Part shown: piece after piece, positions 1-46,384 of the stretch
Numbering within the stretch: the stretch's first letter is position 1
Layout of the letters: every line of letters begins with the position of its first letter
From: Sandaracinus sp.
Lineage (GTDB): Bacteria; Myxococcota_A; Polyangia; Polyangiales; Houyiibacteriaceae
Direction: 5' to 3'
DNA: 46,384 nucleotides
Assembly: GCA_002699025.1 (NCBI GenBank)
Contig: PABA01000045.1
Coordinates: 1-46,384 of the forward strand
Notes under the pieces: generated by a model
What the model saw: only the letters and a program-made list of their open reading frames with translations
The model's database searches: none
Told to the model about the DNA's origin: nothing
Translations under genes and position numbers: made by a program

Positions 1-72
1 CGCTCGCGCTTCGGCTGGCGCTCCCGCTCGCGCTTCGGCTGGCGCTCCCGCTCGCGCTTCGGCTGGCGCTCT
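1..72. repeat. 24-bp tandem repeat, three copies, at left edge
   Basis: Three consecutive 24-bp units (1-24, 25-48, 49-72) differ only in the last base. The array probably continues left of the window. On the plus strand one frame stays open from base 2 to a TAG at 113-115 and reads as an eight-residue Ala-rich repeat (ARASAGAP). That could be the tail of a gene converging on the minus-strand gene whose TAG is at 112-114, but the frame could equally be open by chance in GC-rich DNA. Confidence 0.85.
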
Positions 73-111
73 TGCCCGTGCCGGCCGCGCGGGGACCGCT
101 CCGCTCGCGCT

Positions 112-1398
112 CTAGGGCCCCGCCGCCGCGCAGGGCGTCACGTCGAAGCTCACCACCTGCTGGCACCACCCCGGCTGCGCGTCCGGCGGCGCCTCCATGC
201 ACGTCCGCGTGTCGCCCTCGCCCTCGAAGCGCCCGCGGAAGACCGCCGTCTCCCCGCAGTTGCGCACCGTCACCCGGTAGTCGACGCCCCGCCCCCCGAT
301 GCAGCTCCGGTAGTGCGCCACGCGCACCACGTAGGTCCCCGCCGGCGCCGCCCCCCGGGGCCAGAAGACGTGCTCGTTGTTCACGCCCATGTTCCCGCCG
401 CAGCCCGCGTTCGCGTCCAGGTCGAGCTGCCCCTGCGTGTAGCCGCGCGTATGCCCGTAGTAGATGACGTTCCCCGTCGGGCCCATCACGTAGAGGTCGA
501 GGTCGGTCGCCTCGCTCATGCTCAGCGTCACCTCCACGTCCCCGGTCCCCACGGGCAGCACCCGGAGCTCGCGCTCGACGAAGGGCGAGACGCGCCCGGC
601 GACGTCCACGGCGGCGATGCGGATCCACGCGCGGAGCTCCTTGTCCGGCGAGAGCGGCGCGCCCCCCGGGCCGACGGGCGCGTCGATGCCGAACTGCAGC
701 TCGACGTCCTCCATCCCGGCCACGCGGATGGTCCCGAGCTCGCTCTCCACGACCGCGGGCAGGTAGAAGAAACCGTCGTAGTCGCGGAAGGAGACGAGCA
801 GCGCGGCGACCTCCCCATCGGCGCCCGCGCCGGCGCCCGCGCGCACCGGCAGGCGCGTCGGCGTCCCGGGGATGACGGTCACGGGCACGGGCGTCGGGCT
901 CGCGAAGCGGCTGCTCGGCGCGCCGGCCCCGCTCGCGCTCGGTGGCGTGCCCGGCCGGAGCTCGGCGCCGGCGACGATCCAAGGGTTGTCCACGGTGCGC
1001 CCACCGCGGCTGGTGGAGGCGAGGCGGCGGAGCGTGCCCAGGCCGCTCGGGAGCAGGCCCACGGTCTCGACGTGGGGCCCCGGCCGGTAGCGCGCCTGCA
1101 TGGCCTGCCGGGCCCGGTCGGCGGCGCCCGGATCCGGCGCGGCGCCGGCGCCCGCCGCGTCGTCCGCGCTGCCGACCGGCTCGGGCGCGATCGGCGCGGG
1201 CTCGCCGGGCGCGCCATCGCCGCTCGCCACCGCGTCGTCGTCGCCGCTCTCGAAGCGGTCCCAGAGGAGCGCGACCCCGCCGATGGCCGCGCCGACGAAG
1301 AGCACGAGCAGCAACGCGAGCAGCGCGAGCACGCCCCGATCCCGCGCCCGCCCGGCCGCTTCGTCCGCCTCGTCCCGTGCCTGGTCCTCGCTCGTCAT
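112..1398 (-). CDS. Membrane-anchored protein with YfaP/DUF2135-like C-terminal domain
   Basis: 428 aa, ATG start with GGAG just upstream. A short charged cytoplasmic N-terminus is followed by one membrane segment at about residues 23-47 (LLALLLVLFVGAAIGGVALLW). An acidic and Ala/Pro-rich linker follows, then a predicted beta-rich extracytoplasmic region. The last 130 residues carry TDLDLYVMGPTGNVIYYG, a downstream LDLD, an acidic E before a loop, and APAGTYVVRV. This is the layout of the YfaP/DUF2135 family, whose function is unknown. Four Cys in the C-terminal part may form disulfides. The gene is divergent from the phosphodiesterase at 1508. The protein at 2481-4268 has a related C-terminus. 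Family call moderate; role unknown. Confidence 0.75.
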   Translation of the reverse strand: MTSEDQARDEADEAAGRARDRGVLALLALLLVLFVGAAIGGVALLWDRFESGDDDAVASGDGAPGEPAPIAPEPVGSADDAAGAGAAPDPGAADRARQAMQARYRPGPHVETVGLLPSGLGTLRRLASTSRGGRTVDNPWIVAGAELRPGTPPSASGAGAPSSRFASPTPVPVTVIPGTPTRLPVRAGAGAGADGEVAALLVSFRDYDGFFYLPAVVESELGTIRVAGMEDVELQFGIDAPVGPGGAPLSPDKELRAWIRIAAVDVAGRVSPFVERELRVLPVGTGDVEVTLSMSEATDLDLYVMGPTGNVIYYGHTRGYTQGQLDLDANAGCGGNMGVNNEHVFWPRGAAPAGTYVVRVAHYRSCIGGRGVDYRVTVRNCGETAVFRGRFEGEGDTRTCMEAPPDAQPGWCQQVVSFDVTPCAAAGP

Positions 1399-1494
1399 CC
1401 GCTCCGCGGCTCGCTCGTCGTCCTACGCCCGCCGCCGCCGCGGCGTTCCCGTGAAAAGGGCGCGCCGGCCGTGGAGGCCGCGCGTCGCCGCGAG

Positions 1495-1500
1495 TATAAG
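1495..1500 (+). promoter_or_regulatory. TATAAG -10 element, probable leaderless promoter
   Basis: TATAAG ends 7 nt before the GTG at 1508, placing the expected transcription start at or next to the start codon. No good -35 hexamer or Shine-Dalgarno is seen. Confidence 0.5.
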
Positions 1501-1507
1501 CGAGCCC

Positions 1508-2299
1508 GTGAAGCCCTACTTCGGAGATGGCCGGCGCCTCCTCTTCGCCCACCGCGGCGGGGCGAAGCGCTGGCCGGAGAACACGCTCCTCGCCTTCGAG
1601 CAGGCCCACGCGCTCGGCTACCGCTGGATCGAGACGGACATCCACCTCTCGGCCGATGGCGAGCTGGTCGTCTTCCACGACGAGACCCTCGAGCGCACGA
1701 CGGATGGGGCGGGGCGCGTCTCCGATCGCACGCTCGCCGAGCTGAAGGCGCTCGACGCCGCCCACCGCTTCTCCCGCGACGGCGGCCGCACGCACCCCTA
1801 CCGCGGTCAGGGCGTGCGCATCCCGACGCTCGAGGAGGCCCTCGCCCTCGACCCGGAGCTGCACCTCAACCTCGAGATGAAGGGGACGAACCCGGCGATC
1901 GCCGACGCCCTCTGGGGCTTCATCGAGGCCCACGGCGTCCACGACCGGGTGCTGGCGGCGAGCGCGAAGGACGCCTTCACGGAGCGCTTCCGCGGCCTGG
2001 CCGGCGATCGCGTGGCCACCTCGCCGGGGGTGCACGGCATCCTCCGCTTCTGGCTCGGCGTGCGCCACGGGGTCTGGCGCTGGATGCGCTTCCCCTTCGA
2101 CGCGCTCCAGGTGCCCATCCGGCACGGGCGGCTGCAGGTGGTGGATGAGCGCTTCGTGCGGGCGGCGCATCGGCACGGCATCCAGGTGCACGTCTGGACC
2201 ATCGACGACCCGCGTGAGATGCGCTGGCTCCTCGCGCAGGGCGTCGACGGGATCATGACGGACCGGCCCGAGGTGCTGCTGCACACCGTCGCGAGCTGA
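1508..2299 (+). CDS. Glycerophosphodiester phosphodiesterase family protein
   Basis: 263 aa from a GTG start. The GDPD TIM-barrel signature is complete: HRG at residues 15-17 followed by PENT, then ETDIHLSADGELVVFHD with the metal-binding E and D and the second catalytic His. The C-terminus keeps HVWTIDDPREM and GVDGIMTDRPE, typical of this family. The family hydrolyses glycerophosphodiesters to glycerol-3-phosphate and an alcohol. No signal peptide is seen, so a cytoplasmic enzyme is likely. The frame is open far upstream, but homology begins right after this GTG and a TATAAG box lies 7 nt before it, which fixes the start. It sits alone between two minus-strand envelope genes. Phospholipid turnover is inferred; substrate unknown. 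Confidence 0.9.
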   Translation: MKPYFGDGRRLLFAHRGGAKRWPENTLLAFEQAHALGYRWIETDIHLSADGELVVFHDETLERTTDGAGRVSDRTLAELKALDAAHRFSRDGGRTHPYRGQGVRIPTLEEALALDPELHLNLEMKGTNPAIADALWGFIEAHGVHDRVLAASAKDAFTERFRGLAGDRVATSPGVHGILRFWLGVRHGVWRWMRFPFDALQVPIRHGRLQVVDERFVRAAHRHGIQVHVWTIDDPREMRWLLAQGVDGIMTDRPEVLLHTVAS

Positions 2300-2312
2300 G
2301 ACGGCGCCCGCC

Positions 2313-2342
2313 TTCGGCGCACGCGCGTTCGGCGCACGCGCG
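2313..2342. repeat. Two tandem 15-bp repeats after the phosphodiesterase stop
   Basis: The 15-mer TTCGGCGCACGCGCG occurs twice head to tail, starting 14 nt after the TGA at 2297-2299. It lies in a 181-bp convergent gap in which I see nothing else definite. Confidence 0.8.
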
Positions 2343-2480
2343 CGTCCAGCGTGGCCGCTCGCGCGAGCCCGCGCCGCGCGGGTCCGCGCGGCATGCATGC
2401 GGCGGACTCGTTGGAGAGGCTCGGCCTGGTGAGACGATGACCGGCGCCGTCGGCGACCCGCCAGCGCCCCGGCGCCGGGC

Positions 2481-4268
2481 TCAGCGCGTCATGCGCGCGT
2501 CGGACTCGCTCGAGAGGTTCGGCCCGCCGGGCCCGGCCAGGTCGGTGATCGTGCAGCGCGAGGCGGCGTCGATGCTCACGTCGGCGACGCGCCAGAACTC
2601 GACCCCGCTCGAGCGGCCGACGGAGACCGGGCCGAAGACCTGCCGCGGCTCGAGCCGGGTCCCGCCGCAGTAGATGCGTACGGTGACGCGCGCCTCACCG
2701 GAGAAGGCATGGACACCCACGCGGTAGGTGCCCGGCGCCGGGTCGTCGATGTTGATGTTCTCCGGGCCGAAGCCGTCGCGGTCGTCGATGTCGAGGCGCG
2801 GATCGTCCTCCCCCACGCCGCCCACGCCCCAGTCCGGGTAGGGCGCCTCGTCGCAGTTCCGGTAGAAGCAGTCGAGGTCCGTGCCCTCGTCGAACCAGCG
2901 CGTCGCGGCCGGGTCGAGGAGGTGCAGATCCATGTCGGTGCCCGTGTCCCAGCTCATCTCGACGCGGAGCCCCTGATCGTTGACGGCGAAGATCGTCACC
3001 TCGCACTCGTCGGTCATGCCGTCCGAGTCCGTGGCCGTCGCCCGGAGCACGTACTCGCCCGCGACGTCCGGTGTGTAGGTGGTCGCGAGGCCGCGCCGCG
3101 GCGCGGGCTGGCCGGCGTCCGAGCCATCCGGGCGCGCGACGCGGGTCCAGCGCACGTCCACGCCGTCCGCGTCGTCCTCGACCATGACCTCCACGTCGAC
3201 CGTGCTCAGCGGCGGCGTCTCGATCGCGTCCGGGCAGCTCAGCGTCGGCGGCGTCGGCGTGCCGATGACGGTCACGAGGCACTCGCTCGAGAGCCCGTCG
3301 GAGTCCGTCGCCGTGTAGAGGAGCTCGTAGGTCCCCTGGCGCTCCGGGACGAAGGTCACGGTGCTCCGCGAGGAGCGGAGCTCGACCCCCGGGAGCTCGG
3401 GCGGGAAGGCGAGGGCCTCCCAGTCATGGCGCTCCACGCGCGTGTCGTCGGTCACGCCGAGCGTCGTCGAGAACTCCTGGCGCGTCGGCGCCATGAAGGG
3501 GGCGTCGGGGCAGTCGATGACCGGCGGCGCGATCAGGCGGACGCGCTGGCGGCAGCTGTCGGTCAGCCCGAAGACGTCCGTGACGGTCAGCTCGAGCTCG
3601 TAGGGGCCGGCCGCGTCGCCGACGAAGGTGGCGATGGGGCCAGCGGCGTCGAGCTCGGCGCGGGCGCCCGGGGGCGTTGCGGCGACCTCCCAGAGGAACT
3701 CGACCGGGCCGTCGTCGTCGAAGCCGGCGCCCTCCACGCGGATCGGATCGCCCGGGAAGCCCGTGAGCTCCCCGCCGGGGCAGGCGGCCACGGGCGGGCC
3801 CGCGACGACGGCGATGACGGTCTCGCAGGACGCCTCGACGCCGTCCGCGCCGATGCCCACGAAGGCGAGCCGGTAGCGGCCGGGGGGCATGGCGACGAAG
3901 AGCGCCTCGGTGGCGTCGGGCGGGTCGATGTCGGCGGGGCCGGCGGCCTCGAGGAGCTCCCAGCGCCCGGCCTCGAGCTCGCCGGCGACGACGCGCGCGA
4001 AGATCTCGACCGGCTCGCCGGGCTCGGTCATCTGCGCCTCGACGCACTCGAGGGCCAGGCCCACCGGGCCCGCGTCGATCGGCGAGCCGCCATCCGGGCG
4101 GGCCGCGTCCAGGCCGCCACCGTCGCGCGCGACGGCGCCGTCGCGCGGGGCGACACCTCCGTCCTCGTCCCCGTCTCCCGTCAGGAGCGTCGAGCGCGCG
4201 CCGCAGCCGGCGAGGACCGGGAGCAGGAGGGAGAGGGAGAGCAAGCGAAGCGAGGGGGAGCCGAACAT
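2481..4268 (-). CDS. Lipoprotein with tandem PKD/Ig-like domains and a YfaP-like C-terminus
   Basis: 595 aa from ATG 4268; a GTG at 4286 would add six residues before the signal sequence. Signal peptide with lipobox LPVLAGC, then a DGG/PDGG-rich linker common in myxobacterial surface lipoproteins. About four repeated 80-100-residue beta domains follow. Each begins near a CP and ends with a pattern such as TDSDGLSSEC, so each may be closed by a disulfide. The C-terminal 120 residues carry MSWDTGTDMDLHLLDP, LDIDD, PENINIDDPAPGTYRVGV, related to the C-terminus of the protein at 112-1398. Likely a cell-surface adhesion or display protein; this is inference from architecture. Confidence 0.8.
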   Translation of the reverse strand: MFGSPSLRLLSLSLLLPVLAGCGARSTLLTGDGDEDGGVAPRDGAVARDGGGLDAARPDGGSPIDAGPVGLALECVEAQMTEPGEPVEIFARVVAGELEAGRWELLEAAGPADIDPPDATEALFVAMPPGRYRLAFVGIGADGVEASCETVIAVVAGPPVAACPGGELTGFPGDPIRVEGAGFDDDGPVEFLWEVAATPPGARAELDAAGPIATFVGDAAGPYELELTVTDVFGLTDSCRQRVRLIAPPVIDCPDAPFMAPTRQEFSTTLGVTDDTRVERHDWEALAFPPELPGVELRSSRSTVTFVPERQGTYELLYTATDSDGLSSECLVTVIGTPTPPTLSCPDAIETPPLSTVDVEVMVEDDADGVDVRWTRVARPDGSDAGQPAPRRGLATTYTPDVAGEYVLRATATDSDGMTDECEVTIFAVNDQGLRVEMSWDTGTDMDLHLLDPAATRWFDEGTDLDCFYRNCDEAPYPDWGVGGVGEDDPRLDIDDRDGFGPENINIDDPAPGTYRVGVHAFSGEARVTVRIYCGGTRLEPRQVFGPVSVGRSSGVEFWRVADVSIDAASRCTITDLAGPGGPNLSSESDARMTR

Positions 4269-4525
4269 CGGCGCGCAGTCTGCCACGACGAGGCCCGTTC
4301 GCTCGCGATTCCCACGCCGTTCGCGCGCGAAAAGCGTCGCTCCCTCCGCCTCGGACGCACGATTGCAGCCGGGGTGCGCACGAGCGGCGCGGCGCGCGAC
4401 CTCTGGCTCCTCCCCGAGGCGGCTCTCGCCTCGCGGTCGCCGTGCCCCTCGCGGCGCGGCGGCGCCGATCCGTCTCGGTCGGACCCTTGTGCGGCGGCGC
4501 CCACACGCCTACGAATCACGCCCCC

Positions 4526-7126
4526 ATGACGATCCTGCACGCCGAGCGCCGCCACCGCACCGACCACACCCTCGACGCGCGCGCCAAGCGCGGGGCGGGG
4601 GAGTTCGCCTCGCCGAGCGCCGACCGTCACTACGCGCCCGAGCTCCGCCTCGAGCCCGTGCACCTGGACCTCGACCTGCGCCTCGACCTCGACGCCCAGC
4701 GCCTCGAGGCGGCCATCACGCACACGCTCCGCGCCAACGACGAGGGCGTGGACGAGCTCGTGCTCCACGGCCTGGACCTCCGCGAGCTCGAGGTCGAAGG
4801 CGAGGGCGTGCGCCACGGCTACGACGGCGAGGAGCTCACGCTGAGCTTCGAGCGCCCCTTCGCCCGCGGCGAGGAGCGGAAGGTCACGCTCCGCTACGCC
4901 GTCGTCGAGCCGGCGAGCGGCCTCCTCTTCTCGAAGCCGAGCGACGCCGTCCCGGACGCGCCCTGGTTCGCCGTCACGGACCACGAGACCGAGCGCGCCC
5001 GCCACTGGCTCTGCACCGTCGACCTCCCGGCCGCGCGCCCGACGCTGGCCTTCCGAGTCCGCGCCGCCGAGCGCTTCACCATCCTCGCCAACGGCGCCCA
5101 CGCCGGCGAGGAGACGCACGGCGACGGCACGAAGACCGTCTCCTGGCGCCTCGAGCAGCCCTGCCCGAGCTACCTCACCTGCTTCGCCGTCGGCGACTTC
5201 GCGCGCTGGGACGGCGGCGAGGTCGACGGCGTGCCCATCGCCTGCTTCGCGCCCGCGAGCCTCTACGGCGCCGAGCACCTCGAGCGCTCCTTCCGGCGCA
5301 CGGCCGACATGCTCCGCTGGCTCCCCGAGCGCCTCGGCGTGCCCTTCCCCTACCCGAAGTACTTCCAGTTCGTCGTGCCCGGCATCGGCGGCGCCATGGA
5401 GAACATCAGCCTCGTCAGCTGGGACGACCGCTTCATGCTCGACGAGGCCCTCGAGACGGAGGAGCGCCAGCTCCTCGACGTCATCAACCTCCACGAGATG
5501 GCGCACACCTGGTTCGGTGACCTCGTCGTCTGCCGCGACTACGCGCACGCCTGGCTGAAGGAGAGCTGGGCCACCTACATGGAGACCTGCTGGATCGAGC
5601 ACGACCTCGGCGAGGACGCGGCCGCCTACGACCTCTGGACGAGCGCGCGCAACTACATCCGCGAGACCGAGGAGCGCTACCGGCGGCCCATCGTCACGCG
5701 CCGCTTCGACACCAGCTGGGACATGTACGACTACCACCTCTACCCCGGCGGCGCGTGGCGGCTGCACATGCTGCGGAAGCTCCTCGGCGAGGCGGTCTTC
5801 TGGGACGCGACGAAGACCTACCTCGAGCGCTACGCCGGGAAGGTGGTCGAGACGGAGGACTTCCGGCGCGTCCTCGAAGAGAAGAGCGGGCGCTCCCTCG
5901 CGCGCTTCTTCGACCAGTGGATCCACGGCGCCGGCTGCCCGCGCGTACGGGGGCGCTTCCGCTGGGACGCGCGGCGGAAGGAGGGCGTCTTCGAGCTCGA
6001 GCAGCGGCAGGCGCGCAAGCGGCGCAAGGGCGACGCGGCCGGGCCGGTCTTCGACCTCGAGGTGGACCTCGCCTGGTGGGTCGGCGGCGAGCGGCAGGTG
6101 CACACGGCGCGCTTCGAGGGGGAGCGGCTCTACGCGGTGATCCCCATGGAGAAGGAGCCCGAGCGGGTGCGCGTCGATCCGGAGCGGAAGGTGCTGATGG
6201 ATCTCGAGCTCGACGTGAGCGAGCGGCTCCGGCAGGCGGCGCTCCTCGAGGGCGACGTCTGGGATCGCATCCTCGCCGGGCGGGCGCTCGCGAAGAGCGG
6301 CAAGGGGCCGGCGATCCGGAAGGTCGTGCGGCGCTTCGCGGAGGAGCCCTTCTGGGGCGTGCGGGTGCAGCTCGCGGAGGCGCTCGGCGAGGCGGGGCAC
6401 GAGGCGGCGCTCGCCGGGCTCGTCGAGCTGGCGAAGGAGCACGACGCGCCGGAGAGCCTGGCGGCGCTCTTCCGGGCGCTCGGCAAGTACCGGGACGCGC
6501 GCGTGGTGGAGGTGCTCCGGGCGCGGCTCGAGGGGGGCCTGCCGCCGCGGGCAGCGGAGGCGGCCTGGGAGGCGCTCGGCAAGCAGCGCGAGGCGGCGCC
6601 GCTCGAGAAGCTCGTCGAGGCCTCGGCGAAGCAGGGCTTCGGGGGCTTCGCGCAGGCGGGCGCGCTCCGGGCCCTCGCCCACACGCGCGACGAGGAGGCG
6701 GCCGAGGTGCTCCTGCATCGGAGCGCGCCGGCGGCCGTGCCCCAGACGGTCCGGCACCACGCCGTGCAGGCGCTCGGGCAGCTCGCGCGGCAGCTCGACA
6801 AGCGGCCGCGGGAGCGGGTGATCGAGGCGCTCGAGGATCGGCTGCGGGACCCGGTCGCGAAGGTGCGCGCGTCGGCCGCCATCGGGCTGATCCAGGCGCG
6901 GGCGCGGGATCGGCTGGGGGCGCTCGAGCGCTACCGGAGCTCGCTCACGAAGCAGGACGCGAGCCGGCTGAAGAAGCGGCTGGGCCGGCTGAAGCGGAGC
7001 GATGGCGCGCTGACGAAGGCGGAGGCGCGGATCGACGAGCTCGAGGATCGGCTGCGGAAGCTGAGCGAGCGGCTCGAGAAGGCGGAGGCGACGCTGGACG
7101 GGCGCGAGGAGTCGGCGGAGGGCTGA
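4526..7126 (+). CDS. M1-family zinc aminopeptidase with C-terminal HEAT repeats
   Basis: 866 aa from ATG 4526; a TACGAA box lies 10 nt upstream. It has the M1 gluzincin signatures: GGAMEN at about residues 288-293 (exopeptidase motif) and HEMAH at 323-327 followed by WFGD and KESWATYME, which supplies the third zinc ligand. M1 enzymes remove N-terminal residues from peptides. No signal peptide is seen, so it is probably cytoplasmic. After about residue 560 the usual ERAP1/DUF3458-type C-domain is replaced by about six HEAT-like helical repeats (LAEALGEAGHEAALAGLVEL type) up to about 800. A charged coiled coil follows at about 825-860 (IDELEDRLRKLSERLEKAEA). The enzyme core is secure; the job of the HEAT and coiled-coil tail is unknown. 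Confidence 0.93.
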   Translation: MTILHAERRHRTDHTLDARAKRGAGEFASPSADRHYAPELRLEPVHLDLDLRLDLDAQRLEAAITHTLRANDEGVDELVLHGLDLRELEVEGEGVRHGYDGEELTLSFERPFARGEERKVTLRYAVVEPASGLLFSKPSDAVPDAPWFAVTDHETERARHWLCTVDLPAARPTLAFRVRAAERFTILANGAHAGEETHGDGTKTVSWRLEQPCPSYLTCFAVGDFARWDGGEVDGVPIACFAPASLYGAEHLERSFRRTADMLRWLPERLGVPFPYPKYFQFVVPGIGGAMENISLVSWDDRFMLDEALETEERQLLDVINLHEMAHTWFGDLVVCRDYAHAWLKESWATYMETCWIEHDLGEDAAAYDLWTSARNYIRETEERYRRPIVTRRFDTSWDMYDYHLYPGGAWRLHMLRKLLGEAVFWDATKTYLERYAGKVVETEDFRRVLEEKSGRSLARFFDQWIHGAGCPRVRGRFRWDARRKEGVFELEQRQARKRRKGDAAGPVFDLEVDLAWWVGGERQVHTARFEGERLYAVIPMEKEPERVRVDPERKVLMDLELDVSERLRQAALLEGDVWDRILAGRALAKSGKGPAIRKVVRRFAEEPFWGVRVQLAEALGEAGHEAALAGLVELAKEHDAPESLAALFRALGKYRDARVVEVLRARLEGGLPPRAAEAAWEALGKQREAAPLEKLVEASAKQGFGGFAQAGALRALAHTRDEEAAEVLLHRSAPAAVPQTVRHHAVQALGQLARQLDKRPRERVIEALEDRLRDPVAKVRASAAIGLIQARARDRLGALERYRSSLTKQDASRLKKRLGRLKRSDGALTKAEARIDELEDRLRKLSERLEKAEATLDGREESAEG

Positions 7127-7144
7127 GGCCGGCGACCCGGCCTC
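7125..7144. terminator. GC hairpin between convergent genes
   Basis: GAGGCCGG, loop CGAC, CCGGCCTC: an 8-bp perfect stem overlapping the aminopeptidase TGA and lying between two convergent genes. There is no T tract, so intrinsic termination is only a possibility. Confidence 0.4.
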
Positions 7145-7198
7145 CGCCCCGGCCCGGAGAGGGTAGGCATCGGGCGAGCGGCGGTGCGGCGCGGCGTC

Positions 7199-8002
7199 CT
7201 ACCAGCCGAACGTCGCCACGAAGTCGCGGTGCACGTCGAGCGCCTCCCGCTCGTCGAGCGCCAGCGTCTTCGGCTTCTCGCCGCTCGCCAGCCGCTCCAC
7301 GACGAGCTCGCCTCCGACCTCCACGAAGTGGCAGCGCCAGCTCCGGATGGCGAGGACGTAGCCGGCCTTCGTCTTCTTGATGCGCCGGTAGGCGTGGGGG
7401 CGCGGTCCGAGCGCGAGCTGCCGGGCCACCCGCGAACGGAGCTCGACGCCGCGCTCGGCGAGGAAGCGGAGCTGCTCCTCCGCGTCGTCCGTGAAGCGCA
7501 CGGTCCAGCTCGGGCCCGGGTCCGCCGGCCGCGCCCCGCCCGCGCGCGGCGCCTGCTCCGGGCGCTCCTCCTCGAGCCAGCCGGCGCGCGCCCCGGGGAT
7601 CGCGTCGGTCCAGGGCACGTAGGGCTTGAGGTCGTAGACCGGCGTGCCGTCGAGGAGGTCGACGTCGCGCACGAAGACGCGGAGCCCCTCGACGCGCTCG
7701 AGCTGCACCACGCTCAGGCCGATCGGGTTCGGCCGATGCGGCGCGCGGGTGGCGAAGACGCCGCGCTTGGTCGCGCTCCGCGGCGGGAGCACCTTCGGGC
7801 GCCAGCCCTCGCTCCGATCGAAGCCGAAGATCACCCAGAGGTGGCTCCAGCCGCCCAGATCGTCGAGAGCGTCCTCATACCCCAGGCCGGGGAGGAGCTC
7901 GATCACGCCGCGCACGCCGGCCGCCGCGCGGGGCTGGCGCGGCGCGTCGGCTTTTTCCTCGAACGGGGTATGCGCGAAGCCGATGGGCTCGAAGGTCGCC
8001 AT
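7199..8002 (-). CDS. trmO: tRNA (N6-threonylcarbamoyladenosine-37-N6)-methyltransferase TrmO
   Basis: 267 aa. The N-terminal ~140 residues form the TrmO (UPF0066) domain: IGFAHTPF near the start, WVIFGFDRSEGWRPKVLPPR, then TRAPHRPNPIGLSVVQLE, the SAM-binding signature of the family. The C-terminal ~90 residues match the usual second domain (RFLAERGVELRSRVARQLAL ... HAYRR). The family methylates t6A37 of ACN-decoding tRNAs to m6t6A using SAM. The ATG at 8002 gives the family's normal N-terminus. Divergent from the lipoprotein gene at 8102 with a 99-bp spacer, in which I see no clear promoter. The Pro/Arg-rich stretch between the domains is longer than I would expect. Confidence 0.92.
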   Translation of the reverse strand: MATFEPIGFAHTPFEEKADAPRQPRAAAGVRGVIELLPGLGYEDALDDLGGWSHLWVIFGFDRSEGWRPKVLPPRSATKRGVFATRAPHRPNPIGLSVVQLERVEGLRVFVRDVDLLDGTPVYDLKPYVPWTDAIPGARAGWLEEERPEQAPRAGGARPADPGPSWTVRFTDDAEEQLRFLAERGVELRSRVARQLALGPRPHAYRRIKKTKAGYVLAIRSWRCHFVEVGGELVVERLASGEKPKTLALDEREALDVHRDFVATFGW

Positions 8003-8101
8003 GGGTCGGGGGCGGCTCCGGGATGGGGGAGGCCCGCCGAAGACGTTTGCGGCGCGCCCGCGACGGAGGCAACTCGGCGGCCCCTCCTTCGAGAACGCGC
8101 C

Positions 8102-9886
8102 ATGCTCCACCGTCGCCTCATCCGTCCGCTCCTCCGCCCGGTCTGCCGCCCGCTCCTCCTGGCCTCCCTCGTCGCCGCGCCCCTGCTCGCCGGCTGCCTC
8201 CGCACGTCCACGAACACGACGCCCTTCGGCCCGCCGGCGGAGGAGCGCACCGAGAGCGTGTGGCGCGGCTTCCCGGAGCCCGGCGCCCTCGAGCGCCTCG
8301 TCGGGGAGCCCGCGCCGCCCGCCGCCGCGCCGGCCGAGGAGTACGCCGCCACACCCTCCGAGGGGTGGCTGGTCGGGGTCGAGGTCGGCGCCGCGGGCTC
8401 CCCGCACGAGAGCGAGACCCGCGCGGGGCGGCTCCTGGCCGAGCTCGTCGCCGAGCGCCCGGGCCTCCGCGCGACGGGCGAGGCCGAGTGCATGGCCAAG
8501 AGCATCGCGCGCTTCCGCGCGGAGCACGGCGGGCGCCCGGAGGAGGCCCTCGAGCGCTTCCTCGCCGCGCGCTGCGGGCTGATCACCTCGAACGGCATCC
8601 GATCGGCCAGCCTCGCCTGGCCCGAGCTCCCCGAGGCCGTCTCGACGGACGAGCTCTGGGCGCAGCAGGGCGACGAGATCCGCGAGCACGTCGCCACCTC
8701 GGGCGCGCTCCCGGAGACGGGCGAGGTCGGGATCGCGCTCGCGCGGCATGGGGAGCGCGCCGCGCTCGTGGTGATCCAGGCGGCCCCGCCCGAGGTCGAC
8801 CTCGACGCCCGCCGCCCCGCACCGGACGCCGACGGGAACGTGCGCCTCCGCGGCCGGCTCCACTTCGAGGCGGTCTATGTCGGCGGCTACGTCAACCAGG
8901 GGCGCGCCGGCTACGCCGCCTGCGAGCCCGACCGGACGATCGCCCTGCCGGCCTTCGAGCTCGTCTGCCCCATGGCGGCCGAGGACGCGCACGCGGCCAT
9001 CGACGTCTTCGCGCTCCAGCCCGGGCGCGAGCTCGTGCGGGGGGTCGCCATGCTGCTCGCGCGGCGCGAGGGCGCCGAGGCCGCCCGTTTCGAGCCGCTG
9101 GCGCTCGGAGAGCCGGCGCCGAGCGAGGACCCGGTGGCCTTCGCCCGGACCTTCGCCGAGCGGTTGAACGGCGTGCGCGAGGCGGCCGGGCTCGCTCCGC
9201 TCCGGCTGGCGGAGAACCAGTCGCGCACGCTCGACGCGCTGGCGCCGCACTTCTTCGGGCTCGGCGGGCGCGACCGGGATGAAGCGGCCCTCGGCGCCCT
9301 CGCGGCCTGGGACATGCGCCTCGGCGAGACGATCCGGCTCGGCCACTTCCACGGCGGCGTCTCGGCGGGCGGGCCCGACCCGGCGCATTGGCTGGCGACG
9401 GCGCTCTCGCGGCCGATGGCGCGGAGCGGGCTGCTCGACCCGGACGTCTCGGCCGTGTCCGTGGGGAGCGTGCTCTCGGCGGAGGGGGCGTCCGTGCTCG
9501 TGACGACGCACGCCTTCTTCGACGACGCGGAGCTCGGGCCGGAGCGGCAGCGCGTGCTCGACGCGATCGCGGCGGCGCGGGCGCAGGAGGGGCGGACGGC
9601 GGCGCGGGTCTCGGTCGTGCCCGGCTTCCAGGCGGACCTCGAGCGCGTCCGGACGGAAGGCGCGCCGGTCGGGCGGGCGATCGACGCGGCGCTCTCGAGC
9701 GCGACGCGGGCCTGGGGGCGCGACGTGCGGGGGGCCGTCTTCGAGGTCGGGGACCTCCGGCGGCTCGAGGTGCCGGAGGCGCTCCTCGACGTGGGCGTGC
9801 AGGTGCTCGACGTGGCCGTGACCTTCCGGCAGGCGGAGGGCGCGCCCTGGGGCCAGTACGTGGTCGTCGTGCTCTACGGCGCGTGA
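8102..9886 (+). CDS. Large lipoprotein with a possible CAP/SCP-like domain
   Basis: 594 aa. The signal peptide ends in lipobox LLAGC at about residues 26-30, so attachment to the inner or outer membrane is expected. Residues about 75-330 are an unassigned alpha/beta region rich in Ala, Glu and Arg. Residues about 350-490 start with FAERLNGVREAAGLAPLRL followed by an Ala-rich helix and a short GH-containing segment (RLGHFHGG). This resembles the opening of CAP/SCP1 domains (LNxxRxxxGLxxL), but the classical CAP His/Glu set is not clearly present. It ends just before the 27-bp repeat array at 9902. Lipoprotein call firm; domain call tentative; role unknown. Confidence 0.75.
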   Translation: MLHRRLIRPLLRPVCRPLLLASLVAAPLLAGCLRTSTNTTPFGPPAEERTESVWRGFPEPGALERLVGEPAPPAAAPAEEYAATPSEGWLVGVEVGAAGSPHESETRAGRLLAELVAERPGLRATGEAECMAKSIARFRAEHGGRPEEALERFLAARCGLITSNGIRSASLAWPELPEAVSTDELWAQQGDEIREHVATSGALPETGEVGIALARHGERAALVVIQAAPPEVDLDARRPAPDADGNVRLRGRLHFEAVYVGGYVNQGRAGYAACEPDRTIALPAFELVCPMAAEDAHAAIDVFALQPGRELVRGVAMLLARREGAEAARFEPLALGEPAPSEDPVAFARTFAERLNGVREAAGLAPLRLAENQSRTLDALAPHFFGLGGRDRDEAALGALAAWDMRLGETIRLGHFHGGVSAGGPDPAHWLATALSRPMARSGLLDPDVSAVSVGSVLSAEGASVLVTTHAFFDDAELGPERQRVLDAIAAARAQEGRTAARVSVVPGFQADLERVRTEGAPVGRAIDAALSSATRAWGRDVRGAVFEVGDLRRLEVPEALLDVGVQVLDVAVTFRQAEGAPWGQYVVVVLYGA

Positions 9887-9901
9887 GCGCGGACGTCGGC
9901 G

Positions 9902-10096
9902 CGGCTCACGCGGTCGGCCCGCTCGGTTCGGCTCGCGTGGTCGGCCCGCTCGGTTCGGCTCGCGTGGTCGGCCCGCTCGGTTCGGCCCGCTCGGTTCGGC
10001 CCGCTCGGTCGGCTCGCGTGGTCGGCCCGCTCGGTTCGGCCCGCGCGGTCGGCTCGCTCGGTTCGGCCCGCTCGTTCCGCTCGCTCAGTCGGCCCC
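9902..10096. repeat. 27-bp tandem repeat array spanning the flippase stop codon
   Basis: Three clear 27-bp units at 9902-9928, 9929-9955 and 9956-9982 are followed by partial and degenerate units to about 10096. The array fills the gap between the plus-strand lipoprotein stop (9886) and the minus-strand flippase stop (10085-10087). On the minus strand one alternative frame across it encodes the nonapeptide repeat RAEPSGPTT. Confidence 0.85.
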
Positions 10097-11785
10097 GTCC
10101 GCGCGGCCGCCGAGCTTCGCGCGGAGCTCCGGGTGGCCGAGCAGCCAGGCGAGCGCGACGAAGCCGAAGGTCAGCCCGGCCGCGAGCCCGAGGCGCGACC
10201 CGAGGCTGCCCGCGTGGGCCGGGTCGCCGCCGAGCGCCACGAGCGCGCCGACGCCCACGAGGAAGGCCAGGTGCGGCGCCCGGATGGCGGCGAGCCGAAG
10301 CCGGACCTTCTCGAGGCCCCAGAGCTCGAGCTGCTGGAAGGTGATGACGAGGACCGTGCTGATCGCCGTCGCGCCGGCCGCGCCCGCGAGCCCGTAGCGG
10401 GGGATGAGCGCCCAGTTCAGCGCCGTGTTCAGCCCGGCGACCGTGAGGCTGTTGGCGAGGTTCCAGCGCGAGTGGCCCATGTAGGCGACGAAGTTGCCGG
10501 CGAGGCCGAAGGCGCAGCTCGCGAAGGGGGGCACGAGCAGGAGCAGGACGAAGGCGCTCTCCGGGCCGACGTAGCTCGGATCGACGAGGGCGAGGACGTC
10601 GTCGCGGAGCACGGCGAGGATCAGCACGGCGGGCGCGACGAGGGTGGCGGTCCAGCGCGAGGTGCGGCTGATGAGCGCGGAGAGCTGGCGGCGCTCGCCA
10701 CGGACGTGGTGGCGGGCGACCAGGGGCGCGAGGGCCGTGCTGAAGACGATGCGGATCTGCTGGAGGTTGCTCGTGAGGTAGGAGGCGGTCGCGTACCAGC
10801 CGAGGCGCGCCGGGTCCGTGCCGAAGGCCGCGAGCATGATCGTGTCGAGGCGCGTGACGTAGAGGACGAAGGTGCGGTTGAGGCCCTGGGGGATGGAGAA
10901 GGCGAGGAGGGCGCGGTCGAGGCGCGGGCGGAGCATGGCCGCGAGCACCGGGCGCGGGTCGAAGAAGCGGCGGAGCGGGACGATGGCGACGAGGGCCAGG
11001 ACGAGGTTCGCCACGAGGTGCGTGGCGAAGAGGGCCGTGAGCCCGCCGTCGAGGAGCCAGACGACGACGCCCGTGAGGAGCAGGAGGATGGGGCGGAGGC
11101 CGCCGACGAGGGCGTCCCACTCCATGGCGAGGTGGGCCTTGGCGGCGGCGGCGACGACCTGGCCGAAGACGGCCGGGACGAGGCACCAGCCGAGGTAGTA
11201 GACGCCCGGGAGGAGCGCGTCGTAGTCGGGGAAGTGGGCCTCGATCAGCGGCGCGGCCCCGAGCTGCACGAGCGCGGCGACGGCGAGGGCGAGGAAGGTG
11301 CCGTAGCCGAGGAGGTGGCCGACCACGGCGTTCATCTGCGCGCGGGCCCGGGCGTCGGTCTCGGCGTCCTCGACGTGGTGGCTGGCGTAGATGGTGGCCG
11401 CGTCCATCCAGCCGGTGACGACGAAGGCCGAGCCGATCTCGACGACGGTGAGCCCGAGGAAGTAGGCGCCCATGAGCTCGGCGCCGAAGAGGCGCGTGAG
11501 CACGAGGATGAGCACCGGGTAGAGGAGCTTGCCGAGGAGGCCGATGACGTTGATCAGCGCGCCCCGCGTCAGCGAGCGGCCGTAGCGGGCCTCGCGCTCG
11601 GCGGTCTGCTCCTCCGCCGCGTCGCGCCCGGACACGGCTTCCGCCTCTGCGCCCTCCGCCTCTGCGGCTTCCGCTTCTGCGCCGTCCGCCTCTGCGCGCT
11701 CCGCTTCTGCGCGCTCCGCCTCGGCGCCCTCCGCCTCCGTGCCCTCCCCGGCGGGCGCCCGGGCCTCGTCCTCCGGCTCCGACAC
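10085..11785 (-). CDS. Polysaccharide/lipid-linked oligosaccharide flippase (MOP superfamily)
   Basis: 566 aa, predicted multi-spanning inner-membrane protein with about 12-14 helices. The core opens with SLTRGALINVIGLLGKLLYPVLILVLTRLFG and contains WYATASYLTSNLQQIRIVFSTALAPLVARHH, the pattern of Wzx/PST-type flippases that move undecaprenyl-linked sugars across the membrane. The start chosen is GTG 11785. The first ~50 residues are an Ala/Glu repeat encoded by seven 15-bp units, so the true start could lie inside or after this tail. Divergent from the MMPL-like exporter at 12005. A role in exopolysaccharide or O-antigen export is inferred; no glycosyltransferase cluster surrounds it. Confidence 0.85.
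   Translation of the reverse strand: MSEPEDEARAPAGEGTEAEGAEAERAEAERAEADGAEAEAAEAEGAEAEAVSGRDAAEEQTAEREARYGRSLTRGALINVIGLLGKLLYPVLILVLTRLFGAELMGAYFLGLTVVEIGSAFVVTGWMDAATIYASHHVEDAETDARARAQMNAVVGHLLGYGTFLALAVAALVQLGAAPLIEAHFPDYDALLPGVYYLGWCLVPAVFGQVVAAAAKAHLAMEWDALVGGLRPILLLLTGVVVWLLDGGLTALFATHLVANLVLALVAIVPLRRFFDPRPVLAAMLRPRLDRALLAFSIPQGLNRTFVLYVTRLDTIMLAAFGTDPARLGWYATASYLTSNLQQIRIVFSTALAPLVARHHVRGERRQLSALISRTSRWTATLVAPAVLILAVLRDDVLALVDPSYVGPESAFVLLLLVPPFASCAFGLAGNFVAYMGHSRWNLANSLTVAGLNTALNWALIPRYGLAGAAGATAISTVLVITFQQLELWGLEKVRLRLAAIRAPHLAFLVGVGALVALGGDPAHAGSLGSRLGLAAGLTFGFVALAWLLGHPELRAKLGGRADGAD
11641..11745 (-). repeat. Seven 15-bp repeats coding an Ala/Glu N-terminal tail
   Basis: Seven degenerate copies of a 15-bp unit (CCGCCTCTGCGCCCT type on the plus strand) encode the pentad AEAEG/AEAER in the flippase N-terminus. 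Confidence 0.8.
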
Positions 11786-11992
11786 GACGTCTCGGCTTGG
11801 CACGCGCCGCGCCGCCCGTCCACGTCTCACTGCCGCCGCCCGGCCCCGTCTCGCTGCCGCGCGCGTCTGCTCCCGCCGCCCGGCGCCCTCGCGCTTGGCG
11901 CCGGCCCGGCCGCCTGCTACGCCCGGGCAGCCCGCCATGCCTCGCCCCGGCCCCGCCGCGCTCCCCCCGTCTCCCGCCCGGCCCTCCGCGCC

Positions 11993-11999
11993 GGGGAGG
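11993..11999 (+). promoter_or_regulatory. Strong Shine-Dalgarno deciding a TTG start
   Basis: GGGGAGG ends 5 nt before TTG 12005. No ATG or GTG in frame nearby gives the family's short cytoplasmic N-terminus, so this site fixes the start. Confidence 0.75.
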
Positions 12000-12004
12000 C
12001 CCCG

Positions 12005-14512
12005 TTGAGCGCCTTCTCCAAACGCCTGGCCGCCTGGCAATCGCGCCGCGCGGGCACGATCGTAGCCGCCGCCTTCCTCGTCGGCGCCGCGTCGCTCTTC
12101 CTGGTCAAGGACCTCGGCCTGAACTCGGCCTGGACCGCGCTCCTCCCGGAGAACGCGCCGAGCGTCCAGGACCTCGAGCACATCCAGGGCCGCGTCGGCG
12201 GCCTCTCCACGCTCACGGTCGCGCTCCAGAGCGAGGCGAAGGACGTCGAGGCCATGCAGGCCTTCGCCCGCGACCTGGTCGAGGCGCTCGAGGGCGAAGA
12301 GAGCGGCGTCATCTCGAGCGTCGACTGGAACGTCACCGCCTACGCCGACTTCGTCTGGGAGCACCGCCACCTCTACGCCGAGCGGGAGGACCTCGAGGAG
12401 ATCCGTGACGCGCTCCAAGAGCGCCTCCGCCACGAGCGCGCCACGGCGAACCCCTTCTACATCGACCTCGAGGACGAGGAGCCGCCGGACCCCTCCGAGC
12501 TCATCGAGCGCATGCAGAGCCAGGCCGAGGAGGGGCGCGAGAAGCTCGACCGCTTCCCGGGGGGCTTCTACCTGCACCCGGACCGCGACCTGCTCGTGCT
12601 CTTCGTCCGGGCCGACCTGAAGGGCGGCGACGCCATCGGCTCGCGCGGGCTGATGCGCCTCGTGGACCGGACCGTCGCGGACCTCGATCCGGCGAGCTAC
12701 GGCGCCGGGGATCTCACCGTCGAGTACGCGGGCGACGTGGTCGTGGCCCTCGAGGAGCAGGAGGCCATCGCGCGCGAGCTGGTGATCGCGACCGTCGCGA
12801 CGATCGTCATCGTCCTCCTCGCCATCTACTTCTTCTTCCGCCGCCTCCGCTCGATCGTCCTCCTCGGGGGCGCGCTGATCCCGCCGGTGCTCGTGACCTT
12901 CGGCTGCGCCGAGCTCGCCGTCGACTACCTGAACACGTCCACGGCCTTCCTCGGCTCGATCGTCATCGGCAACGGCGTGAACCCGAACATCATCTGGCTC
13001 TCGCGCTACTTCGAGGAGCGGCGGCGGGGCGCGGAGGTGGAGGCGTCGATCGCCGCGACGCACCAGAACGTCTGGCTCGGCACGCTCACGGCCTCGCTCG
13101 CGGCCGCCCTCGCCTACGGCTCGCTGATGGTCACCGACTTCCGGGGCTTCCGGGACTTCGGGATCATCGGCTTCATCGGCATGGTGCTCTGCTGGCTCGG
13201 CGCGCTCGTGCTCCTGCCGGCGCTCACGGCCCTCTTCGAGCGCTGGCGGCCGCTCGGGGCGACGGACGACGGGACGACCGGGCGCGGCGTCTACGCGGCG
13301 CTCTTCTCGCGCATCGTCCACCGGAGCCCGCGGGGCGTGCTCGCCTTCAGCGTGCTCCTGACGCTCGCCTCGGGGATCTTCGTGACGCGCGCCGTGCTCG
13401 CCGATCCGCTCGAGTACGACTTCAAGAAGCTCAAGTCGAACCGCGAGGGGACGACGGCGGCGCGGGCGATCAACCGACGCGTCCACGAGATGGTCGGGAG
13501 CTCGGCGCAGGGCAACGGCATCGCCGTGGTGGTCGACCACGTGGGCGACCTCGAGCCGCTCGAGGACGCGCTCGAGGAGCGCGAGGGCGAGGTGCCGCGC
13601 GACACGCCGGTGGACGAGGAGGGCACGCCGCTCTGGCTCTCCGTGCACAGCCTGCGCGATCTCCTGCCGAAGGAGCAGGAGGCGAAGCTGCCGCTCCTCG
13701 CGGACATCCGGCAGACGCTCCTCGATCTCCGCGAGTTCGCCGACGACGAGCAGCGCGAGGAGATCGACGCGCACATCCCGCCGGAGGAGCTGGCGACGCT
13801 CGGGCTCGACGACCTACCCGAGCCCGTGGCGCGCTCCTTCACGGAGCGGGACGGGACGCGCGGGCGCATCCTCGTCATCGAGGCGAACCGGAGCATCTGG
13901 GACGGCAAGTACCTGCTCGCCTGGTCGCGGGCGCTCCGCGAGTACGACACGGAGAGCGGCGACCCGGCGCACCTCGCGGGGCGCGGGCCGGTCTTCGCGG
14001 ACATGATCGACGTGGTCGTCCGGGACGGCCCCCGCGCGATCCTCTGGTCGTTCCTGGCGACGCTCGTGCTCTCGCTCCTGACCTTCCGGCGCCTCCGCGA
14101 GCGCCTCTTGACGATGATGTCGCTCCTGCTCGGGATCGGCTGGATGGCCGGGCTGATGGCGTCCATCGGGATGAAGCTGAACTTCCTCAACTTCGTCGCC
14201 TTCCCCATCACCTTCGGCAACGGCGTCGACTACGGCGTGAACGTCATGCGTCGCTACAGCCTCGAGACCGACGACGACAACCCGGACGCCGTGCGGGCGG
14301 CGATCGAGAACACGGGCGGCGCCGTCATCCTCTGCTCGCTCACGACGATCATCGGCTACACGTCGCTCTACACGTCGGCGAACCAGGCCATCAACAGCTT
14401 CGGCCTGGCGATGGCGATCAGCGAGGTCACCTGCGTCGTGAGCGCCGTGCTGACCATGCCGGCGATCCTCCTGCTCCTCTCGCGCCGGGACCGCGCCGCC
14501 GACGACGAGTAG
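12005..14512 (+). CDS. RND-superfamily / MMPL-type lipid exporter
   Basis: 835 aa from a TTG start with Shine-Dalgarno GGGGAGG. Two-fold repeat typical of MMPL/HpnN proteins: membrane helix at about residues 18-37, a periplasmic domain to about 255, then a helix bundle (LVIATVATIVIVLLAIYFFF ... FLGSIVIGNGVNPNIIWLSR) to about 415. The second half repeats this, with helices at about 440-460 and 670-830 (FVAFPITFGNGVDYGVNVMRRY). The GNGVN and GNGVDYG segments lie where RND proton-relay residues sit. Members export hydrophobic molecules such as hopanoids or glycolipids using the proton gradient. Divergent from the flippase. The substrate cannot be read from sequence. Confidence 0.9.
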   Translation: MSAFSKRLAAWQSRRAGTIVAAAFLVGAASLFLVKDLGLNSAWTALLPENAPSVQDLEHIQGRVGGLSTLTVALQSEAKDVEAMQAFARDLVEALEGEESGVISSVDWNVTAYADFVWEHRHLYAEREDLEEIRDALQERLRHERATANPFYIDLEDEEPPDPSELIERMQSQAEEGREKLDRFPGGFYLHPDRDLLVLFVRADLKGGDAIGSRGLMRLVDRTVADLDPASYGAGDLTVEYAGDVVVALEEQEAIARELVIATVATIVIVLLAIYFFFRRLRSIVLLGGALIPPVLVTFGCAELAVDYLNTSTAFLGSIVIGNGVNPNIIWLSRYFEERRRGAEVEASIAATHQNVWLGTLTASLAAALAYGSLMVTDFRGFRDFGIIGFIGMVLCWLGALVLLPALTALFERWRPLGATDDGTTGRGVYAALFSRIVHRSPRGVLAFSVLLTLASGIFVTRAVLADPLEYDFKKLKSNREGTTAARAINRRVHEMVGSSAQGNGIAVVVDHVGDLEPLEDALEEREGEVPRDTPVDEEGTPLWLSVHSLRDLLPKEQEAKLPLLADIRQTLLDLREFADDEQREEIDAHIPPEELATLGLDDLPEPVARSFTERDGTRGRILVIEANRSIWDGKYLLAWSRALREYDTESGDPAHLAGRGPVFADMIDVVVRDGPRAILWSFLATLVLSLLTFRRLRERLLTMMSLLLGIGWMAGLMASIGMKLNFLNFVAFPITFGNGVDYGVNVMRRYSLETDDDNPDAVRAAIENTGGAVILCSLTTIIGYTSLYTSANQAINSFGLAMAISEVTCVVSAVLTMPAILLLLSRRDRAADDE

Positions 14513-14669
14513 GCGCCCGCGCGTTCAGGCGATGCCGTCCGCCGTCGGCCCTCCGCCCTCGGCCCTCCGCTCTCCGCGCGCGACGTCGCGCGTGTGGGTC
14601 AGGGGGAGGGGCGTGGGATGACGACGGATCCGCGTCCTCGTCGCCGCAGGCGCGCGCCCGCGCGCCGGC

Positions 14670-15644
14670 TCAGCGGAGCGCCTTCGCCGCGTCCTCGGGG
14701 GCCACGCTGACGAGCGACATGCCCGTCGTGAGCTCGAGGCCGGCGCCGGGGCCCCCGCGGGGGCAGATGGCGACGTGCCAGAAGGCGGCCGGATCGCGCC
14801 GCGCCTTCGCCGGCGGGAGGCGCCAGACGAGGTTGTAGGCGGCGCGCCCGCTCACCTCGAGGACCCGGCCCACGGTCTCCCGCAGCCGATCGGCGAAGGC
14901 GTCGAGGGCGTCGTCCGGGAGGTCCGAGAAGGAGCCGCGGTGGCTCGTGGGGACGACCCAGGTCTCGAAACCGAAGCTCGGCGCGAAGGGGCAGAGGACG
15001 ATGGCGTCGTCGTCCTCGGAGACGAGGCGCGCGCCGGCGTCGCGCTCGCGCTGGAGCACGGCGTCGAGGAGCGAGCGGCCCTCGCGGCGGAGGTGCTGGC
15101 GGGCGAGGTTCCAGCGCTTCTGCTGGAGCGGGCCGGCGACGGTGGTGGCGACGATCTGGCCGTGCGGATGCGGCTGGCTGCTCCCGGCGCGGCGGCCGCG
15201 GTTGCGGAACACGCTGACGTGCTGGATGCCGTCGAGCTGCTCGTACTGGAGGAGCCGCTCGCGGTAGGCGCGCATGGCGAGGCGCCAGCGCTCCGGGGTG
15301 AAGCTCGGGACGTCGAGGTCGTGCTCCCGGCTCTCGACGAGGACCTCGTGGAAGCCCGTGGCGGGGCGCGCGTGGCCGCCGGGGTCGGCGACCTCGACGA
15401 TCTCCGCGGAGACCGCCGGGTAGCGGTTGCGGACGACGCGCACCTGCCACTCGCCTTCGCCGGGGGGCCAGCTGGCGACCGTCTCTTCCGTCTCGGCCTC
15501 GTTGCCCGGGCAGAAGGCGCAGGGGCCCGGCGGCTCGGGGAGGACCGGATCGGCGCTCTTGCCTTGGGGGACGCCGGCGCGGCTCGGGGCGACGATCTTC
15601 CAGCTGTCGGTGAAGGGGTCGTGGCGGTAGGTGCTCGCGGCCAT
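14670..15644 (-). CDS. galT: Galactose-1-phosphate uridylyltransferase family (GalT)
   Basis: 324 aa, close to the usual 330-350. The HIT-superfamily GalT features are present: a zinc-type CAFC at residues 42-45 followed by PGNE, then SSQPHPHGQI with HPH at 159-161, of which the second His is the nucleotidylated catalytic residue. A second half-repeat contains FGFETWVVPTSHRGSF. GalT moves UMP between UDP-glucose and galactose-1-phosphate (Leloir pathway). The usual Asn before PHPH is Gln here, so a related hexose-1-phosphate or nucleotide substrate is possible. ATG 15644 has GAGG four nt upstream. Probably downstream of the CoA ligase (57-bp gap, same strand), although the functions do not obviously connect. 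Confidence 0.85.
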   Translation of the reverse strand: MAASTYRHDPFTDSWKIVAPSRAGVPQGKSADPVLPEPPGPCAFCPGNEAETEETVASWPPGEGEWQVRVVRNRYPAVSAEIVEVADPGGHARPATGFHEVLVESREHDLDVPSFTPERWRLAMRAYRERLLQYEQLDGIQHVSVFRNRGRRAGSSQPHPHGQIVATTVAGPLQQKRWNLARQHLRREGRSLLDAVLQRERDAGARLVSEDDDAIVLCPFAPSFGFETWVVPTSHRGSFSDLPDDALDAFADRLRETVGRVLEVSGRAAYNLVWRLPPAKARRDPAAFWHVAICPRGGPGAGLELTTGMSLVSVAPEDAAKALR

Positions 15645-15700
15645 GGAACCTCGGGAGGGCGTGTCGGGGAGCGGCGCGGCGGGCGCGCGGGGAGGGCGGC

Positions 15701-17155
15701 TCAGCCGGAGGGATCGGCGTGCAGCTTCTTCTTCTGGACCTTGCCCATCGCGTTGCGCGGGAGCGCCGAGACGAAGCGTACCTCCCGCGGGCGCTTGTGG
15801 GGGGTCAGGCCTTTCGCGACGGCGTCGATCAGCGCCGCCGGGTCCGGGGGCGTGGCGGCGTCGCGCGGCACGACGAAGGCGACGATGCGCTCGCCGAGGT
15901 CCTCGTCCGGGAGGCCGACGACGGCGACCTCGGCCACGCCCGGATCCTCCAGGAGGCAGGCCTCGACCTCGCCGGCGCCGACCTTGTAGCCGCCGGTCTT
16001 GATGAGGTCGACGCTGCGCCGCCCGACGATGCGGATGGCGCCGTCGGCGGTGCGGGTCGCGAGGTCGCCCGTGTAGAACCAGCCCTCCTCGTCGCGCACG
16101 GCGGCGGTGGCGTCGGGGCGGTTCAGGTAGCCGAGGAAGACGCTCGGCCCGCGCACGGCGACCTCGCCGAGGGTGGCGTCGTCGCGCGCGTCGAGGGGCT
16201 GGCGATCGTCGTCCACGAGGCGGAGCTCGACGCCGTCGAGGGGCGGGCCGACGTAGCCGGGGCGCGGCGGGCCCGAGGCGCGGACGGCGCAATTGATGAG
16301 CGTCTCCGTGAGGCCGTAGCGCTCGTGGACGCCGCGGCCGGCGAGGGCCTCGATGCGGCGGTGCTCGCGGACCGGGAGGCCGGCCGAGCCGCTCACGAGG
16401 AGGCGCGCGCCGGCGAGGGCCTTCGCGAGGGCCGGGTCGGCTTCGCCCGCGTCGGCGAGCCGGTGGTACATGGTCGGGACGGCGAAGAGCATGGTGCCGC
16501 CGGCGTCGAGGGCGGCGGCGATGGCCTCGGGGGAGAAGCGCGGCACGTAGCGGAGGGCGCCGCCGACGCGGAGGGAGCCGAAGGCGCCGAGGACCAGGCC
16601 GTGGACGTGGAAGAGGGGGAGGGCGTGGACGACCTCGTCGGCGTCGGTCCAGGCCCAGGCGCGGGCGAGGCCGTCGAGGTTGGCGGCGACGGCGCGGGCG
16701 GGGATCAGCGCGCCCTTGGGCATGCCGGTCGTGCCGGAGGTGTAGAGGAGGAGGAGGGGGGCCTCGTCGACGGCGCGGCGGGGGGCCTCGGCCTCGCGGT
16801 GGGGGAGGGGCTTCGCGTCGGGGGTGCGGTCGGCGACGGCGGCGGGGTCGGCGGCGAAGACATGGGCGGGCGCGGCGTCCGAGAGGATGTGGCCGAGCTC
16901 GCGGGGGCCGAGCTTCGGGTTCAGGGGGACGCTGGTGACGCCGGCGAGGGCGTGGCCGACGAGCGCGACGAGGGTGGCGACGTCGGGCTGGGTCCAGACG
17001 GCGACGCGATCGCCGGGCTGGACGTCGAGCTCGGCGAGGCGCGCGGCGTGGCCGCCGGCGGCGCGGGCGAGCTGGGCGTAGCTGAGCGCGGCGTCGCCGA
17101 CCTGGAGGGCGAGGCGGTCGTCGGGGAAGGCGAGGCGGGGGAAGAGGAGCGCCAC
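15701..17155 (-). CDS. AMP-forming acyl-CoA synthetase, ACSF3/malonyl-CoA synthetase-like
   Basis: 484 aa from GTG 17155. ANL-superfamily motifs are complete: LLYTSGTTGMPKGA (P-loop), ALPLFHVHGLVLG, RYGLTET, GWFYTGDLA, RIVGRRSVDLIKTGGYKVGAGEVE, and a C-terminal NAMGKVQKKKL with the catalytic Lys. The PLFHVHGLVLG and RYGLTET neighbourhood and the short length resemble MatB/ACSF3 enzymes that make malonyl- or methylmalonyl-CoA from the free acid. Other acyl substrates are possible. A TACCAC box lies 6 nt before the GTG, and the divergent gene at 17220 starts only 64 bp away. Confidence 0.88.
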   Translation of the reverse strand: MALLFPRLAFPDDRLALQVGDAALSYAQLARAAGGHAARLAELDVQPGDRVAVWTQPDVATLVALVGHALAGVTSVPLNPKLGPRELGHILSDAAPAHVFAADPAAVADRTPDAKPLPHREAEAPRRAVDEAPLLLLYTSGTTGMPKGALIPARAVAANLDGLARAWAWTDADEVVHALPLFHVHGLVLGAFGSLRVGGALRYVPRFSPEAIAAALDAGGTMLFAVPTMYHRLADAGEADPALAKALAGARLLVSGSAGLPVREHRRIEALAGRGVHERYGLTETLINCAVRASGPPRPGYVGPPLDGVELRLVDDDRQPLDARDDATLGEVAVRGPSVFLGYLNRPDATAAVRDEEGWFYTGDLATRTADGAIRIVGRRSVDLIKTGGYKVGAGEVEACLLEDPGVAEVAVVGLPDEDLGERIVAFVVPRDAATPPDPAALIDAVAKGLTPHKRPREVRFVSALPRNAMGKVQKKKLHADPSG

Positions 17156-17161
17156 GGCCGA

Positions 17162-17167
17162 GTGGTA
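17162..17167 (-). promoter_or_regulatory. TACCAC -10-like element, 6 nt before the CoA ligase start
   Basis: Reads TACCAC on the minus strand and ends 6 nt before GTG 17155, predicting a leaderless transcript. Confidence 0.4.
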
Positions 17168-17207
17168 GCACGAGGGCGCGGTCCGGCGCCGAGGGGGTGT
17201 TCGGCGG

Positions 17208-17213
17208 TACGCT
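17208..17213 (+). promoter_or_regulatory. TACGCT -10-like element, 6 nt before GTG 17220
   Basis: TANNNT element with 6-nt spacing to the start codon; the divergent partner of the element at 17162. Confidence 0.5.
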
Positions 17214-17219
17214 GGTCGG

Positions 17220-18116
17220 GTGGATCCGGTGGCCTGGCTCGAAGAGACGCGCGTGGCGGTGCGCGCGGGGGCGGCCGCCGATCCCGAGCGGGCCTTGCGC
17301 ATGATGGAGCCCGGCGACCGGAGCCGGGCGTCGGCCGCGGCCAGGGCCGCGCTCGCCACGCTCCCGGCGCCCCTCGACGCCCGCGCCACCACGCCCGAGC
17401 GGCTCTTCCTGGAGCGGGTCGTCGGCTGGGTACGGAGGCTCGCGGGGGGGCCGGCGGACGCGCTCCTGACCGCCGAGCGGGTGGCCTGGCTCCGCGGCGG
17501 GGACGCGCTCGTCTACCTCCAGCGGCTCCGTGACCACGGCGACCCGGCGGAGGCGGACGCGCTCGCCCGCGCCCTCGTCGAGGCGGCGCCGAGCGAGGAG
17601 GCGGCGCGCGTGCGTCGCTGGCTCGAGGCCCCCGACGACCTCCCCGCCGACTGGGCCGCGCGTCTCGAGCAGGTCGCGGCGGCGCCGACGCGGGAGGGGG
17701 TCGCCGGCCTCTTCGAAGGCGTCGACGAGGCGCGCGCCGAGCCCCTCCTCCGGCGTGTCGTCGAGCGGCTCGAGGAGGCGGCGCATCCACCCGAGGAGGT
17801 CTTCGCGGTCTGCAGCGGTGTGCTCGGCTCCGCCGTGCTCGGCCTCGTCGAGCGCGGGGGCGTCTCGCCGGACGCGGTGCTCGAACGCGCGCGCCGCGCC
17901 GCGCCGGAGGCCCGGCCCATCTGGACGGGTCTCGCCGCGCGCGCCGCCTGGCTCGCGAACGATCGCTTCCGCTGCCTCCGCCTGCTCCGGGACGCCCGCG
18001 GGGAGGCGGCGGCCCTCGGGGCGCCCGGGTTGCCCCCCTCGGCCGAGCGCATCTGGGAGGACGCCGACGAGGCCTTCCGCGCGCTCATGCGCCGAGCCGG
18101 GGTCGCGCCCGAGTGA
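17220..18116 (+). CDS. Hypothetical helical protein
   Basis: 298 aa from GTG, positioned by a TACGCT box 6 nt upstream. I recognise no family. It is Ala/Leu/Arg/Glu-rich and predicted almost entirely helical (for example LFEGVDEARAEPLLRRVVER), with no signal peptide, membrane segment or obvious catalytic motif, and only one Cys. The repeated helix-turn-helix texture would suit a TPR- or HEAT-like scaffold, but no register is clear. Divergent from the CoA ligase and convergent with the unknown gene at 18210. Confidence 0.7.
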   Translation: MDPVAWLEETRVAVRAGAAADPERALRMMEPGDRSRASAAARAALATLPAPLDARATTPERLFLERVVGWVRRLAGGPADALLTAERVAWLRGGDALVYLQRLRDHGDPAEADALARALVEAAPSEEAARVRRWLEAPDDLPADWAARLEQVAAAPTREGVAGLFEGVDEARAEPLLRRVVERLEEAAHPPEEVFAVCSGVLGSAVLGLVERGGVSPDAVLERARRAAPEARPIWTGLAARAAWLANDRFRCLRLLRDARGEAAALGAPGLPPSAERIWEDADEAFRALMRRAGVAPE

Positions 18117-18209
18117 GGTCCGCCGGCAGCGCGCGGGCGCCCGACGAGGGTGGACGCGCTCCGGCCGTCGCCCACGCGACGGGTGCACACCGTGGGGCGG
18201 CTGGCGCGG

Positions 18210-18842
18210 CTACGCCAGCGCGTCGTCCGGGAGGTCCGCCACCATCGCGCGCAGGTGCGGGATGCGCTGCTCGAAGGAGGCGAGGTGGGCCAGGAGAATC
18301 GAGCGGAAGACCTCCTCGAAGCCGTCCGTGTAGAAGTGCGTGAGGTGGCGGAGCACCCAGCGGTCGACGCGGTCCACGGCCACCTCCCGCGGGTCCGCGT
18401 CCACCTCCGGCACGGACTGCTCCTCGAGATCGGAGAGCAGGCGCTCGGTCGCCGCCCGGTAGGCCTTCACCTCGCGCGGGCCCCACTCGACGTGCACGAG
18501 CGCGAAGACGCCGAGGGCGACCAGGCGCCGGTAGGTGGGCAGCTCGCTCTGGACGAGCCGGTAGGCGAGCTCGTCGACCTCCGCGTCCGTCAGCGACGGG
18601 TCGAAGCCCCAGGAGCCCTCGCCGGCCGGGTCGTGCCCCCGGAAGACGACGATGCGATCGGCGTCGCCGTGGGCGCGCACGTGCGCGACGAGGGCCTCGT
18701 CGAGCGGGCTCGGGCGCGGGTCGTGGCGCAGCTCCTCCAGGCGCTCGCGGGCCACGCGCACGGCGCTCTCCGGGGTGACGACGAGCGCGACGCGCTCCCC
18801 GGTCCCGGCGCCGAGGCGCCGCTCCTCCAGCCTCATCGCCAT
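18210..18842 (-). CDS. Hypothetical protein, 210 aa
   Basis: Start at ATG 18842 (a second ATG two codons later is possible), preceded by TAGTCT ending 6 nt upstream. No family recognised. The N-terminal half is mixed alpha/beta (GERVALVVTPESAVRVARER, DRIVVFRGHD). The C-terminal half is helical with many acidic and His residues (RWVLRHLTHFYTDGFEEVFR). No signal peptide or membrane segment. Codon use matches its neighbours, so it is probably a real gene. Confidence 0.7.
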   Translation of the reverse strand: MAMRLEERRLGAGTGERVALVVTPESAVRVARERLEELRHDPRPSPLDEALVAHVRAHGDADRIVVFRGHDPAGEGSWGFDPSLTDAEVDELAYRLVQSELPTYRRLVALGVFALVHVEWGPREVKAYRAATERLLSDLEEQSVPEVDADPREVAVDRVDRWVLRHLTHFYTDGFEEVFRSILLAHLASFEQRIPHLRAMVADLPDDALA

Positions 18843-18848
18843 GGGGCC

Positions 18849-18854
18849 AGACTA
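18849..18854 (-). promoter_or_regulatory. TAGTCT -10-like element, 6 nt before start 18842
   Basis: TANNNT element on the minus strand with 6-nt spacing. The rest of the 247-bp divergent gap 18843-19089 shows no other site I can support except a weak TAAGGT at 19073-19078, 11 nt before the plus-strand gene. Confidence 0.5.
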
Positions 18855-19089
18855 CTACTCCTGCCCGCGAATTCGAGTCGGGTCCCCGTGAAGCGGACAC
18901 GACTCGCGGCGTGGCCGCTCCTCGGATGGGGGTTACCCGCGCTTCGTCGTGGCCGCGCCGAGGGCTCTGCGGGACCCGGCTCCGCGCTCCCGGGGAGCAG
19001 CCGCACCCGGGCGCTCGGTGGATGGGCACGCTTCGTCGCACGGGAGGTTTCTCAGCGGCGCCCTGGATCGGGTAAGGTCTGGGCCCCGC

Positions 19090-20826
19090 ATGGGAGAGAA
19101 GGAGCACCGGGACGATCCCACGATGGAGATCGCGCTCGACGAGGTCGGCGCCGAGGGGCTCGGTCCGTCCACGAGCCCGAGCGGTCGTCCCCCGCCCTTG
19201 CCCGGGTCGAAGGCGCCTCCTCCGCTCCCCGGGAAGCCCGTGGCCAGTGAGGCCACGGACTCGCCTCGCCGCACCGAGCCGCCGCCGAGCGCGGCGCCGG
19301 AGGGCGGCGCCGAGACGCCGCCGGCGCGGCTCGGGCGGACCATCGCGCCGCCGCCGGTGATGGGGACGATCCCCCGGGGCGCGACGAAGGAGACGCCGCG
19401 CACGCTGCGCACGACGATGAAGCTTCGGAAGCAGCCGCCCGCCCCCGGCAAGAAGCCGGACGCGGCGAGCACGTCGGCGAAGCCCGCGCCCGTCCGCGGC
19501 GGGGGCGAGCCGCCACCGGCGACGAAGGCCGCGTCCGCGAAGGCCGCGCCCTCGAGCGCCCCGGCCCGACCGGCTTCGCCCTCGAGCGCGCCGCCGAAGC
19601 GCGCGGCCAGCGCGCCGGCGCCCCGGCCGGCGCTGGCCTCGCGACCGCCTCGGGCGGGGTCGGGCAGCTCCGCCTCTTCTTCCGCGACTTCCTCCGCCTC
19701 TTCTTCCGCGAGCGACACGCGCCTCCGCCTCCTCGAGGAGCGGGTGAAGAAGCTCGCGGCCCGGCCCGACCCGAGCGCCGCGCTCGCCGCCCTCGAGCGG
19801 CGCGTGCAGGCCCTCGAGGGGGGCGACGAGCTCGGCGCCCTCGCCCGTCGCGTGGACGCCCTGGAGCAGCGGCGCAGCTCGGGGGACACGAGCCTCGCGA
19901 GCCGGCTGGCCTTGCTCGAGGCGCGCGTCGACGACGTGACGGAGCAGGTCGACACCCTCCCGCCGCCCGCCCCCCTTCCCACCGCACCGCTGCCCACCAC
20001 ACCGCCCGCCGAGGTCGACGCGCCGACCGCCGAGGTCGACGCCGGCGCCGCCGAGGCCCTGGCGACGCTCGCGACGCAGGTCGAGGCCCTGGCGCGGGCC
20101 GACGCGCTCGAGGCGCTGGCGAGCCGGGTGGAGGCGCTCGAAGCGCCGCGCCAGCCCACCCCGGAGGGCGAGGCGCTCGAGGCGCTGGTCGCACGGGTGG
20201 CGGCGCTCGAGGCCGGCCCGGGAGAGCACGAAGACGAGCACGGCGCCGAGCCGCATGCCCTCGAGGCGCGGCTGGCGGCCCTCGAGGAGGGCGAGCTCGG
20301 CGGGCGCGTGGCTTCGCTCGAGGCGCGGCTCGTCTCCATGGCGGCGCGCGTCGCCGACCTCCGCGCGGGCGCTTCGCTCCCGCCGCCCCCTCCCGTCGGC
20401 GCGAGCGACCGGCTGGCGGCGCTCGAGGCGCGGCTCGACACGCTCGCTCCGCCGCCGCTCCCGGCGACCGCCGAGGTGCCGGGCGGGCCCGACCTCGAGG
20501 CGCGGGTGCGGGAGATGGAGGCCAAGCTGGGTGCCTTCCCGCAGGAGGAGCTCGTCGCCCGGCTGGCGGCGCTCGAGGCGCGCCTCGCCGCGGCTGCCGA
20601 GGCGTCGCCCCCACGGGCGGTGGCGGCGCCGGGCGCGCGCCCCCTCACCGACGTGAAGGGGGTGGGCCCGGCCACCGCGGAGAAGCTCCGGGAGGCCGGG
20701 GCGGGCTCGGTCGCCGACCTCGTCGCCTGGACCGAGACGGACGTGGCGCGCGTCGCCTCCGCGACGGGGCTGAGCGAGAAGCGCCTGCGCCGCTTCCAAC
20801 GCGCCGCCGCCGAGCTCGCCGGGTAG
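19090..20826 (+). CDS. Pro/Ala-rich, long coiled-coil protein with C-terminal helix-hairpin-helix domain
   Basis: 578 aa from ATG 19090. Residues 1-208 are disordered and Pro/Ala/Ser/Lys-rich (PPPLPG, APKR-type runs). Residues about 209-515 are repeated leucine heptads of the form ALEARLAALE interrupted by Pro-rich hinges, predicting a long segmented coiled coil. The last 60 residues, DVKGVGPATAEKLREAG then TDVARVASATGLSEKRLRRF, form a tandem helix-hairpin-helix like that in DNA-binding and ribosomal-protein-fused HhH modules. No signal peptide, so it is cytoplasmic. Possible roles are nucleoid organisation or a cytoskeletal scaffold, from architecture only. The architecture is not one I recognise. 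Confidence 0.8.
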   Translation: MGEKEHRDDPTMEIALDEVGAEGLGPSTSPSGRPPPLPGSKAPPPLPGKPVASEATDSPRRTEPPPSAAPEGGAETPPARLGRTIAPPPVMGTIPRGATKETPRTLRTTMKLRKQPPAPGKKPDAASTSAKPAPVRGGGEPPPATKAASAKAAPSSAPARPASPSSAPPKRAASAPAPRPALASRPPRAGSGSSASSSATSSASSSASDTRLRLLEERVKKLAARPDPSAALAALERRVQALEGGDELGALARRVDALEQRRSSGDTSLASRLALLEARVDDVTEQVDTLPPPAPLPTAPLPTTPPAEVDAPTAEVDAGAAEALATLATQVEALARADALEALASRVEALEAPRQPTPEGEALEALVARVAALEAGPGEHEDEHGAEPHALEARLAALEEGELGGRVASLEARLVSMAARVADLRAGASLPPPPPVGASDRLAALEARLDTLAPPPLPATAEVPGGPDLEARVREMEAKLGAFPQEELVARLAALEARLAAAAEASPPRAVAAPGARPLTDVKGVGPATAEKLREAGAGSVADLVAWTETDVARVASATGLSEKRLRRFQRAAAELAG

Positions 20827-20909
20827 CAGCGCGCAGCGTCACGGTCGCGGCTCCGCGCTCCTCCCCGGCCTCGGCTCCCTGCGCGGCCGGCAGAGCCGGG
20901 GCGCCGGAG

Positions 20910-21245
20910 TCAGCGGCCGCGCCACTCCTCGACCGGGTACTTCGCCCGGTTCTTCTCCATCTTCGCGTGCACCGCCGCGGGCAGATCGAGGCCGATGCGG
21001 TCGGCCAGCATGAAGAGGGTGGCCGCGACGTCCGCGATCTCGTCGGCGATGGCCTCCCGATGCGCGGGGTCGCGACAGTGCGCGTCCGCCTCGTCGCCCG
21101 GCACCCAGCGGAGCTCGGAGAGGAGCTCGCCGGCCTCCGAGGCGACGGCCATGGCGAGGTTCTTCGGATCGTGGAAGGGCTCCCACTCGCGCTCGCGCAC
21201 GAAGGCGCGGATGTCTTCGAGCATGGCCTCGTAGCGGTCGTCCAT
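20910..21245 (-). CDS. MazG-like nucleotide pyrophosphohydrolase (dCTPase-type)
   Basis: 111 aa, the normal size for single-domain MazG/RS21-C6-like all-alpha NTP pyrophosphatases. Metal-binding EAGE at residues 37-40 (SEAGELLSELRW) and ExxD at 69-72 (DEIADVAATLFMLADRIGLDL) are intact, as is the N-terminal HDPKNLAMAVA. The family hydrolyses (d)NTPs to monophosphates and diphosphate as pool cleaners. The ATG at 21245 is preceded by TAGCTC 6 nt upstream. Same strand as the lipoprotein at 21303 but separated from it by that promoter-like box, so probably transcribed alone. Confidence 0.88.
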   Translation of the reverse strand: MDDRYEAMLEDIRAFVREREWEPFHDPKNLAMAVASEAGELLSELRWVPGDEADAHCRDPAHREAIADEIADVAATLFMLADRIGLDLPAAVHAKMEKNRAKYPVEEWRGR

Positions 21246-21251
21246 GGGCCA

Positions 21252-21257
21252 GAGCTA
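21252..21257 (-). promoter_or_regulatory. TAGCTC -10-like element before the MazG-like gene
   Basis: Minus-strand TAGCTC ending 6 nt before ATG 21245; the last base departs from TANNNT. Confidence 0.4.
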
Positions 21258-21302
21258 CCGCCTCCGGCGGGGCGGGTCCATCCACCGTGCGCACCCGGCG
21301 CG

Positions 21303-22667
21303 TCAGCGCGGGGACGACGTGTCGCCGGCGGGCGCCCTGCACTCCGCGGGGAGCGGGTCGAGGTCGCGGAGGTGCGTGACGAACTGGCCGCGGAGCCGCG
21401 CGAGGTCGGCGCCGACCCGCACGCTGCCGGCGAAGCGCCCGCGGATCGGTGCGCCGCGCCGCGCCTCGAAGGGCGCGAGCTCGAGCGTCGGGGCCCGGAG
21501 CGGCACGTCGCCGGCGAGCCGATCCCCCGCCCAGTCGATGGTCACCAGGCGCACGGATCCGTCGGGCCCGAGCGTGGCGCGCAGCGCGACCCGGGCTCCC
21601 TCGCGGAACCGGTGGCCGACCTGGAGCGCCAGCACGCGCGCGCAGCGCTCGCCCTCGGCCGCCAGCAGCGTCACGCCCCGCTCGAGCGCCTCCGGCGCGT
21701 CCACGCGCGCGAGCACCTCGCCCGCCGCCTCGTCGTCGCGGCTCTCTTCGCTGCCGCCCGCTTCGCCACCGCTCGCTTCGCCGCCGCCCGCTTCGCCACC
21801 GCTCGCTTCGCCACCGCCCGCTTCGCCACCGCTCGCTTCGCCACCGCCCGCTCCGGAAGCGCTCGGCTCACCGTCGCCCGCTCGGCCGTCGCCCGCCTCG
21901 CCCTCCTCCTCGCCCTCCTCCTCGACCCTCAGCGTCGCCTCGAAGGCGCTCTCCGGGCGGCGCGCGCGGCCGGCGGTCTCGATCACGGGGCCGAGCCGCT
22001 GGACCTCCGCGCGGCAGCGCGCCGGCTCGGCGTCGCGCCGACAGCGCCCGGGCTCGTTGCGCAGCACGGCCAGGCACCGGTCGCGCCGCGCGGCCCCGGC
22101 GCAGAGCGCGGGGGAGCGGCTGGCCCAGGCGAGGCAGAGCGGGTCGCGACCCTCCGTGCCCACGGCGGCGGGCGGGCAGGCGTCCGGCGCCTCGGCCACC
22201 AGGGCGGCCCGAAGGCGGCAGCCGCGCCGGAGGGCCGTGACCCGGAGCGCGTCGCAGGCGTCCGGGTCTTCGGCCTTCGCCGCGGCGAGGCCCGCGCAGA
22301 CGTCCTCGACCACCGCGTCGTAGCGGAGATCCGCGAAGGCCTCGGCCAGCTCGACGGGGACCTCGGCGCGGAGCCGGGCCTCGCAGCCCGCCCGATCATC
22401 GAAGGCCTCGAGGCTCTGGCCGAGATCGCGCACGTCGTCCGGCCAGGGCGTCGGCTCCGGCGGGGGCTCGTCGGCCGGGGCCGCCGGCGCGGGCGGCGGC
22501 GGTGGCCGGGTCGGCTCTGGAGGGCGCTCGTCGCACGCCAGCGCGAGCAGCGACAGGCCCAGCGCCGCCAGCCACGGGAGCCGGTGTCGAGCGGCCCCAG
22601 CGCGCCAGCGTGAAGGACGACTGGGGCGCGCTCCCCCTCCCTCCGGCGTCGGCGGTCCAGGCCGCAT
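21303..22667 (-). CDS. Cys-rich lipoprotein with a Gly/Glu repeat linker
   Basis: 454 aa from ATG 22667, positioned by TATGCT 6 nt upstream. A Pro/Arg-rich leader precedes the signal sequence LPWLAALGLSLLALAC (lipobox LALAC). A Pro-rich linker follows, then about 170 residues with ten or more Cys in CxA/CDAL patterns (CEARL, VCAGL, CDALR, CRLRAAL, CLAWAS, CAGAARRDRC). This suggests a disulfide-rich helical domain. Residues about 280-310 are a (GGGEASGGEA)n linker from three 30-bp repeats. The C-terminal ~130 residues look beta-rich. Probably outer-membrane or periplasmic; no family recognised. Confidence 0.75.
   Translation of the reverse strand: MRPGPPTPEGGGARPSRPSRWRAGAARHRLPWLAALGLSLLALACDERPPEPTRPPPPPAPAAPADEPPPEPTPWPDDVRDLGQSLEAFDDRAGCEARLRAEVPVELAEAFADLRYDAVVEDVCAGLAAAKAEDPDACDALRVTALRRGCRLRAALVAEAPDACPPAAVGTEGRDPLCLAWASRSPALCAGAARRDRCLAVLRNEPGRCRRDAEPARCRAEVQRLGPVIETAGRARRPESAFEATLRVEEEGEEEGEAGDGRAGDGEPSASGAGGGEASGGEAGGGEASGGEAGGGEASGGEAGGSEESRDDEAAGEVLARVDAPEALERGVTLLAAEGERCARVLALQVGHRFREGARVALRATLGPDGSVRLVTIDWAGDRLAGDVPLRAPTLELAPFEARRGAPIRGRFAGSVRVGADLARLRGQFVTHLRDLDPLPAECRAPAGDTSSPR
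21751..21840 (-). repeat. Three 30-bp in-frame repeats (GGGEASGGEA linker)
   Basis: Near-identical 30-bp units at 21751, 21781 and 21811 encode a Gly/Glu/Ala linker in the lipoprotein. Confidence 0.9.
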
Positions 22668-22673
22668 GCGCGG

Positions 22674-22679
22674 AGCATA
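22674..22679 (-). promoter_or_regulatory. TATGCT -10-like element, 6 nt before start 22667
   Basis: Minus-strand TATGCT, the same hexamer and spacing as at 23720 and 45670. Confidence 0.5.
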
Positions 22680-22740
22680 GGAGCGCCGCGCGCGTCGGCG
22701 CCAGGCGCTCCCATGCTCTGCCATGCCGCTCCGTCGGCGC

Positions 22741-23505
22741 TCAGCCGACGGCGCGCGCGAAGTCGAGCCCGCTGACGATGCCGCGGAGCCCCCGGTCGTC
22801 CAGGATGAGGATGCGCCGGACGTGCATGGCCAGCGCCTGGGCCGCCGCGCGCGCCAGCGGGATGTGCCCCGGCAGCACGAGCACGGAGAGGTTCATCGCC
22901 TCCTCGACCCGCTCCTCCGGCTCGAGCCCGCGCGCCGCGAGCGCCGCCGCCTGGTCGAAGATGCCGACGGGCCAGGCGCCCTCCACGACCACCAGCCCCT
23001 GCTTGTTCGCCCGATCGAGCCGGTCGACGGCGAGCGCCACCGGGTCCTCCGCCTTCACCTTCACGAGCGAGCTCGAGGCCACCTCCTCGAGGGGCGTCTT
23101 GATGCCCTTGTCCCGCACGGCGCGCATCAGGTCGCGCGTCGAGAGCACCCCCGCGAGGGCGCCGTCGCGGGTCACGAAGACCCGATGCACCCGCTCCTTG
23201 CGCATGGTCTTGGCCGCCTCCGAGAGCGGCGCCTCCACGTCGACCGCCAGGGCCGGGCTCGTCATGCGCTTCTCGACCTTCTCCTCCGGGAGCGCCAGCG
23301 TGCGGTCGTGGCCGTAGCTGCCGGCCGCCAGGAGATCCGTCCGCGAGAGCACGCCGACGAGCGCGCCGTCGTCGTCCGTGACCGCCAGGGCCGAGATCCC
23401 GTGCTCGTGCAGCACCTGGTCCGCCTCGCGGAGCGTCGCCCCGCGCTTCACCGTGATCACGGGCGAGAGCATGTACTCGCCGACCGACATCTCGAAGTTC
23501 GCCAT
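22741..23505 (-). CDS. Four-CBS-domain protein
   Basis: 254 aa, essentially only CBS domains. They start at residues about 5 (MSVGEYMLSPVITVKRGATL), 80 (KRMTSPALAVDVEAPL), 140 (VASSSLVKVKAEDPVALAVD) and 200 (AMNLSVLVLPGHIPLARAAA). Domains one, two and four end in typical GVLSRTDLL, GVLSTRDLM and GIVSGLDFA. CBS pairs bind adenosine nucleotides or related ligands and act as energy or redox sensors, usually on a partner protein. The ATG at 23505 starts directly before the first domain. No effector domain is present and no partner is evident nearby. Confidence 0.9.
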   Translation of the reverse strand: MANFEMSVGEYMLSPVITVKRGATLREADQVLHEHGISALAVTDDDGALVGVLSRTDLLAAGSYGHDRTLALPEEKVEKRMTSPALAVDVEAPLSEAAKTMRKERVHRVFVTRDGALAGVLSTRDLMRAVRDKGIKTPLEEVASSSLVKVKAEDPVALAVDRLDRANKQGLVVVEGAWPVGIFDQAAALAARGLEPEERVEEAMNLSVLVLPGHIPLARAAAQALAMHVRRILILDDRGLRGIVSGLDFARAVG

Positions 23506-23719
23506 GCGCGCCGGCCTTGCACTCCGCGTGCCGCGCTCGCCGTGTCGCCCGGCCTGGCGCGGTGGTCTCCGGGCCCGGCGCTTCCTGCGGTCCCCCGCCG
23601 CCGCCCGAGCGCTCCCGCTCACCCATCCGGGCGGTGGCGCCGTGGGCGCCGCGCACTTCCTTCGTCGCCCGTCCGACGGAGCGCAGACGCTGCGCGAGGC
23701 GACCCGGGGAGGAGGCTGC

Positions 23720-23725
23720 TATGCT
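23720..23725 (+). promoter_or_regulatory. TATGCT -10-like element, 6 nt before GTG 23732
   Basis: TANNNT element with 6-nt spacing. An AGGAGG at 23709-23714 lies too far upstream to be the Shine-Dalgarno for this GTG. Confidence 0.5.
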
Positions 23726-23731
23726 CCGCCG

Positions 23732-25045
23732 GTGCGCCGCTGGCTCCCTCTCCTGGTGCTGATCCTCGCCGCGCCGGCCGCGGCTCAGTCCCCCGCCGAA
23801 GGCGAGGGGGGCGCGGGCCTCGCGGCCCCGGGCGCGCCCGAGAGTGGGCCGGGCGAGAGCGGCCCGGAGGAAGCGGGCGAGGCCGCGGAGGGCGGCGAAG
23901 CCGGCGAGACCGCCGAGGCCCCGGAAGGTGGGGAGGCCCCGGAAGGCGCAGAAGCCGCGGAAGGCGCAGAAGCCGCGGAAGGCGCAGAAGCCCCGGAAGC
24001 CACCGAAGCTCCGGAAGGGGAGGGCGAGCCCGCCGAAGCGGTCCCGGCCCCGGCGCTCCCACCCCGCGTCATCGTCATCGACGCGGCCCCCTACGGCGTC
24101 GAGCCCGTCGTCGGCCAGCACGTCACCCGGCGCATGCGCGCCACCGCCGCCGAGATGGGCTACGAGGTCGTCGAGCCCGCCGAGACCATCGCCGCTGCCC
24201 AGCGGCTGCGCATGCCTTACCCGCCGAGCCCCGCCGACCTCTGGCGCGTCACCTACGTCGCCCAGTCCCGCCGCGGCGCCTTCGCCCGCGTCTGGGCCCA
24301 CCAGGGTCGCTACGTGGTCGAGGTCAGCGTGGCCAGCCTCGACGGCACCGGCCCCTTCTTCGCGCGCGGCACCGCCGGCGCCGAGGACCTCCACGAGGTC
24401 GTGGGCCGCCTCACCCGCGAGGCCCTCCCGGCCGTCGAGACCTGGGACGCGGAGGCCTACGCGGGCGTCGTCCGCGGTCAGAGCGCGACCCCCCAGGCCG
24501 TCACCCAGCCGACCGGCCCGGCGCCCGACGGGGCCCCCACCGAGTCCGGCGAGGCCGGCGGCGTCCCCACGAACCCCGACCCGCCGCAGATCACGCGCCG
24601 CCGCCGCGACAACCGCCCGACCCGCCGCTTCGACATCGCCCTCCAGGTCGAGGGCGCCATCGGGACGACGAGCGACAATTTCTTCAACTTCCTCGCGGGC
24701 GCCCGGCTCGGCCTGCGCATCACCAACACCATCCACCTCGGGCTGAACCTGGCCTACGCGAACCTGCGCGGGCGCGACGGCCGGGCGAGCAACCTCCTGC
24801 CGATGCTCCAGGTGGAGAACCGCATCCGCCTCTCGAGCCGCACCGACATCACCGTCCCGCTGCGCTTCGGCATCGGCTACCTGCCCTTCAACGGCCCGGT
24901 CGTGCGCCTGGCGGCCGGCCTGAACATCCCCCTCAGCGGCCGCGTCGAGCTCGCCTTCGACATCCTCGCGCCCACGTTCTGGGTGCTCCCGGATCGCACG
25001 GCGGTCAGCCTCGACCTCGCCGCCGAGGTCATCTTCCGGCTCTGA
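23732..25045 (+). CDS. Secreted Glu/Ala-repeat protein with predicted C-terminal beta-barrel
   Basis: 437 aa from GTG. Signal peptide RRWLPLLVLILAAPAAAQ. Residues about 25-110 are an acidic low-complexity segment containing three 18-bp repeats (EGAEAA). Residues about 110-240 form an alpha/beta domain (VIVIDAAPYGVEPVVGQHV) that I do not recognise. Residues about 290-437 alternate hydrophobic and polar residues with strand-like stretches (LGLRITNTIHLGLNLAYA, RLAAGLNIPLSGRVELAFDI) and end in ...EVIFRL, as expected for an outer-membrane beta-barrel. Barrel and location are inferred from pattern only. Confidence 0.75.
   Translation: MRRWLPLLVLILAAPAAAQSPAEGEGGAGLAAPGAPESGPGESGPEEAGEAAEGGEAGETAEAPEGGEAPEGAEAAEGAEAAEGAEAPEATEAPEGEGEPAEAVPAPALPPRVIVIDAAPYGVEPVVGQHVTRRMRATAAEMGYEVVEPAETIAAAQRLRMPYPPSPADLWRVTYVAQSRRGAFARVWAHQGRYVVEVSVASLDGTGPFFARGTAGAEDLHEVVGRLTREALPAVETWDAEAYAGVVRGQSATPQAVTQPTGPAPDGAPTESGEAGGVPTNPDPPQITRRRRDNRPTRRFDIALQVEGAIGTTSDNFFNFLAGARLGLRITNTIHLGLNLAYANLRGRDGRASNLLPMLQVENRIRLSSRTDITVPLRFGIGYLPFNGPVVRLAAGLNIPLSGRVELAFDILAPTFWVLPDRTAVSLDLAAEVIFRL
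23941..23994 (+). repeat. Three 18-bp in-frame repeats
   Basis: GGAAGGCGCAGAAGCCGC repeated three times, the last copy with changes at its 3' end; encodes EGAEAA units in the acidic linker. Confidence 0.9.
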
Positions 25046-25138
25046 GGCGCCCACGCGACGCTTCCGGCGGCGCGCTGGCGTCGGCTGTGCGTTCGCCGCT
25101 CTCGGCTGTGCATTCGCCGCTTTCTGCCGCCCGCTCTC

Positions 25139-25248
25139 CGCCGTCCGCTCTCCGTGGCGGGGCCGCGGACCACGCGCTCCGATGCCGCGTTCGCGGGGGG
25201 CGCCTTCGGCGTCGGCCGTCCGCTTTGCGCCGTCCGCTCTCCGTGGCG
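25139..25248. repeat. 21-bp perfect direct repeat in a 243-bp gap
   Basis: The 21-bp sequence starting CGCCGTCCGCTCTCC is identical at 25139-25159 and 25228-25248, 89 bp apart. A shorter repeat (GGCTGTGC-TTCGCCGCT) occurs twice near 25083-25120. Similar CCGCTCTCCG text occurs near 14570, so this may be a dispersed low-complexity family. No gene is supported in 25046-25288. Confidence 0.75.
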
Positions 25249-25275
25249 AGCTGGAGCGGGCGGCCCCCTTCGCGG

Positions 25276-25281
25276 TAGCGT
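25276..25281 (+). promoter_or_regulatory. TAGCGT -10-like element, 7 nt before ATG 25289
   Basis: TANNNT element with 7-nt spacing before the small lipoprotein gene. Confidence 0.45.
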
Positions 25282-25288
25282 GCCGCCC

Positions 25289-25618
25289 ATGGCTCGCCTC
25301 GCCCCGCTCGTGCTCCTGGCCCTCGCCCTCGTCGCCTGCGGCTCCCCGAAGGACGACCTCGACCAGCTCTGCGCCGCGAGCGAGGCCGTGCTCCAGGACC
25401 CGAGCATCGCCCCCGAGGATCGCGAGCGCACCCTCTCCCAGCGCTTCGAGCCCGAGTCCAGCGAGATGCGCAACGCCTGGGACGCCCTCGCGCACGCCTC
25501 GCGCGACCAGCGCTGGGAGCTGCTGAAGGCCGCCGCCGACGAGGTCGGCTACGCGGACTGGGAGTGCCCGGTGCTCGAGGCCTACTGGGACGCCCCCGTC
25601 CCCGCGCCCGCCGACTGA
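25289..25618 (+). CDS. Small lipoprotein, 109 aa
   Basis: Signal peptide MARLAPLVLLALALVAC with lipobox ending at about residue 17, followed by a short helical acidic domain with two further Cys (QLCAASEAVL; WECPVLEAYW) that could pair. No family recognised. The start at 25289 is set by the signal peptide and the TAGCGT box. Stand-alone gene before the speA operon; its function is unknown. Confidence 0.75.
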   Translation: MARLAPLVLLALALVACGSPKDDLDQLCAASEAVLQDPSIAPEDRERTLSQRFEPESSEMRNAWDALAHASRDQRWELLKAAADEVGYADWECPVLEAYWDAPVPAPAD

Positions 25619-25741
25619 AGCGCGCGCCCGCGCCGGGTCGACTTCTCCCCCAACCTGCTACGCTGCGCGCCCTGCCACGCGGCCGCTCCCGGCACCCTCG
25701 CCGGAGGCGCGTGGGCAGCCCGCAGAGGCGGAGGTGGCGTC

Positions 25742-27700
25742 ATGGACGGCAGCGTCGACCAGCACGAGCGCGATGAAGCGGAGCCCGAAGAGGAAGAGCA
25801 CCTGGAGCGGTGGAGCGTCGCCCGGAGCGACGAGCTCTATCGCATCTCCGCCTGGGGCCAGCCCTACTTCCGCATCAACGACGCGGGCCACGTCGAGGTG
25901 CGCCCGGACCCCGGCCAGGAGCGCGGCATCGATCTGGCCGGGCTCGTCGAGGAGCTCCGCATGCGCGGCCTCGACCTCCCGCTCCTGATCCGCTTCCCGA
26001 ACATCCTCCAGCACCGCATCCAGCTCATCAACGAGTGCTTCCAGCAGGCCATCGAAGAGTACGGCTACGAGGGGCGCTACCGCGGCGTCTTCCCCATCAA
26101 GGTCAACCAGCAGCGCCACCTCGTGGAGGAGATCGTCAGCGCCGGCCGCCCCTGGCGCTACGGCCTCGAGGCCGGCTCCAAGCCCGAGCTCCTCATCGCC
26201 CTCGCCGCCATGGATGACGAGGACGGCTTCATCATCTGCAACGGCTACAAGGACCGCTTCTACATCGAGACGGCCCTCATCGCGCAGCGCTTCGACAACA
26301 CGGTCGTCATCGTCCTCGAGCGCCCCGACGAGATCGACCTCGTCCTCGAGGCGAGCGAGCGCCTCGGCATCCGCCCGACCCTCGGCCTCCGCGCGCGCCT
26401 CGCCAGCAAGGGCATGGGCCGCTGGGCCGAGTCCGCCGGGGACCGCGCGAAGTTCGGGCTGACCACCTCGCAGATCGTCGGCGTGGTCGAGAAGCTCGAG
26501 GAGCGCGGCATGCTCGACTGCCTGCAGCTGCTCCACTTCCACATCGGCAGCCAGGTCTCGTCGATCATCCCGTGGAAGAACGCCATGCGCGAGGCCGGCC
26601 ACCTCTACGTGGAGCTCGTGAAGATGGGCTGCGCCATGGGCTACCTCGACGTGGGCGGCGGGCTCGCCGTCGACTACGACGGCAGCAAGACCGACTTCCG
26701 CGCGTCCATGAACTACGGCGTGCAGGAGTACGCCTACGACGTGGTCTCGGGCATCCAGGACGCCTGCGAGAAGGCGGGCATCCCGCAGCCGACGATCGTC
26801 AGCGAGAGCGGGCGCGCGGTGGCTGCCTACCAGTCCGTGCTCGTCTTCGACGCCGTCGGCGAGGCGGAGCATGCCCGGCGCCGGGCGCAGAAGCCGAAGG
26901 CCAGCGCGCCGCGGGTGCTCCAGGACCTCTGGGAGACCTACGAGGGCATCCTCCCGAAGAACGTCCAGGAGGCCTGGCACGACGCGAGCCAGTCCCTCGA
27001 GGAGGCGCGGAGCCTCTTCAAGTTCGGCTACCTCGGCTTGCGCGACCTCGCCGCGGCCGAGCGCCTCTTCTGGGCATGCTGCGAGCGCATCAAGGAGCGC
27101 CTCGGCGAGCGGAAGCGCATCCCGGAGGAGCTCGAGCAGATCGACGAGCTCCTGGGCACCATCTACTACTGCAACTTCTCGCTCTTCCAGAGCGCGCCCG
27201 ACATCTGGGCCATGGACCAGCTCTTCCCCATCGTGCCGCTCCATCGGCTCGACGAGGAGCCGAGCGTGAAGGCGCGCCTCGCCGACCTGACCTGCGACAG
27301 CGACGGGATGATCGAGCGCTTCATCGACCTCGAGGACGTGAAGCCGAGCCTCGACGTGCACCCGGTGCGCGAAGGGGAGCGCTACCTGCTCGGCATGTTC
27401 CTCGGGGGGGCCTACCAGGAGATCCTCGGGGACCTGCACAACCTCTTCGGGGACACGAACGCCGTGCACGTGCGCCTCGAGGAGTACGGCTTCAGCGTGG
27501 CGAACGTGATCAAGGGCGACGCGATCGACGAGGTGCTGCGCTACCTCCAGTACGACCCGGAGGACATGGTCGAGCGGGTGCGCAAGCAGGCTGAGCGGGC
27601 GCTGAGCGCCGGGCGGATGACGCTCGAGCAGCTCCGCATGTTCATGGCGCATTACGAAGAGGCGCTCCGCGGCTACACCTACCTGAAGGGGGAGGCTTGA
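25742..27700 (+). CDS. speA: Biosynthetic arginine decarboxylase SpeA
   Basis: 652 aa, the normal SpeA length. Motifs: [12 protein letters not shown] near the N-terminus, [15 protein letters not shown] with the PLP-binding Lys at residue 120, [44 protein letters not shown] and [14 protein letters not shown]. It converts arginine to agmatine, the first step of the agmatine route to putrescine and spermidine. ATG 25742 follows GGAGG with 7-nt spacing. A TACGCT at 25659-25664 could be the -10, giving a leader of about 70 nt. First gene of a probable three-gene operon; no agmatinase gene is in the window. Confidence 0.97.
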
Positions 27701-28302
27701 GCGGCGCGGCGCCTCCGCCGGGACCGCCCGGACCGCATGGCTCGCCCGGACCGCAGGGCCCGCCCGGACCGCAGGGCCCGCCCGGACCGCATGGCGGCAT
27801 GGACCGGGACGCGCGGCGCAAGCGGGACAACCGCAACACGATGATCCTCGCCATCGTGCTCGGCTGCATCCCCGCGGGCGTCTGCGTCCTCGGCATCGCC
27901 GCCGCCGTCGCCATCCCGGCCTTCGTGAGCTACACCAAGCGCGCGAAGGTCGCCGAGGCCGAGACGAACCTCCAGCAGCTCACGCGCTTCGTGGAGAGCC
28001 GCTGCCAGGCCGGCCGGGGCCTCCCGGGGGCCGCCGGGCCGGTCCCCGCGACCCCCACGGACCGGCGCCAGACGCCGAGCTTCGCGTCCGATCCGGTCTT
28101 CGCGGAGCTCGGCTTCGCGCCCGCCGGCGGCGTCTACTACGCCTATTCGATCGTCCCGCGGGGCGACGGAAGCGTGGCGCTCCGCGCCCAGGGCGACCTC
28201 GACGGGGACGGGACGCTTTCGACGATCGAGAAGGGGTGCTATCCGACCGCGACGGGTTGCGACTGCAGCGGCCCGGCGACCCGCACGAACGAGCTGGAAT
28301 AG
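27697..28302 (+). CDS. Collagen-like leader fused to a pilin-like membrane protein
   Basis: 201 aa if it starts at TTG 27697, which overlaps the speA TGA by two bases; an in-frame ATG at 27799 would give 167 aa. I prefer the longer form because residues 9-33 keep perfect Gly-X-Y triplets ([18 protein letters not shown]). Then a basic stretch, a membrane helix, and [26 protein letters not shown], the N-terminal helix pattern of type IV pilin-like proteins, but without a clear prepilin-peptidase G/F-x-x-x-E site. The C-terminal domain has four Cys, three clustered at the end ([13 protein letters not shown]), and a DLDGDGTLS loop that may bind calcium. Function unknown. Confidence 0.72.
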
Positions 28303-28310
28303 CGAGCCCC

Positions 28311-29057
28311 ATGACGCCCGCCCAATCGAAGTCGGCCCCGCCCCGGGTCCTGATCGTCACGCCGACCTACAACGAGCGCGACAACCTCGCGCCGTTCCTC
28401 GACGGCGTCTTCGAGGTGCTGCCCCGCGCGCACTGCATGGTCGTCGACGACGCCTCGCCGGACGGCACGGGCGCGCTGGCCGATCAGATCGCCAAGGTGG
28501 ACGAGCGCGTGAAGGTGCTGCACCGGCCGGGGAAGCTCGGGCTCGGGAGCGCCTACCTGGACGCCTTCGCGCGGGGTGTGGCGGAGGGCTACGACCTGCT
28601 CTTCGAGATGGACACGGACCTGAGCCACGATCCGCGCTACCTGCCCGACTTCCTCGAGGCCTTCGAGGCGGGGGCGGACGTGGTGATCGGTTCGCGGAAC
28701 GTCCCGGGGGGAGGCGTCGAGGGCTGGGGCCTCGGGCGGCACGTCTTGAGCAAGGGCGGGAGCCTCTACAGCCGGGCGCTGCTCGGGCTGGACGTGCGCG
28801 ACCTGACGAGCGGCTACAAGGGCTTCCGCCGCGAGGTGCTCGAGGCGATCGACCTGGATGCGGTGAAGAGCGAAGGCTACAGCTTCCAGATCGAGCTGAC
28901 CTACCGGGCGCTCCGGCGCGGCTTCCGCGTGGCCGAGGTGCCGATCATCTTCGTCGACCGGCGCGCCGGCCAGAGCAAGATGAGCCGGAAGATCTTCGCC
29001 GAGGCCGTGATGATGGTCCCGAAGCTCCGGCTCGACGCCCTGCGCGGGAAGATCTAG
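28311..29057 (+). CDS. Polyprenol-phosphate mannosyltransferase-like GT2 enzyme
   Basis: 248 aa, the size of single-domain Dpm1/Ppm-type GT2 enzymes. Motifs: VLIVTPTYNERDNL at the N-terminus, VVDDASPDGTG, MDTDLSHDPRYL (DXD-type metal site), VIGSRNVPGGG, LTSGYKGFRREVLEAI and VPIIFVDRRAGQSKMSRKI. These enzymes transfer mannose or another hexose from a nucleotide sugar to polyprenyl phosphate at the cytoplasmic face, giving donors for glycosylation or polysaccharide assembly. ATG 28311 lies 8 nt after the pilin-like gene's stop. Third gene of the operon, ending at the palindrome 29061. Confidence 0.9.
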   Translation: MTPAQSKSAPPRVLIVTPTYNERDNLAPFLDGVFEVLPRAHCMVVDDASPDGTGALADQIAKVDERVKVLHRPGKLGLGSAYLDAFARGVAEGYDLLFEMDTDLSHDPRYLPDFLEAFEAGADVVIGSRNVPGGGVEGWGLGRHVLSKGGSLYSRALLGLDVRDLTSGYKGFRREVLEAIDLDAVKSEGYSFQIELTYRALRRGFRVAEVPIIFVDRRAGQSKMSRKIFAEAVMMVPKLRLDALRGKI

Positions 29058-29060
29058 CGA

Positions 29061-29078
29061 GGAGCCCGTACGGGCTCC
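29061..29078. terminator. 18-bp perfect palindrome after the speA operon
   Basis: GGAGCCCGTACGGGCTCC starts 3 nt after the TAG at 29055-29057. It would form a 9-bp hairpin (or 7 bp with a 4-nt loop) between two convergent genes. No U tract follows, so Rho-independent termination is uncertain. Confidence 0.5.
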
Positions 29079-29156
29079 CAGCCGACCCTCTTCCTCGCGG
29101 CCTGCGCAGCGGGCCCCCAGCCCCCCAGCCCCCCGGCGAGCCGCCGGGCGGCAGAG

Positions 29157-31676
29157 TCAGACGCGCGCCGCGAGGCCCAGGAAGGTCTCGCTCCGCTCCA
29201 CGTCGCGCACCCAGTCCTCGGGGATGGCGGCGAGGCCGACGCGTGCGCCGACCAGCGCCCCGGCGAGGGTCGCGAGGCTGTCCGAGTCGCCGGGCGTGTT
29301 CGCGGCCTCGAGGAGCGCGGCGCGCGGGTCGTCCGGGTGCCGGGCGACGAGGTAGATGGCGGCGGCGATGGCCTCGTGCGCGGCCCAGCCCTCGAGGCGC
29401 TTCAGCGTCGTCTCCGGGGGCGTGCCGTCCCAGGCCTCGTCGAGGGCGCGGGCCATCATGGCGCCCGTGCGCGGGCTGTGACGGCAGGCGGCGGCGATCA
29501 TCTCGCTGAGCACGGTCGTCACCGGCTCCCCGCGGAGCGTGCGGGCGACGCCCACGGCCATGGCGGCGCAGGCGGCGAGGGCGATCGGGTCGCCGTGCGT
29601 GAGGCGCGAGTGCGCGACGGCCCAGCGCTCGGCGCGCGCGAGGTCGTCGTGGAAGAGGAGGCCGAAGGGGTAGGCGCGCATCACCGAGCCGCAGCCGCCC
29701 GCCTTCGGGCCGCCCGCCTCGTGCCAGGGCACGCCCCGGGCGAGGGCCCGGCAACCGGCGAGGCAGGCGTTGCCCGGCGCGCGGTGCCCGCCCTGGGGGT
29801 GGTCCGCCCAGGCGACGAAGCCCTCCGCGATCTTCGTCATGGCCGCGTCGAGGCCCGCGTCCCGATCGCGCGCCCAGAGGAGCCCGCGGAGGACGACCTC
29901 GGCCATCTGCGTGTCGTCCGTGTAGGGGGCGAAGCGGCGGCCGCCCTTCTCCCACCAGAGCTCGAAGCCGGTCACGCCGCTCGGCGGCCACTTCGCGCGG
30001 AGGCTCTCGAAGCTGCCGACGAACTCCGTCGGGTGGCCGAGCGCGTCGCCGATGGCGGCCCCGAGCACGGCGCCGGCGACGCGGCTCTGCCAGGGGTCCG
30101 CGGCGAGCTCGTCCGGCGTCGGCGCGGCGCTCGGCGGAGCGGCGAGGTCGAAGGTGCCGGAGACGTCGCCGACCACGGCGAGATCGAGGCGATGCCCCGC
30201 CGCCCACGCCTCCCCGCCAGAAGACCCGTGCCCGGAAGACCCGTGCCCGTGCCCGTGCCCGTGCCCCTGCCCGCCGGCAGACGCCCCCGACGAGCCGCTT
30301 TCCGCGAGCGCGCCATCCACGAGCGCACCATCCTCGCCCTCGGCCTCGTCGTCCTCCTCCCAGCCCTCGTCGTCCGCGTCGTCCTCCCCCCAGTCCGCGC
30401 CCTCGTCCTCCAGCCCCTCGTCGCCATCGCCCTCGTCGAGCGCGTCGTCCTCGTCCTCCCAGCCCTCGTCCGCGTCGCCCTCATCGAACGGCGCATCCCC
30501 ATCGAGCGGCGCGCCCTCCTCGAACGGCGCGCCCTCGTCGAGCGGCGCGTCCTCCTCGAGCCCCTCCCCCCAACCCGCGTCCTCGTCCTCCAGGTCCTCC
30601 GGCGGCGCGTCCGCCTCGATGGGCACGTCGTCGAAGACCGGCACCCCCGGCGCGGTCGCCTCCGCACCGGCCGTCTCCGCGCCCACTGTCTCCGCGCCGG
30701 TCGCCGCGGCGCCGTCCGCCTCGTCCCGCTCCTCTTCCACCGCCACGCCCGCGACCGCGGCCGGCTCCTCCTCCGCGCCGCCGTAGCGGCGCACGAAGCG
30801 CTCCCCCACCGCGTCCGGGCAGTGCGGCCCGCGCAGCTCGCGGAGGGTGGCCACCGCCTCGCCCGCCGCCGCGCCGAGCTCCACGAGCACACACGCCGCC
30901 ACCGTGCCCGTGCGCCCCTGGCCGCCGCGCGAGACCAGCACGACCTTCTCCCCGCTTCGCAGCGCCGTGACGACCTCCCGGACGACGCCCCGCGCCGCCT
31001 CCGCGTCGCCCGGCGCCCCCTCGTCCGGGATGGGCAGCTCGAGCACGGGCACCCGCGCCTCGGCCTTCGCGACCAGCTCGCCCACGCCGATGGACTCGAG
31101 CTCCGCGCGCTCCATGAGCACCACCAGCCGCTGCATGCCGAGCTCGTCGATCATGCGCCCGAGGTCGAGCTCCAGCTCGCGATCCCAGCGGGCCCCCGTG
31201 TAGCGCGAGACGTCCCGGCGCCCGGGCGCGTAGGCGAGGCCGAGGTCCCCCGCGAGCCCGGTCTTCAGCCAGCCGACGCGGATGGGGTGCGTGCGCGAGG
31301 TGAGCGCTCCCGGCGCCGTCGGCCGCGGCGGCGCGGCCGGGGCCGCGGCTGCCGGCGTCGCCCCGGAGGCCGGCTCGCGGGCTGCAGTCGGCTCGTGGGC
31401 TGCAGCCGGCTCATCGGAGGGAGTCGGCTCGTTGGAGGGAGTCGCCCCACTCGGCTCGGCGGCGGGCTCGGCGCTCTCGGCCTCGGGGTCGAGCGTCGGC
31501 TCGCTCGCGGCCCCACTCGGTCCGGCGGCGGGCTCGGCGCTCTCGGCCTCGGGGTCGAGCGTCGTCGGCTCGCCCGCGGCTTCGCTCGGCGTCGGCTCGC
31601 TCGGCGTCTCCGCCGCGTCCGCGTCGTCGCCTCCTCCGAAGGCACCCAGGAGGTCCAGCTGGCCGTCGTCGCCCAT
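29157..31676 (-). CDS. Fusion of a pseudo-tyrosine-phosphatase domain and ADP-ribosylglycohydrolase
   Basis: 839 aa. Residues 1-125: Pro/Ala/Glu-rich with repeated LDPEAESAEPAA. Residues about 125-300: a dual-specificity/CDKN3-like phosphatase fold in which the HCxxGxxR loop reads VSRGGQGRT, so catalytic Cys is Ser at about 249 and the preceding His is Val, with Arg 255 kept. Residues about 300-475: very acidic linker ending in a His/Gly run. Residues about 530-839: ADP-ribosylglycohydrolase (DraG/ARH) domain with GAAIGDALGHPTE, YTDDTQM at about 585, GCGSVMRAYPFGLL and NTPGDSDSLA, so metal-binding Asp residues are present. Expected role: removing ADP-ribose from a target, with the dead phosphatase as binding module. 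The ATG is preceded by GATAAG 8 nt upstream. Confidence 0.85.
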   Translation of the reverse strand: MGDDGQLDLLGAFGGGDDADAAETPSEPTPSEAAGEPTTLDPEAESAEPAAGPSGAASEPTLDPEAESAEPAAEPSGATPSNEPTPSDEPAAAHEPTAAREPASGATPAAAAPAAPPRPTAPGALTSRTHPIRVGWLKTGLAGDLGLAYAPGRRDVSRYTGARWDRELELDLGRMIDELGMQRLVVLMERAELESIGVGELVAKAEARVPVLELPIPDEGAPGDAEAARGVVREVVTALRSGEKVVLVSRGGQGRTGTVAACVLVELGAAAGEAVATLRELRGPHCPDAVGERFVRRYGGAEEEPAAVAGVAVEEERDEADGAAATGAETVGAETAGAEATAPGVPVFDDVPIEADAPPEDLEDEDAGWGEGLEEDAPLDEGAPFEEGAPLDGDAPFDEGDADEGWEDEDDALDEGDGDEGLEDEGADWGEDDADDEGWEEDDEAEGEDGALVDGALAESGSSGASAGGQGHGHGHGHGSSGHGSSGGEAWAAGHRLDLAVVGDVSGTFDLAAPPSAAPTPDELAADPWQSRVAGAVLGAAIGDALGHPTEFVGSFESLRAKWPPSGVTGFELWWEKGGRRFAPYTDDTQMAEVVLRGLLWARDRDAGLDAAMTKIAEGFVAWADHPQGGHRAPGNACLAGCRALARGVPWHEAGGPKAGGCGSVMRAYPFGLLFHDDLARAERWAVAHSRLTHGDPIALAACAAMAVGVARTLRGEPVTTVLSEMIAAACRHSPRTGAMMARALDEAWDGTPPETTLKRLEGWAAHEAIAAAIYLVARHPDDPRAALLEAANTPGDSDSLATLAGALVGARVGLAAIPEDWVRDVERSETFLGLAARV

Positions 31677-31810
31677 CCCGCGCTCTTATCACAGCGGGGT
31701 ACGGGGGTCTGCCCGCGGCCGGCGGACGCGCGGCCTCGCCCTCTCGCCCGTCGCTGGCGCGGGGAAGCGCCGCGGGCGCCTCGAGGCGGTGCGCCGGCCG
31801 CCGACCGGGA

Positions 31811-31816
31811 TACCAT
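31811..31816 (+). promoter_or_regulatory. TACCAT -10-like element, 6 nt before ATG 31823
   Basis: TANNNT element with 6-nt spacing. It supports the start that includes the signal peptide of the dikinase-like lipoprotein. Confidence 0.5.
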
Positions 31817-31822
31817 GGGTCC

Positions 31823-33838
31823 ATGGGCGCTGGCGCAGAGGGGAGGGCGAGGCTCGTACCGTTGCTCGTCGGGCTCTGCGGCCTCGCCTGCACCAGCCCG
31901 GTCGCCGGCCCGCGCCGCCCCCCGCCGCCCCGGACGAGCGGCGGCGCCACGACCGCCCCGCCCCTCGCCGCCGATCCGAGCGCCCCGGACGCGCTCCCCG
32001 CGCTCCGCTCCCCCGCCGACTGGACCGCGCTCGCCTACCGTCCCGCCTACCAGCCCACGGCCCACACGGAGGTCGTGAAGTTCCTGATCGACCTCGAGGA
32101 TCCGAGCGCCGCGCCACCCCCCGCGGGCGCGCTCCCCGGTCGCCTCTACTTCATGAACTCGGCCCGCCACGAGCTCCACTTCACCTTCGCCGAGACCTTC
32201 CTCGACCCGCTCCTCGATCACGCCCGGTTCAACGTCGCCCAGTACCGCCGCCCCGACCGGCGCTTCGTCCTCGGCTCGCTCGTCCACTACCTCGACGCGG
32301 ACGTCTGGGCCTTCGAGATGGTCGCCGGCGACACGCTCGACGCCGAGCGCACGGCCCGCGCCTTCGCCCGCGTGAGGGCCGCCGTCTTCTTCGGCGACGC
32401 GCTCCGCTACCGCCCCCTCTCGCCGCTCCACGCCGCCCACGCCGAGGCCCTCGGGGAGCGCTTGCCGAGCCTCGCGCCGAACGCCCTCCTCGAGGCGACG
32501 CGCTACCAGCCGCTCGTCCCCGGCGTGGCCTACGGCGTGCTCCGCCGCGTGACCGGCGAGCTCGACGTGGCCGAGGTCCGCCCGAACGACCTCCTCGTCA
32601 CCGCGCGCGTCCCCGGCGAGCTCCCGCCCGTCGCCGGCCTCGTGACCAGCGCGCTCCAGGCGCCCCTCGCGCACGTGGCCATCCTCTGCCGGAACCGTGG
32701 CACACCCGACATGGCCCTCCGCGGCGCCATCGACGACCCGCGCCTGATCGCCCTCGAGGGGCGCCTCGTCCGCCTCGAGGTCGGGCCCCAGGAGTTCCGC
32801 GTGGAGGAGGCGACCCGCGAGGAGGCCGAGGCGCACTGGGCCGCGCGCCGGCCGGCGCAGGCCTTCGCGCCCGAGGTCGACGAGAGCGTGCGCGCCCTCC
32901 GGCCGGTCTGCGAGCTGCGCCTGGACGACGTCGCCTTCGCGGGGGCCAAGGCGGCGCAGCTCGGCGAGGTCTGCGCGCTCGAGAGCGTCGAGACGCCGGG
33001 CGGCTTCGTCGTGCCCTTCCACCACTACCGGCAGCACCTCCGACGCCACGGCGTGCGGAGCGACATCGAGGCCATGCTCGTCGACGCCGCCTTCCGCGCC
33101 GACCGCCGCGCCCGCGCCGAGCGCCTGACCGAGGTCCGCGCGCGCATCGAGGGGACGCCCGTCGACCCGGCCCTGGTGCGGGAGGTGCACGGGCGCATCC
33201 GGGGGAGCGGGCGGCGCTGGATCTTCCGCTCGAGCACCAACGCCGAGGACCTGGTCGGCTTCAACGGCGCCGGCCTCTACCGGAGCGTGATCGTCGATCC
33301 GGCGGCGGGGCCCGAGGCCGTCGCGGACGCCCTCCGCGAGGTCTGGGCGAGCGTCTGGCTCCAGCGCGGCTTCGAGGAGCGCGAGTGGTTCCGCATCGAC
33401 CCGGAGCCGGTGTCCATGGCCGTGCTCGTGCAGCCCTTCGTCGACGACGTGATCGCGACGGGCGTGGCCATCACGGCGAACCCCTACGACGCGCTGCGGC
33501 CCGGCGTGCTGGTGAACGTGCAGGCGGCCGGAGGGAGCGTGACCGGGGCCGAGGGGGACGAGATCCCCGAGCAGGTGCTCATCTACACCTGGGCCGAGGA
33601 CCTCGAGTTCGAGGTGCTCAGCCGGAGCTCGCGCACCGAGGGCGCGGCGTTGATGCGCGAGGCCGATCTGCGGCGCGTGGGCGGCGTGCTCCAGCGGCTC
33701 CACGAGGAGCTCGTGCCCCTCTACGGGGCGGGGGCGAACGCCGTCGACGCGGAGCTCCTGCTGACGCGCGACCACCGGGTGGTGATCGTCCAGGCGCGGC
33801 CCATCGACGTGCGCTGGACGGAGGGGCAGCGCGGCTGA
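31823..33838 (+). CDS. Predicted lipoprotein with PEP-utilizer swivel and PPDK-type ATP-grasp domains
   Basis: 671 aa. N-terminus MGAGAEGRARLVPLLVGLCGLACTS has a basic n-region, short hydrophobic core and lipobox LAC at about residue 23, then a Pro-rich linker. Residues about 60-245: unassigned domain with aromatic patches. Residues about 250-330: phosphohistidine swivel domain with LAHVAILCRNRGTPDMAL (His 284). Residues about 365-665: PPDK N-terminal ATP-grasp with FAGAKAAQLGEV (Lys 376), TPGGFVVPF, FRSSTNAEDLVGFNGAG, MAVLVQPFVDD and VVIVQARPID. Swivel-before-ATP-grasp is the order in glucan water dikinases rather than PEP synthase. Such enzymes use ATP, so a lipoprotein signal is odd. Alternatively the N-terminus is a non-cleaved anchor with the enzyme in the cytoplasm. 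Confidence 0.82.
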   Translation: MGAGAEGRARLVPLLVGLCGLACTSPVAGPRRPPPPRTSGGATTAPPLAADPSAPDALPALRSPADWTALAYRPAYQPTAHTEVVKFLIDLEDPSAAPPPAGALPGRLYFMNSARHELHFTFAETFLDPLLDHARFNVAQYRRPDRRFVLGSLVHYLDADVWAFEMVAGDTLDAERTARAFARVRAAVFFGDALRYRPLSPLHAAHAEALGERLPSLAPNALLEATRYQPLVPGVAYGVLRRVTGELDVAEVRPNDLLVTARVPGELPPVAGLVTSALQAPLAHVAILCRNRGTPDMALRGAIDDPRLIALEGRLVRLEVGPQEFRVEEATREEAEAHWAARRPAQAFAPEVDESVRALRPVCELRLDDVAFAGAKAAQLGEVCALESVETPGGFVVPFHHYRQHLRRHGVRSDIEAMLVDAAFRADRRARAERLTEVRARIEGTPVDPALVREVHGRIRGSGRRWIFRSSTNAEDLVGFNGAGLYRSVIVDPAAGPEAVADALREVWASVWLQRGFEEREWFRIDPEPVSMAVLVQPFVDDVIATGVAITANPYDALRPGVLVNVQAAGGSVTGAEGDEIPEQVLIYTWAEDLEFEVLSRSSRTEGAALMREADLRRVGGVLQRLHEELVPLYGAGANAVDAELLLTRDHRVVIVQARPIDVRWTEGQRG

Positions 33839-33989
33839 GGTCGCCCGCTGCGCCGGCGCGGGTGGCGGGGGCGCGCGGGCGGTGGCGCGCGGGCGGCGGC
33901 GCGGGAGGGAGGGGGCCTCCCCTCGGCGTGAGAGGTCGCGCACGGGCCAACGCCTCGCCGTGGGGGTGGCGCTCGCCGGGGGGAGGCCT

Positions 33990-33995
33990 TAGATC
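33990..33995 (+). promoter_or_regulatory. TAGATC -10-like element before the IscA-type gene
   Basis: TTAGATC at 33989-33995 ends 8 nt before ATG 34004. Weaker than the TANNNT boxes with 6-nt spacing. Confidence 0.3.
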
Positions 33996-34003
33996 GACGG
34001 GCG

Positions 34004-34414
34004 ATGACCGAACTGCGCGAGGCGAACGAGCCCCCGGCCGCCCAGGACGTGCCCCTGAGCACCGAGCCGCCGACGATCACGCTCACGCCCAAGGCCATCG
34101 AGATGGGCAAGAAGCAGCTCATGGAGGCGAGCTACGAGGCCGGGCAGGAGTTCCTCGGCCTCCGCCTCGGCGTGAAGGGCGGCGGCTGCTCCGGCTACTA
34201 CTACGTCTACGACGTCGCGAAGAAGATCCGGAAGCGCGACAAGGTCTGGGACTTCGACGGCCTCCGCATCGTCGTCGACGACCGCAGCCTCGAGCTCCTG
34301 AAGGGCGGCGTGCTCGGCTGGGAGCAGAAGCTCCTCGGCTACGGCTTCAAATGGGAGAACCCGAACGCCGACGGTGACTGCGGCTGCGGCGCCTCCTTCA
34401 ACGTGAAGGCCTGA
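34004..34414 (+). CDS. IscA/HesB-family iron-sulfur cluster assembly protein
   Basis: 136 aa. The three family Cys are present: Cys 62 in GGGCSGYYY and Cys 126/128 in GDCGCGASF near the C-terminus. The body reads ITLTPKAIEMGKKQLM ... GLRLGVKGGGCSG ... GLRIVVDDRSLELLKG. The protein carries Fe-S clusters or iron to apo-proteins (IscA, ErpA, SufA class). About 25 extra N-terminal residues, Pro/Glu-rich, precede the family domain. The class cannot be decided from context. Its only Fe-S relative in the window is the SUF-type regulator at 45834. Confidence 0.95.
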   Translation: MTELREANEPPAAQDVPLSTEPPTITLTPKAIEMGKKQLMEASYEAGQEFLGLRLGVKGGGCSGYYYVYDVAKKIRKRDKVWDFDGLRIVVDDRSLELLKGGVLGWEQKLLGYGFKWENPNADGDCGCGASFNVKA

Positions 34415-34603
34415 GCCCGCGGCCGGCCCCCTCGTGGGGCGGCGCGACCGCGCAGGGCCTCGCGCGGGGGTCGGAGGGTGTCGGAGCCCGGTGTCGATCC
34501 CGGACCCGTGTCCCGGGGCGCTGACTCGGCCGCCGACCTCGGGCGCGGATGCCGGACGCGGACGTCGCGCGCCGATGTCCGACGACGCGGTCCGGCGCCG
34601 AGC

Positions 34604-36604
34604 TCAGGCCTCTTCGACGACGGCGAGGAGCGCGTCGGCGTCGACCTGGTCGCCTTCCCCGACGTGGAGCTCGGCGACCTTGCCCGCGTGGGGCGCGGTG
34701 ACGGCGTGCTCCATCTTCATGGCCTCCATGACCATGAGCACCTGACCGGCCTCGACCGCGTCGCCCTCGGCCACGTTCACCTTCACGACGGCGCCGGGCA
34801 TGGGCGCGATGCAGCCGCCCGCCGGCACCTCCAGGGAGCGGTCCGGGAAGCGCGGCCGCTCCTCGAGCGCGACGCTCTCGCCGCGCGCGTGGACGAAGTG
34901 CTTCGCGCCGGCCGTGATCACCCGCGCGTCGAAGCGGAGCCCGTCGACGGCGAGGCGCAGCGTCGGCGCGTCCCAGGCGAGGAGCTCCACGGCATGCTCG
35001 GCATGCCCGACGCGCATGGTGAAGTGCCCGGGGCGCCGGCCGTCGTGCCGGTACTCGAGGCGGAGGAGCGCCGTGTCGCCGCCGCTCGCGTCGGCGTGCT
35101 GGTACTCGACCCACTCCCAGCTCCGCGGGTTGTTCCGGAAGCCCGTCGGGACGTGCGGCAGGTGCGGCTCGCCGGCCCGCCGCCGCTCGTGCTCGGCCAG
35201 CGTCGCCGCCACCGCCGCGTGGGCGATGGCCTGGGGCGAGAGCCCGGTCTCGAGCGCCTCCGCATGCTCCTCGATGAAGTGCGTGTGGATCGCGCCCTCG
35301 AGGTAGGCCGGGTGCTCGAGCACCTTCAGCAGGAAGGCCCGGTTCGTCGTCAGCCCCTGCACGGAGAGCGCCCGCAGCGCCCGCCGCATGCGCCGCGTCG
35401 CCTCCACCCGGTCGGCGCCCACGGTGATGATCTTCGCGAGCATCGGGTCGTAGTGGATGCCCACCTCGCTCCCGCTCTCGACGCCCGCGTCCACGCGCAC
35501 GCCCTCGAGCTCCGGGAGGTGCCAGTCGATTACCGGGCCGCTCTGCGGGAGGAAGCCGCCCGCCGGATCCTCGGCGTAGACGCGCGCCTCGAGGGCCGCG
35601 CCGCGCATCTCGAGCGAGCCCTGGGTGAAGGAGAGCGGGTGCCCCTCGGCGACGCGGAGCTGCTCGCGCACGAGATCGAGGCCGGTCACCCCCTCGGTCA
35701 CCGGGTGCTCCACCTGGAGCCGCGTGTTCACCTCGAGGAAGTAGAAGCTCCCGTCCTGCCCGAGGATGAACTCGACCGTGCCCGCGTTCCGGTAGCCGAT
35801 GGCCTTGCCGGCCTCGACCGCCGCCTCGCCCATCTTCGCGCGGAGCGCCTCGTCGAGGGCCGGGGAGGGGGACTCCTCGAGGACCTTCTGGTGCCGCCGC
35901 TGGATCGAGCACTCGCGCTCGAAGAGGTGCACGACGTTCCCGTGCGCGTCGCCGAAGATCTGGATCTCCACGTGGCGCGGCCGCTCGACGTACTTCTCCA
36001 CGAGGAGCACGTCGTCGCCGAAGCTGCTCATGGCCTCGCGCTTCGCGCTCTCGATCGCCGCCTCGAGCTGGCCCGCCTCGTCGACGCGCTTCATGCCCTT
36101 GCCGCCGCCCCCGGCGCTCGCCTTGAGGAGCACCGGGAAGCCGATCTCCTTCGCCTTCGCCGCGAGCACGGCCGGGTCCTGGTCGGCGCCGTCGTAGCCG
36201 GGCACGACGGGCACGCCCGCCTTCGCGACGAGCGCCTTGGCCTCCTTCTTCGAGCCCATGGCGCGGATGGCGTCCGGCGTGGGCCCGATGAAGACGCGGC
36301 CGGCATCGGCGACGGCCTGGGCGAAGTCGGCGTTCTCGGCGAGGAAGCCGTAGCCCGGGTGGATGGCGTCGGCGCCGGTGCGCTCGGCGGCCTCGAGGAT
36401 GCGCTCGACGACGAGGTAGCTCTCGCGGCTCGGCGCCGGGCCGAGGCGGACGGCCTCGTCGGCCTCGCGCACGAAGGGCATGGCGGCGTCGGCGTCCGAG
36501 TAGACGGCGACGGTCTCGACGCCCATGGCGCGGCAGGTGCGCATGATGCGGCGGGCGATCTCGCCGCGGTTGGCGATGAGGACCTTGTGGATCGGCTGGG
36601 TCAT
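34604..36604 (-). CDS. Biotin-dependent acyl-CoA carboxylase, biotin carboxylase/BCCP alpha subunit
   Basis: 666 aa. N-terminal biotin carboxylase: KVLIANRGEIARRIMRT, HPGYGFLAENADFA, KASAGGGGKGMK (ATP loop), RHVEIQIFGD, ERECSIQRRHQKVLEE and FLEVNTRLQVEHPVTE. The middle is the BT-type linker of MCC/PCC alpha subunits. The C-terminal biotinyl domain has MEAMKM with the biotinylated Lys at about 630. It carboxylates biotin with bicarbonate and ATP. The beta subunit lies 49 bp upstream on the same strand, forming a two-gene operon. Substrate is uncertain: methylcrotonyl-CoA (leucine breakdown), propionyl-CoA or a longer acyl-CoA. I therefore give no gene symbol. Confidence 0.95.
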   Translation of the reverse strand: MTQPIHKVLIANRGEIARRIMRTCRAMGVETVAVYSDADAAMPFVREADEAVRLGPAPSRESYLVVERILEAAERTGADAIHPGYGFLAENADFAQAVADAGRVFIGPTPDAIRAMGSKKEAKALVAKAGVPVVPGYDGADQDPAVLAAKAKEIGFPVLLKASAGGGGKGMKRVDEAGQLEAAIESAKREAMSSFGDDVLLVEKYVERPRHVEIQIFGDAHGNVVHLFERECSIQRRHQKVLEESPSPALDEALRAKMGEAAVEAGKAIGYRNAGTVEFILGQDGSFYFLEVNTRLQVEHPVTEGVTGLDLVREQLRVAEGHPLSFTQGSLEMRGAALEARVYAEDPAGGFLPQSGPVIDWHLPELEGVRVDAGVESGSEVGIHYDPMLAKIITVGADRVEATRRMRRALRALSVQGLTTNRAFLLKVLEHPAYLEGAIHTHFIEEHAEALETGLSPQAIAHAAVAATLAEHERRRAGEPHLPHVPTGFRNNPRSWEWVEYQHADASGGDTALLRLEYRHDGRRPGHFTMRVGHAEHAVELLAWDAPTLRLAVDGLRFDARVITAGAKHFVHARGESVALEERPRFPDRSLEVPAGGCIAPMPGAVVKVNVAEGDAVEAGQVLMVMEAMKMEHAVTAPHAGKVAELHVGEGDQVDADALLAVVEEA

Positions 36605-36653
36605 GGCAGCGGGGCTCGGTGCGGGTTCGCGTTCGGGGCGGGGCGAGGAGGCT

Positions 36654-38318
<1,665 letters not shown>

Positions 38319-38678
38319 GGGAAAAATGAATGGCGGTTCAGTGGCGCCGTCGGCGTCCGCTCGGGCTCCACGACCGCGTGTGGGGCGGACTGGCGGAGGG
38401 CGGACGGGCGGACGGGCGGACGGGCGGAGGTGCCTGGGCTGCCGCGCTGCCCTCGGCCTCCCCGGGGCTCACCCGTTCTCACCCGTTGCGATGCCGGCCG
38501 GATGGTCCATGGTCCGGGCGATGCGCTCGCCTCACGCCACCGCGCCTCTCCCCGCACGCTTCCTGGCGGTCGGGTCGCCGCCGCGGACGGCCGGGGGCTT
38601 CGACCGGCGTGCGGCCGCGGCGCGTCGGAGCGAGCGCGTCCCGGCGCTCGCCCGGTTGACCCTCGGTGGAGGCCGCGG
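38319..38678. other. 360-bp divergent intergenic region
   Basis: It separates the carboxylase operon from phytoene synthase. An AT-richer patch (GAAAAATGAATGG, 38321-38333) sits just upstream of the carboxylase TTG and could include a -10 for it. An 8-bp tandem repeat (GCGGACGG type) runs from about 38399 to 38430. I see no convincing gene. Confidence 0.6.
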
Positions 38679-39641
38679 ATGAGGGAGGACGACGCCATCG
38701 CGCGCTGTCGCGCGGCGCTGGAGGCCGGCTCGAAGAGCTTCGCGTTCGCGGCGCGCCTCCTGCCGGCGCGCTGTCGGGACGACGCGGCGGTGCTCTACGC
38801 CTGGTGCCGGCGGGCGGACGACGCGATCGACGAGGCCCCGCCCGGGCAGGCGGCGGCGGCGCTGGGGCGGCTCCGGGAGGAGGTCGACGCGCTCTTTCGG
38901 GGGGCGCCCCTCGAGGAGGTGACGCTCGAGGCGATGCGGCAGGTGGCGCGGAGGCGCGCGCTGCCGCGGGCCTACATGGAGGCGCTGCTCGACGGCATGG
39001 CCATGGACGTCGCGGGGCACGCCTACCGGACCGAGCGGGACCTCTTGCTCTACGCGCATCGCGTGGCGGGCGTGGTGGGGCTGATGATGTGCCACGTCCT
39101 GGGGCTGCGCGACGACGGCGCGCTGGTGCACGCGGCGCACCTCGGCTGGGGCATGCAGCTGACGAACATCGCCCGGGACGTCGCCGAGGACTGGGAGATG
39201 GGCCGGCTCTACCTGCCGGCGGCGTGGCTCGAGGAGGCGGGGGCGCCGGAGCTGGTCGCGCCGCCGGCGGGGACGCCCTTCCCGGACGAGGCCGCCGCGC
39301 CCGTCGCGCGGGTGGTCGCGCGCCTGCTCGAGCGGGCCGAGGGCTTCTACGCGAGCGGCGACCGGGGGCTCGACGCCTTGGCGCCGGGCTGTGCGCTCGC
39401 CGTCGGCGCGGCGCGGCGCATCTACCACGCCATCGGGGACGAAGTGGCGGCGCGAGGTCATGACGTCCGGCGCGGGCGCGCTTGGGTGCCGGCCGCGCGC
39501 AAGAGCCGGTTGGCCGCGCGCGCGGCCCTGGACGTCGCCGGGAGCCTGCCCCGCCGGGCCCGGGCCGCCCTGACCGATCCGCGACCCGCCGCGCGCCCCC
39601 CCGCGCTCGTGCTCCGCTTCGAGGACCTCCTCCCGCGATAG
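38679..39641 (+). CDS. crtB: Phytoene/squalene synthase family, probable phytoene synthase
   Basis: 320 aa. Both Asp-rich prenyl-diphosphate motifs are present: DDAID at residues 47-51 (YAWCRRADDAID) and DVAED at 167-171 (GMQLTNIARDVAEDW), plus RLYLP after the second. Head-to-head condensation of two geranylgeranyl diphosphates to phytoene is the usual reaction for this sequence type, with LTNIARDV and GRLYLP typical of CrtB; squalene synthase is less likely. ATG 38679 follows GGAGG with 6-nt spacing. No other carotenoid gene is in the window, so this is a stand-alone gene. Confidence 0.88.
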   Translation: MREDDAIARCRAALEAGSKSFAFAARLLPARCRDDAAVLYAWCRRADDAIDEAPPGQAAAALGRLREEVDALFRGAPLEEVTLEAMRQVARRRALPRAYMEALLDGMAMDVAGHAYRTERDLLLYAHRVAGVVGLMMCHVLGLRDDGALVHAAHLGWGMQLTNIARDVAEDWEMGRLYLPAAWLEEAGAPELVAPPAGTPFPDEAAAPVARVVARLLERAEGFYASGDRGLDALAPGCALAVGAARRIYHAIGDEVAARGHDVRRGRAWVPAARKSRLAARAALDVAGSLPRRARAALTDPRPAARPPALVLRFEDLLPR

Positions 39642-39643
39642 TC

Positions 39644-39696
39644 CTTCGAATCGCCAGAACGAAGCACCGAGGTATCGTTCGGATTCGCAGAACGAT
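39644..39696. terminator. Two related hairpins after crtB
   Basis: CTTCG/CGAAG at 39644-39664 and ATCGTTC/GAACGAT at 39674-39696 (7-bp stem, 9-nt loop). The loops are similar (AATCGCCAGA and GGATTCGCA), so the second may be a copy of the first. The first lies right after the crtB TAG at 39639-39641. Possible terminator or structured 3' RNA; no T tract. Confidence 0.45.
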
Positions 39697-39760
39697 CGTG
39701 TCGCAAGTGATACTCGACCCCGTCCCGCGCTGACCGAGACGCCAGCGAAAGCCCAACCAT

Positions 39761-39932
39761 CTCGAACCCTTGGCCCCCGCCGTTTCATCCTGAAACGAGG
39801 TCCGCAGGGCTCTGAAACGAGCATTGTTTCGGGTGAGACGCCCACCCTCTCGAGCCCTTGGCCCCAGCCGTTTCACCCTGAAACGAGGTCCGCAGGGCTC
39901 TGAAACGAGCGTTGTCTCGCCTGAGACGCTCA
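39761..39932. repeat. Two 88-bp-spaced direct repeats with internal GTTTCA/TGAAAC palindromes
   Basis: About 82 bp starting at CTCGAACCCTTGGCCCC (39761) recur at 39849 with only a handful of changes. Each copy holds a 7-bp inverted repeat CGTTTCA-N3-TGAAACG (39781-39797 and 39869-39885), a further TGAAACGAG, and ends in GAGACGC; GAGACG also precedes the first copy at 39736. The second copy runs into the stop codon of the receiver gene. The stretch is visibly less GC-rich than its surroundings. No protein is supported here. Confidence 0.85.
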
Positions 39933-40850
39933 GCCGTCGAGGAGCGTGCGGACGCGGGCGAGGACCTCGGTCGGAGCCATGGGCTTGCGCCACCACTCGT
40001 CGGGGCCGCTCTCCGAGAGGTCCCAGCCGAGCTCCTCGGCGGAGGTGGCGCTGAGGATCACCACGCGCGCCTCGCCCTGCGCCTCGTGCCCCCGCACCAG
40101 CCGGCAGAGCGTGAGCCCGTCCGTGCCCGGCATCATCGCGTCGAGGAGCACCACCTCGAAGGGCGCGCCCTCGTCGAGCGCGGCGCGAACCTCCCGCTCG
40201 GTGCTCGCCGTCGTCACGGCGAAGCCCCCCATGCGCTCGAGCGTCATCGACACGAGCCGCAGGATGGTCGGCTCGTCGTCCACGACCAGCGCCCGCCGGG
40301 GCGGGGCGAGCTCGGTCTTCGCGCTCACCGGCGCCGCTCTGTGCTCGGCCTCGGCTTCTTGCTGCGCCGCGCTTCCCGGTGCCGCTCTGCGCTCGGCCTC
40401 GGCTTCTCGCTGCGCCGCGCTTCCCGGTGCCGCTCTGCGCTCGGCCTCGGCTTCCTCCTGCGCCGCGCTTCCCGGAGCCGCGCTTCCCGGAGCCCCGCCG
40501 CCCGTGGCCTCGCCCCGGGCGCTCGCCTCCGCCGCCACTCGTCGAGCCTCCGCGAGCAGCGCCTCCACGCGCGCCCCGAGCGCCTCGGCCCCTTCGCCGA
40601 TCCCCGTCTCCACCGCGCCCGCCCGCTCCGCGAGCTCCGCCCGGCCCTCCGCGCCGCCCCGGATCCGATGCGCCAGCCGGCGCACCTCCTCCGCCGCCTC
40701 CGCCTGCCCCGCGCGCCAGCGCCGCCAGGCCGCCTCGAGCGAGGCCGCCCGCTCCCCGAGCCCGGCCTCCCGCTCGCGCTTCAGCGCCCCCAGCCGGGCC
40801 TCGAAGGCGGCGAGCGGATCGGGATCGGGCTCCCCCCTTTCCTGTCCCAT
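39930..40850 (-). CDS. Hpt-like domain plus response-regulator receiver protein
   Basis: 306 aa from ATG 40850. Residues about 15-110 are helical and contain RRLAHRIRGGAEGR, resembling a histidine phosphotransfer (Hpt) motif with candidate His 61. Residues about 120-185 are a linker of three 48-bp repeats (AAPGSAAQxEAEAERR). Residues about 190-306 are a receiver: RRALVVDDEP, VVLLDAMMPGTDGL with the phospho-Asp, ILSATS and KPMAP with the conserved Lys. No output domain. It likely takes part in a phosphorelay. It is divergent from the kinase-receiver gene with only 33 bp between start codons, so the two are probably co-controlled. Confidence 0.85.
   Translation of the reverse strand: MGQERGEPDPDPLAAFEARLGALKREREAGLGERAASLEAAWRRWRAGQAEAAEEVRRLAHRIRGGAEGRAELAERAGAVETGIGEGAEALGARVEALLAEARRVAAEASARGEATGGGAPGSAAPGSAAQEEAEAERRAAPGSAAQREAEAERRAAPGSAAQQEAEAEHRAAPVSAKTELAPPRRALVVDDEPTILRLVSMTLERMGGFAVTTASTEREVRAALDEGAPFEVVLLDAMMPGTDGLTLCRLVRGHEAQGEARVVILSATSAEELGWDLSESGPDEWWRKPMAPTEVLARVRTLLDG
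40333..40476 (-). repeat. Three 48-bp in-frame repeats
   Basis: Units at 40333-40380, 40381-40428 and 40429-40476 encode a 16-residue Ala/Glu/Arg linker repeat in the Hpt-receiver protein. A partial unit follows. Confidence 0.92.
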
Positions 40851-40883
40851 CGCTCCAGAGTTTGGCACGATTCGGGGGTCCAG

Positions 40884-42224
40884 ATGGGGGATGAACGCCG
40901 ATGGCGGCCGGGGACGCGATCCCAGGCCCTGCGGGTGGGGTCCGACGAGCTCGAGGATCTCGGCGACGAGACGGGGCTCCCGGACGGCCTTCGCGTGGGC
41001 GACCTCGTCGACGGCGTCTACCGCATCGAGCGCGTGCTCGGCCGGGGCGGCATGGGCGTCGTCTTCCTCGCCCGCGACGAGCGCCTCGAGCGCGACGTCG
41101 CCCTCAAGGTCATCGCGCCCCACGCCATCGCCGACGCCAACGCCCGCACGCTCTTCCAGACCGAGGCGCGCGCCATGGCCGGCGTCCGCCACGCGAACGT
41201 CGTGCAGATCTTCGCCTACGGCGAGGACGCCGCGCGCCGCCCCTTCTTCGCCATGGAGCACGTCCCGGGGGCCAGCGTCGCGGACTGGCTCGAGCGCTGG
41301 GCCGACCCCTCGACGGCCCCCTCCCTCGACGAGGTGCTCGGCATCCTCGAGCAGGTCTGCCGGGGCCTCGGCGCCATCCACGCCCAGGGCATCGTCCACG
41401 CCGACGTCAAGCCTGGCAACGTCCTGATCGGTCCCTCCTTCCGCGTCGCCGTCACCGACTTCGGGCTCGTCCGCGCCCTCGGCGAGAAGGACCGCAACGA
41501 GCTGGTCGTCGGCACGCCGGCGTTCATCGCCCCCGAGGTGGTCTACTCGCGCGAGCCGGTCTTCGACTCGCGCGCCGACGTCTACTCGGCCGGCGTCATG
41601 GCCTTCGAGATGCTCACCGGTGAGCTGCCCTTCCCGATCTCGAACGTCGGCGAGCTCTTCGACGTGCACCTGCGCAAGCTCCCGCCGCCCCGCCCCTCGG
41701 ACGTGCGCCCGGACCTGCCTCCGGCCTTCGACGAGGTCCTCCTCCGCGCCCTCGCGCGCGACGTCGAGGCCCGCTATCCGACGACGGACGCGCTTCGCAA
41801 GGCGCTCCTCGGGGCGCGCCAGTCGGTCGCCCTCGGCCCGCGCCGCGTGCGCGTCCTCCTCGCCGACGACGACCGCGACTTCCTCGCCCTCGGGCGCGAG
41901 GCGCTCACCTTCGCCTTCCCGGAGCCGGAGATCGTCGAGGCCACGGACGGGGAGGCGGCGCTCGCGGCCCTGGACGAGCGGCGCGCCGACCTCGCCGTCA
42001 TCGACCTCGACATGCCCGGCCTCAACGGCATCGAGCTCACGGCGGCGATCCGCGCGCGCCCGCACCTGAAGAAGATGCCGATCATCGTCGTCACGGCCTA
42101 CGGCGGCGGGAAGGACTGGCAGCTCCTCCAGGCCCTCGGCGCCGACGGCTTCCTGGTCAAGCCCCTCGACCCCTACGCGCTCGTCGCCATGGCCCGCCGC
42201 GCCGTCGGCCACGGCGAGGGCTGA
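40884..42224 (+). CDS. Ser/Thr protein kinase fused to a C-terminal receiver domain
   Basis: 446 aa. Kinase domain at residues about 46-315: glycine loop LGRGGMGVVF, VALK with Lys 75, catalytic loop VHADVKPGN (172-179), TDFGL (191-195), GTPAFIAPE. The usual HRD is HAD, so it is a non-RD kinase that may not need activation-loop phosphorylation. Receiver domain at about 325-446: VRVLLADDDRD, AVIDLDMPGLNG with phospho-Asp, VVTAYGGG and VKPLDPYAL. The fusion links eukaryotic-type kinase signalling with aspartate phosphorelay. No membrane segment, so cytoplasmic. The divergent Hpt-receiver gene is the obvious candidate phosphodonor or partner. The N-terminal ~40 residues are acidic and unassigned. 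Confidence 0.92.
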   Translation: MGDERRWRPGTRSQALRVGSDELEDLGDETGLPDGLRVGDLVDGVYRIERVLGRGGMGVVFLARDERLERDVALKVIAPHAIADANARTLFQTEARAMAGVRHANVVQIFAYGEDAARRPFFAMEHVPGASVADWLERWADPSTAPSLDEVLGILEQVCRGLGAIHAQGIVHADVKPGNVLIGPSFRVAVTDFGLVRALGEKDRNELVVGTPAFIAPEVVYSREPVFDSRADVYSAGVMAFEMLTGELPFPISNVGELFDVHLRKLPPPRPSDVRPDLPPAFDEVLLRALARDVEARYPTTDALRKALLGARQSVALGPRRVRVLLADDDRDFLALGREALTFAFPEPEIVEATDGEAALAALDERRADLAVIDLDMPGLNGIELTAAIRARPHLKKMPIIVVTAYGGGKDWQLLQALGADGFLVKPLDPYALVAMARRAVGHGEG

Positions 42225-42259
42225 GCGCGCATCTCGCCGCCTGTCCGCCCACCTTGGGG

Positions 42260-42265
42260 TACTCT
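42260..42265 (+). promoter_or_regulatory. TACTCT -10-like element, 8 nt before ATG 42274
   Basis: TANNNT element, spacing 8 nt, before the amidase gene; it lies 36 nt after the kinase-receiver stop, suggesting separate transcription. Confidence 0.4.
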
Positions 42266-42273
42266 CCCGCCCC

Positions 42274-43764
42274 ATGTTCGCCGACTACGATGAGCACGAC
42301 GCGCTGGGCCTCGCCGAGCTCGTGAAGCAGGGCCAGGTCAGCGCGGCCGAGCTCCTCGAGACCGCCATCGCGCGCCTCGAGAAGGTGAACCCGACGCTGA
42401 ACGCGGTCGTGCACACCATGTACGCGCCGGCGCGGGCCGCGGCGGAGCGTCCGGTAGCCGGCCCCTTCCAGGGCGTGCCCTTCCTGATCAAGGACCTCAT
42501 CCAGGACATCGCCGGCCAGCCGACGGTCGGCGGCTCGCGCTTCTGGCGGGGCTGGGTCGCCGATCGCGACTCGGAGCTCGTGCGCCGCTACCGCGCCGCG
42601 GGCCTCATCTTCTTCGGCAAGACGAACACCCCGGAGAACGGGCTCATGCCGGTCACCGAGCCGGAGGTCTTCGGCCCGACCCGCACGCCCTGGGACACGG
42701 GCCGCACCAGCGGCGGCTCGAGCGGCGGCGCGGGCGCGGCCATCGCCTCGGGCGTCGTGCCCATGGCCCACGGCGGCGACGGCGGCGGCTCCATCCGCAT
42801 CCCGGCCGCCTGCTGCGGCGTCTTCGGCCTCAAGCCGACCCGTGGGCGGACGCCCACCGGCCCCGGCGCGAGCGAGCAGTGGAACGGCTTCGCCATCGAG
42901 CACGTGCTCAGCCGGAGCGTGCGCGACAGCGCGGCGGCCCTCGACGCGGTGCGTGGCGCCGAGGACATCGCCCCCTACCACGCGCCCCACTTCGCCGGGC
43001 GCTACCTCGACGAGGTCGCCAAGGCGCCGGGCAAGCTGCGCATCGGCTTCCACGCCGAGCCGGCCATGCCCTCGGACGTGCACCCGGACTGCGTCGCCGC
43101 CGTGCAGGAGGTCGCGCAGCTCTGCGAGGAGCTCGGCCACCACGTCGAGGAGGTCCGCCCGGCCTTCGAGCCCATGGAGCTCGCCATGGCCTTCTACACG
43201 ATCGTCGCGTCCCAGACGGCGGCAGAGATCCACGAGGGCGAGGCGATCCGTGGGCGGAAGGCGCGCCCGGCCGACTACGAGACCGCGACCTGGCTCTCCG
43301 GGCAGATGGGCCGCGTCTTCACCGGCGCCGACTACGCCATCGCGCTCCGCCGGCTCCAGGCCGAGGCGCGGCGGCTCGTGCACCGGCTCGGCGACTACGA
43401 CCTCGTCCTCACGCCCACGCTCGGCCAGCCGCCCGTGAAGCTGGGGGCGCTGAAGCCGAGCGGCCCCGAGGCCGTCGTCCAGGACCTCGTCAAGAAGGCC
43501 AACCTGCGCGCGCCGCTCCGCCTCCCGGGGCTCCTCGAGAAGACCGTCGCCGAGGTCTTCGACTTCATCCCGTTCACGCCGGTCGCCAACTTCACGGGGC
43601 AGCCCGCCATGAGCGTGCCGCTCGTCTGGAAGAGCGGCCTCCCCATCGGGACCATGTTCACGGCCCGCTTCGGCGACGACGCCACGCTCTTTCGCTTCGC
43701 TCGCCAGCTCGAGGAGGCGCGCCCCTGGAAGGACCGGCGCCCGCCCGTGCACGCCGCGAGCTGA
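42274..43764 (+). CDS. Amidase-signature-family enzyme
   Basis: 496 aa, typical length. The Ser-cisSer-Lys triad is readable: Lys 73 (PFLIKDL), cis-Ser 149 in GRTSGGSSGGAGAA, nucleophile Ser 173 in GGDGGGSIRIPAACCGVFGLKPTRGR. The C-terminus has the family's FTPVANFTGQPAMSVPL. It hydrolyses a carboxylic amide to acid and ammonia; substrate unknown (6-aminohexanoate- or enantioselective-amidase-like enzymes share this form). No GatB or GatC neighbours, so not the tRNA amidotransferase subunit. No signal peptide. It ends just before a 15-bp repeat array, converging on the membrane kinase gene. Confidence 0.92.
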   Translation: MFADYDEHDALGLAELVKQGQVSAAELLETAIARLEKVNPTLNAVVHTMYAPARAAAERPVAGPFQGVPFLIKDLIQDIAGQPTVGGSRFWRGWVADRDSELVRRYRAAGLIFFGKTNTPENGLMPVTEPEVFGPTRTPWDTGRTSGGSSGGAGAAIASGVVPMAHGGDGGGSIRIPAACCGVFGLKPTRGRTPTGPGASEQWNGFAIEHVLSRSVRDSAAALDAVRGAEDIAPYHAPHFAGRYLDEVAKAPGKLRIGFHAEPAMPSDVHPDCVAAVQEVAQLCEELGHHVEEVRPAFEPMELAMAFYTIVASQTAAEIHEGEAIRGRKARPADYETATWLSGQMGRVFTGADYAIALRRLQAEARRLVHRLGDYDLVLTPTLGQPPVKLGALKPSGPEAVVQDLVKKANLRAPLRLPGLLEKTVAEVFDFIPFTPVANFTGQPAMSVPLVWKSGLPIGTMFTARFGDDATLFRFARQLEEARPWKDRRPPVHAAS

Positions 43765-43775
43765 GCGCCGCCCCG

Positions 43776-43865
43776 GTCGGCGGTGGCCAGCTCGGCGGTG
43801 GCCAGCTCGGCGGTGGCCAGCTCGGCGGCGGCCAGCTCGGCGGCGGCCAGCTCAGCGCCGGCCGG
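43776..43865. repeat. 15-bp tandem repeat array overlapping the kinase stop codon
   Basis: Five near-identical 15-bp units (CTCGGCGGTGGCCAG type) at 43776-43850 and a sixth degenerate unit at 43851-43865 that contains the minus-strand stop (TCA at 43852-43854). Read on the minus strand in the kinase frame, the units beyond the stop encode AGRRR/AGHRR. Confidence 0.9.
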
Positions 43866-45663
43866 TGTCCGTGTCGAGCTCGGGCGGCGCGTGGAGCTCT
43901 CCGGGCACGAGCTGCTGGATCTGCCACACGTAGCGCAGGAGTTTGTGCTCGGTCTTCACCAGGTTGTCCCGCGTGCGCCCGGCCTGGATGCCGGGGATGG
44001 ACGCCGTGAGCACGGCCCAGGCCGCGAGCATCCCCCAGGTGAGCGCCGGCGGGAGCTCGAGCAGGCGCGGGATGATGTGGATGCCCTCGCCGTCGATCAC
44101 GAAGGTCGGAGGCCACAGCCCGAGCGCCTCCCCGGCGAAGACCGCGCCCGTGCCGAGGGCGGTGAGCACGACGAAGATGCCGCGCTCCTGCGGCGTCACG
44201 TGCGCCGCGAAGTACATGAGGTTCGTCGCCATCAGCGAGGGCACGACGAGGAGCGGGCTGAAGGCCGGGACGAAGAAGAGCAGCGAGAGCGTGCTCAGCA
44301 CGTAGACCGCGGTCGTCGCGGGCGCCCCGCGGACCGAGCCGCGCGCGTGCAGGATGGCCAAGCCGAAGCAGCCGACGAGCAGCGTCGAGCAGGTCGCGAA
44401 GAGCCAGCCGATGCGCACGCCCATCGCGAGGTAGACCGGGAGGAAGGCGAGCCAGAGCCCATAACGCCAGGCGCTGACCTTCGCCGCCCGCCGCCGCGCC
44501 CGCTCGAGCCACTCGGCGAGCGCCACCTTCGCCCCCTCCGGGAGCTGCTTCGGCGGGTCGACGAGGAGCTGTGCGAGGAGCTCCGTCGCGGGCCGGGACT
44601 GCGGATCGAGCGCCAGCGCCCGGGCCAGCTCCCGGGTCGCCTCGGGCCGCTTCTCGTCCCCCTCGTCGACGAGCGCGACCGCGCGCTTGACGTGCTCCCG
44701 CGCGAGCTTGCGCCGCAGCTCGTGGTCCCGGTCGCCCTCGAGGAAGCTCTCGATCCCGTTCGCGAGCTCCCCGGCGCTCTGCAGGCGCTGCTCCGGATCC
44801 ACGTGCGTCGCCCGCACGCAGAGCTCCTCGAGCTCGGGGGGCACGTCCAGGTCCGGGAAGCGCACCGAGGGCCGCGCGTCGATGCCCTCGATGGTCTTCG
44901 AGATGCGCTTGCGCGTCTCCTGCGCCGGGTTCGCCCGCTCGAGCGTCAGCAGCTCGAAGAGGATGCAGCCGAGCGAGTAGACGTCCGCCGTCGGCCCGGT
45001 CTCCGTGTCGCCGAGGGCCTGCTCGGGCGACATGTAGCCGGGCGTCCCGAGCGAGCTCCCGGCCTCCGTCACCTCGAGCTCGTCGTCGGGCACGTCGCTC
45101 GAGGTGGGGCGCCCGTCGACGGCGTCGCCGGTCAGCTTCGCGATGCCCCAGTCGAGCAGGTAGACCTCGCCGAAGCGACCCACCATCACGTTCGCCGGCG
45201 TCACGTCCCGATGCACCACGCCGCGGTCGTGCGCGTAGTCGAGCGCGCGGCAGATCTGCACGAAGATCTGCAGGAGCTTGTTCCGCCGATAGCGCGCCGT
45301 GCTGTCCCCGCTCGCCAGCCGCTCGAAGATGTCGGCGAGCGTCTCCCCGCGCACCCGGCGCATCGTGAACCAGGCGCGCGCGCTCTCTCCGTCGTCGTCC
45401 TCGGCCTCGTGCTCCCCCATGTCGTACACGGGGACGAGCGCCGGGTGCTCGAGCCGCGCCTGGATGCGCGCCTCCCGCAAGAAGCGCCCGCGCTCCTCCG
45501 GCCTCTCCGCGGCCTCCGGCCGCATCACCTTCAGCGCCACGTCGCGGCCGACCTGCTCGTCCCGGCAGAGCGCGACGTCGCCCATGCCGCCGGCCCCGAG
45601 CCTCTTCTGGAAGCTGTACCGGCCCTCGAGGTCCGCCGGCAGCTTCACGCTCTCTTCCCCCAT
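43852..45663 (-). CDS. Membrane Ser/Thr protein kinase with multi-helix C-terminal domain
   Basis: 603 aa from ATG 45663, positioned by TATGCT 6 nt upstream. Kinase domain at residues about 17-330: LGAGGMGDVAL, VALK with Lys 45, VVHRDVTPANVMV (151-161), DWGIAK for DFG, GTPGYMSPEQA. The Thr in HRDVTPAN replaces the usual Lys, as in many myxobacterial kinases (HRDVSPQN type). Residues about 330-390 are helical and TPR-like (LARALALDPQSRPATELLAQLLV). Residues about 394-560 hold about six membrane helices (LWLAFLPVYLAMGVRIGWLF ... LTWGMLAAWAVLTASI), which may sense membrane or envelope state. The short cytoplasmic tail ends inside a repeat unit. Divergent from the SUF regulator. Confidence 0.92.
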   Translation of the reverse strand: MGEESVKLPADLEGRYSFQKRLGAGGMGDVALCRDEQVGRDVALKVMRPEAAERPEERGRFLREARIQARLEHPALVPVYDMGEHEAEDDDGESARAWFTMRRVRGETLADIFERLASGDSTARYRRNKLLQIFVQICRALDYAHDRGVVHRDVTPANVMVGRFGEVYLLDWGIAKLTGDAVDGRPTSSDVPDDELEVTEAGSSLGTPGYMSPEQALGDTETGPTADVYSLGCILFELLTLERANPAQETRKRISKTIEGIDARPSVRFPDLDVPPELEELCVRATHVDPEQRLQSAGELANGIESFLEGDRDHELRRKLAREHVKRAVALVDEGDEKRPEATRELARALALDPQSRPATELLAQLLVDPPKQLPEGAKVALAEWLERARRRAAKVSAWRYGLWLAFLPVYLAMGVRIGWLFATCSTLLVGCFGLAILHARGSVRGAPATTAVYVLSTLSLLFFVPAFSPLLVVPSLMATNLMYFAAHVTPQERGIFVVLTALGTGAVFAGEALGLWPPTFVIDGEGIHIIPRLLELPPALTWGMLAAWAVLTASIPGIQAGRTRDNLVKTEHKLLRYVWQIQQLVPGELHAPPELDTDTGRR

Positions 45664-45669
45664 GCCGCC

Positions 45670-45675
45670 AGCATA
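45670..45675 (-). promoter_or_regulatory. TATGCT -10-like element, 6 nt before start 45663
   Basis: Minus-strand TATGCT with 6-nt spacing to ATG 45663, predicting a leaderless kinase mRNA. Confidence 0.5.
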
Positions 45676-45730
45676 GGGGAAACGGGCGGCCCGGGTCGGC
45701 TCTGCGGCGCCCGGCGCCCGGTCTTTCACC

Positions 45731-45776
45731 TTGCGAGCCACCGGCCCGGACCCTAGATAGTGGACCGTGCAGGTCC
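45731..45776 (+). promoter_or_regulatory. Candidate promoter and operator of the SUF regulator
   Basis: TTGCGA (45731-45736), 17-bp spacer, TAGATA (45754-45759): a good housekeeping-sigma promoter match. The inverted repeat GGACC-GTGCA-GGTCC (45762-45776) covers the expected transcription start and could be an autoregulatory operator. The leader to GTG 45834 would be about 68 nt. Confidence 0.45.
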
Positions 45777-45833
45777 GCATTCGGTGCAATCTGCGCGAAA
45801 TGACTCGGCAAATCTGCTGAACGAGCCACCCCC

Positions 45834-46384
45834 GTGCTGCGCATCTCCAAGCTGACCGACTACGGCGTCGTGCTGGCCACCCACCTGGCGGGCCAGGACG
45901 CGCCGCGCTCCGTCCGGGATCTCGCCCGCGAGACGGGGATCCCGCAGCCGACCGTCTCCAAGGTCCTCAAGACCCTCGCGAAGGCGGGGCTCGTCAGCTC
46001 GACGCGCGGCGCCCGCGGCGGCTACGCGCTCGCCCGGCCGGCCTCCCGCGTGCCCATCAGCGACGTGATCGCCGCCCTGGAGGGGCCGATCGCCGTCACC
46101 GAATGCACGGACGAGAGCGCCGACCCCTGCGACTACGAGCGGCGCTGCGGCGTGCGCGCCAACTGGCAGCGCATCAACGAGGCGGTCCAGAGCGCCCTCG
46201 CCGAGATCACCCTCGCCGAGATGGCGATGAGCTCGCCGCCGCCGCTGGTCGCCCTCGCCCGCGACCGGGCCGAGGCCGCCGAGCGCCGCGCCAGCGCCAC
46301 CGAGCCCGGCGTCACCGAGCCCAGCGTCACCGAGCCCAGCGTCACCGAGCCCAGCGTCACCGAGCCCAGCGTCACCGAGCCCAG
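45834..46384 (+). CDS. Rrf2-family SUF-system regulator, 3' end outside window
   Basis: At least 183 codons, running off the right edge without a stop. The start is GTG 45834, giving VLRISKLTDYGVVLATHLA, the characteristic opening of the SUF-type Rrf2 regulators. A winged helix follows (IPQPTVSKVLKTLAKAGLVSSTRGARGGY). The cluster-binding Cys are 91, 99 and 105 (ECTDESADPCDYERRCGVRANW). Such proteins sense Fe-S status and control suf operons, usually located directly downstream; sufB and partners are therefore expected just beyond the window. Unusual: after the normal end at about residue 140 there is an Ala/Glu stretch and then at least five VTEPS repeats encoded by 15-bp units. Confidence 0.93.
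   Translation, partial: MLRISKLTDYGVVLATHLAGQDAPRSVRDLARETGIPQPTVSKVLKTLAKAGLVSSTRGARGGYALARPASRVPISDVIAALEGPIAVTECTDESADPCDYERRCGVRANWQRINEAVQSALAEITLAEMAMSSPPPLVALARDRAEAAERRASATEPGVTEPSVTEPSVTEPSVTEPSVTEP
46296..46384 (+). repeat. 15-bp in-frame tandem repeats (VTEPS) at right edge
   Basis: A variant unit at 46296-46310 and then GTCACCGAGCCCAGC at 46311, 46326, 46341, 46356 and 46371 (cut by the edge). All are in the reading frame of the Rrf2 regulator; the total length is unknown. Confidence 0.95.

Follow-up and report, generated by a model that had tools for sequence, protein, structure and literature searches.

The whole 46,384-nucleotide stretch of DNA that we analysed (the window) contains a gene on its minus strand (29157..31676) that, judged by its open reading frame and Pfam matches, fuses a pseudophosphatase to an ADP-ribosylhydrolase (ARH) and that runs uninterrupted from ATG to stop over 839 codons. 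The phosphatase-ARH fusion is itself already known (PMC9503650) and the dead phosphatase is the unusual part; in the open-access literature that we searched, we found no description of an ARH joined to such a phosphatase. On balance, we favour a reading in which the ARH still works and its phosphatase partner has died and is eroding, with a residual role in binding or as a scaffold possible. We base this on the two folds, the lost catalytic residues, the ARH ligands, a series of decay among orthologues and a relaxed rate of change in one pair of dead homologues, as read from sequence and models.

Domain order and the ADP-ribosylhydrolase

The 839-residue protein comprises a disordered stretch (residues 1-120), a phosphatase fold (residues 126-300; 30777..31301), a second disordered stretch (residues 303-507; 30156..30770) and the ARH domain (residues 527-839; 29160..30098). 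The first-pass annotation of this DNA had given the N-terminal half to the phosphatase; the fold is present, but the roughly 120 residues ahead of it (31317..31676) form an Ala/Pro/Glu-rich extension with tandem repeats and a pLDDT below 50, and the phosphatase is therefore not the entire N-terminal half.

The ARH had been described as having its metal-binding motifs intact, and this is borne out. Residues 535-821 match ADP_ribosyl_GH (PF03747; E 2.4e-62) over positions 1-287 of the 287 in the profile, and the motifs are all in place: PTEF (549) with its conserved Glu, the metal-binding TDDT (residues 586-589; 29910..29921) within YTDDTQM, and the metal-binding GDSDS (residues 796-800; 29277..29291). 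The nearest solved relatives of this DraG-type domain are DraG and MJ1187 (2woe and 1t5j); in both of them the ARH domain is complete and the metal-binding motifs correspond (MJ1187: GDTDS, DraG: GDADT, in the place of GDSDS). The alignment of the window ARH to MJ1187 runs throughout, and that to DraG falls into two pieces. They differ in being single-domain proteins, whereas the window ARH is fused to a phosphatase. On these motifs the C-terminal ARH looks active, and it would remove ADP-ribose from macromolecules. A different ARH in the window genome is fused to an inositol-monophosphatase-family domain (contig C80, L001:628-2460).

The linker between the two domains is acidic (73 Asp and Glu as opposed to two Lys and Arg among residues 302-524, 223 in all) and is built from DNA repeats of 15, 18, 24, 30 and 36 bases. 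Its HGHGHGHG run (residues 472-479; 30240..30263) is encoded by an array of the GGGCAC hexanucleotide. The linker had been put at about 170 residues, which is too short, as the confidently disordered stretch (pLDDT below 50) covers about 205. The linkers of the orthologues vary in composition and length (G035: Ser/Ala repeats, G054: SPAV repeats, G179: SDPE repeats, G044: a short acidic stretch), so that the repeats which make up the linker and its His run are specific to the lineage and their composition is not conserved. The suggestion that the linker may bind metal or DNA-binding proteins, the latter as a DNA mimic, is therefore unsupported, and we reject a conserved function of the acidic or His-rich sequence. 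A spacer that originated by slippage is a sufficient explanation.

A phosphatase fold that has lost its catalytic cysteine

Residues 178-275 match three Pfam families from the DSP/rhodanese-phosphatase group, each above its cut-off (PTP-SAK: 1.2e-8, Tc-R-P: 1.7e-8, CDKN3: 1.8e-6), and an AlphaFold model of the phosphatase domain alone has a pLDDT of 93. The nearest solved fold to this model is human KAP/CDKN3 (1fpz, 1fq1), with a VIA-align Z of 23.9 over 168 residues at 27% identity (the next folds score about 20) and a Foldseek value of 8.9e-13. The dual-specificity phosphatase fold proposed in the first-pass annotation is thus confirmed both by family search and by predicted structure. KAP differs from the window protein in being an active Cys phosphatase that has no ARH.

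The signature loop of the window domain is degenerate: VSRGGQGRTG (residues 248-257; 30906..30935) stands in place of HCxxGxGRxG. Codons 247-250 read CTG GTC TCG CGC and give L-V-S-R, so that the catalytic Cys is replaced by Ser and the His before it by Val, as had been noted from the sequence, and of the catalytic HCx5R signature VSRGGQGR retains only the Arg. In an alignment of 34 sequences, the window domain keeps the general-acid Asp218 of its acid loop (PIPDEGAP; IPDEGAP is residues 216-222, 31011..31031), the loop Arg255 and the loop glycines, and it is missing the near-invariant Gln past the last helix (the Q-loop Gln). All 33 of the more distant homologues aligned from genome contigs have HC (in two of them, where the domain is only partly covered, the loop was left uncounted in a first listing) and the window alone has VS. 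The dead domain is 44-45% identical to the active ones. Among the orthologues, two congeneric genomes of another family also have a dead loop, VSREGMGRAG (G044) and ISREGMGRAG (G182), and here the Asp of the acid loop is absent as well (PIVPEGAP and PVAPEDAP).

Members of this phosphatase superfamily require the Cys as their thiolate nucleophile. This requirement makes it very improbable that catalysis persists in the window domain with Ser249 or some other nucleophile; the retention of Asp218 and Arg255 would suit such an enzyme, but the Q-loop Gln is gone from the window and the acid-loop Asp from G044 and G182. We therefore regard the VSRGGQGRTG domain as a pseudophosphatase that has probably lost its phosphatase activity. 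An error of sequencing or assembly is a conceivable source of the Ser in a draft genome of 238 contigs. However, several independent base changes separate CAC TGC from GTC TCG, which a single read error cannot explain, the frame is intact, and the orthologues from two other genomes read VS or IS; we reject this explanation as having next to no chance of being correct.

In kind, though not by descent, the domain resembles the STYX-type pseudophosphatases, which combine a dual-specificity phosphatase fold with a replaced catalytic Cys and a retained loop Arg. MK-STYX and STYX share with the window the replacement of the HC of HCx5R (MK-STYX: Phe-Ser, window: Val-Ser) and the loop Arg; they differ in being eukaryotic, in having no ARH fusion and in their independent origin.

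Other dead phosphatases occur in these bacteria. On contig C51 of the window genome, an ARPP-1 domain is fused to a second dead phosphatase with the loop VSRHGRERAG (L093:7991-9514), and in a genome of the same family (G011) ARPP-1 is fused to an active one with HCRGGLGRAG (L094:10217-11698). G050 and G081 each have a stand-alone dead phosphatase, with the loop VARSLGGRAS and a DUF6508 N-terminus, beside an active phosphatase-ARH fusion (L092:11312-12361 and, on the reverse strand, L101:2097-3239). Since there are several such homologues, each with the loop Arg, dead versions are recurrent in these bacteria. The VARSLGGRAS protein is nearly invariant between G050 and G081, with one nonsynonymous difference to 40 synonymous ones; constraint as strong as this means that such pseudophosphatases can be fully functional, and it counts against the reading of decay.

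What stands in front of the ARH in the orthologues

The ARH domain was used as the query in a search of 184 genomes of the order, 318 of the class and 379 of the phylum. Its orthogroup (58-73% identity) is separated from paralogues at 50% or less, and 16 ARH sequences, 60-73% identical, form one group in the tree, with support values of 99/95 and 100/100. An active HC phosphatase precedes the orthologous ARH in five genomes (G090, G091, G087, G050 and G081). The question raised with the first-pass annotation, whether Cys is absent in all orthologues, consequently has a divided answer: it is absent in the window, G044 and G182 and present in these five. Three more orthologues have phosphatase remnants without the loop (G178, G035 and G054), and a Pfam scan of the first two found no phosphatase match. 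In G103, the N-terminal part is low-complexity sequence only and there is no phosphatase domain, in G514 nothing occupies the N-terminal slot, and in G209 a bactofilin is fused to the orthologous ARH instead of the phosphatase (L149:328-2022). A genome from another class of the phylum (G380) has a macrodomain fused to a closely related ARH (L155:1483-3069). The ARH is 66-68% identical in these macrodomain and bactofilin fusions, which thus share it with the window and differ in what fills the slot.

The orthologues of this one enzyme therefore form a series that starts with an active phosphatase, passes through a pseudophosphatase without the Cys and ends in an eroded relic or a replacement. 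On the phosphatase tree, VS may have arisen once or several times, and a single clade of all non-active ARH sequences is mildly rejected by an AU test (p=0.034). The ancestor would have had an active KAP/PTP-SAK-like phosphatase ahead of the ARH, probably processing the phosphate groups of released ADP-ribose as has been proposed (PMC9503650). In the window lineage, loss of the catalytic Cys and the preceding His would have turned it into a pseudophosphatase and removed the phosphatase step, with the ARH presumably going on to strip ADP-ribose from macromolecules. The dead domain would then have come under relaxed constraint, dispensable over the orthogroup as a whole, and sister lineages would have lost it completely by erosion or have something else in its stead. 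The series bears on the published proposal, since here the ARH has survived without the phosphatase.

Rates of change are consistent with this course. Between G044 and G182, the one dead pair on which the test rests and which lies outside the window's own lineage, the phosphatase has 18 nonsynonymous to 27 synonymous codons and the ARH 7 to 41 (p=0.009); the corresponding dN/dS values (NG86, from a routine that is experimental) are about 0.22 and 0.05, the phosphatase changing about four times faster. Two active pairs, which differ from each other, show no such excess when pooled (phosphatase: 9 to 54, ARH: 25 to 90, p=0.32), and the codon differences of dead and active phosphatases differ at p=0.003. 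The dead domain is therefore less constrained than the active ones, yet well below neutrality. Between the window and G044, a segment around the loop, picked after inspection, is identical at 13 of 17 positions compared with 50 of 142 in the remaining domain (p=0.0014). Given this and the features that the window domain shares with active ones (44-45% identity, Asp218, Arg255 and the loop glycines), erosion is not far advanced in the window; the better-kept loop would fit a binding pocket that has been retained and may have some role.

The most serious alternative to decay is that the dead phosphatase has been selected as a reader, in which the Ser loop and the Arg would act as a natural substrate trap for a phosphorylated or ADP-ribosyl group and so bring the ARH to its target, by analogy with MK-STYX and STYX. 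Several observations would suit such a role: it is Ser, and not just any residue, that stands in place of the Cys in four proteins (window, G044, G182 and the window genome's ARPP-fused paralogue); the loop Arg is kept in all four dead types, VARSLGGRAS included; the loop is the better-conserved part of the domain; the nearest folds are KAP structures in which the catalytic Cys140 is substituted and one with phospho-CDK2; and MK-STYX, with its change of HC to FS (PMC8269279), provides a precedent. However, the loop has been lost from three orthologues (G178, G035 and G054) and the phosphatase is missing from two more (G103 and G209) in which the ARH is conserved, so reading cannot be essential to the ARH, and the relaxed rate in G044/G182 and the missing Q-loop Gln of the window also speak against it. 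We consider a selected reader to be a minority possibility, though one to be taken seriously. The binding or targeting role put forward in the first-pass annotation thus survives in part, as the Cys loss is common to G044 and G182 and the loop is kept better than the rest, but it is not general. Under the decay that we prefer, the dead domain, which keeps its fold and its phosphate-binding Arg, could at most bind or scaffold, and some residual ligand binding may persist.

Known fusions, gene neighbours and a clamp-like peptide

Iyer et al. (2022; PMC9503650, section 3.8) described ARG domains coupled to rhodanese-phosphatase (R-P) domains, in one polypeptide or in adjacent genes, in the company of regulators (WYL or Nudix), chaperones, ARPP and nucleases. 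They proposed that the phosphatase processes the ADP-ribose once it is released and that these systems defend against ADP-ribosyltransferases (ARTs) of phages. The window protein likewise joins the two domain types in one polypeptide, an ARG and an R-P domain with no coupled ART. It differs in the loss of the catalytic Cys, in its long disordered linker and in having no adjoining WYL or Nudix regulator, chaperone or effector gene. We think it unlikely that the protein belongs to such a defence. Its architecture matches the published fusions and ARPP-1 is fused to another dead phosphatase elsewhere in the genome, but a scan of the seven flanking genes found no WYL, Nudix, chaperone, REase, ART or ARPP (ARPP occurs only on another contig), and no neighbouring gene was found that the window shares with the loci of the orthologues. 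The neighbours are an arginine decarboxylase, a glycosyltransferase, a lipoprotein-like PPDK_N gene, an Fe-S assembly gene and an acyl-CoA carboxylase; the PPDK_N gene (31823-33838) has its pyruvate phosphate dikinase ATP-binding domain after a lipoprotein-like signal sequence (LACTS).

A query with the full-length protein over genome contigs gave no match, its patterns lying mostly in the linker and the termini. The same two domains, with HC intact and no long linker, are found on Cereibacter and Leisingera plasmids and in 23 full-length proteins from genome-contig loci. On a Leisingera plasmid (L007), the genes around the fusion encode a WYL-domain protein, an AAA ATPase and a PD-(D/E)XK nuclease, a setting like that of the ARG-centred systems in the literature.

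The window protein starts MGDDGQLDLLG, and this N-terminal peptide, MGDDGQLDLLGAF, is a candidate DnaN ligand. Its QLDLL (residues 6-10; 31647..31661) fits four of the five positions of the bacterial clamp-binding motif QL(S/D)LF (PMC9690074; also given as QLxLF, PMC4549789), the last being Leu and not Phe. QL[SD]LL is present near the start of every 5'-complete orthologue of G044's family (QLDLL: G044 and G182, QLSLL: G178, G035 and G054), and G209 has QLELS and G103 has PLDLF. The active phosphatase-ARH fusions have no such N-terminal peptide, QL[SD]LL being restricted to the decayed lineage. The pattern QL[SDENT]L[LF] occurs seven times in 475 predicted ORFs (176,127 amino acids), and all four N-terminal occurrences are these orthologues, in a set that was drawn from the loci of this study and is hence not an independent sample. 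An ImuB-like frame in the window genome carries QATLF.

We treat the peptide as a lead. Together with the disordered stretches, it suggests that the enzyme is tethered, perhaps to the clamp. In its full form, the proposal is that the decayed lineage is a client of the replication clamp, in which QL[SD]LL would bind DnaN, the disordered segments would tether the eraser to replicating DNA, and ADP-ribosylation of DNA or of fork proteins would be reversed, the dead phosphatase being a leftover spacer or a docking module; we hold this to be rather improbable as a whole. Should the peptide bind the sliding clamp, ADP-ribose removal would be linked to DNA replication in bacteria.

Active dual-specificity phosphatase domains also occur in other proteins. 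One recurrent fusion joins an ABC-type ATPase to such a domain (HCxAGLGRTG and similar) at its C-terminus (L045, L046, L054, L061, L062 and L037), and two copies are in the window genome (L045 and L046, on contigs C227 and C233). In a Myxococcales MAG, an active domain is followed by about 370 residues without any Pfam match (L015:4977-6665), and in G044 a single 981-residue frame combines isochorismatase, TCAD9 and an active dual-specificity phosphatase (L095:9606-12548).

Follow-up and report, generated by a model that had tools for sequence, protein, structure and literature searches.

Within the window analyzed here, a stretch of 46,384 nucleotides that makes up one whole contig (C56) of a 9.24-Mb assembly in 238 contigs, the stop codon of a protein kinase gene lies inside a 15-bp repeat unit. 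The locus raises the question of whether the repeat made the end of the kinase, as an earlier note on this DNA held, or grew beside a stop codon that was already there. The features concerned are as follows.

42274..43764, plus strand: amidase of 496 residues, convergent with the kinase (Pfam Amidase PF01425, E = 7.6e-94).
43852..45663, minus strand: Ser/Thr protein kinase of 603 residues (Pfam Pkinase PF00069, E = 1.5e-39).
43777..43857, no strand: 15-bp tandem array, unit TCGGCGGTGGCCAGC on the plus strand / TCGGCGGCGGCCAGC; five full copies plus 6 bases.
43852..43866, no strand: degenerate sixth copy at the right edge of the array; contains the kinase stop codon (TCA on the plus strand, TGA on the minus strand) and the last codons, G-R-R.
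43762..43776, no strand: possible degenerate copy at the left edge; begins with the amidase stop codon TGA and has 9/15 matches to the inner unit.
42157..43851, minus strand: open frame entered on read-through of the kinase stop codon; 564 codons, antisense to the amidase.

The array was located by TRF at 43777-43857 with a period of 15, 5.4 copies, 96% matches and a score of 141. The top score among 300 dinucleotide shuffles of the 250-bp region was 64, which confirms that the repeat is present. Its units are arranged head to tail, fall in the size range of approximately 10-100 bp and exceed chance, as expected of a bacterial minisatellite. The gap between amidase and kinase is 87 bp and is nearly all occupied by the array, and the two stop codons are exactly 90 bp, or six units, apart.

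The kinase TGA (43854-43852, minus strand) is inside the sixth copy at a position where the inner copies have CGA, just as the earlier note had seen. The hexamer CTCGGC that the note assigned to the other five units is found in four of them; the first copy reads GTCGGC. The sixth unit exists, but it is degenerate: TRF counts 6 bases of it, and it has 11/15 matches to the inner unit. Its resemblance to the unit is nonetheless unusual, as at least 11 matches are reached by 3 of 319 stop-anchored 15-mers, with the kinase's own counted among the three. The 9/15 matches of the left edge are reached by 28/319 stops, which is not significant, and the left edge was not accepted as a true degenerate copy on this count alone. 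The left and right edge copies match each other at 11/15 positions (P = 0.003-0.005 for random stop pairs, in a test chosen post hoc). The array could have grown from a sequence common to both edges.

Translation of the kinase frame past the TGA gives AGRRR AGRRR AGHRR AGHRR AGHRR, in agreement with the description in the note of a frame that stays open through these units. The next stop codon is 564 codons on, at 42157-42159. A single TGA to CGA transition does open the frame, and read-through would enter it as well, but the tail would be altered by 564 residues and not by the roughly 30 that had been proposed. The 564-codon frame has no Pfam family match and is not a gene by the tests applied. 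The amidase frame is also open behind its own stop codon, for 663 codons (43765-45756, plus strand) antisense to the kinase. The GC content is 75%, and long antisense frames are expected in sequence of this composition. Because the frame is open for 564 codons at high GC and lacks a Pfam match, the tail added by a TGA to CGA change would be long and probably meaningless.

The array was next considered as an RNA or regulatory element. No intrinsic terminator (a GC-rich hairpin followed by a T run) was detected at 43500-44100, RNA folding at the array showed no excess (z = -0.17 and 0.32), and the array had no Rfam match. These terminator, folding and Rfam searches rule out a terminator or structured RNA at the array. 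A search beside the array found no promoter-like site.

Kinase matches at E = 1e-60 or better were found in 24/57 genomes searched, with the host genome included. Outside the host genome, 25 of 29 loci were examined after partial matches (L028, L030, L031 and L032) were excluded, and one of these (L026) is cut off by the end of its contig. In the 24 kinases whose ends could be read, the stop codon comes 1-29 residues past a conserved Q-L-V-P-like motif. The distance is 16 residues in the window's kinase and 19 and 24 residues in its two nearest orthologues. The earlier note had named relatives with the same kinase and stop but no repeat as the observation that would count against a repeat-derived end, and 22/24 related kinases are of this kind, being free of arrays to a distance of 60 bp from the stop codon. 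Ends at 1-29 residues together with 22/24 kinases lacking an array argue that the kinase end was not made by the repeat beyond perhaps its last codons. Judged by its relatives, the position of the kinase stop codon is ordinary for the family. The array could touch the last kinase codons at most, and the proposal that the C terminus is derived from the repeat finds no support beyond, at most, the final GRR codons, since relatives stop at a similar place. Close relatives of the C-terminal part of the kinase were not found in GTDB contigs. The letters D-T-G occur just before the stop codon in both the window's kinase (DTGRR) and that of G010 (DTGV) when compared by eye, but these letters are unaligned in the alignment.

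The two exceptions are the nearest orthologues, L010 in G010 and L011 in G015, which are 55 and 54% identical to the window's kinase. The arrays near their stop codons have units of 58 and 16 bp, respectively, that are unrelated to the unit in the window. In G010 the kinase stop codon is followed at 8, 22 and 34 bp by the starts of three TRF rows that overlap one another, and in G015 by a single row starting at 14 bp. For comparison, the 257 stops sampled in G010 yield 14 pairs of array and stop codon within -15 to +30 bp, which sets the base rate. G010 and G015 belong to one genus and the convergent neighbors behind their kinases are similar (46% over 277 residues), so the two arrays may not be independent and may go back to a single inherited site. 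In G010, a weakly called frame of 97 residues separates the kinase from the convergent neighbor. The arrays behind these two kinases may hint at a site prone to arrays, as a lead from two cases chosen after the fact. An amidase beside the kinase was found in 0/25 related loci, with flanks of 1.5 kb at most.

The order in which stop codons and arrays arose was examined using other genes. Four genes of the host genome with stop-spanning arrays, and the amidase, were compared with their orthologues from as many as six genomes in the family, and an array was counted if it had a TRF score of at least 50 and started no more than 60 bp before or 150 bp behind the stop codon. Twenty-one of 28 orthologue loci were examined, with L151-L155 (partial, 34-37%), L176 (a fragment) and L177 (a 41% paralogue) excluded. 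None of the 21 has an array near its stop codon. One array-ended gene has the ending LF-stop in the host genome and in 6/6 orthologues, and the ends of the other genes differ from their orthologues by some residues. The match of one gene extends only to residue 888 of 931, so its end is not comparable and is silent on the order of events.

In the reverse comparison, four G010 genes with arrays close behind the stop codon were searched and three were compared; the fourth gave partial matches of 35-38% (L225-L228, excluded), and a fragment (L223) was also excluded. The same array was found in 0/8 homologues from G015 or the host genome. Two host-genome homologues of one gene, L230 and L231, each have an unrelated array, which lies 77 bp past the stop codon in one and 32 bp past it in the other, and L220 has a weak array with a score of 53. 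One G010 gene with a 14-bp array ends in GEAF- or GESF-stop in G010 and in 4/4 homologues, and the G010 array is present in 0/4. In genes with such identical ends the stop codon is, by sequence comparison, older than the array. We infer the same order for the kinase from its distant relatives. The window's array appears to be lineage-specific as far as tested.

The abundance of arrays was determined in a host-genome sample of 60 stretches totaling 1.087 Mb, with 841 called genes and 809 stops. Most of these stretches begin at a contig end, where repeats may be more frequent. Gaps contain 158 arrays, at densities of 2.03 per kb (convergent gaps), 0.97 per kb (tandem) and 0.65 per kb (divergent) compared with 0.14 per kb in coding DNA, where genes were called by a simple codon-usage caller and missed genes would inflate the intergenic counts. 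An array is present in 49/126 convergent gaps, and five shuffles of the gap DNA gave 0 or 1 arrays each. Arrays cover 30/809 stop codons versus 5 start codons. When the arrays were slid randomly within their gaps, 19.2 stop-overlapping gap arrays were expected and 26 were seen (P = 0.051), and 46 array edges were seen near stop codons versus 38.4 by random placement (P = 0.058). G010 and G043 show no excess of stop overlap or near-stop edges over random placement. A strong attraction of arrays to stop codons was rejected, being weakly indicated in the host genome and absent from the other two. Overlap near the random expectation indicates that stop overlap is mainly a product of abundant gap arrays.

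None of the 30 stop-spanning arrays extends further into its gene than one unit plus 3 bases. Their periods show no clear bias to multiples of three (13/30 versus 125/130 for coding arrays). Gap arrays in the host genome do have an excess of periods divisible by three (72/158), which neutrality by itself does not account for; coding ends that were missed could be the cause. The near-stop table holds 58 arrays, 29 of them with the whole stop codon, and the thirtieth stop-spanning array extended for fewer than 30 bp past its stop codon. In the 29, the unit after the stop codon carries the same stop triplet in 17 cases, CGA, like the window's array, in 2 and another triplet in 10, and TGA and CGA copies are mixed within some arrays near stop codons. 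The arrays at other stop codons are built from other units.

Parts of a 251-bp query from the window match 14 other places in the genome at 73-96%. Seven matching regions were examined; the match is inside a called gene in five, and a 15-bp array lies at a gene end in two (L041 and L045). L045 resembles the window: its gene end has TGA, and CGA follows at distances of 15 and 30 bp. In L041 the first CGA is 18 bp behind the stop codon, 3 bases out of register, and two of the next copies have CGC. Array density per 10 kb is 3.02 in the host genome, 2.02 in G010, 1.40 in G043, 1.05 in G007 and 0.83 in G001, where overall array density was the only measure taken (334 codons are too few to train the gene caller). 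Of these five, only the host genome (79/328) and G010 (26/81) have 11-17-bp units at high frequency.

The array is very probably an ordinary, protein-neutral minisatellite that was probably gained recently and grew in the convergent gap beside a pre-existing stop codon. The host would supply the setting, as a repeat-rich, very GC-rich genome of myxobacterial type. Minisatellites arise and change by slippage or unequal exchange. Here a stretch of approximately 15 bp beside or across the stop codon would have been repeated in tandem, by duplication or slippage. Turnover would then have homogenized the middle copies while the edges drifted, leaving TGA in the edge copy and CGA in the inner copies, which are more alike. 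The protein would be unaffected because translation still meets the first stop codon before any of the added copies. With no cost to the protein, arrays would accumulate between genes and could reach or overrun stop codons, though by no more than about one unit. The array itself is presumably neutral.

The TGA at the edge and the CGA of the inner copies could also be read as the trace of a kinase that was once longer, with a repeat-coded tail that a CGA to TGA change in the first unit shortened, leaving the present C terminus as a remnant. The 15-bp unit keeps the kinase frame open through all units, and 15-bp units are common among the coding arrays of the host genome (22/130). This history is nonetheless unlikely: related kinases end at a similar distance from the motif (1-29 residues, with 16 here and 19 and 24 in the nearest), the orthologues of other array-ended genes have their stop codons without an array, and the 564-codon frame runs antisense to a conserved amidase and is likely open because of base composition. 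That one transition opens the frame also leaves room for a leaky or switchable stop codon, with the array as a C-terminal extension regulated by read-through or phase variation, but we regard this as extremely improbable. The extension would have 564 residues and no Pfam match, gain or loss of units behind the stop codon leaves the protein the same, a 15-bp unit never shifts the frame, and the array is missing from 22/24 related kinases. Read-through would be recognized by a conserved extended frame with coding features; what was found is a 564-codon antisense frame and 13/30 periods divisible by three. The length of the frame, the Pfam result, the ends of related kinases and the statistics of array periods led to the rejection of a coding tail and of read-through.

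On a third reading the array has a function in keeping convergent genes apart, as a spacer or barrier, and is selected for its position and not its sequence. Convergent gaps are the richest in arrays (49/126), and behind both of the closest kinase orthologues there is likewise an array, of an unrelated unit. We consider a spacer very unlikely, as near-stop edges and stop overlap are close to random placement (P = 0.058 and 0.051), all 21 orthologues examined for five other genes lack an array near their stop codons, and the site has neither unusual folding nor a terminator-like element. The recurrence of unrelated units behind the kinase would also suit a broader proposal, to which we give little credence, that some gene ends including that of the kinase are standing sites of array birth or are selected as spacers, with the sequence free to vary. 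Linked to this is the idea that the edge TGA could be erased by copying from neighboring CGA units; if so, the kinase would gain 564 residues.

The array on the preferred reading, a minisatellite beside an older stop codon, resembles bacterial minisatellites or VNTRs in having short head-to-tail units between genes. VNTRs are also defined by variation in copy number among strains, and the window's array is described from one genome. In the portions of one paper that were covered, the rnc-fpg1 repeat region of Mycobacterium tuberculosis fills an intergenic gap from 40 bp after the rnc stop codon to the fpg1 start codon, occurs in one lineage with relatives outside it having a gap of a few bases, and lies upstream of a gene whose expression is linked to the length of the array (PMC2734929). 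The window's array likewise fills the gap between two genes; unlike the rnc-fpg1 array as described in those portions, it lies between two gene ends with no promoter-like site found beside it (PMC2734929).

A second comparison is with the MIRU elements of mycobacteria. MIRUs form one homologous family. According to the same portions of the paper, they occupy 41 chromosomal places, as related units no longer than 100 bp, and the window's array resembles them, so far as described there, in having repeat units between genes (PMC2734929). The unit in the window differs in being 15 bp long, and arrays at other stop codons have other units, so a single homologous unit family at many intergenic sites was not seen for this array. 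Among the titles and abstract openings found in a literature search, none dealt with stop-codon arrays in myxobacteria. Intergenic tandem repeats are not treated in the portions covered of a review (PMC8538405).

The feature in the window is ordinary by itself. It carries the warning that, in GC-rich genomes, a stop codon inside a repeat or a long frame behind a stop codon should not be taken for a functional tail. The array-rich convergent gaps (49/126) and the arrays that seldom match between orthologous ends would make this a good system for studying the birth of minisatellites beside stop codons.

Other repeats were seen in the same window. Both contig ends, 1-71 and 46291-46384, are within tandem arrays (24-bp and 15-bp units, respectively), which suggests the assembly broke at repeats. 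An Rrf2-type regulator at 45834-46384 has C-terminal repeated VTEPS units from a 15-bp array and is truncated by the contig end. A 48-bp array of 3.4 copies at 40320-40481 lies in a minus-strand frame, the end of which resembles a response-regulator receiver domain by eye.
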